Shown one piece after another: positions 1 through 64,000 of a DNA stretch of 64,000 bases (within the stretch, counting starts at the first letter, position 1; every line of letters starts with the position of its first letter). The stretch spans positions 1,488,001-1,552,000 of the forward strand of contig NZ_CP100404.1 of the NCBI RefSeq assembly GCF_024218775.1. The letters run 5' to 3'. The notes under the pieces were generated by a model. That model was not told where the DNA came from, searched no databases, and saw only the letters and a program-made list of their open reading frames with translations. Both the position numbers and the translations under genes were made by a program. This stretch comes from Haloarcula marina. GTDB taxonomy: Archaea > Halobacteriota > Halobacteria > Halobacteriales > Haloarculaceae.

Positions 1-98
1 AGCAGGGCAACGGCGGCTACATCATCCGCCCGGTCGCTTCGGAGACGGAGGTCCGCTACACGACGGAGACGCCAACGAGCGAGACGACCACGAACTGA
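1..98 (+). CDS. DUF4382-type protein, C-terminal fragment (cut by window edge)
   Basis: Only the last 31 codons are present, ending in TGA at 96-98. The readable tail (QGNGGYIIRPVASETEV) closely parallels the end of the next gene (KRGNGSYLIRPVATGTTV), so this is the C-terminus of a paralogue in tandem with it. That segment is the last strand region of DUF4382 domains, followed by a short Thr/Glu-rich tail. DUF4382 proteins are usually exported or lipid-anchored and have no known biochemical function. The signal peptide lies outside the window. Confidence 0.75.
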   Translation, partial: QGNGGYIIRPVASETEVRYTTETPTSETTTN

Positions 99-195
99 GC
101 CGACCGACGCGCGGGACGGGGTTTCCGTTCCACGACTTGTCAATGGAATAATCGGTGGCCAGCAAGCCTTTGCGAGGGAACCGATATCTCTCCCT

Positions 196-1149
196 ATGGA
201 CCGGCGTACATATCTCCAGCGAGCGGGCACGGCAGTATCGGTCGCCGCGGTCGCCGGATGTACCGGCGACAGCGGGGGCGACTCCGAGAGCGGCGCAACC
301 GAAAGCTCCGACGACACCGGTGACCAGTCCGGCGATGGCACGACGTACGGGACGCTCGCAACGAGTGTCACCGACCAACCGAGCGACATCGGTGACTTCG
401 AATCCTGCGTCGTCACGTTGGAGGGCATGTGGCTCGTGCCCGCCAGCGACGACGCGACGGAGACCGACGGTGAGGGGACCGAGTCGGAGACGGAGATGAC
501 CGACACCGAATCGGAGACGGCGAGCACGGAGACCGAAACCGAAACCGCGACCACGACCGCAACGGGGTCGACGACGGACACGGGGACAGATACGGCAACC
601 GAGACGGCAACCGAGACGACGACGGACGCCGAAACCGACGATAGCGACGGCGGGCGCAGGTACGTCGCGTTCGAGGAGCCACAGCGGGCGGACCTCGTCG
701 ACCTCCAGGGGAACAACACGCAACTGCTGGACGAAATCGACGTGCGGACGGGCGAGTATCGGTTCCTCCAGTTGGCCGTCACCGGCGTCGAGGGCGTCCT
801 CACGGACGGGACCGAGGCATCCGTCGACACGCCGGGGAACGCGCCGCTGAAGTTCAACCACGCCTTCGAGATTCGCGCCGACGAGCGGACGCATTTCGTC
901 GCCGACTTCACTCCGGTCAAACGCGGCAACGGGAGCTACCTCATTCGCCCGGTCGCCACGGGCACGACGGTCCTGTACGGCGACGAGGAGTACACGGCCG
1001 AGGCTTCGGCATCGACGACGGCCGACGAGACGGCGACGGGAACCGACTCTGCGGAGACGGAAACGGAGACCACCACCGCGACCGAAACAGCCACCGACGA
1101 CGGCCCGGGGAACAGCGGCGGGAACGGCAATCGGCAGAACGGTAACTGA
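196..1149 (+). CDS. DUF4382 lipoprotein with a Thr/Glu-rich insert
   Basis: 317 residues. The N-terminus has an Arg pair (residues 3-4), a hydrophobic stretch and a lipobox ending VAGC at Cys22, so a Tat-exported, lipid-anchored surface protein is expected. A Ser/Asp linker follows. The DUF4382 domain starts near residue 45 (YGTLATSVTDQPSDIGDFES) and is interrupted from about residue 85 to 152 by a low-complexity run of Thr, Glu, Ser and Asp. It then resumes with RYVAFEEPQRADLVDLQGNN and ends near IRPVATG. A second Thr/Glu-rich tail and a Gly/Asn-rich end follow. The Thr-rich segments could be O-glycosylated stalks (inference). It is a tandem paralogue of the gene cut by the left edge. Function unknown. 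Confidence 0.85.
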   Translation: MDRRTYLQRAGTAVSVAAVAGCTGDSGGDSESGATESSDDTGDQSGDGTTYGTLATSVTDQPSDIGDFESCVVTLEGMWLVPASDDATETDGEGTESETEMTDTESETASTETETETATTTATGSTTDTGTDTATETATETTTDAETDDSDGGRRYVAFEEPQRADLVDLQGNNTQLLDEIDVRTGEYRFLQLAVTGVEGVLTDGTEASVDTPGNAPLKFNHAFEIRADERTHFVADFTPVKRGNGSYLIRPVATGTTVLYGDEEYTAEASASTTADETATGTDSAETETETTTATETATDDGPGNSGGNGNRQNGN

Positions 1150-1157
1150 GTCGAGGG

Positions 1158-1634
1158 CTACGGTCGGTCGACGGACTTCTCGACGACCCGCACGTCGTCG
1201 ATGGCGGCCGTCGGATACTGGCCGTCGTCGTCTTTCTCGTTGGCCTTCACCATGTCCCAGACGACGTTGAGTCCGGTCGTCACGCCCTCTAAGGCCTCCA
1301 TCTCACACCCGGTCTTTCCGACCGTCTCGACGGCGACGGTGAGTTCGACCGACCCGTCTCCGACCTCGAAGTCGGTATCGACGTTCGTGATCGGTATCTG
1401 GTGGCACATCGGAATCGTCTCCCACGTGTGCTTGACCGCTTGAATCGCGCCGATGCGTGCCGTCGTCAACACGTCGCCCTTCGCTACCTCGTCGTCGTTG
1501 ATGGCGTCCAGCGTGTCGTCGGAGAGACGTATCTCGCCGCGGGCGACCGCTCGGCGTTGGCTCTCGGCTTTCTCCCCGACGTTCACCATCTGCGCGTCGC
1601 CCTCGTCGTCGACGTGCGTGAACTCGTCGCTCAT
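1158..1634 (-). CDS. moaC: Cyclic pyranopterin monophosphate synthase MoaC
   Basis: 158 residues, the normal MoaC length. MoaC works with MoaA in the first stage of molybdenum cofactor synthesis, converting the MoaA product (3',8-cyclo-GTP) to cyclic pyranopterin monophosphate. Family motifs visible are MVNVGEK near residue 16, MCHQIPI at 76-82 (the LCHP-type motif) and KTGCEMEALEG at 107-117. The Lys in KTGCEMEAL and the conserved His lie in the known active-site region. Cytosolic. It is the second gene of a same-strand pair with moaB (48 bp gap) and converges with the DUF4382 gene 8 bp away. Confidence 0.95.
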   Translation of the reverse strand: MSDEFTHVDDEGDAQMVNVGEKAESQRRAVARGEIRLSDDTLDAINDDEVAKGDVLTTARIGAIQAVKHTWETIPMCHQIPITNVDTDFEVGDGSVELTVAVETVGKTGCEMEALEGVTTGLNVVWDMVKANEKDDDGQYPTAAIDDVRVVEKSVDRP

Positions 1635-1682
1635 ACCCGTCGGTAGCGCGAGGGGAGTGAAAACCGTACGGGATGGCGGCGG

Positions 1683-2225
1683 TCAACGACGGACCAGGCC
1701 GAGCAAGTGCCCCGCGGCGGGGGCGACGAACTCCGACGCGCCGAGTCGGGCGGCCGCTTCGCTCCCGGGGAGACAAAAGACGAGTCGGTCGTCGACGACG
1801 CCAGCGGTAGCGCGCGAGGCCATCGCCATCGGCCCGACGTCCTCGAAGGACCGCCACCGGAACAGTTCGCCGAAGCCCGGAATCTCGCGGTCGAACAGCG
1901 CACCGACGGCGTCGACTGTCACGTCGTCGTTTGTCAGGCCCGTTCCGCCCGTGGTGACGACGACGTCCGCGCCGTCGTCCATCGCACCTGCCACCGCGTC
2001 GGCGATGGCCGCCGCGTCGTCGCCGACCAGCGACCGGACGGTAACGTCGTGCCCGGCGTCGGCGCATAGCCGTTCGATGGCGTCGCCAGCGGGGTCCTCG
2101 TCGAGCGTTCGGGACGAGGAGACGGTCACGACGGCGATAGTGACGGCGTCGTGGTCGTGTGCGTGATGGTCGTCGTCTTCGTGTCCGTGGTGATGGTCGG
2201 AATGGTCGTGCCCGTGGTCGCCCAT
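1683..2225 (-). CDS. moaB: MoaB/MogA-type molybdopterin adenylyltransferase with His-rich N-terminus
   Basis: 180 residues. From residue 27 onward it is a typical MoaB/Mog domain, with TTGGTG at 91-96 followed by LTNDD and the LPGS loop near 152. This family adenylylates molybdopterin before metal insertion. The first 26 residues are unusual: 11 are His and most of the rest Asp, Gly or Glu, resembling metal-storage tails of HypB or SlyD. The segment could bind Zn, Ni or Cu (inference). The ATG at 2225 is the only start that includes this segment. An internal start without it would need a codon near residue 27, where there is no Met. Upstream of moaC on the same strand and divergent from mobA. 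Confidence 0.92.
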   Translation of the reverse strand: MGDHGHDHSDHHHGHEDDDHHAHDHDAVTIAVVTVSSSRTLDEDPAGDAIERLCADAGHDVTVRSLVGDDAAAIADAVAGAMDDGADVVVTTGGTGLTNDDVTVDAVGALFDREIPGFGELFRWRSFEDVGPMAMASRATAGVVDDRLVFCLPGSEAAARLGASEFVAPAAGHLLGLVRR

Positions 2226-2310
2226 GGTCGACCCTCGCGCCGGAGTCCTAAACCGTCCCCGGAGCGGACCCGGGGCGTACCTCTAACTGCCGGGGGCGAG
2301 ACGTACCGGC

Positions 2311-2922
2311 GTGACCGTAACTGGCGTCGTCGTCGCTGGCGGTCGGTCGACCCGCTTCGGCGAGGGCGAGAAGGCGCTGGCCGAACTCGGCGGCCAGTCG
2401 ATGCTCCGTCGCGTCACCGAGGTGCTCGCCGCCGTCGCGGACCGCGTCGTCGTGAACTGCCGCCCCGACCAGCAGGAGCGATTCGCCGCGTCGCTCGCGG
2501 GCGTCGACACGTCGGTCCGGTTCGCACTCGACGAGCGGCCGGACGAGGGTCCGCTCGCCGGACTCCGGACGGCGCTGTCAGTCGTCGAAACCGACCTCGC
2601 GGTCGTCCTCGCCTGTGATATGCCACTCGCCGACCCGGACTTACTGCGACGGCTCATCGACGACGCGGCGGGCGTCGACGCCGCCGTCCCGCGCCAACCG
2701 GGCGGTCCGGAACCGCTCCACGCCGTCTATCGCGTCGAACCGACGCGCGCGGCGGCGGACGCGGCGCTCTCTGCCGGAGAGCGGAGTTTTCGAGGTGCAC
2801 TCGACCGCCTCGACGTTCGGTACGTCGACGCCCCGGACACGCGGCAGTGGCGTCGCTCGCTCACGAGCGTCGACAGCGCCGAGCGACTTCGAGAACTGGC
2901 CGCGGCGTTCGAAGACCGGTAG
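2311..2922 (+). CDS. mobA: Molybdenum cofactor guanylyltransferase MobA
   Basis: 203 residues from a GTG start. MobA transfers GMP from GTP to Mo-molybdopterin to make the bis-MGD precursor used by enzymes of the DMSO-reductase family. The N-terminal nucleotide-binding loop reads VVVAGGRSTRFGEGEKAL (residues 6-23), and the metal-binding Asp lies in ACDMPLADP (101-109). Length and architecture fit the family. It is divergent from moaB/moaC across 85 bp, so three cofactor genes are clustered. It ends 1 bp before the convergent pyrI stop. Confidence 0.93.
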   Translation: MTVTGVVVAGGRSTRFGEGEKALAELGGQSMLRRVTEVLAAVADRVVVNCRPDQQERFAASLAGVDTSVRFALDERPDEGPLAGLRTALSVVETDLAVVLACDMPLADPDLLRRLIDDAAGVDAAVPRQPGGPEPLHAVYRVEPTRAAADAALSAGERSFRGALDRLDVRYVDAPDTRQWRRSLTSVDSAERLRELAAAFEDR

Positions 2923-2923
2923 C

Positions 2924-3388
2924 TCAGTCCGCGAGGATGTGCGCCGGGAGGTCGTTGCGGATGATGGTGTCGCAGTACTCACAGCGGACGCCGTCGTCGA
3001 CGACGGCGAAGCGGGACTCGACGGGTTCGTCCTCCGTCGTGATGCAGTTGTGGTTGGGGCATTCGAGGACGCCGACGACGACTTCGGGGCGCTCGACGCG
3101 GTGCTTCTCGACGACTTCGTAGTCCCGGACGATGTTGATAGACGCCGCGGGCGCGATGAGCGAGAGCACGTCGACTTCGTTCTGTGAGAGCTCTCGGCCC
3201 TCGACTTTCACGATGTCCTTCTTGCCCAGCCTATCGGAGGGCATGTTCATCGCGACGGAGACGGACTCGCCGCTGGTCCCGTCGATGCCGAGGATTGCGA
3301 GGACGTTCAGCGCCTGTCCACCCGCGATGTGGTCGATGACGGTGCCGTTGCGAATCTTCGAGACGCGGAGTTTGCGGTCGTCGGTCAT
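2924..3388 (-). CDS. pyrI: Aspartate carbamoyltransferase regulatory subunit PyrI
   Basis: 154 residues. The N-terminal allosteric domain ([20 protein letters not shown]) binds nucleotides, and the C-terminal zinc domain carries four Cys at 110, 115, 136 and 139 (CPNHNC and CEYC). PyrI gives feedback control of the first committed step of pyrimidine synthesis through contact with PyrB. Its ATG overlaps the pyrB stop codon by 4 bp, so the two are an operon and probably translationally coupled. Confidence 0.96.
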
Positions 3389-4305
3389 CGTTCGGATTCA
3401 CCTCCGAGCAGCAGGTCGAGCAGCGCCATCCGCACCGGCACGCCGTTGTGGGCCTGCTGGAAGTACTTCGCGTGGTCGGTGTCGTCCACCTCGTGGGCAA
3501 TCTCGTCGACGCGCGGGAGCGGGTGCATAACCGTCAGGTCGTCTTTCGCCACGTCGAGCGTTTCGCCGTCTATCTGGTACTGTCCGGCGACTTCCCGGTA
3601 CTCGCTCTCGTCCGGGAACCGCTCGCGCTGGATGCGGGTGACGTAGAGCACGTCCAGTTCGGGGAGGATGTCGTCGAGTTCGGTGTGTTCTCGAACGTCG
3701 GCCCCCTCCTGATGGAGGTCGTAGCGGACGGACCGGGGAAGCTTCAGCGACTCGGGGCTGATGAAGTGCTGGTGGGCGTCGACGTTCGTCAGAGCGTGTG
3801 CCAGCGAGTGGACGGTGCGACCGTACTTCAGGTCGCCCATGATGCCGATGGTGAGGTCGTCGAAGCCAGCGTTCTCCCGAATCGTGTAGAGGTCGAGTAA
3901 GGTCTGCGTGGGATGTTGACCCGCGCCGTCGCCAGCGTTGACCAGTGGCACGTCCACGAACTCGCTGGCCATCTTCGAGGACCCCTCCATCGGGTGGCGA
4001 AGGACCAACGCGTCGGCGTACCCCTCGACGACGCGGACGGTGTCGGCCAGCGACTCGCCCTTCTTGACGCTCGACGATTCGACCGACCCCATGTCGACGA
4101 TGTCGCCGCCCAGGCGTTTCATCGCCGTGGTGAAACTCATCTTCGTGCGCGTACTCGGCTCGAAGAAGAGCATCCCGAGCAGGGTGTCCGCGTGCCGGTC
4201 CGCGTACGCCCCCGGGTCCTCGGCGATGTCGGCCGCGTGGTCGAGCACCTCCTCGATGTCGGCCCGCGTCAGTTGTTTCGCGCTGATGATGTGGTCGTGC
4301 CGCAT
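3385..4305 (-). CDS. pyrB: Aspartate carbamoyltransferase catalytic subunit PyrB
   Basis: 306 residues from the ATG at 4305. It condenses carbamoyl phosphate and aspartate to N-carbamoyl-aspartate. The carbamoyl-phosphate site STRTK lies at 51-55 ([12 protein letters not shown]), and the [12 protein letters not shown] segment and the late [10 protein letters not shown] loop are intact. The open frame extends upstream for about 70 codons, but that extension is low-complexity and unlike the family, while [12 protein letters not shown] is a family-type beginning. First gene of the pyrB-pyrI operon and divergent from the MinD-like gene. Confidence 0.95.
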
Positions 4306-4393
4306 CTTACTGGGAACCCCGCCCCCGACGCTCTTGAATCTCCCGACACGGCCGGACCGAAGGTTCAAATCGGAGACCGGACCCACCCCCGCT

Positions 4394-5023
4394 ATGCTCG
4401 CGATTGCCGGTGGCAAAGGTGGCTGTGGGAAGACCACGACGGCGCTCGGAATAGCCCGCGCACTGGCGGACATCGGGGCGCGGCCGCTCGTCGTCGACAC
4501 CGACGCGGACATGCCGGACGTGCATCATCGCGCGGGGGTCGACGGGGACGGCGGCGTGGCGGTAGTCGCCGAGGGCGGACGCCCGCGAACTGCCGCCCGA
4601 CGGTCGCCGCGATTTCCCGGGGTCGACGTGCTTCCGTGCCGCGACGGTGACGCGGAAGCGGTTGCCGCCGTGGCCCACCGTCTCGCCGACGCCGCGCGTC
4701 CGGTCCTCCTCGACTGCCCGGCGGGCGCGGGGCCCGCCGCCGTCGCGCCGTTGCGCGCCGCCGACCGAACCGTCGTCGTCTCGACGCCCTCGCCCCAGAG
4801 CCTCCGGGACGCCGCGAAGACGGCCGCGATGGCGCGCGAACTCGACGCAGCGCCCGCTCTCGTCGTTCTCGTCCGGAGCGACGGCGAGAGTGACCCGTCG
4901 CCGCTGTTCGAGTCCCCGGCGGTCGTGCACATCCCCGAACTCTCAGAACCTCCACTCGAAACCGAGGAATCGGTAGCAGGGTACCTGAGCTGTGCGAAAA
5001 TCTTGCGCAAGCGGAATATTTAA
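4394..5023 (+). CDS. MinD/ParA-family ATPase (orphan)
   Basis: 209 residues from the ATG at 4394. It begins with a deviant Walker A motif, [11 protein letters not shown] (residues 6-16), typical of the ParA/MinD/Mrp superfamily. The next strand has [13 protein letters not shown], and DCPAGAG forms the second Asp motif. The protein is short and has no obvious amphipathic membrane-targeting helix like that of MinD. No parB-like, cell-division or chemotaxis partner lies alongside, so the cargo is unknown. Its end contains the TATA box of the following gene, suggesting linked but separately promoted genes. Confidence 0.85.
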
Positions 5024-5024
5024 T
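5016..5024 (+). promoter_or_regulatory. TATA box inside the end of the MinD-like gene
   Basis: The A/T run atatttaat is centred about 28 bases before a likely transcription start just ahead of the ATG at 5052. This is haloarchaeal promoter spacing and supports 5052, not the upstream ATG at 5028, as the start of the next gene. Confidence 0.55.
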
Positions 5025-5051
5025 CGGATGGGTACATACGTTTCAAACTGG

Positions 5052-5681
5052 ATGGTGAACCGGCTCAGAACGGGAATCGATGTTCTCGACAGGAAACTCG
5101 ACGGCGGGATTCCCGCGGGGAGCATCGTCGCCCTCACTGCGCAACCGGCAAGCCAAGCAGAGCTGTTTCTGTACGAACTCACGGCCACGCGCGGGACGCT
5201 CTGGCTCTCGCTCGACCGTACGGCCCAGTCCGTCGTCGCCAGCATCGAACACACACCGGCCAACACCGGCGACCCGACGGTGCGCCACATCTCCGGCGAA
5301 GCGCCGCTGGACAACGCCGGGAAACTCGTCTCGGCGCTGCCCGAAACGTCGAACCTCATCGTCGACCCGTTGGACGTACTGGAGGCACAGGAACCCCACT
5401 CCCGGTTCCGGGCGTTCATGAACGACCTCCAGAACCACATCGTCAACACCGGGAGTCTGGCCATCCTCCACTGTCTCGACGGCCGAGAGGTCCCGCCGCT
5501 TCGCGATACGACCGAGCACTTCGCGGACGTGGTGTTCCAACTGAAGACGACGACGAACGGCGACGAAGTCGAGAACCGCCTCGCCATTCCGAAGTTCCGA
5601 GGCGGGCGCGCGCCAAACGACATCATCAAACTCAATCTCGTCGAAGAGGTCAGCATCGACACCAGTCGAGACATCGCGTAG
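5052..5681 (+). CDS. RecA/KaiC-fold protein with degenerate Walker A (HTR-like)
   Basis: 209 residues. The opening MVNRLRTGIDVLDRKLDGGIPAGS is the classic start of RAD55/KaiC-type ATPase domains. The P-loop that follows reads TAQPASQAE where the family normally has GxxGxGKT, so the catalytic Lys and the glycines are missing. The later strand LIVDPLDVLEAQ occupies the Walker B position. Related haloarchaeal proteins are called HTR-like or RecA-superfamily signalling ATPases. This copy probably does not hydrolyse ATP conventionally (inference from the missing residues). It overlaps no other gene and follows the MinD-like ATPase by 28 bp. Confidence 0.75.
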   Translation: MVNRLRTGIDVLDRKLDGGIPAGSIVALTAQPASQAELFLYELTATRGTLWLSLDRTAQSVVASIEHTPANTGDPTVRHISGEAPLDNAGKLVSALPETSNLIVDPLDVLEAQEPHSRFRAFMNDLQNHIVNTGSLAILHCLDGREVPPLRDTTEHFADVVFQLKTTTNGDEVENRLAIPKFRGGRAPNDIIKLNLVEEVSIDTSRDIA

Positions 5682-5895
5682 TCCGCTCGTGTCGTCGGCA
5701 CGCCATTCGGCTCCTCACTCCATCGTCCCGACTGGGAGGTGTCTTTCGGCCGAAACGGACGAATTATCGCGAACCGGTGTCTGTCTGTGGCCGTTACTCA
5801 GAACACGCTTCCGATTTAGAAATTGTCGAGTTCGAGTAGTGGTAACATTTAACACATATCGGATACAACAATTCTGTAGGTGTCGTACTACAAAC

Positions 5896-6033
5896 ATGAA
5901 TGCCCACGACCCGCTTTCGAAAGAGCAGCGACAGTTCGAGTGTCCCGGCTGTTCGTTCCTGACAACGGCCCCGACCAAACCCCATCGGTGTTCGCAATGC
6001 GGGGGCCGGATGTCGCGCCCGCGGGCCTCGTGA
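5896..6033 (+). CDS. Small zinc-ribbon protein (45 aa)
   Basis: 45 residues starting MNAHDPLSKEQRQF. Two Cys pairs, CPGC and CSQC, are spaced as in a rubredoxin-like zinc ribbon, and the tail is basic. Such mini zinc-finger proteins are common in haloarchaea and mostly uncharacterised; nucleic-acid or protein binding is possible. The ATG was chosen because the zinc ribbon starts directly after it and an A/T-rich promoter stretch (cattta near 5850) lies upstream. Confidence 0.65.
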   Translation: MNAHDPLSKEQRQFECPGCSFLTTAPTKPHRCSQCGGRMSRPRAS

Positions 6034-6093
6034 GACGGCGAGACTGAGCGCGGCGGCTACGCGGCTCGGAAGCAGAAAAACGCGGCTGTCGGC

Positions 6094-7059
6094 TTACTCT
6101 TCCGCGCCTTCGATTTCGTCGACGATTTCCTCGGCGTCGACGTCGGCGTCTTCCAGTGCGGCTTCGAGGTCAGCGCCACCAGCGCCGCCCATGCCGCCCA
6201 TCATGCCGCCCATACCCATGCCCATGCCGCCGAGTTCTTCCTGCACGATGATTCGGTCGACGTCGAGCAGTTGGGTGAGCTGTTGTGCGATCTGCTGCTT
6301 GCCCATCATCCACTGTTGGTTCATCGTTAGCTGGGGCGTGGCCTCGATGTAGAGCGTGTCCTTCTCGACCTCAACGGTCTCGTACTCGGGTTCGCTCTCC
6401 TCGTCCTCGTCTTCGTCGTCGGACTCGACCAGTTGCTCTTCCTCGACCGTGTCCGTCTCGAACCAGAGGTCGAGTTCCATGTCGAGCATCATCTTGATGA
6501 TGCCCTGGGCCTTCTCCTCCCGGTCGGTGACTTCCTCGACGACTTCGTACTCGTACTCGACGTCCTCACCGGCCAGCGGGTGGTTGAAGTCCACGCGGGC
6601 GCGGCCCCCGATGATGGTCTCGACGTGGCCGTGCTGGCCGTCGATGTCGACGTGGCCGCCGGGGTAGCGGTCGTCTTCCGGAATCTTGTCCTTCGAGACG
6701 GTGCGGACTTCGGACTCGTCGTACTCGCCGAAGGCGTCGACGGCGGCGATGGTCACGGTGCCCTCGTCGCCGACTTCTTTCCCGTAGATGTCCTCTTCGA
6801 CATCCGGGAAAATGTGGTTCTCGCCCAGGACGATGGTGCGGGGACCGAAGTCCTGCTGTTCGGTGTCGATGCCGTCTTCCTCGGCGACTTCGACGTCCGT
6901 GGTGTCGACGAGTCGGCCGTCCTCGACGGTGCGGGCGGTGTAGGCGAGTTTGATGACGTCGCCCTGCTGGAGTCCGCTCTCGGTCGCTTCTTCGGGCTCT
7001 TCGTCGGCCGCCTCTGTTTCGACTTCCTCTGTCGCGTCGGCCTCGGAGTCGTTGCTCAT
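6094..7059 (-). CDS. FKBP-type peptidyl-prolyl cis-trans isomerase (long archaeal form)
   Basis: 321 residues. After an acidic N-terminus, the FKBP domain starts at GDVIKLAYTARTVEDGRLVDTT (about residue 33). It carries the chaperone insert-in-flap region and the strand HVDIDGQHGHVETIIGGRARVDFNHPLAGE typical of SlyD-like archaeal FKBPs. A C-terminal extension follows, ending in a Gly/Met-rich run (GMGMGGMMGGMGGAGG) and an acidic helix. The protein should catalyse prolyl isomerisation and act as a folding chaperone in the cytosol. The Gly/Met segment may bind unfolded clients (inference). Confidence 0.92.
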   Translation of the reverse strand: MSNDSEADATEEVETEAADEEPEEATESGLQQGDVIKLAYTARTVEDGRLVDTTDVEVAEEDGIDTEQQDFGPRTIVLGENHIFPDVEEDIYGKEVGDEGTVTIAAVDAFGEYDESEVRTVSKDKIPEDDRYPGGHVDIDGQHGHVETIIGGRARVDFNHPLAGEDVEYEYEVVEEVTDREEKAQGIIKMMLDMELDLWFETDTVEEEQLVESDDEDEDEESEPEYETVEVEKDTLYIEATPQLTMNQQWMMGKQQIAQQLTQLLDVDRIIVQEELGGMGMGMGGMMGGMGGAGGADLEAALEDADVDAEEIVDEIEGAEE

Positions 7060-7110
7060 ATCCTGTTGGTCAGGCGTGCCACTCTTAAGAACAACGTTTC
7101 CCGCCCGCCG

Positions 7111-8145
7111 TCACGCGTCGGCGTCGCTCTCGTCGAGGATGCGCCGAAGCTTCGACGCGTCGATGTTCCGACCGGAGATGGGGATGACGACCGTCTCACC
7201 GGCAATCTCCGCCCCGGCGTCGAGGGCGGCGGCGACGGCCGTCGCGCAGGCCCCTTCGGCGACGATTCGCTCGTCACGGAACAGTCGGGCCACGCTCTCG
7301 CGGAGGGCGTCCTCGGAGACGAGACGGAAGTCCGAGAGGCCGTCGCCGAGCACCCCCATCGTGAGTGCGAACGGGACGCGAGTGGCGACGCCTTCGGCCA
7401 TCGTCTCCATTCGGTCGTGCGGGGCCAGCGTGCCGTCGGTCCACGCGTGATACATGGCGGGTGCGGCCGCCGACTGCACGCCGACGACATCGGCGTCGGT
7501 CAGTTCGGCGACGGTGAGGCAGTACCCCGCCGCCGACGTGCCGCCGCCGACGGGACAGAACAGGCGGTCGACCTCGGGGAGTTGGTCGACGACTTCCAGA
7601 CCGGCGGTGCCGACGCCCGCGACCAGTTTCGGTTCGTTCCCCGAGTGGACGTAGCGCGCGCCCTCCGCGACGGCGATGCCCTCGATGTGTTCGCGTGCGG
7701 CGTCGTAGTCGGGGCCGTGTTGAATGACCGTCGCGCCGAGACGCTCCATGGACGCCACTTTCCCCGGGTTCGCGTCCTCGGGGACGCCGATGGTCACTGG
7801 CACGTCGAACTCCCGGCCAGCCCACGCGATAGACTGTCCGTGGTTGCCGGAACTCGCGGTGATGAGGCCCCGGTCTCGGAACGCGTCGTCGAGCGAGGAG
7901 ACGAGATTCACCCCGCCTCGTACTTTGAAGGCCCCGGTGGGGAGGGTGTCTTCCCGCTTTAAGTACACGTCGGCGTCGAGTTCGGCCGACAGCGTCTCGG
8001 ACCGGACCAGCGGCGTCTGGGGGAGGTACTGGTCGACGACGTCGCGGGCGCGCCGCACGTCGTCCGTCGTGGGCGGCGTCAGGTCGTGATACGGGAAGAC
8101 GGTCGTTTCGTCGGGGGACTCCACAGGGTCGTAGCGACCGTCCAT
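7111..8145 (-). CDS. Threonine/serine dehydratase (PLP-dependent)
   Basis: 344 residues. It is a fold-type II PLP enzyme: Lys74 in GAFKVRGG forms the Schiff base, SSGNHGQ (98-104) binds the PLP carboxyl or substrate, and PVGGGTSAAG is the phosphate-binding Gly loop. The C-terminus (VVIPISGRNID) matches threonine ammonia-lyases. There is no C-terminal ACT-like regulatory domain, so this is the short, catabolic-type form. It would deaminate threonine to 2-oxobutanoate, or serine to pyruvate. A racemase activity in the same fold cannot be excluded. Confidence 0.88.
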   Translation of the reverse strand: MDGRYDPVESPDETTVFPYHDLTPPTTDDVRRARDVVDQYLPQTPLVRSETLSAELDADVYLKREDTLPTGAFKVRGGVNLVSSLDDAFRDRGLITASSGNHGQSIAWAGREFDVPVTIGVPEDANPGKVASMERLGATVIQHGPDYDAAREHIEGIAVAEGARYVHSGNEPKLVAGVGTAGLEVVDQLPEVDRLFCPVGGGTSAAGYCLTVAELTDADVVGVQSAAAPAMYHAWTDGTLAPHDRMETMAEGVATRVPFALTMGVLGDGLSDFRLVSEDALRESVARLFRDERIVAEGACATAVAAALDAGAEIAGETVVIPISGRNIDASKLRRILDESDADA

Positions 8146-8280
8146 ACACCTCCCCTGTGGGCAGAGACACTAAAACTCGCGGTCCCACCGATGTGGTCAG
8201 GACTGGTGCGGTCGTGATGCGAGCCCACAGAGTCGTGTTTACTGACGAACATTTATTGGCTGGGAATCGTAGGTCGCCCA

Positions 8281-10002
8281 ATGGAACGTCCCGATGACCA
8301 CGCCAGCGACGGTCCATCGCCACCGAGAGACGAGACGAGGGGATTCACCTACTGGGCGCCGGCGATTATCGCCGCTTTGAGCCTGTTCCTCGGCGTTCTC
8401 GATACTTCGATGATGAACGTCGCGCTCCCGGCAATCGTCCAAGACCTCGACACGACGGTTAGCTCGATGCAGGCGGCCATCGCCGTCTACTCGATGGTGA
8501 TGGCCGCGTTAATCATCCCCGGCGGAACCCTCAGGGGAGCCATCGACACCAAGCGACTCCTCATCGTCACGCTGGGCGTCTACAGCGTCGGCACGCTCTT
8601 GGCGGGCCTCAGTTGGAGCATGCCGGTGCTCTTCTTTAGCTGGTCCATCGTGGAAGGCATCGCCGCCGCCCTCCTGTTGCCGATAACCTACTCCATCATC
8701 GTCGAGAACTACGTCGGGAGCGACCGCGCGAAGGCGTTCGGCGCTATCGGCGGGGTGACGGCCGTCGGCGTCGCTGTGGGTCCGATGCTCGGCGGGATGC
8801 TCACGACGTACGCTAGCTGGCGCTGGGGATTCCTCGGCGAGTTCCTCCTCGTCCTCCTCATCGTCGGGTTGACACTCCGCTACCTTCGCTCACAGCCGAC
8901 CAACGAGCAGATAACGGTGGACGTTGGCGGCACGATTCTCTCGATACTCGCCGTCGTCGGGATTATCGGTGGGTCGCTCCTCGCAGGGTACTACGGGTGG
9001 ATTCGTCCCCTGCGCCCGCTCGTCGTCGGGGGGACGCTCGTCCAACCGCTCGGTCTCTCGCCCGCAATCTGGTGCATCGGGTTGGGCATCGCCCTGCTCG
9101 TCGCGTTCGTTCAGTGGGAATTCCGGCAGCATCGCATCGGACGACCGACGCTGATTCCGGTAGCAGTACTGCAGAACCGGACGTTTGCGACGGGCGTTCT
9201 CACGTTCGGGAGCGAATCGCTGTTCCTCGCCGGATTCATGTTCACCGTGCCGGTGTTCCTCCAGTCCGCACTCGGGTACTCGGCGTTCGAGAGCGGCGTC
9301 GCGCTCCTGCCGTTCTCGGTGTCGACGCTCGTGTTGGCGGTGATATCCACTGGCTGGCGTGCGTACGTCGCCCAGAAACGGCTCATCCAACTCGGTCTCG
9401 TTCTCATCGGACTCGGTCTGGTGCTCCTGACGAGGGCGACCGGAATCGACCAGACCATCCGCGACTTGGTGGTGCCGATGACGGTTATCGGCATCGGGCT
9501 CGGACTGTTCACCGGACAGGTCGTGGACTTGACGATGTCTGCCGTCCCGGAGCGATTCTCGAACGTCTCCTCCGGCGTGATTAACTCGCTGAGCCAACTG
9601 GGGTACGCCTTCGGAACGGCCGTCGCCGGTTCGGCCCTCCTGTCTCGGTATTACGGGAGCCTCGTCGCCGAGACGACGCTGCTCGCGACCGGGACTGCGG
9701 TCACGGGCGAGGACCGGCGGGAACTGGCGGTCAAACTCGAAGACGCCCTCGAGGCGACGACCCAGGCCCAACAGGACGCGTTCGTAAGCGGTCTGTCGCC
9801 CGACCTCCAGCGGGAGCTAGTGGGGATACTCCAGTCCTCGATGGTGGCCGCCCAACGGGCAGTCCTGGTCGTGCTCGTGTTGTTCGTCCTCGTGACCCTC
9901 CTCGCGTCGAGTTTCCTTCCCCCCTCGAAGCCGGGACAGGCGAAAAGCCGGGACGCGAAGACCACGCAGTCCGACGAGGCACAACCGGCCACTGGCGAGT
10001 GA
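8281..10002 (+). CDS. MFS transporter, DHA2 (14-TM drug:H+ antiporter) family
   Basis: 573 residues with about 14 hydrophobic helices. Motif D1-like LDTSMMNVALPAI follows the first helix and GPMLGG marks motif C of antiporters. A cytosolic polar segment lies near residues 450-500 before the last helix. Members of this family export drugs, dyes or lipophilic compounds using ion gradients; the substrate cannot be read from sequence. The start is supported by an upstream A/T box (tttattgg near 8250) about 28 bases before the ATG. Confidence 0.88.
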   Translation: MERPDDHASDGPSPPRDETRGFTYWAPAIIAALSLFLGVLDTSMMNVALPAIVQDLDTTVSSMQAAIAVYSMVMAALIIPGGTLRGAIDTKRLLIVTLGVYSVGTLLAGLSWSMPVLFFSWSIVEGIAAALLLPITYSIIVENYVGSDRAKAFGAIGGVTAVGVAVGPMLGGMLTTYASWRWGFLGEFLLVLLIVGLTLRYLRSQPTNEQITVDVGGTILSILAVVGIIGGSLLAGYYGWIRPLRPLVVGGTLVQPLGLSPAIWCIGLGIALLVAFVQWEFRQHRIGRPTLIPVAVLQNRTFATGVLTFGSESLFLAGFMFTVPVFLQSALGYSAFESGVALLPFSVSTLVLAVISTGWRAYVAQKRLIQLGLVLIGLGLVLLTRATGIDQTIRDLVVPMTVIGIGLGLFTGQVVDLTMSAVPERFSNVSSGVINSLSQLGYAFGTAVAGSALLSRYYGSLVAETTLLATGTAVTGEDRRELAVKLEDALEATTQAQQDAFVSGLSPDLQRELVGILQSSMVAAQRAVLVVLVLFVLVTLLASSFLPPSKPGQAKSRDAKTTQSDEAQPATGE

Positions 10003-10039
10003 TGCAATCGCTTTTGAGCGTCCCACCGAAGTACGAGCC

Positions 10040-10585
10040 ATGTACGAAGTCGAAGTGAAAGTCGCCGCGCCCGCCGCCGCCGTCGTCGCTCGCCTCGACG
10101 AACTGGGTGCCGAGCAGACCGGCGACGTGGTGCAGGTCGACACCTACTACGATGCGCCACACCGTGATTTCGCCGAGACGGACGAAGCCTTCAGACTCCG
10201 CCGGGAGACGCGCGACGGTGACACCGAGGCCCGAATCACGTACAAGGGGCCGCTGGTCGAGGCCGCCTCGAAGACCCGGGAAGAGTTCGAGACGGGCGTC
10301 GACGACGGGGAGACGGCCGACGCGATCTTCGGACAGTTGGGGTTCGAACCGGCCGCGACGGTCAGAAAAGACCGACGGTTCTACCGCTACGACGGCTACA
10401 CGGTCACGGTCGACGACGTAGAAGACGTGGGTGAGTTCGTCGAAGTCGAGACGGAAACGGACGCGGAGGGCGTCGACGCGGCACGGGAGGGTGCGTTCGA
10501 CGTGCTTCGGGACCTCGGTCTGGACCCCGACGACCAGATTCGGACCTCGTACCTCGGTCTCCTGCTCGAAAATGCAGGCGAGTAA
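10040..10585 (+). CDS. CYTH-domain protein, class IV adenylate cyclase-like (CyaB)
   Basis: 181 residues, entirely a CYTH (triphosphate tunnel metalloenzyme) domain. The signature ExExK is at 3-7 (EVEVK), followed by alternating charged strands (DTYYDAP, FRLRRETRDG, ARITYKGP, FRYDGYTVTVDDVEDVGEFVEVE). The closest named family is CyaB, class IV adenylate cyclase. Archaeal members may instead be thiamine- or inorganic-triphosphatases, so cyclase activity is not assured. It lies 60 bp upstream of the SAM synthetase gene on the same strand. Confidence 0.85.
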   Translation: MYEVEVKVAAPAAAVVARLDELGAEQTGDVVQVDTYYDAPHRDFAETDEAFRLRRETRDGDTEARITYKGPLVEAASKTREEFETGVDDGETADAIFGQLGFEPAATVRKDRRFYRYDGYTVTVDDVEDVGEFVEVETETDAEGVDAAREGAFDVLRDLGLDPDDQIRTSYLGLLLENAGE

Positions 10586-10645
10586 TCTTTCCCCACCGAA
10601 CGGTTCCCGTAAGTTATAGAACCCGGGCCAGCAAAGAACGGAGCA

Positions 10646-11848
10646 ATGACCGAGCGGAACATCCACGTCCAACCGGAGAGTGGATTGGCAGTCGAGGACC
10701 AGAACGTCGAAATCGTCGAGCGAAAGGGCATCGGCCACCCGGACTCCATCTGCGACGGCGTCGCCGAGAGCGTCTCGCGGGCACTGGCACAGACCTACAT
10801 CGAGCGAGTCGGCCACGTCCTGCACTACAACACCGACGAGTCGCAACTCGTCGCCGGGACGGCCGCGCCCGCCTACGGCGGCGGCGAAGTCCTCGAACCC
10901 ATCTACCTCCTCATCGTCGGCCGCGCGACCAAGGAGTACGAGGGGACGAAGATACCGGCCGAGAGCATCGCCCTCGAAGCGGCCCGCGATTACCTCGGCG
11001 ACCACTTCCCGCATCTCGACCTGGGGACCGACATCGTCGTCGACGTGGAACTCGGCGAGGGGTCGGGCGACCTCCAGACCGTCTTCGGCGAGGAGGGCAC
11101 GGTTCCGATGGCGAACGACACGAGCTACGGGGTCGGCCACGCGCCGCTCTCGGAAACCGAGCAAATCGTCTACAACACCGAGCGGAAACTCACGGGCGAG
11201 TACGCCGCGGACAACCCCGTGGTCGGACAGGACGTGAAGGTCATGGGCAAGCGCGAGGGCGACCACATCGACGTGACGGTGGCCGTCGCGATGGTCGACG
11301 AGTTCGTCGCCGACCTCGCCGACTACAAGGCCGCCGTCGAGGACGTTCGCGAGTACGTTGCGACGCTCGCAACCGAATACACCGACCGCGACGTGACAGT
11401 CCACGTCAACACCGCCGACGACTACGACGAGGAGTCCATCTATCTCACGACGACCGGCACGAGCGCCGAACAGGGGGACGACGGGTCCGTGGGTCGTGGC
11501 AACCGCGCCAACGGCCTCATCACGCCGAACCGGCCGATGAGCATGGAAGCGACTTCCGGGAAGAACCCCGTCAACCACATCGGGAAGATTTACAACCTCC
11601 TCTCGACCGAAATCGCGGAGTCCGTCGTCGACGAGGTGGACGGCATCCGCCAACTCCAGATTCGTCTGCTCTCGCAAATCGGGTCACCCATCGACCAACC
11701 GCACGTCGCCGACGCGATGCTGGTCACCGACGACGGCGTCGCCCTCGGCGATATCGAGGACGACGTTCACGAGGCCGTCGACGCGGAACTCGCGAACGTC
11801 ACCGACGTGACTAGACAGGTCATTGACGGCGACGTGTCGACGTTCTGA
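10646..11848 (+). CDS. mat: S-adenosylmethionine synthetase, archaeal type
   Basis: 400 residues, the usual size of archaeal methionine adenosyltransferase (PF01941), a family divergent from bacterial MetK. Conserved stretches seen are [13 protein letters not shown] near residue 30, GRATKEY near 95, and [23 protein letters not shown] near 285. The enzyme makes SAM from methionine and ATP; methyltransferases FlpA and the Trm9-like protein in this window would use it. A TATA-like gttataga at about 10613 lies 28 or so bases before the ATG. Confidence 0.95.
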
Positions 11849-12047
11849 GTCCGTTCGGTGACCGTACCGACGCAGTTGGCCGCACTTTCTCCGTCCCGCG
11901 TTCGAGTTTCGCGTCTGTGCGTTCCTGTCAAGTAAGGCCGCTGCCGCTCTGTGAGCCGTGTCCCGTGCCCACGCATAACTAACATGTCGAACCTCTAATA
12001 GATGTACACGGGCCGTCGGGACGGCCGACGACACCACACCGTAGACC

Positions 12048-12452
12048 ATGGCGACACAAGAACCAACGGCAGACGTCGAACAGGAGATCAAGGATACCTT
12101 CGGGATGGTCCCGCCGCCGCTGAGCGATATTCCGAAGGACGACATGGTGGGCGAATGGCATTTCTTCCAGAAGTACACCGTCGGCGAATCCGAGATTCCG
12201 CCGAAGTACCGCGAACTGATGGGCCTCGCCGTCGCGGCGAACATCAAGTGCCCCTACTGCACCCACTTCCACCGCAATGCGGCGCAGATGCACGGCGCGA
12301 CGGAGGCCGAACTCGACGAGGCGGCCTCGCTCGCGAGCCACACCTCGCGGTACAGCGCGATGCTCCACGCGTTGGAGTACGACTTGGAGGAGTTCAAAGT
12401 CAAGATGGCACAGATAGCCGACCACCTCGAATCACAGGCGGCGGACGACTGA
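12048..12452 (+). CDS. Carboxymuconolactone decarboxylase/AhpD-like protein
   Basis: 134 residues, all-helical AhpD fold. The active-site signature Cys68-x-x-Cys71-x-x-x-His75 (KCPYCTHFHRNAA) is that of AhpD-type alkylhydroperoxidases, in which the thiols and His shuttle protons and electrons. It probably acts in peroxide defence or thiol redox chemistry in the cytosol, but the true substrate is unknown. The ATG at 12048 gives a normal-length N-terminus. Confidence 0.85.
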   Translation: MATQEPTADVEQEIKDTFGMVPPPLSDIPKDDMVGEWHFFQKYTVGESEIPPKYRELMGLAVAANIKCPYCTHFHRNAAQMHGATEAELDEAASLASHTSRYSAMLHALEYDLEEFKVKMAQIADHLESQAADD

Positions 12453-12573
12453 CTGACCGACGGACGGGCAACCGGACCGACGGACGGAACGGCAGACTGT
12501 CGCGCGCGACGGGGCGCTCCAGCCAGCGCGCGGAGGCGACACCCCTTTATTCGCGATTCGGCAATTTCCCTGT

Positions 12574-13761
12574 ATGCACCCGCCGGATGCCGACGTGGTC
12601 CTCGTCCGTCACGGCGATTTGGGCGTCAAGAGCGAGCAAGTCCGCCGCCGGATGGAGGCCCGCCTCGCCGAGAACCTGCGCGCGATGCTTTCCGCTCGCG
12701 AGGTCGGGGGTGATGTGGAAGTCCGGCGCAACCGCCTGTTCGTTCACACCGACGCCCCCGAGGCGGCGACGGCGGCCGCGGCGGACACGTTCGGCGTCGT
12801 CGCCGCGTCCCCGGCGGTCACCGTCGACCCGACGCTCGACGCTATCGAAGACGCACTCGCGGCCGCAACGGAGGCCAACTTCGACGGTGGGAGTTTCGCC
12901 GTGGACGCACGCCGGGCCGGTCCGGCCGACGCCCATCCGTTCGCGAGTACAGACATCGAATCGGACGGCGGGGCGGCGGTGTGGAACGCCGTCGAATCGC
13001 TCGGGTACGACCCGGTCGTGGACTTAGAGGACCCGGACTTCACGCTGTACGTCGAGTGCCGCGCGGACGAAGCGTACGTCTTCCTGGAGCGACGCGACGG
13101 GCCGGGCGGCCTCCCACTCGGCACGCAACGGCCCGTCGTCGCCCTCGTCAGCGGCGGCATCGACTCGCCGGTGGCCGCGTGGAAACTGATGCGCCGGGGC
13201 TGTCCCGTGATTCCGGTGTACGTCGACTTGGGCGACTACGGCGGCCCGGACCACCGGGCGCGGGCGCGAGCGACCGTCGAGAGACTGTCCGACTACGCGC
13301 CCGGCGAGGAGATGGCGTTCCACGTCGTCGACGCGGGCGACGTGGTCGCCGACCTCGCCGACGCGATGAGCGAGTTGCGGATGCTCTCGCTCCGCCGGTT
13401 CATGCTCGCCGCGGCCGAGGCAGTCGCCGAGGACGAGAACGCCGTGGGCATCGTCACCGGCGAAGCCATCGGGCAGAAGTCCAGTCAGACCGCCGCCAAC
13501 GTCGCGGTGACCGACGCGGCGGCGACCCTACCCGTTCACCGGCCGAACCTGACGCTCGATAAAGCCGAGATTACCGAAGCGGCGCGGGCCATCGGCACGT
13601 TCCAGGACTCGACGGTCGACACCGGGTGTAACCGCGTCGCGCCGGAACTCCCCGAGACGAACGCATCACTGGAGACGCTCCGCGCCGCGGAACCCGGTGA
13701 CCTCTTCGAGCGTGCCCGGGCCTGCGCCGCCGAGCGGTCGGTCGTCCCTACCGAAAGGTAA
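12574..13761 (+). CDS. thiI: tRNA 4-thiouridine synthetase ThiI
   Basis: 395 residues. The N-terminal ferredoxin-like and THUMP domains (residues 1-170) bind tRNA. The PP-loop pyrophosphatase motif SGGIDSPVA around residue 193 adenylates U8, and GEAIGQKSSQT near residue 300 is a ThiI family signature. There is no rhodanese domain, as in other archaeal ThiI; a conserved Cys in VDTGCNR near residue 351 may handle sulfur (inference). A TATA-like ctttattc about 28 bases upstream supports the start. The DUF5804 gene follows after 27 bp. Confidence 0.93.
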   Translation: MHPPDADVVLVRHGDLGVKSEQVRRRMEARLAENLRAMLSAREVGGDVEVRRNRLFVHTDAPEAATAAAADTFGVVAASPAVTVDPTLDAIEDALAAATEANFDGGSFAVDARRAGPADAHPFASTDIESDGGAAVWNAVESLGYDPVVDLEDPDFTLYVECRADEAYVFLERRDGPGGLPLGTQRPVVALVSGGIDSPVAAWKLMRRGCPVIPVYVDLGDYGGPDHRARARATVERLSDYAPGEEMAFHVVDAGDVVADLADAMSELRMLSLRRFMLAAAEAVAEDENAVGIVTGEAIGQKSSQTAANVAVTDAAATLPVHRPNLTLDKAEITEAARAIGTFQDSTVDTGCNRVAPELPETNASLETLRAAEPGDLFERARACAAERSVVPTER

Positions 13762-13788
13762 ATCTCCGGCGCGAGACAGGAACCAGCT

Positions 13789-14331
13789 ATGACGCAGGTG
13801 TGTCTCGTCGGGAGCGAGGACGTGAACCTCCAGTACGAACTGCTCTCGCGCGAGACGGCCCGGAACGCGCTCGCGACGTACGACCTGCGCGAACCGTTCG
13901 AGAACGCGCTGCAACTGGAGACGGTCAGTCTCGGCGCGGCGGTGGCGTTGCTCAACGACTTGAACTGGTACCTCGTTCGCTTCGTCGACGCGGCGCTCGT
14001 CCAAGAGCCGTCAATTCACGTGACAGAGTGGCTCTCACGTGAGTTGGCCTCGGCCGTCCGCGACGACGAAATCGCGCCCGACGAGACGGAGCGGTTCCTC
14101 AAAGTGTACGGCATCGTCGACGGGGCGGGCGACACGGGTGCGGACCGCGACGACAGCGACGCGGAAGCAGACGACGACGACGCGCCCGCCGACCCCGCGC
14201 AGGACCGCCCACCACGCCTCGTCGAACCGATGCTGGTGACGCGAACGGGCGAGACGATACCGGAGTACGACCTCCGAGATATCGAGGACACGCTGGTGGT
14301 ACGGGTGACCGAGTCGGAGTTCGGCGCGTAG
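13789..14331 (+). CDS. Haloarchaeal protein of unknown function (DUF5804-like)
   Basis: 180 residues. I recognise the N-terminal region (MTQVCLVGSEDVNLQYELLS) as resembling the haloarchaeal DUF5804 family; this is from memory. Residues 1-110 look like a folded alpha/beta domain, 115-145 are a disordered run of Asp and Glu, and the end (LVTRTGETIPEYDLRDIEDTLVVRVTESEF) forms strands. No catalytic motif is visible. Close spacing behind thiI suggests co-transcription but not necessarily a shared function. Confidence 0.7.
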   Translation: MTQVCLVGSEDVNLQYELLSRETARNALATYDLREPFENALQLETVSLGAAVALLNDLNWYLVRFVDAALVQEPSIHVTEWLSRELASAVRDDEIAPDETERFLKVYGIVDGAGDTGADRDDSDAEADDDDAPADPAQDRPPRLVEPMLVTRTGETIPEYDLRDIEDTLVVRVTESEFGA

Positions 14332-14566
14332 ACGAAAGGCATGGCGGGTGTCCTCTGTCAGAGGCTTGGTCAGTACGACCTGGTGGACACCCTGGTGGGA
14401 CTGTCGCCGTCGGGGAACGGCACGCCCACACAGATATTCTTGGCCGCTACATATATATGCCAAAGGGATGGGAAAATTCCCACGCGGTGAACAAGCCCCG
14501 GACGGCGTGGCTTCGAGAGTCGAGTAATCAGAAGATGCTTTGTGGTTGCTGGTCGCGTCCCACTAC
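14332..14566. promoter_or_regulatory. Structured leader/promoter region before the FilR1-like regulator
   Basis: Two nested inverted repeats follow the DUF5804 gene: an 8-base pair gggtgtcc/ggacaccc at 14346-14353 and 14385-14392, and a compact cctctg-t-cagagg palindrome at 14352-14364. They may act as a terminator or operator. A strong TATA-like tract, acatatatatg, ends at 14459. Downstream an in-frame run of 37 codons (14457-14570) stops in a TGA that overlaps the regulator's ATG (ATGA). It could be a coupled leader peptide or simply untranslated leader. Confidence 0.4.
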
Positions 14567-15334
14567 ATGACCACTGTGCCGGACACTGCGGATATCGTCG
14601 CCAGACGGCGTGCCATCCTCACGGCGCTCTCCTCGCCGAAGACGAAACCGGAACTCGTCGAGGACGTGGACGCCTCGCGCTCGACGGTCGACCGGGCCAT
14701 CGAGACGCTGACCGACGCGGCCCTCGTCGAGCGGACGGGGAGCAGATACCGAACGACGTACGCTGGTCGGGAATCGCTTCGGGCCTACGAGCGGTTTCTC
14801 GACCGTCTCGACGCGCTTCAGGCGGCCCAACCGGTGTTGCAGGACCTCTCACTGGAGGCCGAAATTCCGCCCGAGGCGCTGGAGGGCGCGGAAGTCGTCG
14901 AAGCCACGATGGCGGCACCGCACGCTCCCATCGAGAGGGCGACGACGCTCGGCGACGGCGCGACGCGACTGTACGGGACCGGTCCGGCTGTCCTCCCCAA
15001 GTACATCGCCGAGATATCCGAACTCCTCGAAGACGGTGACGAGACGGAACTCGTCTTGAGTAAAGCCGTCGTCGAGGCCTTCCGCGAGAGCTATCCCGAC
15101 GCCTTCGAGCAGTTCGCCGGGTCGGACAACATCGAGATACACGTCACCGAGCAGGCCCTCCCGTGCCTCATCTGGATAGCGGTCAAGCCCGAGGAGACGG
15201 TCAGCGGAATCATCGTCCACACCGAGAATGGAGTCCGCGGCGCAATCCACAACGATACGGACGCGATGAACGAGTGGACTCGTGAGCAGTACCGACAGTT
15301 CAAAGCCGATGCACGACCGCTCGACGGCGCTTAG
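14567..15334 (+). CDS. FilR1-like winged-helix transcriptional regulator
   Basis: 255 residues from the ATG at 14567. Residues 10-70 form a winged HTH (RRRAILTALSSPKTKPELVE, then SRSTVDRAIETLTDAALVER). The C-terminal part, about residues 125-245, matches the middle/ligand domain of the methanogenesis regulator FilR1 (DUF1724 type), frequent in haloarchaeal regulators. The ligand is unknown. An upstream start would add nine residues not typical of the family. The gene converges with cysK, and their last 4 bp overlap. Confidence 0.82.
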   Translation: MTTVPDTADIVARRRAILTALSSPKTKPELVEDVDASRSTVDRAIETLTDAALVERTGSRYRTTYAGRESLRAYERFLDRLDALQAAQPVLQDLSLEAEIPPEALEGAEVVEATMAAPHAPIERATTLGDGATRLYGTGPAVLPKYIAEISELLEDGDETELVLSKAVVEAFRESYPDAFEQFAGSDNIEIHVTEQALPCLIWIAVKPEETVSGIIVHTENGVRGAIHNDTDAMNEWTREQYRQFKADARPLDGA

Positions 15335-16254
15335 TCGAACATCCCGGTCGACATGTAGCGCTCGCCGCTGTCCCAGTAGACGGTGACGACGAGGGGGTCC
15401 TCCACGCCCGCCGCCAGTAGTTCTTCGGCCACCTCACGCGCGGCGAGGTTCGACGCGCCCGACGATTGGCCGACGAAGATGCCCTCCTCGCGCGCGAGGC
15501 GGCGACACTCGTCCTCGGCGTCGTCGAGGGTGACCGTCTTCACGTCGTCCAAGAGGTCCACGTCGAGGTTGTCGCTGACGAACCCCGGTCCCATCCCCTG
15601 GAAACTGTCCTCGCCTTCGCCCGGTTCCGTGCCCGAGAGGACGGCGTTGGCCGCCGGTTCGACGGCGACGATGTCCACCTCGGGGAACGCCTCGCGCAGG
15701 CGGCGGCCCGTCCCGGTGATGGTCCCGCCCGTGCCGACACCGGCAACGAGGGCGTCGACGGTCCGGTCGCCGACCTGGTCGAGAATCTCGGCGCCCGTCG
15801 TCTCGTAGTGGGCCTGCGGGTTCGCCGGGTTCTCGAACTGGCGCAACTGGACGTAGCCGTCGCGGTCGGTGAGTTCGTCAGCGCGGTCTTTCGCCGCCGA
15901 GATGTCGCCCTCTACGAGTTCGATGTCGGCGCCGTAGGCCCGCATTATCTGCCTTCGCTCGGGCGATTTCGAGGACGGCATCACCAGCACCACGTCGTAC
16001 CCCTTCGCGGCCCCGACCATCGCCATCCCGATGCCGGTGTTCCCGCTCGTCGGTTCCACGAGCGTATCGCCGGGTTCGATGACGCCGTCTGCCTCGGCGC
16101 GTTCGATCATGAACCTCGCCGGGCGGTCCTTCGCGGACCCGCCGGGGTTGAACGACTCGACTTTCGCGGCGACGGTCGCGCCCGCCGGAGCGCGGACCGA
16201 CACCAGCGGCGACCCGATGGCCTCGACGATGGAATCGTGTAGGGTCTCGTGCAT
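15331..16254 (-). CDS. cysK: Cysteine synthase (O-acetylserine sulfhydrylase family)
   Basis: 307 residues. Lys42 in NPGGSAKDRPA is the PLP lysine, PTSGNTGIG (68-76) is the asparagine loop, and GVGTGGTITGTGRRL is the phosphate-binding Gly loop. The overall pattern is CysK/CysM, making cysteine from an activated serine and sulfide (or thiosulfate for CysM-like members). The acceptor form (O-acetyl- or O-phosphoserine) cannot be decided from sequence. Homologous in fold to the threonine dehydratase at 7111. Confidence 0.9.
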   Translation of the reverse strand: MHETLHDSIVEAIGSPLVSVRAPAGATVAAKVESFNPGGSAKDRPARFMIERAEADGVIEPGDTLVEPTSGNTGIGMAMVGAAKGYDVVLVMPSSKSPERRQIMRAYGADIELVEGDISAAKDRADELTDRDGYVQLRQFENPANPQAHYETTGAEILDQVGDRTVDALVAGVGTGGTITGTGRRLREAFPEVDIVAVEPAANAVLSGTEPGEGEDSFQGMGPGFVSDNLDVDLLDDVKTVTLDDAEDECRRLAREEGIFVGQSSGASNLAAREVAEELLAAGVEDPLVVTVYWDSGERYMSTGMFD

Positions 16255-16446
16255 TGAAGGCCGCTACGCCACCCCGCGTTAAACCCCTAGTGGACCCGCC
16301 GAATGCTGTGGGGAGTCGCCGTTCCCGGCAGAATTTACTGCTGGTTCGACGGTAGCACGCGGTCAGAGAGCGGCATTCGGCGGTGAAGCCGGGTATTTCG
16401 GCCGTCGGCCGGGAGATTCAAGCCGTTCGCCCGGTTACGGGGTGCT

Positions 16447-16842
16447 ATGAGCGAAAGCGACACGCTGGACACGATGGAACCGAACCCCGTCTGGGTGAAA
16501 GACGCCTACGCCGACACCGTGGACGTTCTCGCGCGCCACGCCGCCGAACTGGAGTACCACATCTGGGGGGGCGACTGGTGTAAGGACTGCCGGGCGCAAC
16601 TCCCGGACTTCGGCGCGGCCCTCGACGCGGCGGAAGTCCCCGCCGCGAAGATTCATCACTACCCCGTTGAGAAGGAAGACGACGGGTCGAAGACCGGTCC
16701 GAAGGTCGACGAGTACGGCATCGAGTACATCCCGACCGTCGTCGTCGAACACGAGGGCGAGGAAATCGCCCGGTTCGTCGAGGAGGAACCGGTCCCCATC
16801 GCCGTATATCTCGCCGACGAAATCGAGACGGCGCTGAACTAG
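16447..16842 (+). CDS. Thioredoxin-family protein
   Basis: 131 residues with a thioredoxin fold. The active site WCKDC has Cys45 and Cys48, and the cis-Pro is in YIPTVVV. The CKDC active site differs from the common CGPC, so its redox potential and partner may differ. No signal peptide, so cytosolic. It converges with and overlaps by 4 bp the DUF255 gene, which also has a thioredoxin-like domain. Confidence 0.85.
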   Translation: MSESDTLDTMEPNPVWVKDAYADTVDVLARHAAELEYHIWGGDWCKDCRAQLPDFGAALDAAEVPAAKIHHYPVEKEDDGSKTGPKVDEYGIEYIPTVVVEHEGEEIARFVEEEPVPIAVYLADEIETALN

Positions 16843-18977
16843 TTCTCTCCCCAGTCTACCGCCGCCCCGAGGTCGTGTTTCGGTGGCGAACACGCGAAGT
16901 TCCGACACGCGTAGACGGTGGGTTCCCCGTCGACGGCGTCGCGACCGGCCCAGATTGGCGGCGCGTCGGCCAGTCCGAGGGCGTCGAGCCACGAGTCGAA
17001 CGTCGCGTCGTCGTCGGGGCGCCACGCGAGCAGTCGCCGCGGAACGTACCGCTCGGCCAGCGTCTCGGTCCACTCGGCGGGCGGCGTCTCGGGGTCACAG
17101 ACGAGCGTCAGTTCCAGCGCCCCCTGTTCGTACGAATCGGCCGCGAGCGTCAGCGAGGCGTGTTGCAGCGGATTCGAGGAGACGCGGTCGGCGTGAGTAC
17201 GAATGGCCTTCTCGGCCACGTCGCCAAACCGGTCGTCCTCGCGGAAGTGCGAGAGGCCCAGTAGCAACTGTGCGGCGACGCCCGTACTCGACGGCGTCGA
17301 CTGGTCGGTGAGTTCCTGCGGGCGGGCGACCAGCGACTCGCCGCCGGTGGGCGTGAAGTAGAGCGTCTCCGCCGCCTCGTCCCAGAACGCCTCGGTGATG
17401 GCCTCGGCGAGGTCCATCGCGAAGTCGAGATGGGCCACGTCGCCCGTCGCCCCGAAGAGGTCCAGCGCCCCGCGTGCGAGGAAGGCGTAGTCCTCCAGAT
17501 AGCCGTCTATGGCCACGTCGCCGCCCTTGTATCGCCGTTTCAGCCGTCCCGTCTCCGCGTCCCAGAGGTGGTCGCGGACGAATCCGAGCGCGTCGGCGGC
17601 CACGTCGGCGTACGAGTCGTCGAGGACGACTGCGCCCTCTGCGAGTGTCGAAATCATCAGGCCGTTCCACCCCGCCAGGACCTTCTCGTCGCGGGCCGGA
17701 CGGGGCCGTTCCTCGCGGGACTCGAACGTCTCGTTCAGGGCCTGTCGGAGCTTTTCGGTGATTTCGCCCTCGCTCAGGTCGTACTCGTCGGCGAGCACGG
17801 GGACCGGTTTGCGAACCGCGAGGACGTTCGCGCCCTCGAAGTTCCCCTTCTCCGTGACGCCGTAGTAGTCACAGAAGATGTCTGCGGCCGTCTCGTCCGA
17901 GACGGCGTCGCGGACCTGTTCGGGCGTCCAGACGTAGAACGCGCCTTCTTCGGTGTCGCCGTCGGGGTCCTCGGGCGGCCTGCTCACCGCGTCCAGCGTG
18001 CTGAAGAACCCGCCGTCTTCGTGCTGGAGTTCCCGCTGGACGAACGCGAACGTCTCGCGGACGACGGCGGCGTAGCGCTCGTTGCCGAGGACCTGATACC
18101 CGGCGAGGAACGCCCTCGGAATCTCGGCGTTGTCGTACAGCATCTTCTCGAAGTGGGGGACGCTCCACTGGGAGTTCACCGAGTAGCGGTGGAACCCGCC
18201 GCCGACGTGGTCGTACAGGCCCCGGTCGGCCATCGCGTTCAGCGTCTCCTCGACGACGGTCAGGTAGTCCTCCTGCCCGCCGTCAGAGTGTGCCCGTAGG
18301 AGCGCGTGAATCCGCCCGGTCTGGGGGAACTTCGGGCCGCCCGACCCCCACCCGCCGTTGTTCCGGTCGGCCCCGCGGTGGGCGATGGTCGCCGCCGTCT
18401 GAATCAGGTTCTCGTCGGGGTCGTTCGGTTGGCCCGGCGTCGCCTCCAAGTCGCTTTCGATGGCGTCGGTCCACTGCTGGGCGCGGGTCTCCATCTCCGC
18501 GCGCTGTTCGGGGTCGGCCCACGAGTTCGCGAGCCGCTGGAGCAGGTCGTGAAAGCCGGGTTGGCCCCGCTTCTCCTCGGGCGGGAAGTACGTCCCGACG
18601 TAGAACGGCTTGCCGTCCGGCGTCAGCCACGCCGATAGCGGCCACCCGCCGCCGCCTGTCACCTGCTGGCAGATGCTCATGTACACCGAGTCGAGGTCCG
18701 GGCGCTCCTCCCGGTCCACCTTGACGGGGACGAAGTGCTCGTTCAGCGTCGCCGCTATCTCCTCGTCGGCGAAGCTCTCCTCCTCCATGACGTGACACCA
18801 GTGGCAGGCGGCGTAGCCGATAGAGAGGAAGATGGGTACGTCCCGCTCCTTCGCGGCTTCCAGCGCCTGTTCGTCCCACGGTTGCCAGTTCACCGGGTTG
18901 TCGGCGTGCTGGCGGAGGTACGGGCTCTCCTCCTCGTCGAGGCGGTTCCGTCGCGTCGGGTCCGCGCTGTCGCTCAT
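16839..18977 (-). CDS. DUF255 thioredoxin-like protein (YyaL/SPATA20 family)
   Basis: 712 residues from the ATG at 18977. The N-terminal thioredoxin-like domain is recognisable by NRLDEEESPYLRQHADNPV and GYAACHWCHVMEEESF, where CHWCH is the CxxC motif. The long remainder is an alpha/alpha toroid like that of N-acylglucosamine epimerases and cellobiose epimerases. The biochemical role of this widespread family is unsettled. The open frame extends 84 codons further upstream into non-family sequence overlapping the purD leader, so the later start was chosen. Confidence 0.9.
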   Translation of the reverse strand: MSDSADPTRRNRLDEEESPYLRQHADNPVNWQPWDEQALEAAKERDVPIFLSIGYAACHWCHVMEEESFADEEIAATLNEHFVPVKVDREERPDLDSVYMSICQQVTGGGGWPLSAWLTPDGKPFYVGTYFPPEEKRGQPGFHDLLQRLANSWADPEQRAEMETRAQQWTDAIESDLEATPGQPNDPDENLIQTAATIAHRGADRNNGGWGSGGPKFPQTGRIHALLRAHSDGGQEDYLTVVEETLNAMADRGLYDHVGGGFHRYSVNSQWSVPHFEKMLYDNAEIPRAFLAGYQVLGNERYAAVVRETFAFVQRELQHEDGGFFSTLDAVSRPPEDPDGDTEEGAFYVWTPEQVRDAVSDETAADIFCDYYGVTEKGNFEGANVLAVRKPVPVLADEYDLSEGEITEKLRQALNETFESREERPRPARDEKVLAGWNGLMISTLAEGAVVLDDSYADVAADALGFVRDHLWDAETGRLKRRYKGGDVAIDGYLEDYAFLARGALDLFGATGDVAHLDFAMDLAEAITEAFWDEAAETLYFTPTGGESLVARPQELTDQSTPSSTGVAAQLLLGLSHFREDDRFGDVAEKAIRTHADRVSSNPLQHASLTLAADSYEQGALELTLVCDPETPPAEWTETLAERYVPRRLLAWRPDDDATFDSWLDALGLADAPPIWAGRDAVDGEPTVYACRNFACSPPKHDLGAAVDWGEN

Positions 18978-19071
18978 GCCCGACTCTCGGTGGGCCGCGG
19001 GGAAAAGGGGTGTGACCCGGTGGAACGCTCGAAGAGCAATACTTACAGTCACGCCCATCCGGCGTTCCGAT

Positions 19072-20367
19072 ATGACAGAGACAGTGCTGCTGGTGGGCGG
19101 GGGCGGGCGAGAACACGCCGTAGCTCGGTCGCTCGCCGACTCGGACGCCGAGTTGTACGCCTGCGCGGGCAACAAGAACCCGGGCATCGTCGAACTGGCC
19201 GAAGGGTTCGAGACGCTGGACACGACCAATCCGCAGGCCGTGACGACCTACGCCCGCGATATCGACGCGACGCTGGCCGTCGTCGGTCCCGAAGCCCCGC
19301 TGGCGGCGGGCGTCGCGGACGCGCTCGACGACGCAGGCGTCTACGCCTTCGGTCCGCAGGAGGCGGAGGCCCGCATCGAGACGGACAAGGCGTTTCAGCG
19401 CCGCTTCATGCGCGAACACGACATCCCCGGGTGTCCGGACTTCGAGACGTTCGAGGACATGGAGGCCGCCTGCGAGTACATCGACGAGTACGACGGCGAC
19501 CTCGCGGTCAAGCCCGCGGGCCTCACCGGCGGGAAGGGCGTCCGCGTCATCGGCGACCAGTGTACCCCCGAGGAAGCCAAGGAGTACCTCCGGGACTCCG
19601 ACTACGACCGCGTCGTCTTAGAAGAGCGCCTCGTCGGCGAGGAGTTCACCGTGCAGGCGTTCGTCGCCAACGGCCAACTGCGCGTCACGCCCGCCGTGCA
19701 GGACCACAAGCGCGCCTACGAGGGCGACGAGGGCCCGAACACCGGCGGTATGGGCAGTTACACCGACGCCGGTCTCGAACTCCCCTTCATGGACGAGGGG
19801 GACTACGAGGACGCAGTCGACGTCCTCCGGGCCACCGTCGACGCTCTCGACGGGTACAAGGGCGTCCTCTACGGCCAGTTCATGCTGACCGAGACGGGGC
19901 CGCGCGTCGTCGAGTTCAACGCCCGCTTCGGCGACCCCGAGGCGATGAACACGCTTCCCGTGCTCAACACGGACTTCCTCGACGTGCTGACCGCCGCCCG
20001 GGACGACGAGGACATCCCGCAACTGTCCTTCCAACCGAAGGCGACCGTCTGTAAGTACGCCGTCCCCGACGGCTACCCGACGGACCCCGAATCCGGCGCG
20101 AAGGTCACCATCGACGAGGACAACGCCGGCGAGGCGATTCTCTACTACGCCAGCGTCGACCAGCGCGAGGACGGCATCTACACGACCACTTCCCGGTCGT
20201 ACGCCGTCGTCGGCGTCGCCGATACCATCGCCGAAGCCGAGGAAATCGCCGAGGGCGCGCTCGAACGCGCCGGAACCGAGGGCCTCCGCGTCCGCCACGA
20301 TATCGGCAAGGCCGACCTCGTCCAGCAGCGAATCGACCACATGAACGAGATTCGCGGCGACGACTGA
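19072..20367 (+). CDS. purD: Phosphoribosylamine-glycine ligase PurD
   Basis: 431 residues from the ATG at 19072. This is an ATP-grasp enzyme: LLVGGGGREHAVARSL is the N-terminal PurD signature, DLAVKPAGLTGGKGVRV is the ATP-binding loop, and EFNARFGDPEAMNTLPVL is the metal/catalytic segment. It ligates glycine to phosphoribosylamine in the second step of purine synthesis. The start lies 94 bp from the divergent DUF255 start. An upstream extension exists in frame but is not family-like. Confidence 0.95.
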   Translation: MTETVLLVGGGGREHAVARSLADSDAELYACAGNKNPGIVELAEGFETLDTTNPQAVTTYARDIDATLAVVGPEAPLAAGVADALDDAGVYAFGPQEAEARIETDKAFQRRFMREHDIPGCPDFETFEDMEAACEYIDEYDGDLAVKPAGLTGGKGVRVIGDQCTPEEAKEYLRDSDYDRVVLEERLVGEEFTVQAFVANGQLRVTPAVQDHKRAYEGDEGPNTGGMGSYTDAGLELPFMDEGDYEDAVDVLRATVDALDGYKGVLYGQFMLTETGPRVVEFNARFGDPEAMNTLPVLNTDFLDVLTAARDDEDIPQLSFQPKATVCKYAVPDGYPTDPESGAKVTIDEDNAGEAILYYASVDQREDGIYTTTSRSYAVVGVADTIAEAEEIAEGALERAGTEGLRVRHDIGKADLVQQRIDHMNEIRGDD

Positions 20368-20470
20368 ATCAGGTTCGCACTAGGGCCCGATCGGACAGTG
20401 GTTTCAATACGCCACCGCCTGTTTCTCCCGTACACGTGGCGTCGGTCTATCGAAGCAGAGGTGTCGTGAC

Positions 20471-21970
20471 GTGGCGCTGACGACGGTCGACGTGCGGTCG
20501 GCGCTGAACGTCCTGGGGTCGATTCTCCAGTGGTTAGCGGTGCCGCTGTCGGTCCCCGTGGCCGTCGCTCTCGTCTACGGCGAGTCCCCGACGCCCTACC
20601 TCCTCGCTATCGCCGTCAGTGTCGCCGTCGGGACGGGCCTGGCGCAGTTCGAGCGCCGCCGCATCCACGACCGCGAGGCGTTCCTGACCGTCTCGCTGGC
20701 GTGGCTCTCCATCGCCGTCGTCGGCGCGATACCGCTGTACGTCGAGGGAAGCGGTGTGTTCGCCAGCCCGGTCAACGCGCTGTTCGAGGGGATGAGCGGC
20801 ATCACGACGACCGGTGCGACGGTCATCCGAGATTTCGACGCTCACTCCCAAGCCCTCCTGATGTGGCGACAAGTGCTCCAGTGGTTGGGCGGCCTCGGGG
20901 TGCTCTTGCTGGCGACGGCCGTCCTCTCGCGCCTCTCGGTCGCCGGGGCGCAGTTGATGGAGACCGAGACGCGGACGAAAGACGTGACGAAACTCACGCC
21001 GGGCATCGCACAGACGGCGAAGATTCTGGTCGCGCTCTACCTCGCGCTGACCACCGGGGCGGCCGTAATTCTCTTCGCATTGCACCTGCTCGGACTCGCG
21101 CCGGCGATGACGGCCTTCGACGCCATCGCGCACGCCTTTACCGCTATCGCCACTGCGGGATTCTCGCCGCGAGCGGAGAGCATCGGGGCGTTTTCGCCAG
21201 CGGTCCAGTGGGCCGTCACGGGGTTCATGATAGTCGGCGCGACGAACTTCATCCTGCTGTACGCGCTCGTTCGCGGCGAGACGGACAGGCTCCGGAGCAG
21301 CGAGGAACTCCAGTTCTATCTGGGAATCCTCGCCACCGGCACGCTGTTGATAACCGGCCTGTTGGTCGTCGACCCCGGATTCACCGGCGGCACCGAACAG
21401 ACGGCACGTCACGCCGCCTTCCAGGTCGCCTCCATCGTCACGACGACCGGATTCGCGTCGACCGATTTCAACCTCTGGTCGGCCGCCGCCAAGAACGTCC
21501 TGTTCGTCGGGATGTTCATCGGCGGGATGGCCGGAAGCACGACGTGTTCGATAAAGACGCTCCGGTGGCTCATCGTCACCAAGTCTTTCTGGCGGGACTT
21601 GAACGTCGCCGCTCACCCGAAGAGCGTCCGTGCGGTGCGCCTCGGTGACGAGGTCATCGGCGAGGAGACGATTCGAGACGTGTACGCCTACACGCTGGTC
21701 GCGCTCCTCTTTTTCATCGTCGGGACCGTCCTGCTGGTCGCCGACGGTGAGCGGACGGGCGCGACCATCACGGAGTTCGAGGCGCTCAGCGCGGCGGCGT
21801 CGATGTTCTTCAACATCGGTCCGGCGTTCGGGCAGGCGGGACCGTACGGGACCTACGACGGGTTCGCACGCTCCAGCAAACTCCTGATGGTCCTGCTGAT
21901 GTGGGTCGGGCGCATCGAAATTATCCCGGTGCTCGTCCTGCTGACGCCGACGTTCTGGCGGCGGACGTGA
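20471..21970 (+). CDS. trkH: TrkH-family potassium uptake membrane subunit
   Basis: 499 residues from a GTG start. About ten membrane helices and four pore loops are visible: GMSGITTTGATV, TAIATAGFSP, VTTTGFAST and FFNIGPAFG. Each contributes the Gly of the K+ selectivity filter, as expected of TrkH/KtrB. It needs a cytosolic TrkA/RCK partner, which is not in this window. In a high-salt archaeon it serves accumulation of cytoplasmic K+. c-di-AMP synthase and MscS genes lie 0.5-3.7 kb downstream. Confidence 0.93.
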   Translation: MALTTVDVRSALNVLGSILQWLAVPLSVPVAVALVYGESPTPYLLAIAVSVAVGTGLAQFERRRIHDREAFLTVSLAWLSIAVVGAIPLYVEGSGVFASPVNALFEGMSGITTTGATVIRDFDAHSQALLMWRQVLQWLGGLGVLLLATAVLSRLSVAGAQLMETETRTKDVTKLTPGIAQTAKILVALYLALTTGAAVILFALHLLGLAPAMTAFDAIAHAFTAIATAGFSPRAESIGAFSPAVQWAVTGFMIVGATNFILLYALVRGETDRLRSSEELQFYLGILATGTLLITGLLVVDPGFTGGTEQTARHAAFQVASIVTTTGFASTDFNLWSAAAKNVLFVGMFIGGMAGSTTCSIKTLRWLIVTKSFWRDLNVAAHPKSVRAVRLGDEVIGEETIRDVYAYTLVALLFFIVGTVLLVADGERTGATITEFEALSAAASMFFNIGPAFGQAGPYGTYDGFARSSKLLMVLLMWVGRIEIIPVLVLLTPTFWRRT

Positions 21971-22016
21971 GTCTGGTCCGCGTGGATTCATTACCACCGG
22001 GCCGCAATCGGCGTGC

Positions 22017-22520
22017 GTGACCGGCCCACGCCACGACGACTTAGACCGCCATCCGACGCCCGGCCCCCGCAACTCGCTGTTCTCGTGGCCCGCGGCGAAA
22101 CACCCGCTGCGCGTGATGGTGAACTACGCCGTCATCCTCGTCTGTCGTATCTCGCCGAGTCTCCGCCTCAAGAACTGGCTGTTGCGCCGACTCGGCGTGA
22201 CCGTCGGCACCGGCGTCGCGTGGGGATTGGAGTCGACGCCGGACGTGTTCTGGCCCGAACTGATCACGGTTCGGGACGACGCCATCGTCGGCTACGACGC
22301 CACCCTGCTCTGTCACGAGTTCTTACAGGACGAGTACCGGACCGGCGAGGTTGTCGTCGGCGAACGGGCGATGATAGGGGCGGGCGCTATCGTCTTGCCG
22401 GGCGTTGAAATCGGCGCGGACGCGCAGGTGGCCGCCAACTCGCTCGTCACCGAGGACGTGCCCCCCGAAACGACCGTCGCGGGCGTTCCGGCCACACCGG
22501 TCGAATCCGGGGGCCGCTAA
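22017..22520 (+). CDS. Left-handed beta-helix acyltransferase (maltose/galactoside acetyltransferase-like)
   Basis: 167 residues from a GTG start. Hexapeptide-repeat pattern (VGERAMIGAGAIVLPGVEIGADAQVAANSLVTEDVPPETTVAGVP) is typical of LbetaH acetyltransferases such as Maa and LacA. CHEF near residue 102 is near where the catalytic His of this family sits. A hydrophobic N-terminal segment (VMVNYAVILVCRISPSL) could associate with the membrane. The substrate may be a sugar or lipid-linked sugar. It is 46 bp after trkH and converges on mscS with a 4 bp overlap. Confidence 0.8.
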   Translation: MTGPRHDDLDRHPTPGPRNSLFSWPAAKHPLRVMVNYAVILVCRISPSLRLKNWLLRRLGVTVGTGVAWGLESTPDVFWPELITVRDDAIVGYDATLLCHEFLQDEYRTGEVVVGERAMIGAGAIVLPGVEIGADAQVAANSLVTEDVPPETTVAGVPATPVESGGR

Positions 22521-23311
22521 CTCCGGACGCGGACGATACCGTTTCGGACGACCTGCTGGTTCGGGATGATGTGCTCTTTCTCGCCGCTCTCGACGTGCGT
22601 GACGAACATATCGACCTCTTGGACGATACCCTGCTGGTCGCCGATGATGACCTCGTCGCCGATGCTGTACGGTTCGGTCAACAGGAGGTACAGGCCCGCC
22701 GCGCTCGCGGCCAGCAGGTCTTTCAGGGCGAGTCCGGCGAGGAAGACGACGCCGAAGGCGTACGCCGCGAGCAGGATGAGCAGGGCGAGGGTGTCGACGC
22801 TCAACTGTCCCAGCGCGATGAGGACGGCGAGGTAGAAGATGCTGTACTTGACGATTTCGGGGAGGAGTGTCGCCTCCGGAAGCTTGACGCTCCGGAGACG
22901 CTCTGAGATGACCAGTTTCGCCTTATCGCCAGCGATGAGGCCGATGATGATGGCGAAGACGGCGATAAAGAGGTCGGGGAGGAACGCGGTAAAGCGGGTC
23001 CAGTAGGCCTCCGGATTCACCAGTTGCGCGATGTTCAGCGCGACGGTGATGGCGACGATGTAGACGAACAGCGCCGCGAGGTTCGAGACGATACCGACCG
23101 TCGACGTGCCGAGGCTCCGCGCCGTCCGTTCGAACGGCGTCCCCTCTACCGTCTCGGGGACGCCGAGTTCGCGCATGAACTCCCGCGACGCCCGCCAGAC
23201 CAGAAAGCCGACGAGGACGCCCAGTCCGAGCACCAGCAGCGAGATGACGAACGTCCCTTCCGGTGAGAACAACGTCCTGATGGCGTTGGGCCAGTCGAAT
23301 CCGCCCTGCAT
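22517..23311 (-). CDS. mscS: Mechanosensitive ion channel, MscS family (C-terminally short)
   Basis: 264 residues. Three or four membrane helices precede the pore-lining region (AGLALKDLLAASAAGLYLLLTEPYS) and the cytosolic beta-domain (IGDEVIIGDQQGIVQEV, then EHIIPNQQVVRNGIV). The protein ends right after the beta-domain, so the C-terminal alpha/beta vestibule of E. coli MscS is absent. It opens under hypo-osmotic tension to release ions. It lies immediately downstream of the c-di-AMP synthase gene (2 bp gap), clearly an operon. Confidence 0.9.
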   Translation of the reverse strand: MQGGFDWPNAIRTLFSPEGTFVISLLVLGLGVLVGFLVWRASREFMRELGVPETVEGTPFERTARSLGTSTVGIVSNLAALFVYIVAITVALNIAQLVNPEAYWTRFTAFLPDLFIAVFAIIIGLIAGDKAKLVISERLRSVKLPEATLLPEIVKYSIFYLAVLIALGQLSVDTLALLILLAAYAFGVVFLAGLALKDLLAASAAGLYLLLTEPYSIGDEVIIGDQQGIVQEVDMFVTHVESGEKEHIIPNQQVVRNGIVRVRS

Positions 23312-23313
23312 CG

Positions 23314-24123
23314 TCAGTACTCCTCGGGGTCGATTTCGAGGACGAGTTCCCCGCCTTTGAACGCCCGAACCAGTCCGTCGCTCTCCGAGAGGACGATAGC
23401 CGTCGCGTTCGTGTCACGGGTGATGGCCCCACCGGCCATGTGTCGGGCACCGAGTCCCTTCGGGATGTCGACCCCCTCCGCCGACGGTTCGAGGTACCGG
23501 TACGCCGAGACGATTTTCCCGGCGTCGGAGATGACGAACGCGCCGTCGAGTCGCGAGAACTCCTTCAGCATCACGTTCACGATTGGGTCGCCGACGTGGA
23601 CGTGAGACTTCTCGAAGGGGTTGTACGAGAGCGGTCGGGACTTGTTCATCACTTTCCCGGCGTCGCCGACGACGAAGAGCGCGCCGACCGGTTTCCCCTT
23701 CTGTCCCTTTTTCCCGAGTTCGATAGCCACCTCGAAGACGTCCCGGACGACGCCGGGTTCCGCCCGGGAGTTTACGAACAGGTCGTAGACGCCCGACGGC
23801 GAGAAGTCGCTCGTCTCGATGCGCGAGACGGAGTTCGTCGTCCCGCCCATGAACCCGCTCACGCAGACGACTTCGTCGCCCTCCTCGGTGTAGCCCTGTT
23901 CAAGTGCGCCCTCGATGCCGAACCGCACCCGTCCTTCCAAGTCGGTGAAGTCGAGGGGGAGTTCGACGAACGACTCGGCCTCGACGTTGTTCTCGGGGCC
24001 GACCACCACTACCGGGTCGTCGGCCTCTTCGAACTGTTCGAACTCACTCGCGCTCGGCGAGAACAGGAATACGGCGTCGGCGTCTGCGACCACGGCCTCG
24101 AAGAGGTCGCGCAACTCGTTCAT
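23314..24123 (-). CDS. dacZ: Diadenylate cyclase DacZ (c-di-AMP synthase)
   Basis: 269 residues if started at the ATG at 24123; an in-frame ATG at 24135 adds MVQA. The C-terminal DisA_N domain has the catalytic DGA motif (LDGAFVISDAGKIVSAYRYL) and the second motif as RHM (GLGARHMAGGAIT), where bacterial enzymes usually have RHR. The N-terminal half is the archaeal DacZ domain. It condenses two ATP to c-di-AMP. A TATA-like ataaactt on this strand at 24160-24153 is about 28 bases before the region of 24130, favouring 24123. Operon with mscS points to osmotic regulation, as known for c-di-AMP in bacteria and proposed in haloarchaea. Confidence 0.9.
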   Translation of the reverse strand: MNELRDLFEAVVADADAVFLFSPSASEFEQFEEADDPVVVVGPENNVEAESFVELPLDFTDLEGRVRFGIEGALEQGYTEEGDEVVCVSGFMGGTTNSVSRIETSDFSPSGVYDLFVNSRAEPGVVRDVFEVAIELGKKGQKGKPVGALFVVGDAGKVMNKSRPLSYNPFEKSHVHVGDPIVNVMLKEFSRLDGAFVISDAGKIVSAYRYLEPSAEGVDIPKGLGARHMAGGAITRDTNATAIVLSESDGLVRAFKGGELVLEIDPEEY

Positions 24124-24205
24124 TGCCTGTACCATGACGGGACGTAGGAAAAAAGTTTATGAGCGGTCAGACGCCCGTCTGCCGGTTGGTTGGACGACTC
24201 GACTG

Positions 24206-25498
24206 TCACTCCGAGAGTAGGCCGTCGAACGCGCCGCTCGCCCCGTGGGCGTGGCAGTACGTGCCGACGGTCCGGTACTCCGTCAGACCGTCGTGCTCGC
24301 CGTCGATGCCCTCCCCCCGAACCGTCTCGAAGGCGAACCGCGCGTCGCTACCGACCGTCGCCGAGGAGTAGTGAAACTCGTGGCCCCGCCGCCGCGTCCC
24401 CGCGTCCGCTATCGGCGTCGTCCGCGTCGCCGTCAGTTCGACGTGGTCGAGCGCCTGATACCGGTCGCGCATCTCGACTGTCGCCGGAAGGACGCCTGCC
24501 ATCGAGAACGTCGCGCCCTCGGCCGTCGTCAGGGACTCCGCGAGCGCCATCAGGCCGCCGCACTCGCCGTACGTTGGGCGGCCGTCGGCGGCCAGTGAGG
24601 CGAGTTCGTCGAGGGTTCCGGAATCCGCGAGACGCTCAGCGTGGAGTTCCGGGTACCCGCCGGGCAGATACACGGCGTCGGCCTCCGGAACCGAATCTCC
24701 CGCCAGCGGCGAGAACGGGCGCACTGTGCCGCCCTCACGGAGTCGCTCGACCGTACTGGGATAGGTGAAACAGAAGGCCGCGTCGTCGGCGACTGCCACC
24801 GTCGTTGCCGTCGCGGGTGGTTCGCTCGGCCCCGCTTCCGGTGGCGTGCGGGCCACCTCCACGACGCCCTCGGCGTCGATTGGTTCGGCGGCCGATGCGA
24901 GTGCGCTCTCGTCGACTGGCGCTTCCGCGCCCATCAGCAGACCGAGGTGACGCTCCGGAATCTCCAACTCCTCCGTCGGTGGGACCCTGCCCAGATACCG
25001 GAGGCCGTCCGGCAGCGAGTCGCGGATGCCGTCCTCGTGACGGCCGCCGTGGGCCTGTTGGGCCAGGACACCCACCACGTCGATGTCTCGCCCGACTTCC
25101 GCGGCGTACTGTTGGAACCCCAGCGCCGTCGCGCCGACGCTCTCCATCCCCGCGCTCGCGTCGACCACGAGGACGACCGGGAGGGCCAGTGCTTCGGCCA
25201 CGCTGGCCGTCGAGGCGGCAGACCCGTCGTACAGCCCCATCATCCCCTCAACGACGCACACGTCGCCGTCGCCGCGCCAGTACGTCCGCCGCAGTCCGTT
25301 CTCGCCAGTCAGCCACGGGTCCAGCGACCGAGACGGCTTGCCCGCGACCGCCTCGTGATGGCTCGGGTCGATGAAGTCCGGTCCGGCCTTCGCCGGTTGC
25401 GGGTCGTAGCCCGCCGACTCCAGCGCCGTGAGCGTCGCCAGCGTCGCCACCGTCTTCCCGACGCCCGAGGCCGTCCCACCGAGGACGACGCCCTTCAC
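24206..25498 (-). CDS. cbiA: Cobyrinic acid a,c-diamide synthase (CbiA/CobB)
   Basis: 430 residues. The N-terminal dethiobiotin-synthetase-like ATPase has GGTASGVGKT (7-16), then KAGPDFIDPSHH. The C-terminal class I-like amidotransferase domain has the Cys nucleophile in YGECGGLMAL and the late RGHEFHYS His region. It amidates the a and c carboxylates of cobyrinate during cobalamin synthesis. The ATG overlaps the cobT stop by 4 bp, so the two cobalamin genes are an operon with cobT first. Confidence 0.93.
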   Translation of the reverse strand: MKGVVLGGTASGVGKTVATLATLTALESAGYDPQPAKAGPDFIDPSHHEAVAGKPSRSLDPWLTGENGLRRTYWRGDGDVCVVEGMMGLYDGSAASTASVAEALALPVVLVVDASAGMESVGATALGFQQYAAEVGRDIDVVGVLAQQAHGGRHEDGIRDSLPDGLRYLGRVPPTEELEIPERHLGLLMGAEAPVDESALASAAEPIDAEGVVEVARTPPEAGPSEPPATATTVAVADDAAFCFTYPSTVERLREGGTVRPFSPLAGDSVPEADAVYLPGGYPELHAERLADSGTLDELASLAADGRPTYGECGGLMALAESLTTAEGATFSMAGVLPATVEMRDRYQALDHVELTATRTTPIADAGTRRRGHEFHYSSATVGSDARFAFETVRGEGIDGEHDGLTEYRTVGTYCHAHGASGAFDGLLSE

Positions 25499-26550
25499 GG
25501 CCGGTCACGCGCCGATGCGTCGGTGCTGTCTGTTGCCACCTGCTCGCCCAGCAGACGGTCGTACACTGCCGCGAAGCGAGCGCGAACGTCGGCCATCGGT
25601 ATCCCCGCCCTGTCGGCCAGCGCGAGGGCACCACCCATCCCCGCGCCTTCCTTGGCTTCACCGGCCACGAAGCGCTCCATCCCGACGTGGTCGCTCTGTT
25701 CGAACCCGGGGTCGGTCACGGTCACGTCGAGGTCCAAGGCGGCCGCGCTCTCCCGGAACGTGGCCGTCTCGTCGTCGGCGACGTAGGCCGTCGTCGCCAC
25801 GCCCAGTCGCCCCTCGTAGCCAGCGTGGCGGACCAGCGCGGCGGCGGCAATCTGCTGGGTCCCGCCCGCCAGCGTCACGGGCGTATCTGATTCGACGGCC
25901 CCCACCGTCATGCCCGCCAGCGTCGCCAACACCGGGTCGCCCATCCGCCGGACCGCCCGCTTCGGGTCTCCGGCCGCGTCGCCCGGTTCGAGCGAACTGG
26001 CCGCCAACCCCTCGTCGACGACGCGCTCTTTCTGCCCCGTCGGGTTCGACGGCAGCGACGAGGAGACCATCGCGTCCTCGCCGAGGGCGCGCAAGACGCC
26101 CAGCGCCGTCGTCGTTCCACCGGGAATCGTCTCCGCCAGCCACACCTCGTCGGCCGGGAGCGCGCGCCCGAACTGCCGGGCCGCCTCGAACGCGCCGTGG
26201 GCCGTCGGGACGGGGTCCTGTTCGGCGATGTCGCGGCCGACGCCCGCGCCCACCGACACCGTCGGCGCACCCGTCGGGTCCGCGAGGCCGCCGTCGACGA
26301 CCACCGTCTCGAACCCGAGCAGTTCCCTGACCGCGCGGGTCACCAGCGCAGGGGTCGGACACCCTGTCGGACTCACCGGCACCGCGTCGGCCCGAACCGG
26401 CCGCCCGTACGTAATCACCTCCGCGTCGGCCCCGGGCGTCTGATTCATCAACTCTGGGTCCGCGCCCGCCGCGCTGATACCGTCTCTCCGCGCCGTCTCC
26501 GTCGTCCCCCCGACGAGGACGACTCGCGTTCCGTCGGGCGACTGTTCCAT
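25495..26550 (-). CDS. cobT: CobT-family nicotinate mononucleotide-base phosphoribosyltransferase
   Basis: 351 residues from the ATG at 26550. The sequence matches the archaeal CobT-like family (UPF0284 type), with VLVGGTTETARRDGISAAG, GAPTVSVGAGVGRDI and ETIPGGTTTALGVLRALG. It is expected to activate the lower-ligand base to an alpha-ribotide for cobamide assembly. A TATA-like ataaagtg on this strand at 26582-26575 lies about 29 bases before 26550, supporting this start over an upstream ATG four codons earlier. First gene of the cobT-cbiA operon. Confidence 0.9.
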   Translation of the reverse strand: MEQSPDGTRVVLVGGTTETARRDGISAAGADPELMNQTPGADAEVITYGRPVRADAVPVSPTGCPTPALVTRAVRELLGFETVVVDGGLADPTGAPTVSVGAGVGRDIAEQDPVPTAHGAFEAARQFGRALPADEVWLAETIPGGTTTALGVLRALGEDAMVSSSLPSNPTGQKERVVDEGLAASSLEPGDAAGDPKRAVRRMGDPVLATLAGMTVGAVESDTPVTLAGGTQQIAAAALVRHAGYEGRLGVATTAYVADDETATFRESAAALDLDVTVTDPGFEQSDHVGMERFVAGEAKEGAGMGGALALADRAGIPMADVRARFAAVYDRLLGEQVATDSTDASARDRP

Positions 26551-26574
26551 ACAGAGTTGCACTACTGCAAGCCC

Positions 26575-26630
26575 ACTTTATCCCATCGGTGCGTTGCGGC
26601 GACACCGGGACGCTGGGCGCATGATTTAAG
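26575..26630. promoter_or_regulatory. Divergent promoter pair, cobT and small Cys protein
   Basis: Minus-strand TATA (complement of cactttat, 26575-26582) serves cobT. A plus-strand gatttaag at 26623-26630 is 28 or so bases before the ATG at 26654. Both are spaced for leaderless transcripts. Confidence 0.5.
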
Positions 26631-26653
26631 CGATACGACCTGCGACTCGGTGT

Positions 26654-26878
26654 ATGGAGGACTTCGACGAACTCGTCTCGTCGCTGACGCCACGCGAGGA
26701 CAACGAGGCCATCAAGTCGTACCAGAACACCACCGCCGTCGCCTGTCCGGCCTGCGAAAAGCCGTTCGACGACATGGTCGTCTGCAAGGAGACGTTCACC
26801 TCGCTCAATCTCGACTTCGAGATGGACCTCTGTACGACCATCCACGACGACAGCGTCGTGCTGTTTACGCACAAGTAG
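26654..26878 (+). CDS. Small haloarchaeal CxxC protein (74 aa)
   Basis: 74 residues, MEDFDELVSSLTPREDNEA at the start. A single CPAC pair near residue 31, a third Cys (VVCKET) and a fourth (DLCTT) could complete a zinc site. The rest reads as beta strands ending DDSVVLFTHK. No function recognised. Leaderless start supported by the TATA at 26623. Confidence 0.7.
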   Translation: MEDFDELVSSLTPREDNEAIKSYQNTTAVACPACEKPFDDMVVCKETFTSLNLDFEMDLCTTIHDDSVVLFTHK

Positions 26879-26896
26879 AGCCGCGTTTTTCCGAGG

Positions 26897-27132
26897 CACG
26901 GGACCGGATTTGAACCGAGCGGAGACGGTCGGCCTCGCGTCGGTCGGCCGCTGCGACTCCTCGGGTTCAGAATCCGCTCGTTTCGATTGCTGCTGCTCGC
27001 GGGTTTGCTCGCAGCAGCAATGCGCGGGACCGGATTTGAACCGGAGCAAGAAATGCTCGCTCACATTCGTTCGCTGCGCCTTACTTGCAGGGTTCAAGTC
27101 GGTCCTGCTCTTCGCTCACTTCGTTCGCTCAT
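26897..27132 (-). repeat. tRNA-3'-end repeat array downstream of tRNA-Leu
   Basis: Read in tRNA direction, the tRNA 3' end is followed by two units, each ending in a copy of the tRNA 3' end. One copy, at 27021-27044, is identical to the tRNA for 24 bases including T-arm and acceptor. The other, at 26897-26917, keeps 19 identical bases. Unit lengths are about 112 and 124 bp. The second unit begins with a perfect 10-bp hairpin (ttgctgctgc/gcagcagcaa, 26987-27020) and contains a core complementary to ctgcgactcctcgggttcag (26951-26970). Spacer motifs of the gcgaacgaagtgagcga type occur at 27054-27074 and 27111-27130. The same parts occur downstream of tRNA-Gly at 60945-61074. Confidence 0.75.
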
Positions 27133-27215
27133 GCGCGGGACCGGATTTGAACCGGCGGACCCCTACGGGATAGCGTCCTAAGCGCTACGCCTTTTCCTGG
27201 CTCGGCAACCCGCGC
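27133..27215 (-). tRNA. tRNA-Leu (anticodon UAG)
   Basis: 83-base class II tRNA on the minus strand. The acceptor stem GCGCGGG pairs with CCCGCGC, followed by discriminator A; CCA is not encoded. The anticodon stem TAGCG/CGCTA holds the loop CTTAGGA, giving anticodon TAG, which reads CUA leucine codons. A long variable arm (TCCCGTAGGGGTCCG) and the T-loop TTCAAAT are clear. No intron is seen. Its 3' end is duplicated downstream. Confidence 0.93.
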
Positions 27216-27301
27216 GCACTCCTCCGTTTCCACGAAATCGTCATGAACCCTTCGCTTGCGGGCGACGAAGCTTTAGGTAGGTCGGGGAACAACCGCCGTG
27301 C

Positions 27302-27610
27302 ATGTATCGGGCCAGCGACCGGGTCGAACAGGAGACGTGGCTTGCGGAAATCGAGGCGGCCGCCGAGACGCTGGACCTCGGGACACAGGCCCGGTCGCAC
27401 GCCGTCGACCTCTTTCTCTCGACACTCCCCGACGAGGACCGGTCGAAGCGCGCGTCGATGGCGGCGAGCGTTTACGTCGGCGCACTCGTCGCGGGCGAAG
27501 AGCGCTCGCAGACCGCCGTCGCCGACGCGACAGACGTGTCTCGGCTGACGATTCAGCAGCGGTGGAAAGACCTCTTAGAGAGCGTCGGTCTGGAAGCGCC
27601 GAACTGGTGA
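27302..27610 (+). CDS. TFB-like single cyclin-repeat protein
   Basis: 102 residues. The stretch MAASVYVGALVAGEERSQ, followed by TAVADATDVSRLTIQQRWKDL, closely resembles the second cyclin repeat of archaeal TFB, including the recognition helix that reads the BRE. The zinc ribbon, B-reader/finger and the first cyclin repeat of a full TFB are absent, so it cannot recruit RNA polymerase in the normal way. It may be a DNA-binding regulator or TFB competitor (inference). Its last codons (GLEAPNW and stop) are encoded by the first copy of a 30-bp tandem repeat. Confidence 0.78.
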   Translation: MYRASDRVEQETWLAEIEAAAETLDLGTQARSHAVDLFLSTLPDEDRSKRASMAASVYVGALVAGEERSQTAVADATDVSRLTIQQRWKDLLESVGLEAPNW

Positions 27611-27706
27611 CTACGAGGTCTGGAAGCGCCGAACTGGTGACTACGAGGTCTGGAAGCGCCGAACTGGTGACTACGAGGTCTGGAAGCGCCGAACTGGTGA
27701 CTACGA
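27587..27706. repeat. Four perfect 30-bp tandem repeats spanning two stop codons
   Basis: The 30-bp unit begins ggtctggaagcgccgaactg and ends gtgactacga. It occurs four times without change at 27587, 27617, 27647 and 27677. A fifth copy decays after about four bases. The TGA of the TFB-like gene is in copy 1. The TAG of coaD, on the other strand, is in the last bases of copy 4. There are no spacers, so this is not CRISPR. Because 30 is a multiple of 3, every copy repeats the same in-frame stop. Confidence 0.95.
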
Positions 27707-28189
27707 GGGCTGGCCGCGCCCTTCTCGCTCGGGCGTGAGGTTCCCGTGTTCGTCGATTTCGCCGTTGACGATACGCGTCGAGGAGATGATGTCGCCGTCG
27801 TCGGCGTAGACGTGCGGGACGACGACAATCTCCAGTTCGTCGTGGCCGCGGTCGCGCCGGATTTCGTTGATGCGTTTGCCGCCGGTTTCCGTCTCGGGCG
27901 AGACGACGAGGGCGTCGAACTGCGCCTCCGTGGCGATGCCGGTCGGTTCGGAGAGTTCGCGTATCTCCCAGGACTGGTCGTACTGCGCGCCGAGGCGTTC
28001 CAGTTCGTCGGCGAGGGCCGCCCGGCGGTCGGCGTAGGGTTGGACGTACCGGTTGTCCTGGCGGGTCTTCGGCGCGAGGTCGTCACTGGTGAGTCCGACA
28101 GTTACATCGCCGAGTTCGAACGCGCGCTCGAACAGCGCGCGGTGCCCGTCGTGGATGGGGTCGAACGTACCCCCCAGCGCGACCTTCAT
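27701..28189 (-). CDS. coaD: Phosphopantetheine adenylyltransferase, archaeal type
   Basis: 162 residues from the ATG at 28189 (MKVALGGTFDPIHDGH). GGTFDPIHDGH is the nucleotidyltransferase HxGH-type site and IISSTRI is the second ATP-binding motif. The enzyme makes dephospho-CoA from 4'-phosphopantetheine and ATP. The frame is open 15 codons further up, but this adds a polar segment not seen in the family. The C-terminal tail after VNGEIDEHGNLTP is short and its stop is inside the 30-bp repeat array. Confidence 0.9.
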   Translation of the reverse strand: MKVALGGTFDPIHDGHRALFERAFELGDVTVGLTSDDLAPKTRQDNRYVQPYADRRAALADELERLGAQYDQSWEIRELSEPTGIATEAQFDALVVSPETETGGKRINEIRRDRGHDELEIVVVPHVYADDGDIISSTRIVNGEIDEHGNLTPEREGRGQPS

Positions 28190-28288
28190 ATCCCGGGCAA
28201 CGGTGTGGTCTGATTTAGTGGTGTCGTCTTTCACAACCTTCGAGGACGCCTCACACGGTCCGTCCGGAACCGAGAGACGGCGGCCGAT

Positions 28289-28807
28289 TCACTCCTCTTC
28301 GTCGTCGCTCTCGTCGTCGTCGGCGTCTTCGACGGATATCGTGACCGGTTCGCCGCCGTCGTCGCCCGACGGGGTGTAGTCGTTGCCGCCGAGGTGGTCG
28401 TCGAGGTTGAAGACGGTGTTCAGTTCGGCCTGCACGTCGCCGACGATGTTGTTGACGAGTTCGCTGGGCGGAATCGCGCTGTACTCGTATGGGTTGTTGC
28501 CCGCGCCGTCGCTCTCGCGTTTCTTGCGCGTGACTTTCCCTTCGTCGTGGAGCGCCGCGAGGGCTTCGCGTACGGTACTCGGGTAGAGGCCGGTCGCCTC
28601 CGAAATCTCGTCGCTGGTGCTGTCGGGGTGTTGGCGGAGGCTGACGTAGATGCGCGCACGCGTCTCCGTGTCGAGGACCCACGCGAGCAAGTCGACGATG
28701 CCCTCGTCGAACTGTTCGACCGCGCGGTCGGCTTCCTGTTCGAGGCGCTCCCGAACGTCTCCGTTCTCGTCGAGGTCGTCGTCGTAGTGGTCGTCGTCGG
28801 AAGACAT
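28289..28807 (-). CDS. Winged-helix transcriptional regulator, acidic tail
   Basis: 172 residues. A run of Asp at the N-terminus precedes a winged HTH at about 42-100 (ETRARIYVSLRQHPDSTSDE, then ISEATGLYPSTVREALAALHDEG). A conserved-looking segment (IPPSELVNNIVGDVQAELNTVF) follows, then an Asp/Glu tail. It resembles haloarchaeal ArsR/TrmB-like regulators; the target genes are unknown. A 500-bp gene-free, A/T-richer region lies upstream. Confidence 0.8.
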   Translation of the reverse strand: MSSDDDHYDDDLDENGDVRERLEQEADRAVEQFDEGIVDLLAWVLDTETRARIYVSLRQHPDSTSDEISEATGLYPSTVREALAALHDEGKVTRKKRESDGAGNNPYEYSAIPPSELVNNIVGDVQAELNTVFNLDDHLGGNDYTPSGDDGGEPVTISVEDADDDESDDEEE

Positions 28808-29303
28808 GCGTTGTCTCTGTGAGGACGAAAGCGATTGCCGGATAAAAACCTTGGCTCGATGTCTCGTTTTGCGCGGACTCGACTCGGGTCGCCGACCCGT
28901 CGGTGTACCCCGCCGAGGCTCTCACTATCTCGCAAACACCGACGATATCGGTCAGTTTCGCTTTTCGTTCCTGTCGTTTCAGGTCGCCTGAATATAAAGT
29001 GGGTGAAAATCGGGGTTCCAATATCGGTTCTGAGAGCGACCGAGGGGTATTTTATCGTCGTCGTCACAAGAAACAGTCGTCGCACGGCATGGCTAATTAA
29101 CCGTTATAATCGGTTGATGGAAGGTGCGTTTTCGTCGGGAACGAACCCGCGAAACGCGGTGCTGTGGGACTGCAGACTGCCTGACTGGCAAAAGGTGTGG
29201 AGACGGTGTGGGGGCATCGTCAAATAGTGGTGGCAACCGAAGCATTTCGCCCGAAACCGGCGACGGGTCGGCCGCCGACGGTTTCTTCGCTTTCTTCGGG
29301 CCT
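28808..29303. other. Gene-free, A/T-richer intergenic stretch
   Basis: About 500 bp without a convincing gene. It is less GC-rich than its surroundings, especially 28975-29130. It contains a small inverted repeat, aaccg-ttataat-cggtt, at 29099-29115, which could be an operator, and A/T tracts usable as promoters for the regulator at 28807. Open frames here lack haloarchaeal codon bias and acidic composition. Confidence 0.5.
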
Positions 29304-30386
29304 TCAGTACTGCAACAATAGCGACTCACACAGTGAGCGGACGCCCTCGTCGGCCCGAATACGTCGCTGTTTCGCGGCCCCGCTCTCCGCGTCGACGAGC
29401 GTTCTGAGGCCGTCGATACCCAAGCGGTCGCACTCCCGTTCGGCGATGTCGGTCACTGCGGCAGTCCCGCTCCCGTCGCGGGTCAGCAGTTCGGCAGACT
29501 GTCCGTGGCGTATCGCGCGCCACTTGTTCTCGTCTAAGAGTTCGCGGCGCATCGCCGCCCCCGATTCGCCGTCCTCGTAGCGGGCCGCGTAGTCCTCGAC
29601 GAGGGCGCGGACGTACTCGACGAAGGCGAGGACGCGGTCCGGGTCGGCCTGTCCGTCGGGGGCGCGCACCTCGACGGTGCCGTGGCCCGAGTGGGGCCGC
29701 ACGTCGAACCAGAGTTCGCCCCGGTCGTCGATGCTCCCGCTCTCGACCATCCGCGTCTCGTAGGCCTCGAAGGCGGCGTAGTCCTCGAACGCCGTGGGAA
29801 TCCCGGTGTTCGGCAGCGCCTCGAAAATCTTCGCGCGAGCGGACTGGAGGCCCGTGTCGAAGCCGTTCCAGTACGGGGAGTTCGCCGACAGCGCGAGCAT
29901 CAGCGGCACGTGCCAGCGGAGTTCGTTGGCGATCCAGACCGCCGCGTCCGGGTCGTCGACGCCCACGTGGACGTGCAGGCCCGCCGTCGTGTTGCGGTGC
30001 TGTGGGTACTGGATGCGGTCGAGTTGCGCCCGATAGCGCGGCTTCTCGGCGTGTTCGAGTTCGCGCCACTTCGCCAGCGGGTGCAGGCCCGCGGCGGCGA
30101 TGCCGAACCCGTTTCGGTCGGCGTGGTCGGCGAGCGCTTCCCGCACCGCGAGCAACTGCTCGCGGGCGTCGGTCGGGTCCTCGATGAGCGGCGTCTGCGT
30201 CTCGATGACGCACTTGAACAGTTCGTGGTCGAGTCGTCCCGCCAGCAGTTCGGGCGGGTCGGACTCGTAGACGAGTTCGTCCGTTCCCGAAGTGGGCCGA
30301 CCGTACTCGTCTACGACGTAGAACTCCTCTTCGATGCCCAACGTTCCCATCCGGGTGAAGTTCTCGGGAGACCCCGTCTCGTCCAT
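29304..30386 (-). CDS. gshA: Glutamate-cysteine ligase GshA (GCS2 family)
   Basis: 360 residues from the ATG at 30386. The opening [14 protein letters not shown] is the GCS2 family signature, [20 protein letters not shown] contains the ATP/metal-binding His residues, and [21 protein letters not shown] is a later family block. It makes gamma-glutamylcysteine, the main low-molecular-weight thiol of haloarchaea, which lack glutathione. A TATA-like ctttag on this strand near 30415 is about 30 bases before 30386, supporting this start over 30428. The upstream neighbour flpA is 55 bp away. Confidence 0.92.
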
Positions 30387-30441
30387 CGACCGAAACATCG
30401 CAAGGGACCCGCTAAAGCCTTCCGTCACCCGACGACGGCGG

Positions 30442-31074
30442 TCACTCGGACAGCGGGCGGGCCACCACCGCGAGGTGGTCGTCGTGGTACGGCGTGAGGC
30501 GTTCGGTCGCCAGAATCTCGTAGCCCTCTTCGATGTCCGCGAGAACGTCGTCGAACACGTCGACCGGGTCCGCGGTCACGTCCTCGCTGCGTGCCTTGAT
30601 TGCCGCCAGCAAGCGCCCGTCGTCGCCGAGGAACCGCCGATTGAGCGTCGCCACGCGCCCCTGTCCTCTGGTCGCCACGTCTTGTACGAGCACGTCGACC
30701 GGTTCGACGACGTGGGCGTACGTCTCCGGTTTGCGGGCGTCCTTGAGCAACGGAAAGAGGTTCGCCCGTCGTTCGGCGACCCCGAGCAGGTCCCGCGTCG
30801 GCCGCGGCGCGAACTCCACGGCGTACGTCGGGCCGCCGAAGTCGGCGACGTGGCTCACCGTCGTCCCGGCGGCCGCGCCGAGGTACAGCGTCGTCTGCCC
30901 GGCGCTGAGGCCGGTTTCCATCCCGAGTTCGAGCATCGCGCCGAGTTTCGAGCGATGGGGGTCCCAGCGCCGCCACTCGCCGTCTGTTCGCTCGCCGTAC
31001 TCGGGATGGCCCCTCGTGGCGATACTGGTGGTCCCGCCGAAGTCGTGGCGTTCGACGCCGTCGGGGAGGGTCAT
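30442..31074 (-). CDS. flpA: Fibrillarin-like rRNA/tRNA 2'-O-methyltransferase
   Basis: 210 residues. A class I SAM methyltransferase with [20 protein letters not shown] as the SAM-binding glycine loop, YAVEFAPRP and [11 protein letters not shown]. The N-terminal [15 protein letters not shown] is typical of archaeal fibrillarin. With Nop5 and L7Ae it forms the C/D-box guide RNP that 2'-O-methylates rRNA and tRNA. Its ATG overlaps the nop5 stop codon by 4 bp, so the RNP subunits are translationally coupled. Confidence 0.95.
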
Positions 31075-31907
31075 TCCTCGTCACCTCCGCGCGAGCGGAT
31101 GCGCTCGATGCGCTCGTCGAGTTCCCGCTGGAGTTCTGGCCGTCGGTCGCCGCTGTAGTGGTCGACGCGGGCCGCGATAGAGAGTTTCCCGGCGAGCGCT
31201 CGCGCGGCGGATCCGCGCTCTTCCCGGCGGGTCCCGTTGACGTATTCGTGAGTGAAGATGATGCCGTGCTTCGGTGACGGCGCGCCGCCGCTGAGGTGCG
31301 CGAACAGCGCGTCTTCTGCACCGAGGACCTGTACGGTGCCGCTGGGCTGTTTTGCGAGCGATTCGAGGCTCCCGGCCAGCGAGATGAGACGCGCCGCCAG
31401 CACCGGCCCGGCCAGCATCGAGAGGTTCGGGGCGGCCGCGGGGGCCGTCCGCTCGATGTAGGCCCGCAGGTCCTCGGCTTCGTCGGCCAGCGCGGCGGTC
31501 CGGTCGGCGAGCGAGCGGAGCGCTTCGTCGCCCTCGTCCGTCGTCTCGCGCGCGCTCAGTTCGCGGGCGTACGCGACGCCGGTCCCGCTCTCGCCGTATC
31601 GGCTTCCGGCCCACTCGGCGACGCGTTCGGCCAGTTCGTTGGCCGTCCGCTCGCAGTCGGCCATCGCCCGGACGGCGTGGACGAGTTGCTGGTCGTCGGC
31701 CGTCTCTCGCTCGTGGACGGCGGCCGCCGTCGCCGCCGTCGCGGCCGCGTGCAGTCGGTCGTAGTAATCGGCTTCGTCCGCGGCGAACCCGGACGCGACG
31801 GCCTCGGTCGGCCAATCGCCCGGTGCGTCGGCCCGCCCCGTCCTGATTCGGTCGGCGGCGGCCGCCTCGTCGTCGGGGTCTAGCCCCGCGAACCACCCGT
31901 CTGTCAT
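31071..31907 (-). CDS. nop5: Nop5/Nop56-58 family C/D-box RNP protein (short form)
   Basis: 278 residues from the ATG at 31907. The N-terminal domain contacts fibrillarin, and a coiled-coil of about residues 65-150 mediates dimerisation. The Nop domain is unmistakable: APNLSMLAGPVLAARLISLA and QVLGAEDALFAHLSGGAPSP. It lacks the long Lys-rich C-terminal tail of many homologues and ends soon after a short charged helix. It bridges L7Ae-bound guide RNA and FlpA. Operon nop5-flpA. Confidence 0.93.
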   Translation of the reverse strand: MTDGWFAGLDPDDEAAAADRIRTGRADAPGDWPTEAVASGFAADEADYYDRLHAAATAATAAAVHERETADDQQLVHAVRAMADCERTANELAERVAEWAGSRYGESGTGVAYARELSARETTDEGDEALRSLADRTAALADEAEDLRAYIERTAPAAAPNLSMLAGPVLAARLISLAGSLESLAKQPSGTVQVLGAEDALFAHLSGGAPSPKHGIIFTHEYVNGTRREERGSAARALAGKLSIAARVDHYSGDRRPELQRELDERIERIRSRGGDEE

Positions 31908-32040
31908 GGCCGAGGGTGCGTCCCCGACGCGAAAAAGCCCCGCGGTTGGTGCGTCCGGGATTCCACCTCTCTGGAATTGTGCCGAAAACAAGGGTTTCGG
32001 GCCTCCTACTGGACGATGTGCTATCACGTGTGCATACGTC

Positions 32041-32048
32041 TTTATATA
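32041..32048 (+). promoter_or_regulatory. TATA box of hsp20
   Basis: tttatata centred about 30 bases before the ATG at 32075. It is a strong, leaderless-type promoter, and 32075 is preferred over a GTG two codons upstream. Confidence 0.6.
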
Positions 32049-32074
32049 TTCACGAGATGTATTAGGTAGTGAAT

Positions 32075-32506
32075 ATGAACGACCGACGATACCCCTTCGA
32101 CAGCATGGAACGATTCTTCGACCAGATGCGACGCGACATGTTCAGCAACCGGAGCGACAGCAGCGGGCACGGCTGGCGTGACGCCGAGTTCGGTGGAGAA
32201 AGCGGCTGGGACGCCGGAATATCCATCGAGGAGACGGACGACGGCTTCGTCGTCCTCGCGGACCTCCCGGGGTTCGAGCGCGACGAACTCTCGCTCCGAC
32301 TCCACGACGACCGACTCCACCTCCGTGGTGAACACGAGGTCGGCGACGGCGCGAGTTACCGCCGCCGCACCGTCAGCGAGACGATAGACCTTCCGGCGCA
32401 CGTGGACCCCGAGCACGCGGACGCGACGTACCGCAACGGCGTCCTCGAAATCCGGTTCACCGTTGAGGACGAAGAAGACGCTGGCTCGGACATCGACATC
32501 CAGTGA
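32075..32506 (+). CDS. Small heat-shock protein, Hsp20/alpha-crystallin family
   Basis: 143 residues. The alpha-crystallin domain runs from about residue 45 to 132 (GISIEETDDGFVVLADLPGF, then the region ending YRNGVLEIRF). The N-terminal arm has MERFFDQMRRDMF, an aromatic/Arg segment usual in oligomerising sHSPs. The C-terminal IxI anchor is only weakly represented (SDIDIQ). It acts as an ATP-independent holdase in the cytosol. The strong TATA fits stress induction, though no specific heat-shock operator can be named. Confidence 0.93.
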   Translation: MNDRRYPFDSMERFFDQMRRDMFSNRSDSSGHGWRDAEFGGESGWDAGISIEETDDGFVVLADLPGFERDELSLRLHDDRLHLRGEHEVGDGASYRRRTVSETIDLPAHVDPEHADATYRNGVLEIRFTVEDEEDAGSDIDIQ

Positions 32507-32597
32507 GCACGGGCGCTTCTTCCAACCGGATGCGAATCGGACAGTAGGTTGTTGTCGGCGCGGAAACTTTTGAAAACGGTTCTATCGTGAACTTCCC

Positions 32598-32607
32598 TTA
32601 TATATTT
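32598..32607 (+). promoter_or_regulatory. TATA box of the acyl-CoA synthetase gene
   Basis: ttatatattt centred about 30 bases before the ATG at 32633, giving a near-leaderless transcript. Confidence 0.6.
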
Positions 32608-32632
32608 GGCGACGCCTGCTTAACGGGATGAC

Positions 32633-34609
32633 ATGGCAGGGACACCGAGTTGGCGGACTGCGGAGGCCTCGTACTCCGACGAGGTGATTAGCGACGATAC
32701 ACTGGGGGAACTGTTCGCCGCGAGCGCGGAGCGAAACGCCGAGTCAGTGGCACAACTGTACAAGGGTGGGGTGTACGACCGCTCACTGAGCGACGACGTG
32801 CTCCCGTCGGCGCCGCCGGGCGAGTACGCGTCCATCACCTACGAGCGGATGCACCACCTCGTGAAGCGCCTCGCCGCCGGATTCCGGTCGCTGGGCGTCG
32901 AATCCGATACCCGCGTCGGCCTCTTTTCGAGCACGCGGATGGAGTGGGCGCTCTCTGACTTCGCGCTCCTCTCGGCGGGCGGCGTCGTCACGACGGTGTA
33001 CACCGAATCGTCGCCCAAACAGGTCCAGTATCTGCTCTCCGACCCGGGAGCCGAGGCCGTCGTCGTCGAGAACGAGGAACTGCTTCGGCGGGTTCTGGAG
33101 GTCGAAGACGACCTCTCGCTTTCGTTCATCGTCGTCGTGGACGACTGCGACGTGGACCGACCGAACGTCTACTCGCTCAACGAGGTGTACGAGCGCGGCG
33201 TCGAGACGTTCGACGAGGACGCCTATCGCTCGTGGCTCGCCGAGCGCGACGCCGAGGACCTCGCCAGCCTCATCTACACGTCGGGGACGACCGGCCAACC
33301 GAAGGGCGTTCAGTTGACCCATCGGAACTTCCGGTCGAACGTCAATCAGACGCGAAAGCGCCTCGCACCGCGTCCCGACAAACATCCCGACTTACCGACC
33401 GTCGACGCCGAGACCACCTCTATCGCCTTCCTTCCGCTGGCGCACGTCTTCGAACGACTCGCGGGCCACTTCTTCATGTACGGTTCCGGCGCGGCCGTCG
33501 GTTACGTCGAGAACCCCGACACGCTGGCAGACGACATCCAGAAGATTCGGCCGAACACCGGCGCGAGCGTTCCGCGAGTCTACGAGCGCATCTTCGGCAC
33601 GATGCGCGAACAGGCCAGCGACTCCGGCGTGAAAAAACGCATCTTCGGGTGGGCCGTCGATGTCGCCCGCGAGTACGCCCGCGCCGACGACCCGGGACCG
33701 GTGCTGGAACTAAAACACGGCCTCGCCGACCGTCTGGTGTACTCCACGGTGAAAGAGAAACTCGGCGGGAACATCGAGTTCATGGTCAGCGGGGGCGGGA
33801 GCCTCTCGAAGACGCTCTGTGAGACGTTCCTCGGGATGGGGCTGACCATCGTCGAGGGGTACGGCCTCACCGAAACGTCGCCGGTCATCACCACCAATCC
33901 ACCGGAGGACGTTCGGCCCGGCACGCTCGGGGTCCCCGTCGCGGACGTAGACGTGCGAATCGATACCTCCGTCGTGGACGCCAGCGAGTTCGAGGACGTA
34001 GAGGGGCCGGTCGGCGAACTACTGGTGGACGGGCCGAACGTCACGTCCGGCTACTGGGAGGAACCGGGGGCGACCGAGCGGGCGTTCTCCGAGAGGGACG
34101 GGACGCGGTGGTTCCACACCGGCGACATCGTCGAGCAAACAGACGACGACTTCCTCGTCTACCACGACCGACTGAAGGAACTGCTCGTCCTCTCGACGGG
34201 CAAGAACGTCGCGCCCCAACCCATCGAAGACCACTTTTCGACGAGCGACCGGGTCGAGCAGATAATGGTCGTCGGCGACGACCAGAAGTTCGTCGGGGCG
34301 CTCATCGTCCCCAACTTCGAGGAGGTGGCGCGGTTGGCGGCCGCCGAGGGCGTCGACTTACCCGACGACGACTACGCGCGGTGTGCGGACGAACGCGTTC
34401 GCGCGTGGATACAGGAGGCCGTCGACGAGGCGAACGCCGAACTGGAGAAGATAGAGCGCATCAAGCGGTTCGAACTCGTCCCGAAGGAGTGGACCGCAGA
34501 GAACGACCTGTTGACCCCGTCGATGAAGAAAAAGCGGCGCAACATCCGGACGGAGTTCGACCAGAAACTGCGTGACATCTACGGCGACGACTACAACCCC
34601 AAAAACTGA
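32633..34609 (+). CDS. Long-chain fatty-acid-CoA ligase-like AMP-forming synthetase
   Basis: 658 residues. The AMP-binding signature YTSGTTGQPKGV is near residue 216, GYGLTETSPVI near 412 and WFHTGDIVEQTDDDFLVYHDR near 498, with the C-terminal catalytic Lys region after ENDLLTPSMKKKR. Length and blocks match the FadD15/ACSL branch that activates long-chain carboxylic acids to CoA thioesters. Archaeal lipids are isoprenoid, so likely roles are catabolism of exogenous acids or isoprenoid acids (inference). Confidence 0.9.
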   Translation: MAGTPSWRTAEASYSDEVISDDTLGELFAASAERNAESVAQLYKGGVYDRSLSDDVLPSAPPGEYASITYERMHHLVKRLAAGFRSLGVESDTRVGLFSSTRMEWALSDFALLSAGGVVTTVYTESSPKQVQYLLSDPGAEAVVVENEELLRRVLEVEDDLSLSFIVVVDDCDVDRPNVYSLNEVYERGVETFDEDAYRSWLAERDAEDLASLIYTSGTTGQPKGVQLTHRNFRSNVNQTRKRLAPRPDKHPDLPTVDAETTSIAFLPLAHVFERLAGHFFMYGSGAAVGYVENPDTLADDIQKIRPNTGASVPRVYERIFGTMREQASDSGVKKRIFGWAVDVAREYARADDPGPVLELKHGLADRLVYSTVKEKLGGNIEFMVSGGGSLSKTLCETFLGMGLTIVEGYGLTETSPVITTNPPEDVRPGTLGVPVADVDVRIDTSVVDASEFEDVEGPVGELLVDGPNVTSGYWEEPGATERAFSERDGTRWFHTGDIVEQTDDDFLVYHDRLKELLVLSTGKNVAPQPIEDHFSTSDRVEQIMVVGDDQKFVGALIVPNFEEVARLAAAEGVDLPDDDYARCADERVRAWIQEAVDEANAELEKIERIKRFELVPKEWTAENDLLTPSMKKKRRNIRTEFDQKLRDIYGDDYNPKN

Positions 34610-34721
34610 GCCATCGCCCAGGAACGGCCGGACTCTCAGCCCCGCCATATTCGGCGTTTTTCCTCGGGTTCCTAACGTGTGAGCCACTGCGTTGAAGTGT
34701 CCGCTGGGTGAATCAGGTGTA

Positions 34722-37376
34722 ATGCCTGCGGGTGCTATCCACGTTCTTCACGTCGATGATGACCCTGACATCACCGACCTCTCCGCCGCGATGTTGGAGC
34801 GGGAGGCTGATTTTCGGGTCACCACGGCGACGGACCCGGAGGACGGGCTGACGCGATTCGACGCCGCCACGTTCGACTGCGTCGTCAGCGACTACGACAT
34901 GCCCGGTATCGACGGGTTGGAACTGTACGACCGCCTCGCTCCGTCGTTCGACCACGTCGACTTCCCGTTCATCCTGTTCACCGGCCGCGGAAGCGAGTCG
35001 GTGGCCGCCGAGGCGCTGAACGCCGGTGTGACCGGTTACCTCCAGAAGGGCGGGGCCGAACAGTACGACTTGCTCGCCAACCGGATTCGAAACGCCACGG
35101 CGAACTATCGCGCACAGGTGAAGGCCGAGCGGTACGAGACGGTGCTGGAAGCGCTGGATTACCCGGTGTACGTCGTCGACGAACGGGGCACGTTCCGGTA
35201 CGTCAACGAACCGTTCGCGCGGGTGACCGGCTACGACATCGCCGACATCGTCGGCCGACCGACATCGTTCGTCAAACCCGACGAGACGGTCCGGCGGGCC
35301 GAGGCCGAACTCGGGCAACTGCTCTCGTCGACGGGACCGACGACGAGTCGATTCGAGGCGACCATCGAGACGGCCGACGGCGACCACGTCGCCTGCTGCG
35401 ACCACATGGGCGTCCTCCCCTACGAGGGGGAGTCGTTTCGGGGGTCGGTAGGCATCCTCCGCGTGCTGGACGACGGGTCACCGGTCGAGGCCGACGGCGG
35501 CGGCGAGACGCTACACTCGCCCCACGCCAGCGAACCCCTGGCGGCCGAAGCGTTGCTTCATACGGTGTCTGACCCGGTGTACGTCGTCGACGACGACGGC
35601 GAATTCGTCTTCGTCAACGACCGCCTGTGCGCGTTCGTCGGCGCGGACCCCGCCGACATCGTCGGGACTAGCGCGTTCGACATCACCGCGCCGGAAGACC
35701 ACGAGACGACGCGCGCGGCCCTCGACCGACTCGCCGCGGACGGCGTCGAGGAAGTTTCCTTCGAGAAGGAGATGATAGTCGACGGCGAGCGAACGCCGGT
35801 CGAGGGGACGCTCAGAGTGCTGTCCGAGTCGCCGCCCCGATACGTCGGTATCGTCAGCGACAGCAGCGACCGACGGCGCGCCACCGATCGCTACCGCGCG
35901 CTGTTCGACAACCTCCCCGACCCGACCGTCGTCCTCGCGTTCGACGACGGCGTGCCGCGTATTCGACGAGCGAACGACGCCTTTGAGACGGTGTTCGGCT
36001 ACGACCCGGAGGCCATCGTCGGCGAGTCCGTCAACGACTTGCTCGTGCCGCCGGGTCGTGCCGAGGGGGCCGCGAACATCGACGAGGCGATGCGCCAGGG
36101 CGAGTACGTGAACCGAGAGGTCCGACGGGAGACGGTCGACGGCGAGACGCGGGACTTCCTGTTCCGGAACGTCCCGATTACGCACGACAACGGCGACGTG
36201 CTGGCGTACGGCGTCTATACGGACATCACAGAGCGCATCGCTTACGAGGAGAGCCTGACGGCGCTCCACGAGACCGCTCGCCGTCTCATGGCGGCCGCGT
36301 CGGTCGACGAGTTGCTCGAAATCGGGTTGGAATCGGCGGCAGACGGCCTCGGTCACGAGATAAGCGCCATCTACCGCTACGACGAGGTGGTCGGCGGCCT
36401 CGCCCCGGCGGCGGCGACCGACGAGGCCCGCGAGGTACTGGCGGACCTGCCGACGGTCGAACCGGGGAACAGCATCGTCTGGCGGGCGTACGAGTCGGGG
36501 GCGCCGACCCGTACCGGCGACGTTCGCGAGGACGCGGACGTGCGACATCCGGAGACTCCCATTCGCTCTGCGATGGTCCTGCCGCTGGGCGACCAGGGCG
36601 TGTTCGTCGCCTGGTCGACGGCCGTCGACGAGTTCGACGAGACGGACCTCTCGCTGGGGCGGGTGCTGACCGCCACCGTCCAGTCGGCGCTCCAGCAGGT
36701 CGAACGCGAGGAGACGCTCCGCGAGCGCGAACAGTCGCTCGCGCGGCAGAACGAGCGCTTAGACGAGTTCGCCTCTATCGTCTCCCACGACCTCCGGACG
36801 CCGCTCGACCTCGCGGGCGTCCACCTCGAACTCGCCCTCGAAGAGCTAGCGACCGACGACGAGGACGTCCTCGAACACTTCGACCGGGTCGAGGCGGCCC
36901 ACGACCGGATGTCGACGCTCATCAGCGACGTGCTCACGTGGGCGCGCGAAGGGGCGGCCGTCGACTCCCCCCGCCCGGTGTCGGTCGCGGACCTCGCCAC
37001 GGGGTGCTGGCGGGACCTCCAGACCGAGGACGCGGACCTCGTCGTCTCGACGGAGCGGACCGTGGAAGGCGACCCCGACCGACTGCGGCGCGTCTTCGAG
37101 AACCTCTTTGCGAACGCGGTGGCGTACGCAGGCGAGCGCCCGACAGTGGAGGTCGGTGATACCGAGGACGGCGGCGTGTTCGTCGCCGACGACGGCCCGG
37201 GGATACCCGAAGACGCCCGCGGGAGCGTCTTCGATTCGGGGCTGACCCTCTCGGAGGACGGCAACGGCTTCGGTCTGGCTATCGTCGAGCAAATCGTCCA
37301 CGCGCACGGCTGGCAGATTTGCGCGACCGAGAGCGGGTCGGGCGGCGCTCGCTTCGAGATAACCGGGCTGAACTGA
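34722..37376 (+). CDS. Hybrid sensor histidine kinase: receiver, three PAS, GAF, HisKA, HATPase
   Basis: 884 residues from the ATG at 34722; a TTG ten codons earlier is possible. The receiver domain (1-120) has acidic pocket residues in VDDDPD and phospho-acceptor Asp57 in CVVSDYDMPG. PAS domains follow at about 142-260, 280-395 and 402-515. A GAF domain at 520-675 has the SAMVLPLGDQGV segment. The kinase core has an intact H-box (IVSHDLRTPLDLA), N-box (FENLFANAVAYA), G1 (VADDGPGIPEDARG) and G2 (GNGFGLAIV). No membrane helix, so a cytosolic sensor. Partner unknown. Confidence 0.9.
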   Translation: MPAGAIHVLHVDDDPDITDLSAAMLEREADFRVTTATDPEDGLTRFDAATFDCVVSDYDMPGIDGLELYDRLAPSFDHVDFPFILFTGRGSESVAAEALNAGVTGYLQKGGAEQYDLLANRIRNATANYRAQVKAERYETVLEALDYPVYVVDERGTFRYVNEPFARVTGYDIADIVGRPTSFVKPDETVRRAEAELGQLLSSTGPTTSRFEATIETADGDHVACCDHMGVLPYEGESFRGSVGILRVLDDGSPVEADGGGETLHSPHASEPLAAEALLHTVSDPVYVVDDDGEFVFVNDRLCAFVGADPADIVGTSAFDITAPEDHETTRAALDRLAADGVEEVSFEKEMIVDGERTPVEGTLRVLSESPPRYVGIVSDSSDRRRATDRYRALFDNLPDPTVVLAFDDGVPRIRRANDAFETVFGYDPEAIVGESVNDLLVPPGRAEGAANIDEAMRQGEYVNREVRRETVDGETRDFLFRNVPITHDNGDVLAYGVYTDITERIAYEESLTALHETARRLMAAASVDELLEIGLESAADGLGHEISAIYRYDEVVGGLAPAAATDEAREVLADLPTVEPGNSIVWRAYESGAPTRTGDVREDADVRHPETPIRSAMVLPLGDQGVFVAWSTAVDEFDETDLSLGRVLTATVQSALQQVEREETLREREQSLARQNERLDEFASIVSHDLRTPLDLAGVHLELALEELATDDEDVLEHFDRVEAAHDRMSTLISDVLTWAREGAAVDSPRPVSVADLATGCWRDLQTEDADLVVSTERTVEGDPDRLRRVFENLFANAVAYAGERPTVEVGDTEDGGVFVADDGPGIPEDARGSVFDSGLTLSEDGNGFGLAIVEQIVHAHGWQICATESGSGGARFEITGLN

Positions 37377-37416
37377 CCTTCGCCGGACTGAAACGACTCG
37401 ACCCGCTACCGTCGGT

Positions 37417-37956
37417 ATGACCAGCGACTACGCCGACCGCCTCCGCGGGCACCGGGCCGAGAAAGACGAGTTCTTCGCCGAGCATCCGCAGTCGCCGATA
37501 CCGCCCGAGGAACGGGACGAGTTCGACGGCCTGCGCTACTACGACCCCGACGAGGCGTACCGCGTCGCCGCGACGGTGACGCGACACGACGACCCCGAGA
37601 CAGTTGCGATGGAGACGACGGCGGGACAGTCGGTGCAGTACCGGCACGTGGTCACGTTCACGTTCGACATCAAGGGCGAGACACACGAACTCGCGGGCTA
37701 CCGACAGGCCCGCGACGAGGACGCGGCGCTGTTCGTCCCCTTCCGCGATAAGACGACGGGCCACCAGACGTACGAACACGGCCGCTACATGGAACTGGAA
37801 GTCGACGGCGAGTTGGCCGACGGCGACACCGTCACACTTGACTTCAATCTCGCGTACGCGCCGTTCTGCGCGTACAGCGAGACGTTCTCCTGTCCGCTCC
37901 CGCCGGAGACGAACTGGCTGGAGACGACAATCGAGGCTGGCGAGCGGTCCGACTGA
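37417..37956 (+). CDS. DUF1684 family protein
   Basis: 179 residues. Family features are YADRLRGHRAEKDEFF at the start, the central FTFDIKGETHELAGYR strand block, FVPFRDKTTGHQTYEHGRYM, and the end LDFNLAYAPFCAYSETFSCPLPP with its conserved Asn/Pro/Cys pattern. DUF1684 is widespread in bacteria and haloarchaea and has no established activity. No signal peptide. Confidence 0.88.
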   Translation: MTSDYADRLRGHRAEKDEFFAEHPQSPIPPEERDEFDGLRYYDPDEAYRVAATVTRHDDPETVAMETTAGQSVQYRHVVTFTFDIKGETHELAGYRQARDEDAALFVPFRDKTTGHQTYEHGRYMELEVDGELADGDTVTLDFNLAYAPFCAYSETFSCPLPPETNWLETTIEAGERSD

Positions 37957-38007
37957 CGCACCCTCGGCGAGCAAACCGTTTTCAGGGTGACGCCGCTAGC
38001 TACGGCC

Positions 38008-38832
38008 ATGTCTACAGTGACGGGCGACCGCCCCCTCCTCCAATCGGTCGTCGCGATTATCGCCGCCCTCGGCCTCGGCGCGGGCGGACTGGCGCTCGGA
38101 TTCGTCCTGACGATAGTCGTCGGGGCAATCCTCGTCGTCGGCGCGGGCCTCCAACTCTCCGCCACCCTGTCTATCGTCCTCGGCCTGGTGTTCGTGCAAG
38201 GAATCGGCTGTATGGGCGTCGCGCTGACCTACCTCAAACTCCGACCAGTCGTCGGCCCCCAAATCAGGTCGGCCCTCGGCGTCGGCCCGAGTGCGAGAGG
38301 GTTCGACATCCCGGCGTCGGTCCCCGACCTCCGCGACATCGTCGTCGTCGGCGTCGGCTACGTCACCGCGCTGGGCGGCGCGATGGTCGGGGCGATTCTC
38401 CTCTCGCTGTTGCAGGTCGACACCGGGTCGAATCAGGCGGCCGAACTCGGCCTCGAAAACCCCGAGGTACTCCTCCTGTTGATTCCGGCGTCGATACTGC
38501 TCATCGGTCCCGGCGAGGAACTGCTGTTCCGCGGCGTCGTGCAGGGCCGCATCCGAGAAGTCTTCAGCCCCGTCCCGGGTGTCCTCATCCCGAGCGTGGT
38601 GTTCGCGGGTCTGCACTGGTTCGCGCTCAGCGGCGGGTCGCCGCTCGGAAACCTCGCCGCCCTCGGCGTCCTCGTCGTCCCGGCGCTCGTCTTCGGCGTC
38701 AGCTACGAGTACACCGACAACATCGTCGTGCCGTCGCTGATTCACGGCGTCTACAACGCGACGCTGTTCACCACCCTGTATCTGGTGGTGCGCTTCGGCG
38801 ACCAGATCCCCCAGCAGGCGATGCTCGGCTGA
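38008..38832 (+). CDS. CPBP (CAAX-type/Abi) intramembrane metalloprotease
   Basis: 274 residues from the ATG at 38008; a GTG seven codons earlier is possible. About eight membrane helices. The ABI-domain motifs are intact: GEELLFRGVVQGRI (EExxxR), FAGLHWFAL (FxxxH) and LIHGVYNATLF (HxxxN). The family includes the Rce1 prenyl-protease and bacteriocin-immunity proteins; archaeal substrates are unknown. It ends 6 bp before the LLM oxidoreductase gene, suggesting co-transcription. Confidence 0.9.
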   Translation: MSTVTGDRPLLQSVVAIIAALGLGAGGLALGFVLTIVVGAILVVGAGLQLSATLSIVLGLVFVQGIGCMGVALTYLKLRPVVGPQIRSALGVGPSARGFDIPASVPDLRDIVVVGVGYVTALGGAMVGAILLSLLQVDTGSNQAAELGLENPEVLLLLIPASILLIGPGEELLFRGVVQGRIREVFSPVPGVLIPSVVFAGLHWFALSGGSPLGNLAALGVLVVPALVFGVSYEYTDNIVVPSLIHGVYNATLFTTLYLVVRFGDQIPQQAMLG

Positions 38833-38838
38833 CGCACT

Positions 38839-39753
38839 ATGGACCGATTCAACGCGGGCTACGACCGCCTGTTCGGGAGCGATGCTCTCTCTATCGGCGT
38901 GGGGTTTCCGCTGACCGACAGCGCCGAAACCCGGCCCGACCCCGACGCCGAGATGCGCCTCGCGGCCCGCGCCGAATCGCTCGGTTTCGACGCGCTCTGG
39001 GCGCGGGACGTGCCGATGTACTGGCCCCGCTTCGGCGACGCCGGACAGACCTTCGAGCCGTGGTCGTGGCTCTCCTACGCCGCCGCACACACCGAGGACA
39101 TCGCGCTCGGGACGGCGAGCGTCGTCCTTCCGCTTCGCCACCCGCTCCACGTCGCGAAGAGTGCGGCGTCTGTCGACCGCCTCTCGGGCGGGCGCCTCGT
39201 GATGGGCGTCGCAACGGGCGACCGGGACCCGGAGTACCCGGCGTTCGACGTCGACCCGGACGAACGCGGCGAGCGGTTCCGCGAGAGCGTCGCCCTCCTC
39301 CGAACGGCGTGGGCCGAGGAATTTCCCGACGCGACGGGCGCGTGGGGTGAACTCGACGGCGAGTTGGACCTCGTCCCGAAGCCGACCTCGGAGACGATAC
39401 CGCTCCTCCCGACGGGGAACGCCCGCCAGTCCGTCGAGTGGATAGCCGACCACGGCGACGGGTGGCTGTTCTACCACCTGCCCGAGTCGACGCTGTCGTC
39501 GTACGTCGAGGAGTGGCGCGAACTCGCTGGCGAGAAACCGTACGCGATGGTCGTCCGCACCGAGTTGGCCGACGACCCGGGGGCCGACCCAGAGCCCGTC
39601 CATCAGGGCTACCGGGCCGGAGCCGAGTGGTTCGTCCAGTATTTCCGGGGTCTCGACGAGGCGGGCGTCGACCACGTGGTCGTCTCGGCGTCGGGCGACG
39701 ACCCGGAGACCGAACTCACCCGACTCTGGACGGACGTGTTCGACCGGCTCTGA
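38839..39753 (+). CDS. LLM-class flavin/F420-dependent oxidoreductase
   Basis: 304 residues of a luciferase-like TIM barrel. It has AARAESLGFDALWARDVP and the region ALGTASVVLPLRHPLHVAKS, followed by VDRLSGGRLVMGVATGDRDPEYPAFDVD. It looks like the TIGR03571 subgroup. The cofactor may be FMN or F420, and the substrate is unknown. Its closeness to the CPBP gene suggests an operon; it converges with the small gene at 39758. Confidence 0.85.
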   Translation: MDRFNAGYDRLFGSDALSIGVGFPLTDSAETRPDPDAEMRLAARAESLGFDALWARDVPMYWPRFGDAGQTFEPWSWLSYAAAHTEDIALGTASVVLPLRHPLHVAKSAASVDRLSGGRLVMGVATGDRDPEYPAFDVDPDERGERFRESVALLRTAWAEEFPDATGAWGELDGELDLVPKPTSETIPLLPTGNARQSVEWIADHGDGWLFYHLPESTLSSYVEEWRELAGEKPYAMVVRTELADDPGADPEPVHQGYRAGAEWFVQYFRGLDEAGVDHVVVSASGDDPETELTRLWTDVFDRL

Positions 39754-39757
39754 CCAC

Positions 39758-40060
39758 TCACGCCGCGTCTCGGGCCGCCCGGACGTGCTGGCGAGCCTCT
39801 TCGGGCGTCATCCCTCGGACGCCGCAGGCACACGAGAGCAGTTCCGGGTCGTCGTCGTCCTCGACCTGTTCTCGCCGTGTCTCTTCGAGCGTGTCGCCCG
39901 CGGCGTCGTACTCGAAGTAGACGCGGTACGTGACCTGTTCGACCGTCTCTATCCGGTGGTCTTCGCTCGGGTCGGGGTTGGCGATTGCCTCGTCGTGTTC
40001 GTCTTGCATCGCCGTCTTCCACTGCTTCAGGTTCGCCTCGGGGTCCGTGTCGTCGGTCAT
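39758..40060 (-). CDS. Small acidic haloarchaeal protein of unknown function
   Basis: 100 residues from the ATG at 40060. N-terminal MTDDTDPEANLKQWKTAMQD, a strand-like central part (VEQVTYRVYFEYDAAGDTLE) and a C-terminal LLSCACGVRGMTPEEARQHV with a CxC. The two Cys could bind metal or be redox active. Not a family I recognise. Confidence 0.65.
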   Translation of the reverse strand: MTDDTDPEANLKQWKTAMQDEHDEAIANPDPSEDHRIETVEQVTYRVYFEYDAAGDTLEETRREQVEDDDDPELLSCACGVRGMTPEEARQHVRAARDAA

Positions 40061-40132
40061 GTGCGTATTAGCGGGGATGGGACCAAAAATCCCGGCAGCG
40101 ACTCCGTGAATCCGCTCCGCGGACTCCACCCG

Positions 40133-43100
40133 CTACGTGTCTCTCTCTGTCTCCGGGTCGAAGAGTTGACGCATAATCCGCTGCTCAGCGACACGGAGGT
40201 GTCTATTCACGGTGGGCTGTGAGACGTCGAGCATCGCCGCGAGGCCCTCGCCCGTGGTATCGCGCGGCCAATTGAAGAAGCCCGCATAGTATGCCGTTTG
40301 GAGGACCTCTCGCTGTCGGTCCGTGAGGTCGCCAAGAATCGATTCGAGGACGCTCTGTCTGGTCTGGAGCGACCGGTCTCGCTCCCGGCGGCTGCGGAGT
40401 TCGACGTCGTACTCCTCGCCGAGCATCTCGACGAAGGTTCGAACGTCCGCAGATACGTGGATATCGACCTCGACCGTGAGCCCGCTCTCGTCGGCCCGAA
40501 TCGAACTCGGGCGTCCGCCGTGTCGGACCAACTTTGTCACGATAGAGGTCCCGCGATGGTCCACTTCGAACACGTCGCCGTCGTCGCTCTCGCTGACGTG
40601 ACGGTAGGCCTGTACCGCGTGCAACGAGTCGAGTGCGTCTGCGACTACCGACCCGTCGACGCCGGTCGTCCGGACGAATAGTCGCGCCGTGTCGTCGAGG
40701 TACGTGGACAATCCCAGGTACGTCACCTCACACCCGGCCTCGCGAGCGATTGCAGTGAGCAGGTCGGTCGTCCCCTCGAGTCGTAACGTCAGTGAGATTG
40801 CCCTGTCTGCCTGCAGCGCCTGCTTGGTCGAGGCGCTGGCGATGGCGTTCGCGATACTCTCGCCGAGTTCGGTGAACACCTTCTGTTCGAGGTCACCGAA
40901 CGTTCGTGGCTCGTTCGCGTAGACGGCGACGAACCCGTAGCTGTACTCGTCGAATGCGAGCGGAACGGCCAGCACCGACTGGAAGTTCGCGGCCAGTGCG
41001 TGCTGTCGCCACGGTGCTGTCTGAATGTCTCGGGCGACGTTCGAGACGACTGTGGGTGTCCCGGTGTCGGCCGTCTCGGCGGCCGGTTCGCGGTCCCCGG
41101 CCGTCCCGTTGAACGAGACGTTATCGAGGTAGCCCCTATCTTCACCCGCCCACGCTCGGGGGACCACCGCTCCGGTGCTGGCGACGATACCGCCAACCCA
41201 CGCGAACTCGATGTCCTCGCCGCTGACGAGTCGTTCGCAGACAGTCGACTCCAACGCCTCTCTGCTCGTCGCACCCACGAGCGACTGGTGGACCGACCGA
41301 ATCGTCTCGTTTATCCGTATCTGTCGGCGCAACTGTTTGTTTTGCTTGTTGAGTTCCGCGTCCCGCTCGCGAAGTTCCGTCTCGGTTTGAATGCGCGAGA
41401 ACGCCTCTTCGGCCGTCGCCACGAGCGTCTCGACCAGTTGTCGAACGTCGTCGTCGATGACCTTCGCTTGGTCGATGGCGACGAAGACGCCGTGGGGTCC
41501 TATCGGCACTACGAGCCCGTTCTTGATTGGGGCCACGAACGGCTCATCAGCCGCCGCAGCGTCGTCGATAACGGTGAGGCTGCCAGTCACGAACGACCGC
41601 CACAGCAGCGACCCGTCTTCCGGTCCGATGGGTACGGGGTCACGCTTGCAGTACTCTCTGAACCCCTCGGAGTGTGCCACCGGCCGAAGGACGTTCGTCC
41701 CCTCGTCGAACAGGAAGATACAGAAGACGGAGACGTCGAGGACGCTTTCAGCCGCATCGACGACGAGCTTTGCCGCCGCGGCTTGGTCTTCCGTGTTGAG
41801 GAGCCCGCGCGTCGATTCGTGGAGCGATTCGAGCGCGAGCTCTCGCTCTTTCTGGTCGGTGATGTCTTGAATCGCACCGCGAATGCGAACGACCTCGTCG
41901 TTCTCCACGACCGCTTCAGCGATGCCGCGTACCCACCCGAACGTGCTGTCGTCTGTCTTCGCCCGCGCTACGATTTCGTACCCCGTTCCTGTCTCGATGG
42001 CTGTCTGAATCTTCTCCCTGATAACCCGCCTGTCTTCGGGTCGGTACAGGGAAAGCGCCGTCTCCAAGTCTATCTCCGTCTCCGGTGGAAGCCCGTGAAG
42101 TTCGGTGAGCGAGTCCGTCCACGTCAGCGTCGGCGGCTCCGTGGTCACGTCTAGTTCCCAGCCACCGAAGTTCGCCATCCGCCCGGCTTGACCGAGAAGA
42201 TTCCGAGTTCGTTCGAGTTCCAGCGCCCGCTCTTTCTGTTCGGTGATGTCCTGGACCGAGCCACGTACGGCGACGACATCTCCGTCCACTACGACAGGGT
42301 CCCCGATGGCCCACACCCACCGATTTCGTCCCGTTGCGGTTATCAACCGTGCCTCTACGTCGTACTGTTCAGCGGATTCGAGCGCCCGTTCGACGCCCTC
42401 CCGGACTCGCTCCCGGTCGTCGGGGTGGTAGAAGTCGATGGCGTCGTCGAGAGTGACGTCTGCGTCGGTCGGCAGGTCGTGGATGCGGTACACCTCGTCG
42501 GTCCAGTGAAGCGTGGGACCGTCGCCGTTTCGCACGTCGAGTTCCCAGCCGCCGAGGTTCGCGAGACGCTCCGTCTGCTGGAGCAGGTGCTGGGTCCGCT
42601 CCAGTTCGCTCTCGCTCGACTTTCGGTCGGTGATATCTTGGCTGATTCCCATGACGCCGATGACCGACCCGTCTCTGTCGAGGTACGGATACTTGTTGTC
42701 GCTGAAGATGTGTTCGCGCCCGTCTATCGTCGTCGCCGTCTCCATCGTGATGGCCCTGCCGGTGCGTAGGACCTCCCCGTCGCCTCGCCGAACGTCTTCC
42801 AGATTGTCGGCCTCGAACAGTTCCTCGTCGCGTTTTCCGATGGCATCTGCCGGATCGAGGTCGAAGTAGGCTGCCGCCGCCTCGTTCATGAACTGGTAGA
42901 CTCCGTCGAGGTCTTTGATGAATATCGGGTGGATGGTGTTCTCGATAAGGGCCGCGGTCTGGCGCTCCTGTTCGGACCGTTCGGTCACGTCCTCCTGAAA
43001 CAGCACGAAGTAGGCCACTGCTCCCTCGTCGTCGAGGACGGGCGCGACGCTCACTCGGTTCCAGAACGGCGTGCCGTCCTTCCGGTAGTTCCGGAGTTCG

Positions 43101-44074
43101 ATGGACACGGACTCTCGTTCGTCGAGCGCCCACTGGATGGCCGCGGCGGCTTCCTCGTCGGTGCCCGTCCCGTGCAGGAACTGCCAGCTTTCGCCGATGC
43201 TCTCTTCCTCCGAGTAGCCGGATATCGATTCGAACGCTTCGTTCACGGCGATAATCGGGTACCCGTCCCGTGATGGGTCGAGAATCGTGACCCCGACTGG
43301 CGCTGCCTCCATCGTCTTGCTCGCCAGACGCAACGACGACGTGTTCGCACGGCGCTCGAACACCTGTCCGATCCATCTGCTGACGAGGTCGGCGAACTCC
43401 GTTTCGACGGCCGAAAACCCCTCCGCGCGCGGTTCGTCGCCGACGAAACAGACGGTCCCGTACAGGTCTCGGTCGACGAATATCTCGGCACCGAGGAAAC
43501 AACCCACAGCCACCTCACCGTCGTCATCGTCCTCGTAGCCGATGGCTTCCAGGTTGGGAACGCCGAGGACGGCGTCGTGATTCTTCGTCGTCTCGCGACA
43601 GAGCGCGTCGATAACCCCCGTCACGGGTTCGTTCTCGGGGAATCCGTCACCCAACGCCGTCGTCACTTCGTAGTTATCGGTCACTTCGTTGAGACTCGTC
43701 ACGAATGCGTTTTCGACGCCGAATACCTCGGCGCCGAGTTCCACGACCGCCGCTATCTTCTCGTCGTCGCTCGTCCCCGAATCGGCCACTATCTCGTCGA
43801 ACCGCTGGCGGTAGCGTTCCGCCGACGCCTCCGTTCGCTCGTGTGCGCTGACGGTCTCATTCAGTTTCTCGACAGCGGCGCACAAGTCACCAAATTCGTC
43901 GTCTCGGTCGGCCTCGAACTCGACGTCCTCGCCGTCGGCGGCGCGACGGACTTTCTCAGCCAACTGCGTGATGGCGTCGTCCCGTGCGACCAGCGCGACG
44001 ACGCCGAACGCGAGACAGGCCAGCGCCGCCCACATCGTCGTCATGGGGTCGAGAACGGCGGCTATCGGCGTCAT
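40133..44074 (-). CDS. Giant multi-sensor HTH regulator (bacterio-opsin-activator type)
   Basis: 1313 residues. One N-terminal membrane helix (11-30) is followed by a HAMP-like helix pair (33-75) and GAF1 (95-250). PAS domains are at about 262-372, 385-492, 503-622 and 634-750; the last two share a GGWELDV motif and look duplicated. GAF2 (755-900), a coiled coil, GAF3 (930-1080) and a bacterio-opsin-activator region follow. The protein ends in an HTH_10 domain (LTDRQREVLQTAYYAGFFNW, then MLDVSQPTVNRHLRVAEQRI). There is no kinase domain: it senses and binds DNA itself, possibly at the membrane. It is divergent from the HalOD1 gene. Ligands and targets are unknown. Confidence 0.88.
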   Translation of the reverse strand: MTPIAAVLDPMTTMWAALACLAFGVVALVARDDAITQLAEKVRRAADGEDVEFEADRDDEFGDLCAAVEKLNETVSAHERTEASAERYRQRFDEIVADSGTSDDEKIAAVVELGAEVFGVENAFVTSLNEVTDNYEVTTALGDGFPENEPVTGVIDALCRETTKNHDAVLGVPNLEAIGYEDDDDGEVAVGCFLGAEIFVDRDLYGTVCFVGDEPRAEGFSAVETEFADLVSRWIGQVFERRANTSSLRLASKTMEAAPVGVTILDPSRDGYPIIAVNEAFESISGYSEEESIGESWQFLHGTGTDEEAAAAIQWALDERESVSIELRNYRKDGTPFWNRVSVAPVLDDEGAVAYFVLFQEDVTERSEQERQTAALIENTIHPIFIKDLDGVYQFMNEAAAAYFDLDPADAIGKRDEELFEADNLEDVRRGDGEVLRTGRAITMETATTIDGREHIFSDNKYPYLDRDGSVIGVMGISQDITDRKSSESELERTQHLLQQTERLANLGGWELDVRNGDGPTLHWTDEVYRIHDLPTDADVTLDDAIDFYHPDDRERVREGVERALESAEQYDVEARLITATGRNRWVWAIGDPVVVDGDVVAVRGSVQDITEQKERALELERTRNLLGQAGRMANFGGWELDVTTEPPTLTWTDSLTELHGLPPETEIDLETALSLYRPEDRRVIREKIQTAIETGTGYEIVARAKTDDSTFGWVRGIAEAVVENDEVVRIRGAIQDITDQKERELALESLHESTRGLLNTEDQAAAAKLVVDAAESVLDVSVFCIFLFDEGTNVLRPVAHSEGFREYCKRDPVPIGPEDGSLLWRSFVTGSLTVIDDAAAADEPFVAPIKNGLVVPIGPHGVFVAIDQAKVIDDDVRQLVETLVATAEEAFSRIQTETELRERDAELNKQNKQLRRQIRINETIRSVHQSLVGATSREALESTVCERLVSGEDIEFAWVGGIVASTGAVVPRAWAGEDRGYLDNVSFNGTAGDREPAAETADTGTPTVVSNVARDIQTAPWRQHALAANFQSVLAVPLAFDEYSYGFVAVYANEPRTFGDLEQKVFTELGESIANAIASASTKQALQADRAISLTLRLEGTTDLLTAIAREAGCEVTYLGLSTYLDDTARLFVRTTGVDGSVVADALDSLHAVQAYRHVSESDDGDVFEVDHRGTSIVTKLVRHGGRPSSIRADESGLTVEVDIHVSADVRTFVEMLGEEYDVELRSRRERDRSLQTRQSVLESILGDLTDRQREVLQTAYYAGFFNWPRDTTGEGLAAMLDVSQPTVNRHLRVAEQRIMRQLFDPETERDT

Positions 44075-44238
44075 CTGCCCGTCCTCGTGGCCGCCCTGAG
44101 CGCGAGGGCGTAGCCGGTCGCCCGGTGTCCGCCCTGTGCCGTCGCAGTCCCTCGCAGGGGGGTCTCAGACGTTGCGTTCGGTTTTGGGTACCTCGGCGTC
44201 TGGCCCTGGGACCGGTGTGACACTATACACATACGGTA

Positions 44239-44250
44239 CCCCTTCGGGGG
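44239..44250. other. UUCG-tetraloop hairpin in the divergent promoter region
   Basis: cccc-ttcg-gggg forms a 4-bp G/C stem with a UUCG tetraloop if transcribed rightward. It sits within the 234-bp gap between the giant regulator and the HalOD1 gene, 59 bp before the HalOD1 start. It could be a leader element or chance. Confidence 0.35.
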
Positions 44251-44308
44251 GAGTGGATATACATCTAGGCCATCCAGAAGGTTCCGCTTCGCATACCGAG
44301 AGATAGAG

Positions 44309-44566
44309 ATGAACGAATACCATCGGCCGGGCAATGTCGAGTCGACCTCGCTGCGAATCGTCGAGGCCGTCGCAGATACCCTCGGCAGCGACCCGTGCAC
44401 GCTGAATCCCCCGTTGGGGACAGTTGTTGACCCCGATGCACTCGATTCGTTAGTCGAGTCCGGTGGCGAGACCGGCGTCGAAGTGACGTTCACGTATGCC
44501 GATTGTCGAGTCTCGCTCAAACAGGGAGACCTCGTCGTCCAGACGTTGGGCGAGACCAACCAGTGA
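44309..44566 (+). CDS. HalOD1 output-domain protein
   Basis: 85 residues, essentially one HalOD1 domain (SLRIVEAVADTLGSDPCTLN, PPLGTVVDPDALDSLV, then VEVTFTYADCRVSLKQGDLVVQ). HalOD1 is a haloarchaea-specific output domain often encoded alone or fused to receivers; its effector function is not known. First gene of a rightward set with the 51-residue protein and the receiver-PAS protein. Confidence 0.85.
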   Translation: MNEYHRPGNVESTSLRIVEAVADTLGSDPCTLNPPLGTVVDPDALDSLVESGGETGVEVTFTYADCRVSLKQGDLVVQTLGETNQ

Positions 44567-44590
44567 ACAGCATCCAGTACTCACCAGACC

Positions 44591-44746
44591 ATGACGAACA
44601 CAGATAATCCCGGCCCCCCGGAGCACAACTACCGCGAGACGTACGAGGAACAGACGGTCGGACAGACGACCATCGCGACCATCGCCGACCCAGAAAACGA
44701 CGACGCGTGGATACAGTCCACTGTCACGCGGGCGGTGGTCACGTGA
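44591..44746 (+). CDS. 51-residue haloarchaeal small protein (DUF7331-like)
   Basis: 51 residues, 24 bp after the HalOD1 gene. The sequence contains NYRETYEEQTVGQTTIATIA, then DPENDDAWIQSTVTRAVV. This matches, from memory, a conserved family of very short haloarchaeal proteins (DUF7331), with the YEE..VG.TTIATIADP block. No function known. Operon position beside HalOD1 suggests a signalling link (inference). Confidence 0.75.
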   Translation: MTNTDNPGPPEHNYRETYEEQTVGQTTIATIADPENDDAWIQSTVTRAVVT

Positions 44747-44841
44747 TGTGGTCGCCGTACGTTACCTCCGCTCGCTCAGACCGGACACTGTCGGTGCAGT
44801 GGTCTCCCGAAGCAAATTCGGGACCTCTCTCTCACTGAACG

Positions 44842-45603
44842 ATGCGAGAGGCCCATCGACAGTCCGTCGACGGCCACATTACGGTCCTCTGTATCGACGA
44901 CGACACCGAGTACCTCGATGCCCTCCAAGCGGCCTTCGAAGACGTAGCCGATATCGAACTCGTCGTCGACGCGGACCCAGCGACCGCCCTCGACCGACTA
45001 GACGACGTCGATTGCGTCGTCAGTGCCATCGAGGCGTCCACGACCGACGGTGGGCCGTTGCTCGAAACCGTCCGGGAGCAGGACCCGACCATGCCGTTGC
45101 TGTTCACCACGTCGCAGGACCTGTCCGGGGTCGAGGACACACTATTCGAAGTCGAAGCCGTCGACTTTCACCCGAGGAACCGCGACGGACCGGCCTTCCG
45201 CCTGTTCGAGCGACGGCTCCGGAACCTTGTCGCACGGTCCCGCCTCGAACACCGGACGTTACAGTTCCGAACGGCGCTCGACCTCAGTCAGGAACTGACG
45301 CTCGTCGTGAGCGGAGACGGGCGAATCGCGTACGCCAATCAGCCGCTCTCGTCAGCCGTCACTGCAGACCGAAACCCCATCTCGGGTCGTCACTGGACCG
45401 ACATCTTCACCGACGAATCCGTTCGCCACCTCAGGGTCGAAGCCTTCCCGGTCATCGAGGACGGGTGGAACTGGACTGGGACCACAGTACTCCGCTCCCA
45501 CACTGGAGATATCGAAGCGCGAACCAGCCTCGTCAGACTCGCTGACCGGAGCCTCGTGTTCGTCTTTCACGCCCTCTCTCGGGACGACGAGACGTGCTGT
45601 TGA
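44842..45603 (+). CDS. Pseudo-receiver plus PAS protein
   Basis: 253 residues. The N-terminal 120 residues have the receiver fold (ITVLCIDDDTEYLDALQAAF, then ALDRLDDVDCVVSAIEA). The acidic pocket is present at 19-21, but the phospho-acceptor position is Ala62, where intact haloarchaeal receivers have Asp (compare CVVSDYDMP in the kinase at 34722). Residues 135-250 are a PAS-like domain (LDLSQELTLVVSGDGRIAYA). No kinase or DNA-binding domain. It probably signals without phosphorylation, for example as an adaptor (inference). Confidence 0.82.
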   Translation: MREAHRQSVDGHITVLCIDDDTEYLDALQAAFEDVADIELVVDADPATALDRLDDVDCVVSAIEASTTDGGPLLETVREQDPTMPLLFTTSQDLSGVEDTLFEVEAVDFHPRNRDGPAFRLFERRLRNLVARSRLEHRTLQFRTALDLSQELTLVVSGDGRIAYANQPLSSAVTADRNPISGRHWTDIFTDESVRHLRVEAFPVIEDGWNWTGTTVLRSHTGDIEARTSLVRLADRSLVFVFHALSRDDETCC

Positions 45604-45864
45604 GGGACGACCTCGTGACGACACATAAACGCGTTCTTCCCGTAGGAGACGTCCCTCGAGTCCGACACTGGTGGCTCTGATGACTTTTCGGTCTCGTTCT
45701 CGCTTCAACCGTTACGGACGGCACTTCGCTGTCGTCAGGCCCCGTCGACGGGGACCGTGAAAAGCGCACCGTCGACCCTGCGGACCGCTCACCGCCGCCC
45801 GTCGCGCGACGACCGGCCGGTTCCGAACCGAAATCGACACAACAGGGGTTCGAGAGGTGAGCGT

Positions 45865-46464
45865 ATGCTCCGCGGGATTTCCCAGACGTACTCGGCGGTG
45901 TTCGCCCCCGAACTGTTCGTGCTTCTCTGTGGCCTGTTGCTCGTCGGCTACGAGTGGCGCGACGCGGCGACGCGCTCCGTCGCCGGATTGGGGGCGCGAC
46001 TCGGCGTTCTCGGGAGTGGGTGGGCCGTCGCGTTCCTCATCTATCAGGGGGTCCCCCGTATGGTTGCGGCCGTTCCCGAGTGGGGACTCGACGCGACCGG
46101 CAGTGCCGGACTTGGGGTCGGCATCCTGGTCATCTGGGCCGGGTGGCGATGGCGAGATTGGGGTGACCTCGTCCCGGGATTCGCCGCCATTCTCGTCGCC
46201 GTCACGGTGCCGCACCTCGCCGTCACGCCGTTCTGGGACATCTCCAGTCACGTCCTCTACGCCGTCGTTCCCGCGGGCTATCTCCTCTTCGTCGACACCC
46301 GGTTCGTCCCGCTGTTCGTCATCGCGCTGGGAATGGTGCTCGCTCGCCCGCTGGCGGGGGCGCACACGTGGCTCCAGTCCATCGGCGGCCTCGCGCTCGC
46401 GCTCGTTTTCCTGGCGGCCTATCGCTACAGGGCACGCGACCGCCTAGCGGACAGCGTGTCGTGA
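45865..46464 (+). CDS. Integral membrane protein of unknown function
   Basis: 199 residues from the ATG at 45865, with about six hydrophobic helices (ELFVLLCGLLLVGYEW, LGVLGSGWAVAFLIYQG, GLGVGILVIWAGW, FAAILVAVTVPHLAV, VLYAVVPAGYLLFV, IGGLALALVFLAAYRY). No catalytic motif; the loop HTWLQSIGG near the end vaguely recalls PAP2-type proteins but lacks their signature. The frame extends 36 codons upstream in basic, non-acidic sequence, which I excluded. Confidence 0.65.
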   Translation: MLRGISQTYSAVFAPELFVLLCGLLLVGYEWRDAATRSVAGLGARLGVLGSGWAVAFLIYQGVPRMVAAVPEWGLDATGSAGLGVGILVIWAGWRWRDWGDLVPGFAAILVAVTVPHLAVTPFWDISSHVLYAVVPAGYLLFVDTRFVPLFVIALGMVLARPLAGAHTWLQSIGGLALALVFLAAYRYRARDRLADSVS

Positions 46465-46974
46465 GACGGGCGACTCGATTGCGAGGCCGTTGTCGCCGTC
46501 GCGGTAGTCCTCTGAGAGCGATCCCCTGATACATGAGACCGTCCCGGGCCGACGCCGCCCGGTGGTTTCGCGGTAGTTTCCAGTAGCTCAGCCATCGCCT
46601 CGGTCGTCGGCGATTACCCGAGCGGTACGGCGGTGGTACCGCGGCACTCGTACCGCGACGACTGGCCCGTCCGACTCGCGACACTGCGAAAGCGACACGT
46701 ATTCTGGTTCGCGCCGACGCCGCCGCGGCCCCCGAGTCAGTCGTCGAGCAGTCGGCGTCGGCACCCCCGACGCAAGCGCGCGTTTCGACGACGATAGCCC
46801 GCCCTTGCCACACCAAAGAACGGGCTACAGTTAGCGGTCTGAGAGTAGCGCGGGATTGGATATCGATTTCGTCGTATAACAAAGCCACCCGTCGTCGTTG
46901 CCTCGGTCACCCGGGCGCGTTGGGTCGTCTGCGAGACCTGTCGGTACGAGATAGGCCCCGGTGACAGAGAAACC
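46465..46974. other. Gene-free stretch before the glutamine-rich gene
   Basis: About 510 bp with no convincing gene on either strand; the open frames are Arg- and Pro-rich, typical of non-coding GC-rich DNA. A TATA-like gtataacaaa lies at about 46875-46884. The run ggtga at 46960-46964, ten bases before the ATG at 46975, resembles a Shine-Dalgarno sequence, unusual here, where most starts look leaderless. Confidence 0.45.
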
Positions 46975-48009
46975 ATGAGTCAACAACAGTTCCAGCCGCA
47001 ACAGCAGCAGCAGTATCAGCCACAACAGCAGCAGTACCAGCCGCAACAGCAACAGCAGTACCAGCCACAACAGCAACAGCAGTTCCAGCCACAGACACAG
47101 CAACAGTCTCAGCCGCAGTCCGTGGGACAGTTCGGTACCGCCGGGCAGGGTCAACTGAGCGGACAGGAGATTCTGCAGGCCGCGATGACGCTACACCGCT
47201 TCGAGACTGTCCTCGAAATCGTCCACGTCCGCGCGATGGAGAGCGGGCGGTCGAACGTCGCGCGGTTCGCCAACGACCTCGCGACTATCGCGGAGGCGGA
47301 GAAGAAACTCGTCCTCCGACGCTCGCCGTTCGCTCAGCCTATCGGGGACGCGGCCAGACAGACGATTCAGCAGGGCGTCGAGCAACTCCGACAGGCCGCC
47401 GACATCCCGGAGGTCCAAGAGGCCATCGCCGAGGCACAACAGAGCACGAACGCTATCGAACGCGCGGCGGCGCTCGTGCAGGCGCGCGAGGCCGCGACAG
47501 CCGCCGGGTTCCAGCCGATGTACTCGTCCGGGCAGGTCGGCATCGGCGTCGGTCAGGGCCAGCACCGCCAGCAGGTCGGACAGGACGTCCGCCAGACGGT
47601 ACTGGTGCTGGACCGCTTCGAGTCGGTACTCGAAGCGGCCCGAAACCGAGCGTTAGAGACCGGTCGGACGCAGGTGGCACAGGTCTGCGGTGACCTCGCC
47701 ATCGTGACGAATCTGCAGGAGAAACTGATCCTCCGGCAGTCGCCGTTCGCTCAGCCCATCGGCGAGGCGGTCACGCACACCATCCAGCAGGGCGTCGAGC
47801 GACTTCGGCAGGCCGCCGCCGACGACCCAGCGGTCCAGCAGGCGATTTCGGAGGCACAGTCGACCCTCGACGCCATTCGGACCGTTGTCTCCCAGGGAGT
47901 CAGTCAGTCCCAACTCGGCCAGTTCCAGAGCCAACCCGGAGTGGGACAGGGGCAGGGTCCGGGTCAGCCGCAGTTGGAACAGTCCCAGGCCCAGTGGGGA
48001 CAGTACTGA
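46975..48009 (+). CDS. Glutamine-rich protein with a duplicated helical domain, unknown function
   Basis: 344 residues. Gln makes up 36 of the first 60, arranged in YQPQQQQ-type repeats. Two homologous helical domains follow at about 71-163 and 208-303, sharing RFE.VLE, RA.E.GR, DLA, KL.LR.SPFAQPIG, TIQQGVE.LRQAA and AI.EAQ. A Gln/Gly linker separates them and a Gln/Gly tail ends in WGQY. Domain 1 is nearly charge-balanced, unlike the acidic proteins around it. No signal peptide or membrane helix. The low-complexity ends resemble prion-like or condensate-forming segments (inference). A Shine-Dalgarno-like ggtga precedes the ATG. I recognise no family. Confidence 0.8.
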   Translation: MSQQQFQPQQQQQYQPQQQQYQPQQQQQYQPQQQQQFQPQTQQQSQPQSVGQFGTAGQGQLSGQEILQAAMTLHRFETVLEIVHVRAMESGRSNVARFANDLATIAEAEKKLVLRRSPFAQPIGDAARQTIQQGVEQLRQAADIPEVQEAIAEAQQSTNAIERAAALVQAREAATAAGFQPMYSSGQVGIGVGQGQHRQQVGQDVRQTVLVLDRFESVLEAARNRALETGRTQVAQVCGDLAIVTNLQEKLILRQSPFAQPIGEAVTHTIQQGVERLRQAAADDPAVQQAISEAQSTLDAIRTVVSQGVSQSQLGQFQSQPGVGQGQGPGQPQLEQSQAQWGQY

Positions 48010-48586
48010 ACTACCGGGTGCCGCTCCGGCGGTGACCCCGTCGTCTCGGTGACGGGATAGAACCGGCGGTGACCCGCTCCGCAGTCCGCGAGTTCACGCC
48101 TGCCTGCCGGCGGCGCATCGCCGCCTCCATTTCTTGCACTACTGGAACGTGTCGCCGACTAGTCGCTCCGACGCCGTCCGTTCCGACCTGACTCGGCCCG
48201 AGTAGCGACTCGACCGACCGCGTGTGAAGGCAGACGACGACGGGTGTAAGACAGACCGGCGCCTCACCGTTGCAGCGAGTATCGAGAACGTGTACGCCCG
48301 GAACACTAACGACTGGCGTCATCCTCGGCGGCGCGCCACGTCAGCCAGCAAACCCTCGTGCCGGGCGGTCGCCCTACAGGCGACTGGTGCCGGAACGGCG
48401 TTGACCGGTCCGGCGGCGGATACGTTCCGCGAGACGGGCGGGGTGCGACCGCCAGACGGGCGACGGTTGTCGCCGGGATGTACCGTGCCCGGGTTCTCCG
48501 GACGGTCATCGTCCCGATGACGGGCCTCGGCCGGGGATTAAAGGCACGCACCTCCCCTAGGCGAGAGCCGTACGTAAGGGTGGCGT
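48010..48586. other. Gene-free stretch after the glutamine-rich gene
   Basis: About 575 bp with no supported gene. Short open frames on both strands are Arg/Gly/Pro-rich and lack acidic residues. Nothing resembling tRNA, terminator T-tracts or long repeats is evident. Confidence 0.5.
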
Positions 48587-49942
48587 TCAGACGGCGAACT
48601 CGTCTTCGCGCAACTGGACGTACTTCCCGTTGCGGTAGCCGAACTTGCCCCACTTGTACTTCATGACGAGTTCGATGCCGTGGAGGCCGCCCCTGAGCGC
48701 GGCGTCGGCCTTGATGCCGCGGGCGTCCATCAGGTCACTGGCGGTGGTGAAAGCGCGGTCCCAGTCACGCGGCCCCCAGTCCCGAACGAGGTCTGCGAAG
48801 GTAACGTTCCGGAGGATTTCGTCGCCGATGGCCGCGTGCCACTCGTCGTTGTAGCGTTCCAGTCGTTCCACGGCGGCGAGTCGCCCGGCGATTTTCCCGG
48901 TCCGAACGGCGACGTGGTCACCGCCCTCGTGGAACGCCGACGTCGCGCCCATCGCCCCGCCGGTGACGGCGATACCCGCCCTCGCGGGGGACTCGATGGG
49001 GCGCGTCGAGGAGATGGGGTACGTCTCGGTTCCCTTCGACTTCCCGCGGTCCTCGACGATGGGGAAGTCGTCGAGGTCGTAGTCCGAGAACTGTCGGCGG
49101 AGGAGTCGCTCGATGTACTCTCGACCGCGGGGGATGCCGTCGTCCTCGGACGAGAGCAGGTCCCACTCGCTCACGTCGTAGTCGGCGATGTCCAGTCCGA
49201 TGGGCATCGTCAGGCCGATGCGGGCCACGGGCGCGTCGTTCGGGAAAATCCACGGATACGCCGTGTGACCGGGCATGATGCCCCACCAGAACTCGATGAA
49301 GTCGGGGTCGAACAGTTCCTCGGGCATCCGGCGGTGCTCCTGATAGGCGATGTGGTTGACCGTGTTGGACGGCATGATGTCGCTCATCGTCCGCCCGTCG
49401 AGGAACTGGTCGAGGGTGCCGCCGGTGACCGTTCGCTGCGGGCCGTCGGCGAGAATCACGTAGTCTGTCTCGATGTCCTCGCCGTTGGCCAGATGCACGG
49501 TGTGGCGGGGACTCGCCGAGAGGTCGGTGTCGACGCCGGTGACGCTGACCCCGACGCGGTAGTCAGCGCCGGCGTCGACGGCCCGTTCGCGGAGCCAATC
49601 GTCGAACCGCGCGCGGTGCATCGTGAAGCCGAACCCGTCGTACTCGGCGTCGATGCCCGTCTCCGTCAGCGCCAACTCGGCGTTCGGCCCGTAGAACTTC
49701 GCGCCCTCCAGTTCGCTGAGGACCACGTCCTCGGGGAACTCCTCGAACGGGATGTCCATGATTTCGAGCCAGTAGTCGAGCAGGCCCGCGGCGTCCGTCG
49801 AATCCGGCCCCCGCTCGGCCCGGTCCGCGCGGGGAACCCCCTTCTCCAGAACGACGGCGTCGGCACCGCGGGCGGCGGCCGCTTCCGCGGCGGACGACCC
49901 GGCGGGACCGCCCCCGACGACTGCGACGTCTACGTACTCCAT
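48587..49942 (-). CDS. Geranylgeranyl-reductase-type FAD-dependent oxidoreductase
   Basis: 451 residues. The N-terminal dinucleotide fold VDVAVVGGGPAGSSAAEAAA and the later TDYVILADGPQRT and GIAVTGGAMGATSAFHEGG blocks are those of the GGR/digeranylgeranylglycerophospholipid reductase superfamily. WWGIMPGHTAYPWIFPN resembles the substrate-cavity PxxYxWxFP motif. Such enzymes saturate isoprenoid double bonds in lipids or quinones; which one cannot be told. A possible 53-residue gene lies directly upstream on the same strand. Confidence 0.88.
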   Translation of the reverse strand: MEYVDVAVVGGGPAGSSAAEAAAARGADAVVLEKGVPRADRAERGPDSTDAAGLLDYWLEIMDIPFEEFPEDVVLSELEGAKFYGPNAELALTETGIDAEYDGFGFTMHRARFDDWLRERAVDAGADYRVGVSVTGVDTDLSASPRHTVHLANGEDIETDYVILADGPQRTVTGGTLDQFLDGRTMSDIMPSNTVNHIAYQEHRRMPEELFDPDFIEFWWGIMPGHTAYPWIFPNDAPVARIGLTMPIGLDIADYDVSEWDLLSSEDDGIPRGREYIERLLRRQFSDYDLDDFPIVEDRGKSKGTETYPISSTRPIESPARAGIAVTGGAMGATSAFHEGGDHVAVRTGKIAGRLAAVERLERYNDEWHAAIGDEILRNVTFADLVRDWGPRDWDRAFTTASDLMDARGIKADAALRGGLHGIELVMKYKWGKFGYRNGKYVQLREDEFAV

Positions 49943-49989
49943 ATCCGCTACCGTGCCCCCCGTCGGCTAAAACCTATTGTCTCGTCGCG

Positions 49990-50151
49990 TCACAGCGTCT
50001 CTCGAATCGCCGTGACCGCGGGTGGCGGCGAAGCGCTCGGGCTTTCGAACTCGACTGTCGATTCGACAGCGTCGAGCGCGGACCGAACGGCCGACCGCTC
50101 TCGTTTCAACCGCCGGATTGCGTCGGCGTAGGCGGAGTCCTCGGACGCCAC
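49990..50151 (-). CDS. Possible 53-residue protein upstream of the flavoprotein gene
   Basis: A GTG at 50151 opens 53 codons. The product begins VASEDSAYADAIRRLKRE (initiator Val read as Met) and ends AVTAIRETL. It has a haloarchaeal look: balanced acidic/basic helix, heptad-like Leu/Ala/Val pattern, high G/C in third positions. It precedes the flavoprotein by 47 bp and is divergent from the dehydrogenase gene by 35 bp. I do not recognise a family; it could be chance. Confidence 0.4.
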   Translation of the reverse strand: MASEDSAYADAIRRLKRERSAVRSALDAVESTVEFESPSASPPPAVTAIRETL

Positions 50152-50186
50152 CGCACCGTTTTGTCGCTCGCGGTCGCACGGTCCGT

Positions 50187-51140
50187 ATGGGCACTATCGT
50201 CGTCAGACGACAGAACATCCACGGGATGCGCACAGACGAGTACGCGGCCGCGTTGCGCGACCGACTACCCGCCTACGAGGTGACGCTCGCGAGGACGCCC
50301 GCCGACGTGCGTGCGGCGGTCGGTGACGCCGAGGTGTTGACCGGCAGTTCCGTCTCGACTGACCTGCTCGACGGGGCGGACGCCCTCCGCCTGTTCGCCA
50401 GCACGTACGCCGGGTACGACCACCTCCCGCTGGAGGAACTGGCGGCCCGCGGCGTCGCGGTGACGACGGCGTCGGGCGTCCACGCCCCGAACGTCGCCGA
50501 ACACGTCCTCGGCGCGTGGCTCTCGTTCGCGCGCGGGTTCTTCACCGCGCGCCGCCGACAGGCCGACCGCGTGTGGCAGTCCTTCCAGGCCACCGATTTC
50601 GCGGGCAGTCGCGTCTGCGTCGTCGGGATGGGTGCCATCGGGTCGGCGCTCGTAGACCGACTCGACGGGTTCGACGTGGAGACGGTCGCAGTCCGCCACT
50701 CGCCGGAGAAGGGTGGGGCCGCCGACGCGGTGTACGGCTACGACGAGATACACGAGGCCGTCGTGGACGCGCGCTACGTGGCGCTCGCGTGCCCGCTCAC
50801 GGAGACGACGCGGGGACTCGTCGACGCGGAACTGTTGGAGACGATGCATCCCGAGAGCGTCCTCGTGAACGTCGCTCGCGGCCCCGTGATAGACACCGAC
50901 GCCCTCGTCCACGCACTCCAGCGGAGTCACGTCGGGGCGGCCGCGCTGGACGTGACCGACCCGGAACCGCTCCCGAACGACCACCCGCTGTGGGACTTCG
51001 AGAACGTCCTCCTGACGCCGCACAACGCCGGGCACACGCCGAGTTACTTCGAACGACTGGCGGACATCGTCGCCGAGAACGTCCGACGGGCCGAGGAGAC
51101 GGGGTCGTGGGACGGTCTCACGAACCAGGTCGACGTGTAA
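50187..51140 (+). CDS. D-2-hydroxyacid dehydrogenase
   Basis: 317 residues from the ATG at 50187. The NAD(P)-binding loop CVVGMGAIGSALVDRL, the catalytic Arg in LVNVARGPVIDTDALV, Glu/Asp in DVTDPEPLPNDHPLW, and the catalytic His in LTPHNAGHTPSYF are all in place. Two-domain D-isomer-specific 2-hydroxyacid dehydrogenase of the phosphoglycerate/glyoxylate reductase superfamily. No ACT domain, so not a full SerA. The natural 2-ketoacid is unknown. Confidence 0.9.
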   Translation: MGTIVVRRQNIHGMRTDEYAAALRDRLPAYEVTLARTPADVRAAVGDAEVLTGSSVSTDLLDGADALRLFASTYAGYDHLPLEELAARGVAVTTASGVHAPNVAEHVLGAWLSFARGFFTARRRQADRVWQSFQATDFAGSRVCVVGMGAIGSALVDRLDGFDVETVAVRHSPEKGGAADAVYGYDEIHEAVVDARYVALACPLTETTRGLVDAELLETMHPESVLVNVARGPVIDTDALVHALQRSHVGAAALDVTDPEPLPNDHPLWDFENVLLTPHNAGHTPSYFERLADIVAENVRRAEETGSWDGLTNQVDV

Positions 51141-51191
51141 CCGGCGTAACGACTGCGGACCGATTCGAAAACAGACCGACGAGCGGCCGCC

Positions 51192-52229
51192 TCAGATGTA
51201 GCCGCGCTGAGCGAGCAGTTCACCGTTCAGGACGCTCGCACCGGCCGCGCCGCGCATCGTGTTGTGGGCGAGGCAGTTGAACTGGACGCCCGCGGTCGTC
51301 TCGCGGAACCCGCCGACGGCGACGCCCATGCCGTCCTCGATGTTCCGGTCGAGTCGTGGCTGTGGCCGGTCCGGTTCCTCGAACACCGTGATGAGACGCT
51401 CGGGCGAGGACGGCAGGTCGACGCCGGTGGCCGCTTCCATCGCGTCCTCCGCGCCCTCGACGGTGATGTCTTCCTCGGCGTCGGCCCAGACGTTTTCGAG
51501 GTGGCCGTCGAGCGTGGCGATGCGGTTACAGGAGGCGGCCACGTCCATCCCGTGCAGCGAGACTTCCGCGCCGTCGAACGTGCCGAGCAGTTTGCGGGAC
51601 TCGCTCTCCATCTTCTGCTCCTCGCCGCCGATGTGCGGGATGGCGTTGTCGATAATCTCCATCGACGTGACGCCGTCGTAGCCCGCGCCGGAGACGGCCT
51701 GCAGGGTGGAGACGTGGACGTTCGTCAGGTCGAACGCCTCGTCGAGCGCCCCGAGCGGCGGGACCATCGTGATGGTCGAGCAGTTGGGGTTCTTCAGCAG
51801 CGCGCCGTCCCACCCGCGCTCGTCCCGCTGGACCTCGATGAGGTCGACGTGGTCGGCGTTGACCTCGGGGATGATGAGCGGCACGTCCTCGTCCATCCGG
51901 CCGTTCGAGGAGTTCGAGGAGACGACGTAGCCGTCCTCACAGAACTCCGGTTCGACCTCCGCGCCGACGCTAGAGGGGAGCGAGGAGAAGATGAGGTCGA
52001 CGTCGTCCGGCACGTCGTCGGGAGTGGTCGCGCCGACGGTTATCTCGGCCACGTCGTCCGGAATCGGCGCGTCGATGCGCCACTTCGCGGCTTCTCGGTA
52101 CGACTTTCCGGCGCTGGATTCGCTTGCGGTCAGTGCGGCGATTTCGAAGTCGGGATGCGGGGCGAGCAACTGGATGAGTCGCTGTCCGACGGCCCCGGTG
52201 GCCCCGAGAACGCCTACGCGTAGAGACAT
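51192..52229 (-). CDS. asd: Aspartate-semialdehyde dehydrogenase
   Basis: 345 residues of the archaeal/fungal-type Asd. GATGAVGQRL (9-18) binds NADP, Cys150 in KNPNCSTITMV is the catalytic thiol, and the SGAGYDGVTS and GEEQKMESESRKLLGTF blocks hold substrate-binding and catalytic residues. It reduces aspartyl phosphate to the semialdehyde in the threonine, methionine and lysine pathway. Aspartokinase is not nearby. Confidence 0.95.
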   Translation of the reverse strand: MSLRVGVLGATGAVGQRLIQLLAPHPDFEIAALTASESSAGKSYREAAKWRIDAPIPDDVAEITVGATTPDDVPDDVDLIFSSLPSSVGAEVEPEFCEDGYVVSSNSSNGRMDEDVPLIIPEVNADHVDLIEVQRDERGWDGALLKNPNCSTITMVPPLGALDEAFDLTNVHVSTLQAVSGAGYDGVTSMEIIDNAIPHIGGEEQKMESESRKLLGTFDGAEVSLHGMDVAASCNRIATLDGHLENVWADAEEDITVEGAEDAMEAATGVDLPSSPERLITVFEEPDRPQPRLDRNIEDGMGVAVGGFRETTAGVQFNCLAHNTMRGAAGASVLNGELLAQRGYI

Positions 52230-52352
52230 TGTGATACCGGTCTGCTTGCGGCACTCAAAACGGTTTGGGTATTGGGCCGCGTTCTCACGGGGGTCGGTAT
52301 CGACGGAAGGCGTCTGAACGCGAGCGGCGGACGCCGCTGTGGACCCGCCCGC

Positions 52353-54329
52353 TCAGTTCGAGACGCCGCCGGAGGCGTTGTTCGTGTACGTGTTGTTCGA
52401 CGCCGTCAGCGTCGACTCGCCGTCCACGTCGACGGCGTATCCGGCGCTGTGCCGAATCGTACTGCCCACCAGCGCGAGTCGGGACCCATCGATGACGACG
52501 ACGTTGGCGGGTTCCTGCGCCCACGTGAAGCGGTCGCCGCCGCCGTACTCGACGACGCAGTTTCGCAGTCGGTTCTCGGTGCGGTTGGACTCGTAGAACT
52601 GGATGCCCTTCCAGTAACCGGGCGTCTTCTGCTCGCCCGTGAACGTGATGGGGCGCGACTCCTCGGTGTCGGGGTCGATGCCGACGGCGGTGAGTCGGCC
52701 GGGGCCGCTGTCGTCCATCGTCAGGGACGAGTCCTGTCCGAACTCGACGGTGGTGCCGGGCGCGACGGTGAGGTGGCCCCTGACGGTCACGGCGTCGCCG
52801 CTCCGAACGGTGTAGGGCACGTCGATGGCGCCCCACGTCAGTCGCTGGTTCTCGGTGATGGTGCCGCCATAGACGGCAACCGTGTCCACGTCGTTTCCGG
52901 CGTAGGTGCCAGTGTCGCTGAGTGCGGCCGCGCTCCGCGGGTGGACGTACGCCGCACCGCTTCCGTTCCGCGTCAGCGTGTTCCGGGTGAAGCTATCGGC
53001 CTCGGACTCGCCGTCTATCTGGACGCCGTAGGCGGCGGACTCGCGGATGACCGTGTCGTCGATACGGACGCGAGACCCGTCGATGGCGACGACGTTCGCC
53101 GCCGCGTTCGCCCACGTGAACCGCTCGCTCCCGGCGTACTCGACGACGCAGTTGCGCAGTTGGTTCTCGGTGCGGTCGCTCTCGTAGAACTGGATGCCCT
53201 GCCAGTAGCCGCGGGTCTTCTGTTCGCCCGTGAACGTGATGGGGCGCGACTCCTCGGTGTCGGGGTCGATGCCGACGGCGGTGAGTCGGCCGGGGCCGCT
53301 GTCGTCCATCGTCATCGCGCAGTCCTGCCCGAACTCGATTGTCGCGCCCGGCGCGACGGTGAGGTGGCCCCTGACGGTCACGTCGTCGCCCGCGAGGACG
53401 CGGTAGGGAACGTCGATACCGTCCCACGTGGGTTCCTGGCCTTCGGTGATTGTCCCGCCGTACAGCACGACCACGTCTTCGTCGTTGCCGGTGTAACTGC
53501 TGGTGTCCGAGAGGCCGCCCGCGGCCCGGGCCGAGGCGAAGGCCGCGCCGCTCTCGTTGGCCGTGAGGACGTTCTCCGAGAACCCGTCGACGATGACGTT
53601 GCTGTCGAGGACGACGCCGTACCCCGCCGACTCGCGGACGACGCTGTTCGTAATCGAGGTCCGCGCGCCGTCGACGACGGCGACGTTCCCGGCGGCCGGT
53701 GCCCACGTGAAGCGGTCGCCGCCGCCGTACTCGACCACGCAGTAGGCCAGTTCGCTGGGCGTCTGGTCCGCCTCGATGAGTTGGATGCCGTCCCAGTAGC
53801 CTCGCGTCTGCTGTTCGCCCGTGAACACGATAGGGTCCCCACAGGTCCCGACGGCCGAGAGCGCGCTGTCTTCCTCGACGTGGAGCGCGGTGTTCTGCGC
53901 GAAGACGACGCGGGTCCCGGGTTCGACGGTCAGCGTCGCGCCGCCGGTGACGCTGACGCTGTCGGCGACGACGTACTCGTCGCACTCTGCACCCCAGACG
54001 GTGTCCGCAGCGATGTCGCCACCGACGCTCACCGGACTGCCGCAGGTAGCGGCGCTGGCGGGCCGGAGACACGGTTCGAGACCGGCGGTCGGTCCCGACA
54101 CCTGCGCCTGCGTGTCTTGTGCCTCGGTCTGTGCCTCGGTCGCCGTCTCCGCGGCCGAATCGGTCGCGGTCGGCGCGTCGGTCGCCTCGCCGCCGTCGCC
54201 GTCCGATTCCGGTTCGCTCAACAGGCCGGTACATCCCGCGAGGCCGGTCGAAACCGTCCCCACCCCGATTGTCGCGAGGAGTTTGCGGCGCGTCGGCCGC
54301 TCTCGCTCGCCTTCGTCGCTCGATGGCAT
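52353..54329 (-). CDS. Tat-exported lipoprotein with three parallel beta-helix modules
   Basis: 658 residues. The N-terminus has RRKLLATIGVG and a lipobox LAGC (Cys33), then a Thr/Ala/Glu linker to about residue 90. Three homologous modules of about 197 residues follow, each with LTVEPGTRVVF/LTVAPGATIEF, ITFTGEQKTRGYW.GIQ, LRNCVVEYGGGDRFTWA and VIRESAAYGV. The pattern is a right-handed beta-helix of carbohydrate-binding or lyase type, but no catalytic triad can be identified. Likely a surface protein, possibly polysaccharide-binding (inference). DNA of modules 2 and 3 is identical over 91 bp. Confidence 0.85.
   Translation of the reverse strand: MPSSDEGERERPTRRKLLATIGVGTVSTGLAGCTGLLSEPESDGDGGEATDAPTATDSAAETATEAQTEAQDTQAQVSGPTAGLEPCLRPASAATCGSPVSVGGDIAADTVWGAECDEYVVADSVSVTGGATLTVEPGTRVVFAQNTALHVEEDSALSAVGTCGDPIVFTGEQQTRGYWDGIQLIEADQTPSELAYCVVEYGGGDRFTWAPAAGNVAVVDGARTSITNSVVRESAGYGVVLDSNVIVDGFSENVLTANESGAAFASARAAGGLSDTSSYTGNDEDVVVLYGGTITEGQEPTWDGIDVPYRVLAGDDVTVRGHLTVAPGATIEFGQDCAMTMDDSGPGRLTAVGIDPDTEESRPITFTGEQKTRGYWQGIQFYESDRTENQLRNCVVEYAGSERFTWANAAANVVAIDGSRVRIDDTVIRESAAYGVQIDGESEADSFTRNTLTRNGSGAAYVHPRSAAALSDTGTYAGNDVDTVAVYGGTITENQRLTWGAIDVPYTVRSGDAVTVRGHLTVAPGTTVEFGQDSSLTMDDSGPGRLTAVGIDPDTEESRPITFTGEQKTPGYWKGIQFYESNRTENRLRNCVVEYGGGDRFTWAQEPANVVVIDGSRLALVGSTIRHSAGYAVDVDGESTLTASNNTYTNNASGGVSN
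52633..53314 (-). repeat. 91-bp exact duplicate between modules of the beta-helix gene
   Basis: Bases 52633-52723 and 53224-53314 are identical and lie 591 bp (197 codons) apart. They encode the segment ending TMDDSGPGRLTAVGIDPDTE. Flanking module sequence has diverged, so identity at synonymous sites suggests recent gene conversion or slippage. Confidence 0.9.
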
Positions 54330-54474
54330 ATCCCGACCGCCTCTCTACCAGCAGTCACGATAAATTAACCGGTGGCCACGTAATATTGTCGGACGAACAG
54401 GTCTGATTCTACGGGATAAATACGAGCGTTTTAGCGTCTGTAAACGGAGAATAAAACCATAGGTCCTCTCACAC

Positions 54475-54912
54475 TTACGCCTCGGCTTCGGTGTCCTCGA
54501 ACGCCCACGTGACGACCCGCGCTTCCACGAGGTCGCGTTCCTCGACGTACGGGTCGTCGGGGTCGGCGAGCGTCTCGCGCGCCGCAGAGCGCATCCGGGC
54601 CTCCAACTCCGAGTGGTCCGGTTCGTCCCGGATGTCGTTGAGCAGCGCCTCGAAGTCCTCGCGCAGGTCGAACGACGCGCGGGCGACGTTACACCGCGAG
54701 AGCGGACTCATCCCCGTCTCCAGCACCAACTCGCGGACCGTCTCCCAGTCCGATTCACAGAAGTAGATGGACACCTCGCCGACGATGTCCCGCCACGCGA
54801 TTGCCTCGGCGTGTTTCAGAAGCGGAACCGCTCGCGGAGGCAAGTCGAGTCGGGTCTTCGTGTCCGGGTTCCCGCACAGGCAACACGCCTTCTCCGTCTT
54901 CCCCGTGTACAT
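54475..54912 (-). CDS. Haloarchaeal protein with N-terminal CxxC zinc motif
   Basis: 145 residues from the ATG at 54912. KACCLCGNPDTKTRL gives a CCxxC knuckle, and FCESDW and RCNV later supply further Cys for a possible zinc site. The C-terminal half is helical and acidic. An upstream in-frame region of 38 codons is Arg/Pro-rich and excluded. No known family or function. Divergent from the DUF4013 gene. Confidence 0.7.
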   Translation of the reverse strand: MYTGKTEKACCLCGNPDTKTRLDLPPRAVPLLKHAEAIAWRDIVGEVSIYFCESDWETVRELVLETGMSPLSRCNVARASFDLREDFEALLNDIRDEPDHSELEARMRSAARETLADPDDPYVEERDLVEARVVTWAFEDTEAEA

Positions 54913-55009
54913 ACGACACAGTTGGGCGCGACGGGCTTGTGTACTCGGATTGCAGACCACGTGACCGGAGCGGCGGGGTATAAGTGCGCCGCCGGGGCAG
55001 TTGGGGGCA

Positions 55010-55663
55010 ATGCTGCGAGACGCCATCTACTACCCACAGCGCGGGCCGGGGTGGCTCTGGACGCTCGTGACCGGGAGTCTCCTCGTACTGGTTGGGACGG
55101 TGACGTTCGTCCCGCTGATTCCGGTGCAGGGGTATCTCCTCCGGGTGCTTCGGTCGACCGCCGAGGAACGGCCGAACCCGCCGAAGTTCACCGACTGGGG
55201 GGACCTGTTCGTCGACGGCGCGCGCTCTATCGCCGTCCAAGTGGCGTACCTGTTCGTCCCGGTTCTCCTCGTGCTGTTCGGCGTCGTCGCTCCGGCCGTC
55301 GCACCGCCCGCCGTCGGGACCGCGCTGTTGGTGCTCGGCGGGTTCGCGCTGGTCGCCGTCCTGTATTTCTTGCCGGGGGCGCTGACTCGGCTGGCGACGA
55401 CCGATTCGCTCGCCGCGGCGTTCGACATCCGGGCCGTCGCCGCCGCCGCGCGCCGACCAATCTACGTCGTCGCCGTCGTGGAGGCGTACGTCGCGCTGTT
55501 CGTCGTCGCGGGACTCGGCGGCGTCTTGGTCCTCATCCTCATCGGGTCCGTGTTCGCCTTCTACGGACAGGTCGTCGGATACCACCTGTTCGCACGTGGA
55601 TATGCGGGGGCGACGGGCGACGGACAGGACCCCTACGGGTCGGTGGGGACGGCGGCCGAGTGA
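55010..55663 (+). CDS. DUF4013 membrane protein
   Basis: 217 residues with about five membrane helices. The start ...AIYYPQRGPGWLWTLVTGSL and the segments LIPVQGYLLRVLRSTAEER and FYGQVVGYHLFARGYAGA are the DUF4013 pattern, common in haloarchaea. Function unknown. A TATA-like gtataag about 28 bases before the ATG at 55010 supports the start. tyrS follows after 59 bp. Confidence 0.85.
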   Translation: MLRDAIYYPQRGPGWLWTLVTGSLLVLVGTVTFVPLIPVQGYLLRVLRSTAEERPNPPKFTDWGDLFVDGARSIAVQVAYLFVPVLLVLFGVVAPAVAPPAVGTALLVLGGFALVAVLYFLPGALTRLATTDSLAAAFDIRAVAAAARRPIYVVAVVEAYVALFVVAGLGGVLVLILIGSVFAFYGQVVGYHLFARGYAGATGDGQDPYGSVGTAAE

Positions 55664-55722
55664 CCCGCTGGTGACGACCCGACACAGGAACGTTTTACTC
55701 GCCGGAGCGGGGACCGGAGCGT

Positions 55723-56763
55723 ATGGATACCGCCGCGCGACTCGACCTCGTGAGCAGACACACACAGGAGGTCGTCACGGACGAGGAGTTGGAAGCCCTG
55801 TTCGACGACGGGACGCCGTCGGCGTACATCGGCTACGCGCCGACCGGCGAGATGCACATCGGCCACTTCACGACGATGCGGAAACTGGCCGACTTCCTGC
55901 GCGCCGACGTGGACGTGACCGTCCTCATCGCGGACCTGCACGCCCACCTGGACGACAACAAGAGCCCCTTCGACCTGCTGGACGCCCGCTCGGAGTACTA
56001 CCGGGTCGCCATCGAGGGGATGATTGAAGCCGCCGGGGCGGACCCCGAGGACGTGGAGTTCGTCCGCGGGACCGACTTCCAACTGGACGAGGAGTACACC
56101 CTGGAGATGTACCGGATGGCCGCGGAGACGACCATCGCCCGCACCCAGCGCGCGGCCAGCGAAGTCGTCCGCGAGTCCGAGAGCCCGAACCTCGGCGGCC
56201 TCATCTACCCGCTGATGCAGAGCCTCGACGTGAAGGCCTTAGACGCCGACATCGCCTACGGCGGCGTCGACCAGCGCGGCATCTACATGCTCTCGCGAGA
56301 GATTCTGCCCGACCACGGCGGCCACTCGCCGGTCTGTATCTTCGCGCCGCTCCTCTCGGGCCTCTCCGGCGGGAAGATGAGCGCCTCCGACGAGGCGTCG
56401 AAGGTGAACCTCACCGACTCGCCTGCGGAAGTCGAGGAGAAAATCGGACAGGCGTACTGTCCCGCGGGCGACGTCGAGGACAACGGCGTGCTGGAGTACC
56501 TCGACTACCTCGTGTTCCCGATTCTGGAACTGGACGACGAACCCTTCGTCGTCGAGCGACCCGACGAGTACGGCGGGGACCTGACCTACGAGTCCTACGA
56601 GGCCGTCGAAGAAGACTTCGTCAGCGGTGAACTCCACCCCGCCGACCTCAAACCCGCGGCCGCATCGGCCATCTCCGACGTCATCGACCCGGTCCGCGAG
56701 CGGTTGACCGACCGACCGGAACTGCTGGCCGAGGCGTACCCCGAATCGTACGGCGCGGAGTAA
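55723..56763 (+). CDS. tyrS: Tyrosyl-tRNA synthetase, archaeal type
   Basis: 346 residues, archaeal/eukaryotic length without the bacterial S4 domain. Class I motifs: HIGH at 45-48 (GEMHIGHFT) and KMSAS at about 217-221 (SGGKMSASD). YGGVDQRGIYML contains substrate-recognition residues. It charges tRNA-Tyr. Confidence 0.95.
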   Translation: MDTAARLDLVSRHTQEVVTDEELEALFDDGTPSAYIGYAPTGEMHIGHFTTMRKLADFLRADVDVTVLIADLHAHLDDNKSPFDLLDARSEYYRVAIEGMIEAAGADPEDVEFVRGTDFQLDEEYTLEMYRMAAETTIARTQRAASEVVRESESPNLGGLIYPLMQSLDVKALDADIAYGGVDQRGIYMLSREILPDHGGHSPVCIFAPLLSGLSGGKMSASDEASKVNLTDSPAEVEEKIGQAYCPAGDVEDNGVLEYLDYLVFPILELDDEPFVVERPDEYGGDLTYESYEAVEEDFVSGELHPADLKPAAASAISDVIDPVRERLTDRPELLAEAYPESYGAE

Positions 56764-56796
56764 ATCCCGTCTTCCCGCGGACCGCTCGCCCCTCCC

Positions 56797-57972
56797 TTAC
56801 CGCCCGCCGTGGCAGGACTCGGCGGCCATCTCGCCCGTCTCGACGGAGTGGAGCAACCACGGGCGGAAAGTCATCGGTCCGACGATTGCCGCCCGGTCCG
56901 TCTCCGGCAGTTCGTCGTCCGCGGCCCGGTTCGAGTCGACCTGCCGCGGGCCGTCCCGACTCCCCCAGTAGTTACAGCTTCCCGCTACCGCCGTCTCCGT
57001 CCGGTTGTGAACGCCGACGACCGTCAGGAAGTTGTTCAGTCGAAGCGTGACGCCGCCCGCACCGCTCTCGAACCGCGCGCTCTCGCCATTGTAGTACTCG
57101 GCGGTGATGTCCTCGAAGACGTTCCACTCGACGGTCACCTCGGCCGTCCGGTCGGCGTCGACGACGAGGCCGCGTGCGTACGTCTCGAAAGGGGCCGCCT
57201 GTTCGGATTCGCTCCGGTCGTTCCGGCCAGCGAGGCCGGTCACGCGATTGCCCTGGACCGACGCGCCGTCGAGTGTTCCGCCGAAGGCGAGTCCGACAGC
57301 GCCCGCCTCGCTCTGGACCGCTCGAACGGCGTTGTTCTCGACGGTCACGTCGGCGTGGCCGCCCGCGCCCGCCTCACCGAGTGCGATACCCGTAGCCGTC
57401 GGGCCGTCGGCCGCCTCCTCGCCGAATTCGCTCGCGACGCTCTCGACGGTGTTGCCGCTGACGGTGAGGCCCGCGTTGCCGCCCGCGGCGCGGATAGCGG
57501 TCGCCGACCCGGCGACCGGCCCTACCCCGACGATTCGGTTGTTTCTGAGCGTCACGTCAGTGGCGTCCGCGTCGACGCTGACGCCGAGCGCCCCGTCGGA
57601 ATTACGGACAGTTAGCCCCGTGAGCGCGACGCTGTCGGCCGCGACGCGAATCGCTGGGTCTGCGGGCGTCTCGCTCCCGGTGACTGTAGCCGCCTCCGGT
57701 TCCGTCGCTGCGAGGGTGACGTTCGGCGTGTCCACGACGACGGTCCCGTCGTACTCGCCGGGCGCGACGCACACCGTCTCGCCGTCGCTCGCAGCGTCGA
57801 CGGCCGCTTGGAGGTCGGCGTAGTCGCCGCTCCCGTCGGCCGCCGCCGTCAGCGAACAGTCCCCGTCTCCCGGCGTCTGCTGTGCCGCGAGCGCGGACCC
57901 ACCGACGGCGAGGCCTGACGCCACCGCGCCGTACTGGAGGACGCGACGGCGGGTGAGGTTCCTTTCGGTCAT
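56797..57972 (-). CDS. Tat-exported right-handed beta-helix protein
   Basis: 391 residues from the ATG at 57972. NLTRRRVLQYGAVASGLAVG followed by a cleavage-like ALA site marks a Tat signal without lipobox, so the protein is probably released or loosely held. The body has pectate-lyase/NosD-like coils (DLQAAVDAASDGETVCVAPG, then repeats such as VTLRNNRIVGV, LTVSGNTVESV, VTVENNAVRAV, ASVQGNRVTGL). A late CNYWGSRDGP segment is a common end cap of such proteins. Substrate unknown; unrelated in detail to the beta-helix lipoprotein at 52353. Confidence 0.85.
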   Translation of the reverse strand: MTERNLTRRRVLQYGAVASGLAVGGSALAAQQTPGDGDCSLTAAADGSGDYADLQAAVDAASDGETVCVAPGEYDGTVVVDTPNVTLAATEPEAATVTGSETPADPAIRVAADSVALTGLTVRNSDGALGVSVDADATDVTLRNNRIVGVGPVAGSATAIRAAGGNAGLTVSGNTVESVASEFGEEAADGPTATGIALGEAGAGGHADVTVENNAVRAVQSEAGAVGLAFGGTLDGASVQGNRVTGLAGRNDRSESEQAAPFETYARGLVVDADRTAEVTVEWNVFEDITAEYYNGESARFESGAGGVTLRLNNFLTVVGVHNRTETAVAGSCNYWGSRDGPRQVDSNRAADDELPETDRAAIVGPMTFRPWLLHSVETGEMAAESCHGGR

Positions 57973-58101
57973 GACACCGATAGCTCGAAGCCACGGCGGA
58001 AAGGTATAGGTCGATTTCACCGGCAGACGGCGGGAAACCAGTTACTACTGACGGTCGAACGGTGACGGAAACGCGGTCGAAGAACGGTCGGAGTGCGGCG
58101 T

Positions 58102-59736
58102 TCAGACGGCTTCGGTGCCGCGGGTTCCGGTCCGGACTTGGAGGGCTTCGGAAACGGGCACGACGAACACTTTACCGTCACCTTTCTCGCCGGTATGAGC
58201 GGCCTCGCGGACGGCTTCGGCGACTTCCTGTGCCGGAACGTCCGCGACGACGCACTCGACTTTCACCTTCTGATGGAGGTCGACGACGTACTCCTCGCCG
58301 CGCCACTGTCCCTTCTTCGCTGGCTGAGAGCCGCGGCCGGAGACGTTCGTCACGGTCACGGAGGGCGCGCCCACGTCGGTCAGGGCCTCCTTCACGGCGG
58401 CGAGTTTCTCCGGGCGAATCATCGCCATCACGAGTTCGATGTCCGCCGCGCGGCCGCCGTCGGCGCGGACGGCCGAATCGGTCAGCGCATCGGGGCTGGC
58501 GAATTCGGGGTACGTCTCGACGCCGTGTTCGGCGATATCCAGACCCTCACGTTCGCTGTCGGCGTCGACGCGCGCCCATCCGAGCGCCGTCGTGGCGGTG
58601 AACAGCGCGTACGTGCCGACGACGCTGATGGTGCCGATGACGACGACGCCGAGCAGTTGGACCGCTATCTGTCCGGGGTCGAAGCCCACGGTGGAGACGT
58701 ACGGGAGCGGGTAGAGGACGATACCGAGGATGCCCGCCGACCCGTGGACGGGGAACACCGCGCACACGTCGTCGATACCGAGTCGATTCTCGACGAAGTC
58801 GAAGACGAGGGGCAGTTGCGCGCCAGCGAGTGCGCCGAGGAACAGCGCGCCCACCCACGTCAGCACGTTCGCCGCGCCGGTGACGCCGACGAGGCCCGCG
58901 AGCATCCCGTTCGCGAGATACAGCGTGTCGACTTTGCCGGTCTTCTGCCACGCGACGACGCCCGCCGCGAGGCCGCCAGCGACCATGCCGAGCGAGGTGG
59001 CGACGGCGACGCGTCCGGCGGCGGCGAACGACCCCAGCGCGATGTCGCCGCCGTTCGGCGAGAACACCGTGGCCGCGGTTCCGACGTTGAAGCCGTACCA
59101 ACCGAAGGCGAGGATGAGCGTCCCCAGCACCGCGAGCGTGACGGAGTGCCCGGGGATGACGTTCGCGCTCCCGTCCTCGTTGTAGCGGCCCAGTCGCGGT
59201 CCCAGCACGTATGCGGCGGTGAGGCCGGAGAGGCCGCCCATCCCGTGGATGACCATCCCGCCCGCGAACTCGGCGAAGCCGAGTTGCGCGAGCAAACCGC
59301 CCTTCCAGGTCAGCCCCACCGCGATGGGGTAGATGATTGCGGTGATGAACGCCGTGTAGATGACGTACATCCGGGGGCGACAGCGCCCGGCGACGCCGCC
59401 GGAGACGATGTTCGCCGCGGCGATGGCGAACATCCCGCCCATGAGCCAGTTGACCGAGGTGGTCAGGTCGCCGCCGATGTAGCCGAACAGCGTCGGGATG
59501 TCGGCCCCCGTCGCCAGTCCGACGCCTCGGGCGACGCCCTCGCCGACGACGAAGAACACCAGCAGGCCGACACAGAGAGTCAGGAGGCTCTGCGTCAACT
59601 GGTTCGAGACGTTCTTCGCCCGGACCTGCCCGGCCTCCAGCATCGCGAACCCGGCTTTCATGAAGAAAATAAGGAACGAGGCGATAAGCACCCACAATAG
59701 GTTAACGCCAGTCGCTAACGCTTCGACACTCACCAT
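58102..59736 (-). CDS. amt: Ammonium transporter fused to a PII (GlnK) domain
   Basis: 544 residues from the ATG at 59736. Residues 1-405 are an 11-helix Amt channel with [17 protein letters not shown] and the pore His residues in MVIHGMGG and [12 protein letters not shown]. After a linker, residues 433-544 are a complete PII domain ([52 protein letters not shown]). PII normally plugs Amt as a separate protein; here regulator and channel are one chain. The T-loop position equal to Tyr51, the uridylylation site of E. coli PII, is Trp; the ATP-site Gln39 is kept. No free glnK lies beside it. Confidence 0.93.
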
Positions 59737-60055
59737 GTCGAACCACTCACTTCTGTACGCTTGTCCGGATTGATGTACGTCACGCAATCGTTTGTCCACG
59801 TCATCAGCATCACCAGGTGGGTTGGAAGACTCCTATATGAACTTTTGCTAAACAATGATTGATAATTCGCCCTCGAATATCACAGATGGACAGAATTGGG
59901 TAGAGTATTATGTGTATAAGGTAACGGTCTGTCCAGATTTTCGTGCGAAACGGAAGCCGAGTTGGACGGACATTTATTCACGTTCGCCAACAGACGGTGG
60001 CTGCGCGGCCGTGCGCGGTCGAAACGAGTAAGCCGCTCTTGGGACAGGAGTGGGT
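59737..60055. promoter_or_regulatory. A/T-rich control region between amt-glnK and the methyltransferase
   Basis: 319 bp without a gene, clearly A/T-rich at 59830-59925. An inverted repeat, tggacaga (59887-59894) and tctgtcca (59928-59935), brackets a region with TATA-like tatta and tgtataagg. A third half-site-like ttggacgg occurs at about 59962. It could be an operator for nitrogen control of amt or for the divergent methyltransferase (inference). Confidence 0.45.
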
Positions 60056-60712
60056 ATGGACGACCGCTCCCGGGCCAGCGTTCGCCGGACGTACGAGCGC
60101 ATCGGCGACCACTTCTCGAAGACCCGCGAGTACGCGTGGCCGGAGGTGGAGTCGTTCGTCGCCGACGCCGAGAGCGGCGGGACGGCGCTCGACGTAGGGT
60201 GTGGTAACGGCAGGCACGCCGCGCTCTTGGCCGACGCCGCCGACCGTGTCGTCGGCCTCGACGCCAGCAGAGCGCTCCTCCGCGAGGCAGTCGCGCGCGT
60301 CGGTGACCGCGTCTCGCTCCTCCAGGGCGACGCTGCCTCGCTCCCGCTCCGCGACGACTGCGTTGACCTCGCGGTGTACGTCGCCACGCTCCATCACCTC
60401 CCGACGGCCACCGACCGTCGGGCCAGCCTGGACGAACTCGCCCGCGTCCTCGCGCCCGACGGCACGGCCCTCGTCAGCGCGTGGAGCACCGCCCACGACC
60501 GATTCGACGCACCGGAAGACGCGGAGACGGGGTTCGACACGACCGTCGACTGGACGCTCCCCGGCGGCGAGACGGTCCCTCGTTTCTACCACATCTACGC
60601 ACCCGCGGAGTTCGAACGCGCCGTCGCGGACAGCGGCCTCGCCCTGCGGTCGCTGCGCATCTCCAGCGGCAACTGCTACGCCGTCGTCGGCGTCGAAGGG
60701 AAAGGCCCTTAA
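60056..60712 (+). CDS. Trm9-like class I SAM methyltransferase
   Basis: 218 residues from the ATG at 60056. Motif I LDVGCGNGRHAALLA (45-59), motif II VVGLDASRALL, and DLAVYVATLHHLPTATDR as the post-II region. The layout, with RRTYERIGDHFSKTREYAWP at the start, resembles the Trm9/ALKBH8 wobble-uridine methyltransferase of tRNA. Archaeal substrates are not certain, so a general SAM methyltransferase is the safe call. tRNA-Gly lies 161 bp downstream. Confidence 0.82.
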   Translation: MDDRSRASVRRTYERIGDHFSKTREYAWPEVESFVADAESGGTALDVGCGNGRHAALLADAADRVVGLDASRALLREAVARVGDRVSLLQGDAASLPLRDDCVDLAVYVATLHHLPTATDRRASLDELARVLAPDGTALVSAWSTAHDRFDAPEDAETGFDTTVDWTLPGGETVPRFYHIYAPAEFERAVADSGLALRSLRISSGNCYAVVGVEGKGP

Positions 60713-60831
60713 TCACCTCCCGATTACGGTGAAATACGTTCGTTTCCACCTGCGGCGGCGGTGACCGGTTCCGACGGAACCGAGAACATCGCCGCGTGGG
60801 CGACGGACTGAGCGTATCGTGGCGGTGATGA

Positions 60832-60850
60832 GCAATTCCATCGGAATTGC
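60832..60850. other. Perfect 8-bp palindrome before tRNA-Gly
   Basis: gcaattcc-atc-ggaattgc, a 19-base perfect inverted repeat ending 23 bp before the tRNA. It may be an operator or an RNA hairpin ending the methyltransferase transcript. Confidence 0.5.
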
Positions 60851-60873
60851 GAATGACGCCGCGAACGCAGTGA

Positions 60874-60944
60874 GCGGCGGTGGTCTAGTGGCAGGACCTG
60901 AGCCTTCCAAGCTCATGGCCCGGGTTCAAATCCCGGTCGCCGCA
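60874..60944 (+). tRNA. tRNA-Gly (anticodon UCC)
   Basis: 71 bases. The acceptor GCGGCGG pairs with TCGCCGC (one G-T), followed by discriminator A; CCA is not encoded. The anticodon stem GAGC/GCTC encloses CTTCCAA, anticodon TCC, reading GGA. The T-arm CCGGG-TTCAAAT-CCCGG is perfect. No intron. Copies related to its 3' end follow downstream. Confidence 0.94.
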
Positions 60945-61075
60945 TTTTGCTTCGAGCAGTTCGCGAGCAGCAAATGCTGTACAGAGGGTTTGAATCCTAC
61001 GAGTCGCAGTGTGCACAGCGAACGGAGTGAGCGAGCACTACCGTCTCGGTCCGGTATGAATCCCGGTCGCCGCAT
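60945..61075 (+). repeat. tRNA-3'-end repeat unit downstream of tRNA-Gly
   Basis: A unit of 130 bp begins right after the tRNA. It has a hairpin-forming tttgct...agcaaa (60946-60974), a core ttgaatcctacgagtcgcag (60990-61009), a spacer gcgaacggagtgagcgagca (61018-61037) and a copy of the tRNA 3' end at 61051-61074 whose last 14 bases are identical. The core matches 16 of 20 bases of its counterpart next to tRNA-Leu. The spacer nearly matches the one there (27054-27074). Confidence 0.75.
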
Positions 61076-61180
61076 CGCTCGGACGAAACGAAGGGGGGAG
61101 TAAGGCAGGGACTGAGCCGACGGCCGGTCCCCCGAAACGCCGATAGGTTTTATGTCGCGTTCGTCTGAACATCGGTGTTC

Positions 61181-61642
61181 ATGGAGATTCCTGCCGACGT
61201 TCCCGTCCACGAGGACACCGACACCGTCGACGCCAAGAGGTTCGAGCAGGTCGCCGAGATGGACGACGCGGCTCCCGTCGGGGTGAAGAACGCCGACGGC
61301 GACGTACTCCTGATGCAGGTCACGGACACCTGTGACTGGAAGATTCCGATGGCGGCCGTCGGAGCGGACGAAGACTACGCCGCTGAAGTGCGAGCGTGGG
61401 TGGAGACGAACGCGGGTATCGAAGTCGAAATCGAGGGCGTCGAAGGGGTGTGGCGGTACGAGGCCCGACTGGAGGGTGGCGACGGGACTGCCGAACGCGA
61501 GTTCGTCGTCTTCAGCGCGTCCACGGCCGACCCGTCACCGGCCGTTCCGGGTGCGGACGGTGACGCCCACGCGGCAGCGTGGGTCAGCGAACTCCCGGAC
61601 GACGCGGCACTCGTTCCGGGGACGCGTCTCTTCGTCGAGTAA
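61181..61642 (+). CDS. Haloarchaeal protein, possibly a degenerate Nudix fold
   Basis: 153 residues from the ATG at 61181. The middle (WKIPMAAVGADEDYAAEVRA, WVETNAGIEVEIEGVEGVWR) has the layout of haloarchaeal Nudix proteins, with a conserved-sized loop and helix at the Nudix box. The metal-binding REXXEE residues are missing (EVRAWVETNAGI). If so, it is non-catalytic or binds a nucleotide only; this is tentative. No neighbours give a clue. Confidence 0.65.
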   Translation: MEIPADVPVHEDTDTVDAKRFEQVAEMDDAAPVGVKNADGDVLLMQVTDTCDWKIPMAAVGADEDYAAEVRAWVETNAGIEVEIEGVEGVWRYEARLEGGDGTAEREFVVFSASTADPSPAVPGADGDAHAAAWVSELPDDAALVPGTRLFVE

Positions 61643-61682
61643 CTGGACGAGCGAAATCGGCGGCCAACGAGAAGACCGGACG

Positions 61683-62084
61683 CTACGGTTCGACCGGCTC
61701 CCAGGTGTCGGAGGTGATAGTCGCGTCGGGATTGTCGGGCAGCGAGACGGTCAGGCCCTCGGCGGTTTCGACGCCGACGAGTTCCACCGGGTTCTCGTCG
61801 TCGCTGTCGCGCGCGGGATAGGTGAACGGACGGGCGCGCTCGGGGAGGCCCGCGACTGGCGGGCAGTCCGACGACGCCTCTGTGGTCCGTGCCGCCCGCT
61901 CCTGTCGGACCGGGCCGTCGCCGCGAGCGTTCGCCGACCCGAAGACCGATTCCGCCCCGACCAGTCTCCCGAAGGCCGACCGCACGGAGGACACGAATCG
62001 CTGGAGGGCAGTGGTCTCCCCACGCGCTTCGTCCGGAGCGTCGGGTCCCCTATCCCGATGCTCGTCGATGGGTGTGAGACTCAT
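61683..62084 (-). CDS. Haloarchaeal hypothetical protein, largely disordered
   Basis: 133 residues. The N-terminus MSLTPIDEHRDRGPDAPDEA and a charged, Ala/Arg-rich middle look unstructured. The C-terminal RPFTYPARDSDDENPVELVG, VETAEGLTVSLPDNPDATIT look like strands. No family recognised. It is 57 bp from the HD-domain gene on the same strand, so possibly co-transcribed with it. Confidence 0.6.
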   Translation of the reverse strand: MSLTPIDEHRDRGPDAPDEARGETTALQRFVSSVRSAFGRLVGAESVFGSANARGDGPVRQERAARTTEASSDCPPVAGLPERARPFTYPARDSDDENPVELVGVETAEGLTVSLPDNPDATITSDTWEPVEP

Positions 62085-62141
62085 ACACAGGGGTATGGTG
62101 TGGGGCTACAAAACGGTTGTGTAGCTCACAGGTTACCCAGC

Positions 62142-62954
62142 TTAGAGTTCGATACGTTCGACGATTTGGTTGCCGTCCTCCCGGGTGTTGAGCGCGACGA
62201 TGCGGACGTACTCTTCGAGGCCCGAATCGTTCAGTTTCGCCTTCAGCAGGTTGTCGACCTGATAGACGCCCGCGGCGTTGTTCATCTCTATCTCGACCAA
62301 GACGGGGTACTCCTCGCCGCGGCTGAGCGTAACCGTCTCGATGGCCTGACTGGAGACGGTGTTGATACCGCGCCCGCCGTGTTCGTAGGGGATGCGCGAA
62401 CGGCCGCGTTCCATGTCGAGCGCGTCGGCGACCCTGACGACGCCCGCTTCGAGTGTCAGCGGCATCTCCTCGGTATGGTGGCAGATGATGGCGTGGAGGA
62501 TTTCCCCCTTCATCTGGACTCGTTCGGTCACGTCGTAGAACGGTTCCAACAGGTCGTCGAGGAGGTCCGCGGCCAGCGGAATCGAGTAGTAGGGATGGTC
62601 GTCGCGGTGGACGACGTGGCCGATGTCGTGCAGCGTCGCCGCGAGGGCCACGATGACCGCCTCGTCGGCCTCGTCCAGTCCGTGGTCCAGCGCGCCGTTG
62701 AACTCGACGCCGCTCTGTTTCAGTAGGTCGTACAGGCACAGCGCCCGGTTCCGGACGATGCTGATGTGCTTCTTGCCGTGGTCGTTGTACCGCTTTCGGG
62801 TGACCGGATTGACGTTCTGGGCTTCGAGGTACGCCTGCACCGTCTCGTCGGCGGCGATGGATTCGAGGACGGCGTTGACTCGGCCGTCGGGGAACGCGTG
62901 GGGGGCGTCGGGGTCGTAGATTCGGCCGACCGTCTCCTCGTCTGTCTCACTCAT
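62142..62954 (-). CDS. HD-domain metal-dependent phosphohydrolase
   Basis: 270 residues. The HD signature is in LAATLHDIGHVVHRDDHPYY (His109-Asp110, His113), with first-helix His at 59 or 63 (NDHGKKHISIVRN), later His159/160 (AIICHHTEE) and Asp177 (VRVADALDMERGRSR). These metal ligands are intact, so a phosphatase or nucleotidase on an unknown substrate is expected. The C-terminal 70 residues form an additional alpha/beta region with VEIEMNNAAGVYQVDNLLKA. Archaeal homologues of this size are uncharacterised. Confidence 0.88.
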   Translation of the reverse strand: MSETDEETVGRIYDPDAPHAFPDGRVNAVLESIAADETVQAYLEAQNVNPVTRKRYNDHGKKHISIVRNRALCLYDLLKQSGVEFNGALDHGLDEADEAVIVALAATLHDIGHVVHRDDHPYYSIPLAADLLDDLLEPFYDVTERVQMKGEILHAIICHHTEEMPLTLEAGVVRVADALDMERGRSRIPYEHGGRGINTVSSQAIETVTLSRGEEYPVLVEIEMNNAAGVYQVDNLLKAKLNDSGLEEYVRIVALNTREDGNQIVERIEL

Positions 62955-62996
62955 ACGTGATACATCTGGGCGGAGCGAAAAAAACTCACCCCCGTC

Positions 62997-63470
62997 TCAG
63001 GCCGATTCGACGGCGGCGACCACTTCCTCGTAGTCGGGTTCGACGCCCGGGTCGTCTGACACCCACGCGTACGTGACGACGCCGTCCTCGTCGACGACGA
63101 AGACGGCGCGCTTCGCGAGGTCGTGGACGCCCAACGCCTCGAAGTCCATCGACGCGTCGTACGCCTCGACGATGTCCCGGTCGTTGTCGCTGACGAGCGA
63201 GAAGTCCAGTCCGAGTTCGTCGCGGAACGCGTTCTGCGCGAACGGCGTGTCGATGCTGACGCCGTAAACCGTCGCGTCGAGGTCGCGCAGTGCGTCGAGT
63301 CTCTCGTCGAACGCTTCCATCTCGTGACTGCACACGCTGGTGAACGCACCGGGGAAGAAGGCCAGCACGACTGGCCCGTCGCCGAGTTCGTCCGAGAGGG
63401 TGAGTTCGTCCACGTCACCGTTCGCCAGCGGCGCGGTGAAATCGGGCGCGTCGTCTCCGACAGATACCAT
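62997..63470 (-). CDS. 1-Cys peroxiredoxin (AhpC/TSA-Bcp family)
   Basis: 157 residues from the ATG at 63470. The redoxin fold starts VSVGDDAPDFTAPLANGDVD. The active-site PGAFTSVCSHEM has Thr44 and peroxidatic Cys47. There is no other Cys in the protein, so it must be resolved by an external thiol; gamma-glutamylcysteine made by GshA or a thioredoxin is a candidate (inference). It reduces peroxides in the cytosol. An ATG nine codons upstream is less likely. Confidence 0.92.
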   Translation of the reverse strand: MVSVGDDAPDFTAPLANGDVDELTLSDELGDGPVVLAFFPGAFTSVCSHEMEAFDERLDALRDLDATVYGVSIDTPFAQNAFRDELGLDFSLVSDNDRDIVEAYDASMDFEALGVHDLAKRAVFVVDEDGVVTYAWVSDDPGVEPDYEEVVAAVESA

Positions 63471-63581
63471 ACCCGCCGCTATCGACTGCCGCGGCATAGC
63501 CCTTACGTGATGTCCTTCTCGGCGCTCGGGAAAACCACGCCGAGGCCCTCATTTAAGGCCGTCGCACCCCACTCACCGCCT

Positions 63582-63818
63582 ATGGGCGATACGATGGAAG
63601 TCTACACCGGTACCGAGGTTCACGTCGAACACGTCGACAGGCTGGCGAGCGGCGGCGCTCGCTTCGACATCACCGCCGAAGACGGTCGCAAGTGGCGCGT
63701 CGATGTCACCCGCGACGGCGGGATGGACGTGGTGACGACGTGGCGCGACGGCACCCTCGCCGACGTGGACGTTCCGGAGTGGTTCGACGACGTAATTGCG
63801 CGGTTACGCCACCAGTAG
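63582..63818 (+). CDS. Small haloarchaeal protein of unknown function (78 aa)
   Basis: 78 residues, mostly beta strands: VYTGTEVHVEHVDRLASGGA, FDITAEDGRKWRVDVTRDGG, then DVPEWFDDVIARLRHQ. No motif recognised. A TATA-like atttaag at 63551-63557 is about 28 bases before the ATG at 63582, supporting a real leaderless gene. Confidence 0.65.
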   Translation: MGDTMEVYTGTEVHVEHVDRLASGGARFDITAEDGRKWRVDVTRDGGMDVVTTWRDGTLADVDVPEWFDDVIARLRHQ

Positions 63819-63933
63819 GCTGCCACGTATTCGGTAGGGACCCTCTAGTACGTACCAGAACCACGCCGATTCGCTGCTGGGGCCGTCAGAAGGCCTATAA
63901 CGGCGTCCCAGCGCCCGGCGACTAGCAAAAAGA

Positions 63934-63941
63934 CTATAATA
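63934..63941 (+). promoter_or_regulatory. TATA box of the gene at the right edge
   Basis: ctataata centred about 28 bases before the ATG at 63966, within an A-rich stretch. Confidence 0.6.
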
Positions 63942-63965
63942 GCAACCACGTAAACTTCGGACACA

Positions 63966-64000
63966 ATGTCAGGGACATTCGTACCACTGTTCCCCGGAAT
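63966..64000 (+). CDS. N-terminus of a gene cut by the window, probably TatA
   Basis: Only 11 full codons, MSGTFVPLFPG, then the window ends. The PLFPG start resembles haloarchaeal TatA proteins, whose next residues are typically a Gly/Pro-rich hinge and one membrane helix. The strong upstream TATA shows that a gene begins here; identity as TatA is a guess from these few residues. Confidence 0.4.
   Translation, partial: MSGTFVPLFPG

Follow-up and report, generated by a model that had tools for sequence, protein, structure and literature searches.

Gene-less units ending in tRNA 3'-half copies behind haloarchaeal tRNA genes: likely att-site-only integrative cassettes

tRNA-targeting integrative elements have been described in Haloferax gibbonsii, where strain LR2-5 carries 11 partial tRNAs, several of them directly adjacent to the full copy (PMC7921747), and provirus-type tRNA copies of 22 and 43 nt have been described in Haloquadratum (PMC3119063). 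Cis-mobilisable elements (CIMEs), or accretion remnants, are flanked by attL and attR, and in the E. coli tyrT repeats, or rtT RNA, a tRNA is followed by tandem units that each include a copy of its 3' end. The H. gibbonsii partial tRNAs were described as remnants, without unit structure, inverted box, hairpins or distribution in the sections bearing on them; they are likely the same tail copies that concern us here, seen at annotation, with sequence identity unchecked.

Here, we show precise presence and absence of small units at tRNA 3' ends, regeneration of the tRNA by a duplicated tail, distal decay, module exchange, a site shared with integrase elements and a conserved fold. The window, by which we mean the whole 64-kb stretch of haloarchaeal DNA analysed, holds three such units behind two tRNA genes. 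Rfam covariance models gave no match at the window loci except for the tRNAs, and the units match no catalogued RNA family, RtT included. In the open-access literature that we searched, only the H. gibbonsii partial tRNAs and the Haloquadratum provirus-type copies came to light, and an earlier description elsewhere, e.g., in subscription papers or supplements, is not excluded. The original prediction, made from sequence alone, could not tell whether the element was catalogued; judging by Rfam and the open-access literature, it apparently is not.

Unit anatomy behind tRNA-Leu and tRNA-Gly

Along the tRNA strand, each unit runs in the order hairpin 1 (HP1), inverted T-arm box, hairpin 2 (HP2) and a tail copy of host tRNA positions 54-73, where HP1 is a hairpin with a varying stem, HP2 is a nested hairpin, and the final part comprises the host T-loop and acceptor 3' half. 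The units are gene-less and about 110-150 bases in size, with one to three per occupied tRNA; their bodies, mostly 67-158 nt, are therefore too short for any recombinase gene.

The array host, tRNA-Leu(TAG), lies on the minus strand at 27132-27215 (ARAGORN; Rfam RF00005), with its attachment half, T54-N73, at 27132-27151. Directly downstream, Leu unit 1 (27131-27021, minus strand; 91+20 = 111 bp) begins with HP1 at 27106-27131, which contains the tandem-GA motif GCGAACGAAGTGAGC, and continues through the inverted T-arm box GGACCGACTTGAACC at 27091-27105 and HP2 at 27041-27090, matched by covariance model R1 (G000:C1:1515032-1515100), to a tail copy at 27021-27040 that is identical to tRNA-Leu positions 54-73 at 20/20 bases (0/20 mismatches). 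Leu unit 2 (27020-26895, minus strand; 106+20 = 126 bp) follows with HP1, a TTGCTGCTGC...GCAGCAGCAA hairpin, at 26980-27020, the inverted T-arm box GAGCGGATTCTGAACC at 26964-26979, HP2 at 26915-26963 (R1 match G000:C1:1514906-1514974) and a distal tail copy, TTCAAATCCGGTCCCGTGCC, at 26895-26914, which agrees at 18/20 positions (2/20 mismatches).

The second host, tRNA-Gly(TCC), is found on the plus strand at 60874-60944 (ARAGORN; Rfam). Behind it lies a single unit of 130 bp (60945-61074, plus strand), with HP1 at 60945-60980, the inverted T-arm box ACAGAGGGTTTGAATCC at 60981-60997, HP2 at 60998-61054 (R1 match G000:C1:1548987-1549063) and a tail copy of tRNA-Gly positions 54-73 at 61055-61074, matching at 17/20 positions (3/20 mismatches).

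HP1 and HP2 often share a motif in which Watson-Crick pairs enclose two G.A mismatches (GCGAAC..GTGAGC or GCGAGC..GCGAGC). The form CGAAC..GTGAG has four matches in the 64-kb window, three within units and one overlapping the tRNA-Gly 5' end; since about two would be expected by chance, the count itself is no evidence, and only the placement is. Hairpin motifs of this kind lie downstream of 129/244 tRNA loci and upstream of only 16/244. The match at the tRNA-Gly 5' end, upstream of the tRNA, occupies window positions 60862-60874 (plus strand). As a separate observation, positions 27587-27720 (plus strand) hold a 30-bp tandem repeat of 4.5 copies, in which the final codons and stop of a 102-aa open reading frame (27302-27610) are combined with a spacer, the 3' end of the frame being multiplied.

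Much of the original prediction held at these loci. It gave 112 and 124 bp for the Leu units and 24 identical bases for one copy, and both are correct to within 1-2 bases (111 and 126 bp measured; a 25-nt repeat). The recurrence of a hairpin, core and spacer beside tRNA-Gly in the same order and orientation was confirmed, as was the claim that each unit carries its own host's 3' end. What it missed is that the 'core' includes an inverted T-arm copy, GGATTTGAACC on the tRNA strand, the reverse complement of GGTTCAAATCC, and that each unit therefore holds a long inverted repeat.

Occurrence, host specificity and the tail-copy junction

Among the first 81 tRNA loci fetched, copies of tRNA positions 54-73 with ≤6 mismatches were present within 200 nt downstream in 47/81, with 0/81 upstream and 0-1/81 in shuffled sequence. 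At ≤5 tail mismatches, units occupy 15/41, 23/41, 18/42 and 18/43 tRNA loci in four species (37-56%); the Leu and Gly units of the original prediction are confirmed, and their family is far larger than it described. In the window genome, units stand behind tRNAs for Gly, Arg, Val, Asp, Tyr, Pro, Gln, Ser and Leu, with degenerate units at those for Lys and Met. tRNA-Asp(gtc) is itself tandemly duplicated in three genomes (G012, G006 and G019; loci L145, L171 and L197), and units, where present, follow the second copy.

With a strict pattern, units were recovered from the majority of genomes in the window's order, and the reversed control pattern gave 0 matches; all 30 strict-pattern loci that were fetched lie behind a tRNA, one of these being judged by sequence alone, as ARAGORN called no tRNA there. 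Covariance model R1, in a scan that scored a limited number of candidates per genome, matched 51/53 sampled genomes of the order vs. 2/242 others in the phylum, those two weakly. Within the window genome, 16/17 R1 matches are directly downstream of a tRNA and in the same orientation, and the 17th is a tRNA-Thr(ggt) unit displaced by 8.4 kb by an integrated element. The proposed test of recurrence beside other tRNAs was thus passed, with many isotypes across the order, and the refuting case, units widespread away from tRNAs, was not seen.

For one exact HP2 type, the scan of the genome collection gave a single named match, in Halobacteriales archaeon QS_4_70_19 at tRNA-Leu(TAG), and on this match we take the window's order to be Halobacteriales. 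The only match in the plasmid search was a stretch of a Natronorubrum bangense megaplasmid, and the phage records searched contained no unit match. A strict-pattern match occurred in 59 viral contigs; the nine with matches on both strands were examined, and none has a haloarchaeal unit. Five of the nine (L262, L273, L283, L284 and L297), which we take to be probable prophages of a bacterium (host unverified), carry an inverted T-arm hairpin of bacterial type that ends in a tRNA 3' half.

The inverted box follows its own host. In a gapped test, its alignment score was 9.79 to its own tRNA vs. 7.57 to the genome's other tRNAs, with a permutation maximum of 8.11, and at base 57, A57 hosts are matched by T in the inverted box in 35/38 cases and G57 hosts by C in 19/19. 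An ungapped test was weak, the own host being unbeaten in only 36/82 units, because the inverted box often falls one base short of the T-stem in length; the gapped test was used instead.

The tail copy is also host-specific, only in part. Taking every copy together, departures from the host sequence are most frequent at positions 55-57 and almost absent at 58-62. Across genera, many species have Val(gac) arrays (L215-L221, L230 and L243) whose tail copies read GGTTCAC, vs. GGTTCAA in the tRNA; this includes an array from another family (L243), and positions ~58 to 73 match the host even there, where the host differs. The mismatch profile and the Val(gac) variant together indicate that the tail copy is a hybrid, with the element on the left and the host on the right, joined in the T-loop. 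Plain tRNA pseudogenes were considered and rejected, as the host identity of the copies begins only in the T-loop.

Preservation is best in the copy closest to the tRNA. Among copies with ≤5 mismatches, the first T copy has 0.85 mismatches and the last 2.33 (p = 2e-4), and a looser cut gives 1.23 for the nearest vs. 3.89 for the last (p = 2e-6). Tail variants are spread among distal copies, as in the Val(gac) arrays and Lys(ctt) of G012, so array growth is not strictly proximal.

These observations bear on target-site duplication, in which a transposase or Cas1-like integrase would cut the tRNA 3' half with a stagger of 15-20 bp and insert HP1-inverted T-HP2 there. The topology does resemble that of CRISPR arrays and casposons, with a constant leader (the tRNA), a duplicated segment and the most decayed copies at the distal end, and the regenerated tail is host-derived. 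Against this model, the inverted box is host-specific as well, which duplication alone does not give, and tail variants travel with the units; we regard target-site duplication as very unlikely.

Turnover, module exchange and a site shared with integrase elements

At orthologous tRNAs of close relatives, arrays differ in unit number and type. One such case is tRNA-Ile, where one genome (G006) carries a 147-bp unit (127+20 bp) with precise boundaries, and five relatives (G012, G019, G022, G028 and G031) share an identical empty site, the tRNA end running into the same flank (TTGGCCCA|TACCGAGTTCTT). The original prediction had proposed a search for empty sites in close relatives, and this one meets it. 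At Leu(gag), a unit is present in two species and the site is empty in a third. A further genome (G016) retains at tRNA-Ile an apparent relic of the HP1 of the G006 unit, and the donor was therefore probably an Ile-specific lineage. How closely the species are related was gauged by flank identity, which over the Leu region is 94.6% and 91.6% to G006, rather than on a core-genome tree.

The hairpin modules are shuffled between units, with the junction at the T-boxes (the inverted box). Unit pairs that share HP2 number 260 at different tRNAs vs. 154 at the same tRNA, whereas pairs that share HP1 number 136 at the same tRNA vs. 31 at different ones (10% same-tRNA expected), and both modules are common to only 33/548 module-sharing pairs. 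Exchange across the universal T-loop sequence would produce this pattern, because HP2 is flanked by universal halves and HP1 by tRNA-specific ones.

The same site receives integrase elements. At tRNA-Thr(ggt) of the window genome, an 8.4-kb element (L353, C1 323125-331590) sits between the tRNA and its unit; it encodes a PF00589 tyrosine integrase together with a D12 methyltransferase and a DpnII endonuclease, and ends on the far side in 34 nt copied from the tRNA-Thr(ggt) 3' end. Similarly, the unit found beside tRNA-Val(cac) in G012 lies on another contig in G006, adjoining a PF00589 integrase gene, and is directly preceded there by a tail copy of 15 nt that begins at the same point of the T-loop, ATCC (ATCCGCCCCAACCCA). 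We infer that the rest of this G006 element starts at tRNA-Val(cac) on contig C50. Such stacking at tRNA-Thr(ggt) and tRNA-Val(cac) means that units and integrase elements share one attachment site. At another locus (L025), a broken integrase-like reading frame without a Pfam match follows the distal copy of a unit. The window genome has 16 PF00589 matches, and none was singled out as the mover.

We also considered that the units might be the ends of integrase elements left over after internal deletion. This was rejected, since the element ends seen (L030, L353 and L356) do not have HP1 or HP2 as their own ends.

Two side observations concern integrase and provirus-like loci. Directly downstream of tRNA-Val(cac) on C50 of G006 (L361; 24677-26924), over a dozen tRNA genes are densely arrayed in a provirus-like manner. 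On two of the viral contigs mentioned above (L284 and L297), the inverted T-arm hairpin ends in a tRNA 3' half and adjoins a PF00589 integrase gene, so the same arrangement of inverted box, loop and T-box exists in elements with their own integrase.

Conserved fold, proposed mechanism and related systems

A 21-pair structure was assessed in 26 aligned segments reaching from the inverted box to the T-loop. In these, 96.7% of cells are paired vs. 84.5% when shuffled, 73 cells show double changes vs. 22.3 shuffled, and the covariation score is 0.379 vs. 0.144 shuffled and ≤0.079 when slid. For part of the set, the selecting pattern had itself fixed the outer helix, and weight should therefore be given to helices 2 and 3, which show compensatory change at 9/11 pairs. 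Fractions for the conserved stems translate to ~13 of 546 cells with G.T and one with A.C, and this excess favours the tRNA-sense strand as the folded strand, either as RNA or as single-stranded DNA. The tandem-GA motif has the same bias, with 301 tRNA-sense vs. 3 antisense matches in 157 units, and circularised units fold with a mean z of -3.6 in sense vs. -2.6 in antisense. G.U pairs in the circular fold are not commoner on the sense strand (2.12 vs. 2.71 antisense), and the strand asymmetry is therefore not uniform.

A strand-biased, covarying fold invites comparison with a structured RNA in the tRNA trailer, like E. coli rtT, that would be transcribed with the tRNA and act in processing or regulation, with array changes as by-products of recombination. 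The preference of the tandem-GA motif and of G.T cells for the tRNA-sense strand, the greater stability of the sense fold and the covariation all speak for this model. Against it, about half or more of the tRNAs have no unit and close species differ at orthologous tRNAs, so no tRNA needs one; Rfam matches only tRNAs here; the site is common to integrase elements; the strand bias fits folded single-stranded DNA equally; and the G.U pairs of the circular fold lack the sense bias. On balance, we consider a trailer RNA unlikely.

A second alternative dispenses with a site-specific enzyme. In polyploid haloarchaea, T-arm repeats would recombine by ordinary homology or microhomology, or undergo gene conversion, while template switching at quasi-palindromes kept the hairpins complementary. 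In its favour, each T-box is a short repeat in direct or inverted orientation, the inverted box matches the host at the level of single bases, changes in the stems are compensatory Watson-Crick swaps, and repeat-mediated deletions are known in Haloquadratum (PMC3119063). Taken alone, it does not account for the gain at tRNA-Ile, for modules being exchanged over a stretch of universal T-loop sequence only about 11 bp long or for the integrase element breaking at the same point, and we doubt that it is the explanation.

The reading we prefer, and regard as likely, is that the units are minimal, protein-free, att-site-only integrative cassettes housed at tRNA 3' halves and moved in trans by tyrosine integrases, where the enzyme, the mobilisation in trans and the circle are inferred. 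A tyrosine integrase encoded by resident proviruses or plasmids would act in trans and recombine DNA across the T-loop, at roughly positions 57-61; the inserted form would be a circle of T + HP1 + inverted T + HP2, and the tRNA would stay functional, followed by the unit and by a hybrid tail with the element on the left and the host on the right. Less securely, the inverted T-box may pair with the T-box of its own strand, rebuilding a double-stranded att site with HP1 and HP2 as the end loops. Such a folded site, like those of attC or CTX-phi attP(+) (PMC4792948), would account for the requirement that the inverted box match the host tRNA. A role as RNA, or repair by template switching, would also keep the box matched to its host, and the only grounds for the single-strand step are covariation and strand asymmetry, both likewise expected of a functional RNA.

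Several points weigh against the cassette reading: a double-stranded circle of 110-150 bp is very small, presence and absence, taken by themselves, could result from deletion between direct repeats together with occasional homologous transfer, and the spread of tail variants among distal copies does not fit strictly proximal growth. No excised circle or active movement was observed. The predicted tiny non-coding element that uses tRNA 3' ends as attachment sites is supported, with the enzyme and present-day movement not shown.

A bolder version is possible, in which the units are an archaeal counterpart of integrons: protein-free DNA cassettes of about 110-150 nt folded as single-stranded dumbbells, the folded strand being the recombination site, in arrays behind tRNA genes in nearly all haloarchaea. 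The proposed dumbbell has the T-box paired with the inverted T-box and hairpins at both ends; recombination of the single strand is an inference.

If the cassette reading is true, the units are among the smallest mobile elements housed at tRNA genes, near-universal in one archaeal order and apparently uncatalogued. They would offer a testable model for non-coding cassettes that parasitise tyrosine integrases, for how folded-strand recombination sites such as those of integrons and CTX-phi arose, and for why tRNA 3' ends bear many stray partial copies. The units also confound the annotation of 'partial tRNAs' and provirus ends.

Among known systems, haloarchaeal tRNA-targeting elements and proviruses, with a tyrosine integrase and a partial tRNA at the far end, are alike in attachment site and regenerated tRNA 3' end, and in two cases share a tRNA with a unit; they are kilobases long and encode an integrase, whereas the units measure about 110-150 bp and have no gene. 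Scattered haloarchaeal elements of the PATE or MITE type differ in that the units, judging by the R1 matches of the window genome, are not scattered away from tRNAs. The E. coli tyrT repeats (rtT) also form tandem units ending in tRNA 3'-end copies, but there they are near-identical repeats at one tRNA, whereas the haloarchaeal units are diverse mosaics at many tRNAs, with an inverted T-box and no Rfam match. CIMEs, as generally understood, likewise have att copies at both sides, no recombinase gene and tandem accretion, and the units meet a CIME-like criterion in sharing their att site with an integrase-bearing element; CIMEs hold leftover genes, whereas the units have a conserved two-hairpin body common to the whole order, which is not a random remnant. 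With integron attC and CTX-phi attP(+) (PMC4792948), the units share a palindromic site with structure conserved more than sequence, fixed-site arrays and inverted copies able to fold into a double-stranded site; they differ from integron cassettes in that single-strand use is not shown, no attI or integron integrase has been identified, there is no gene cargo, and the platform is the tRNA T-arm.
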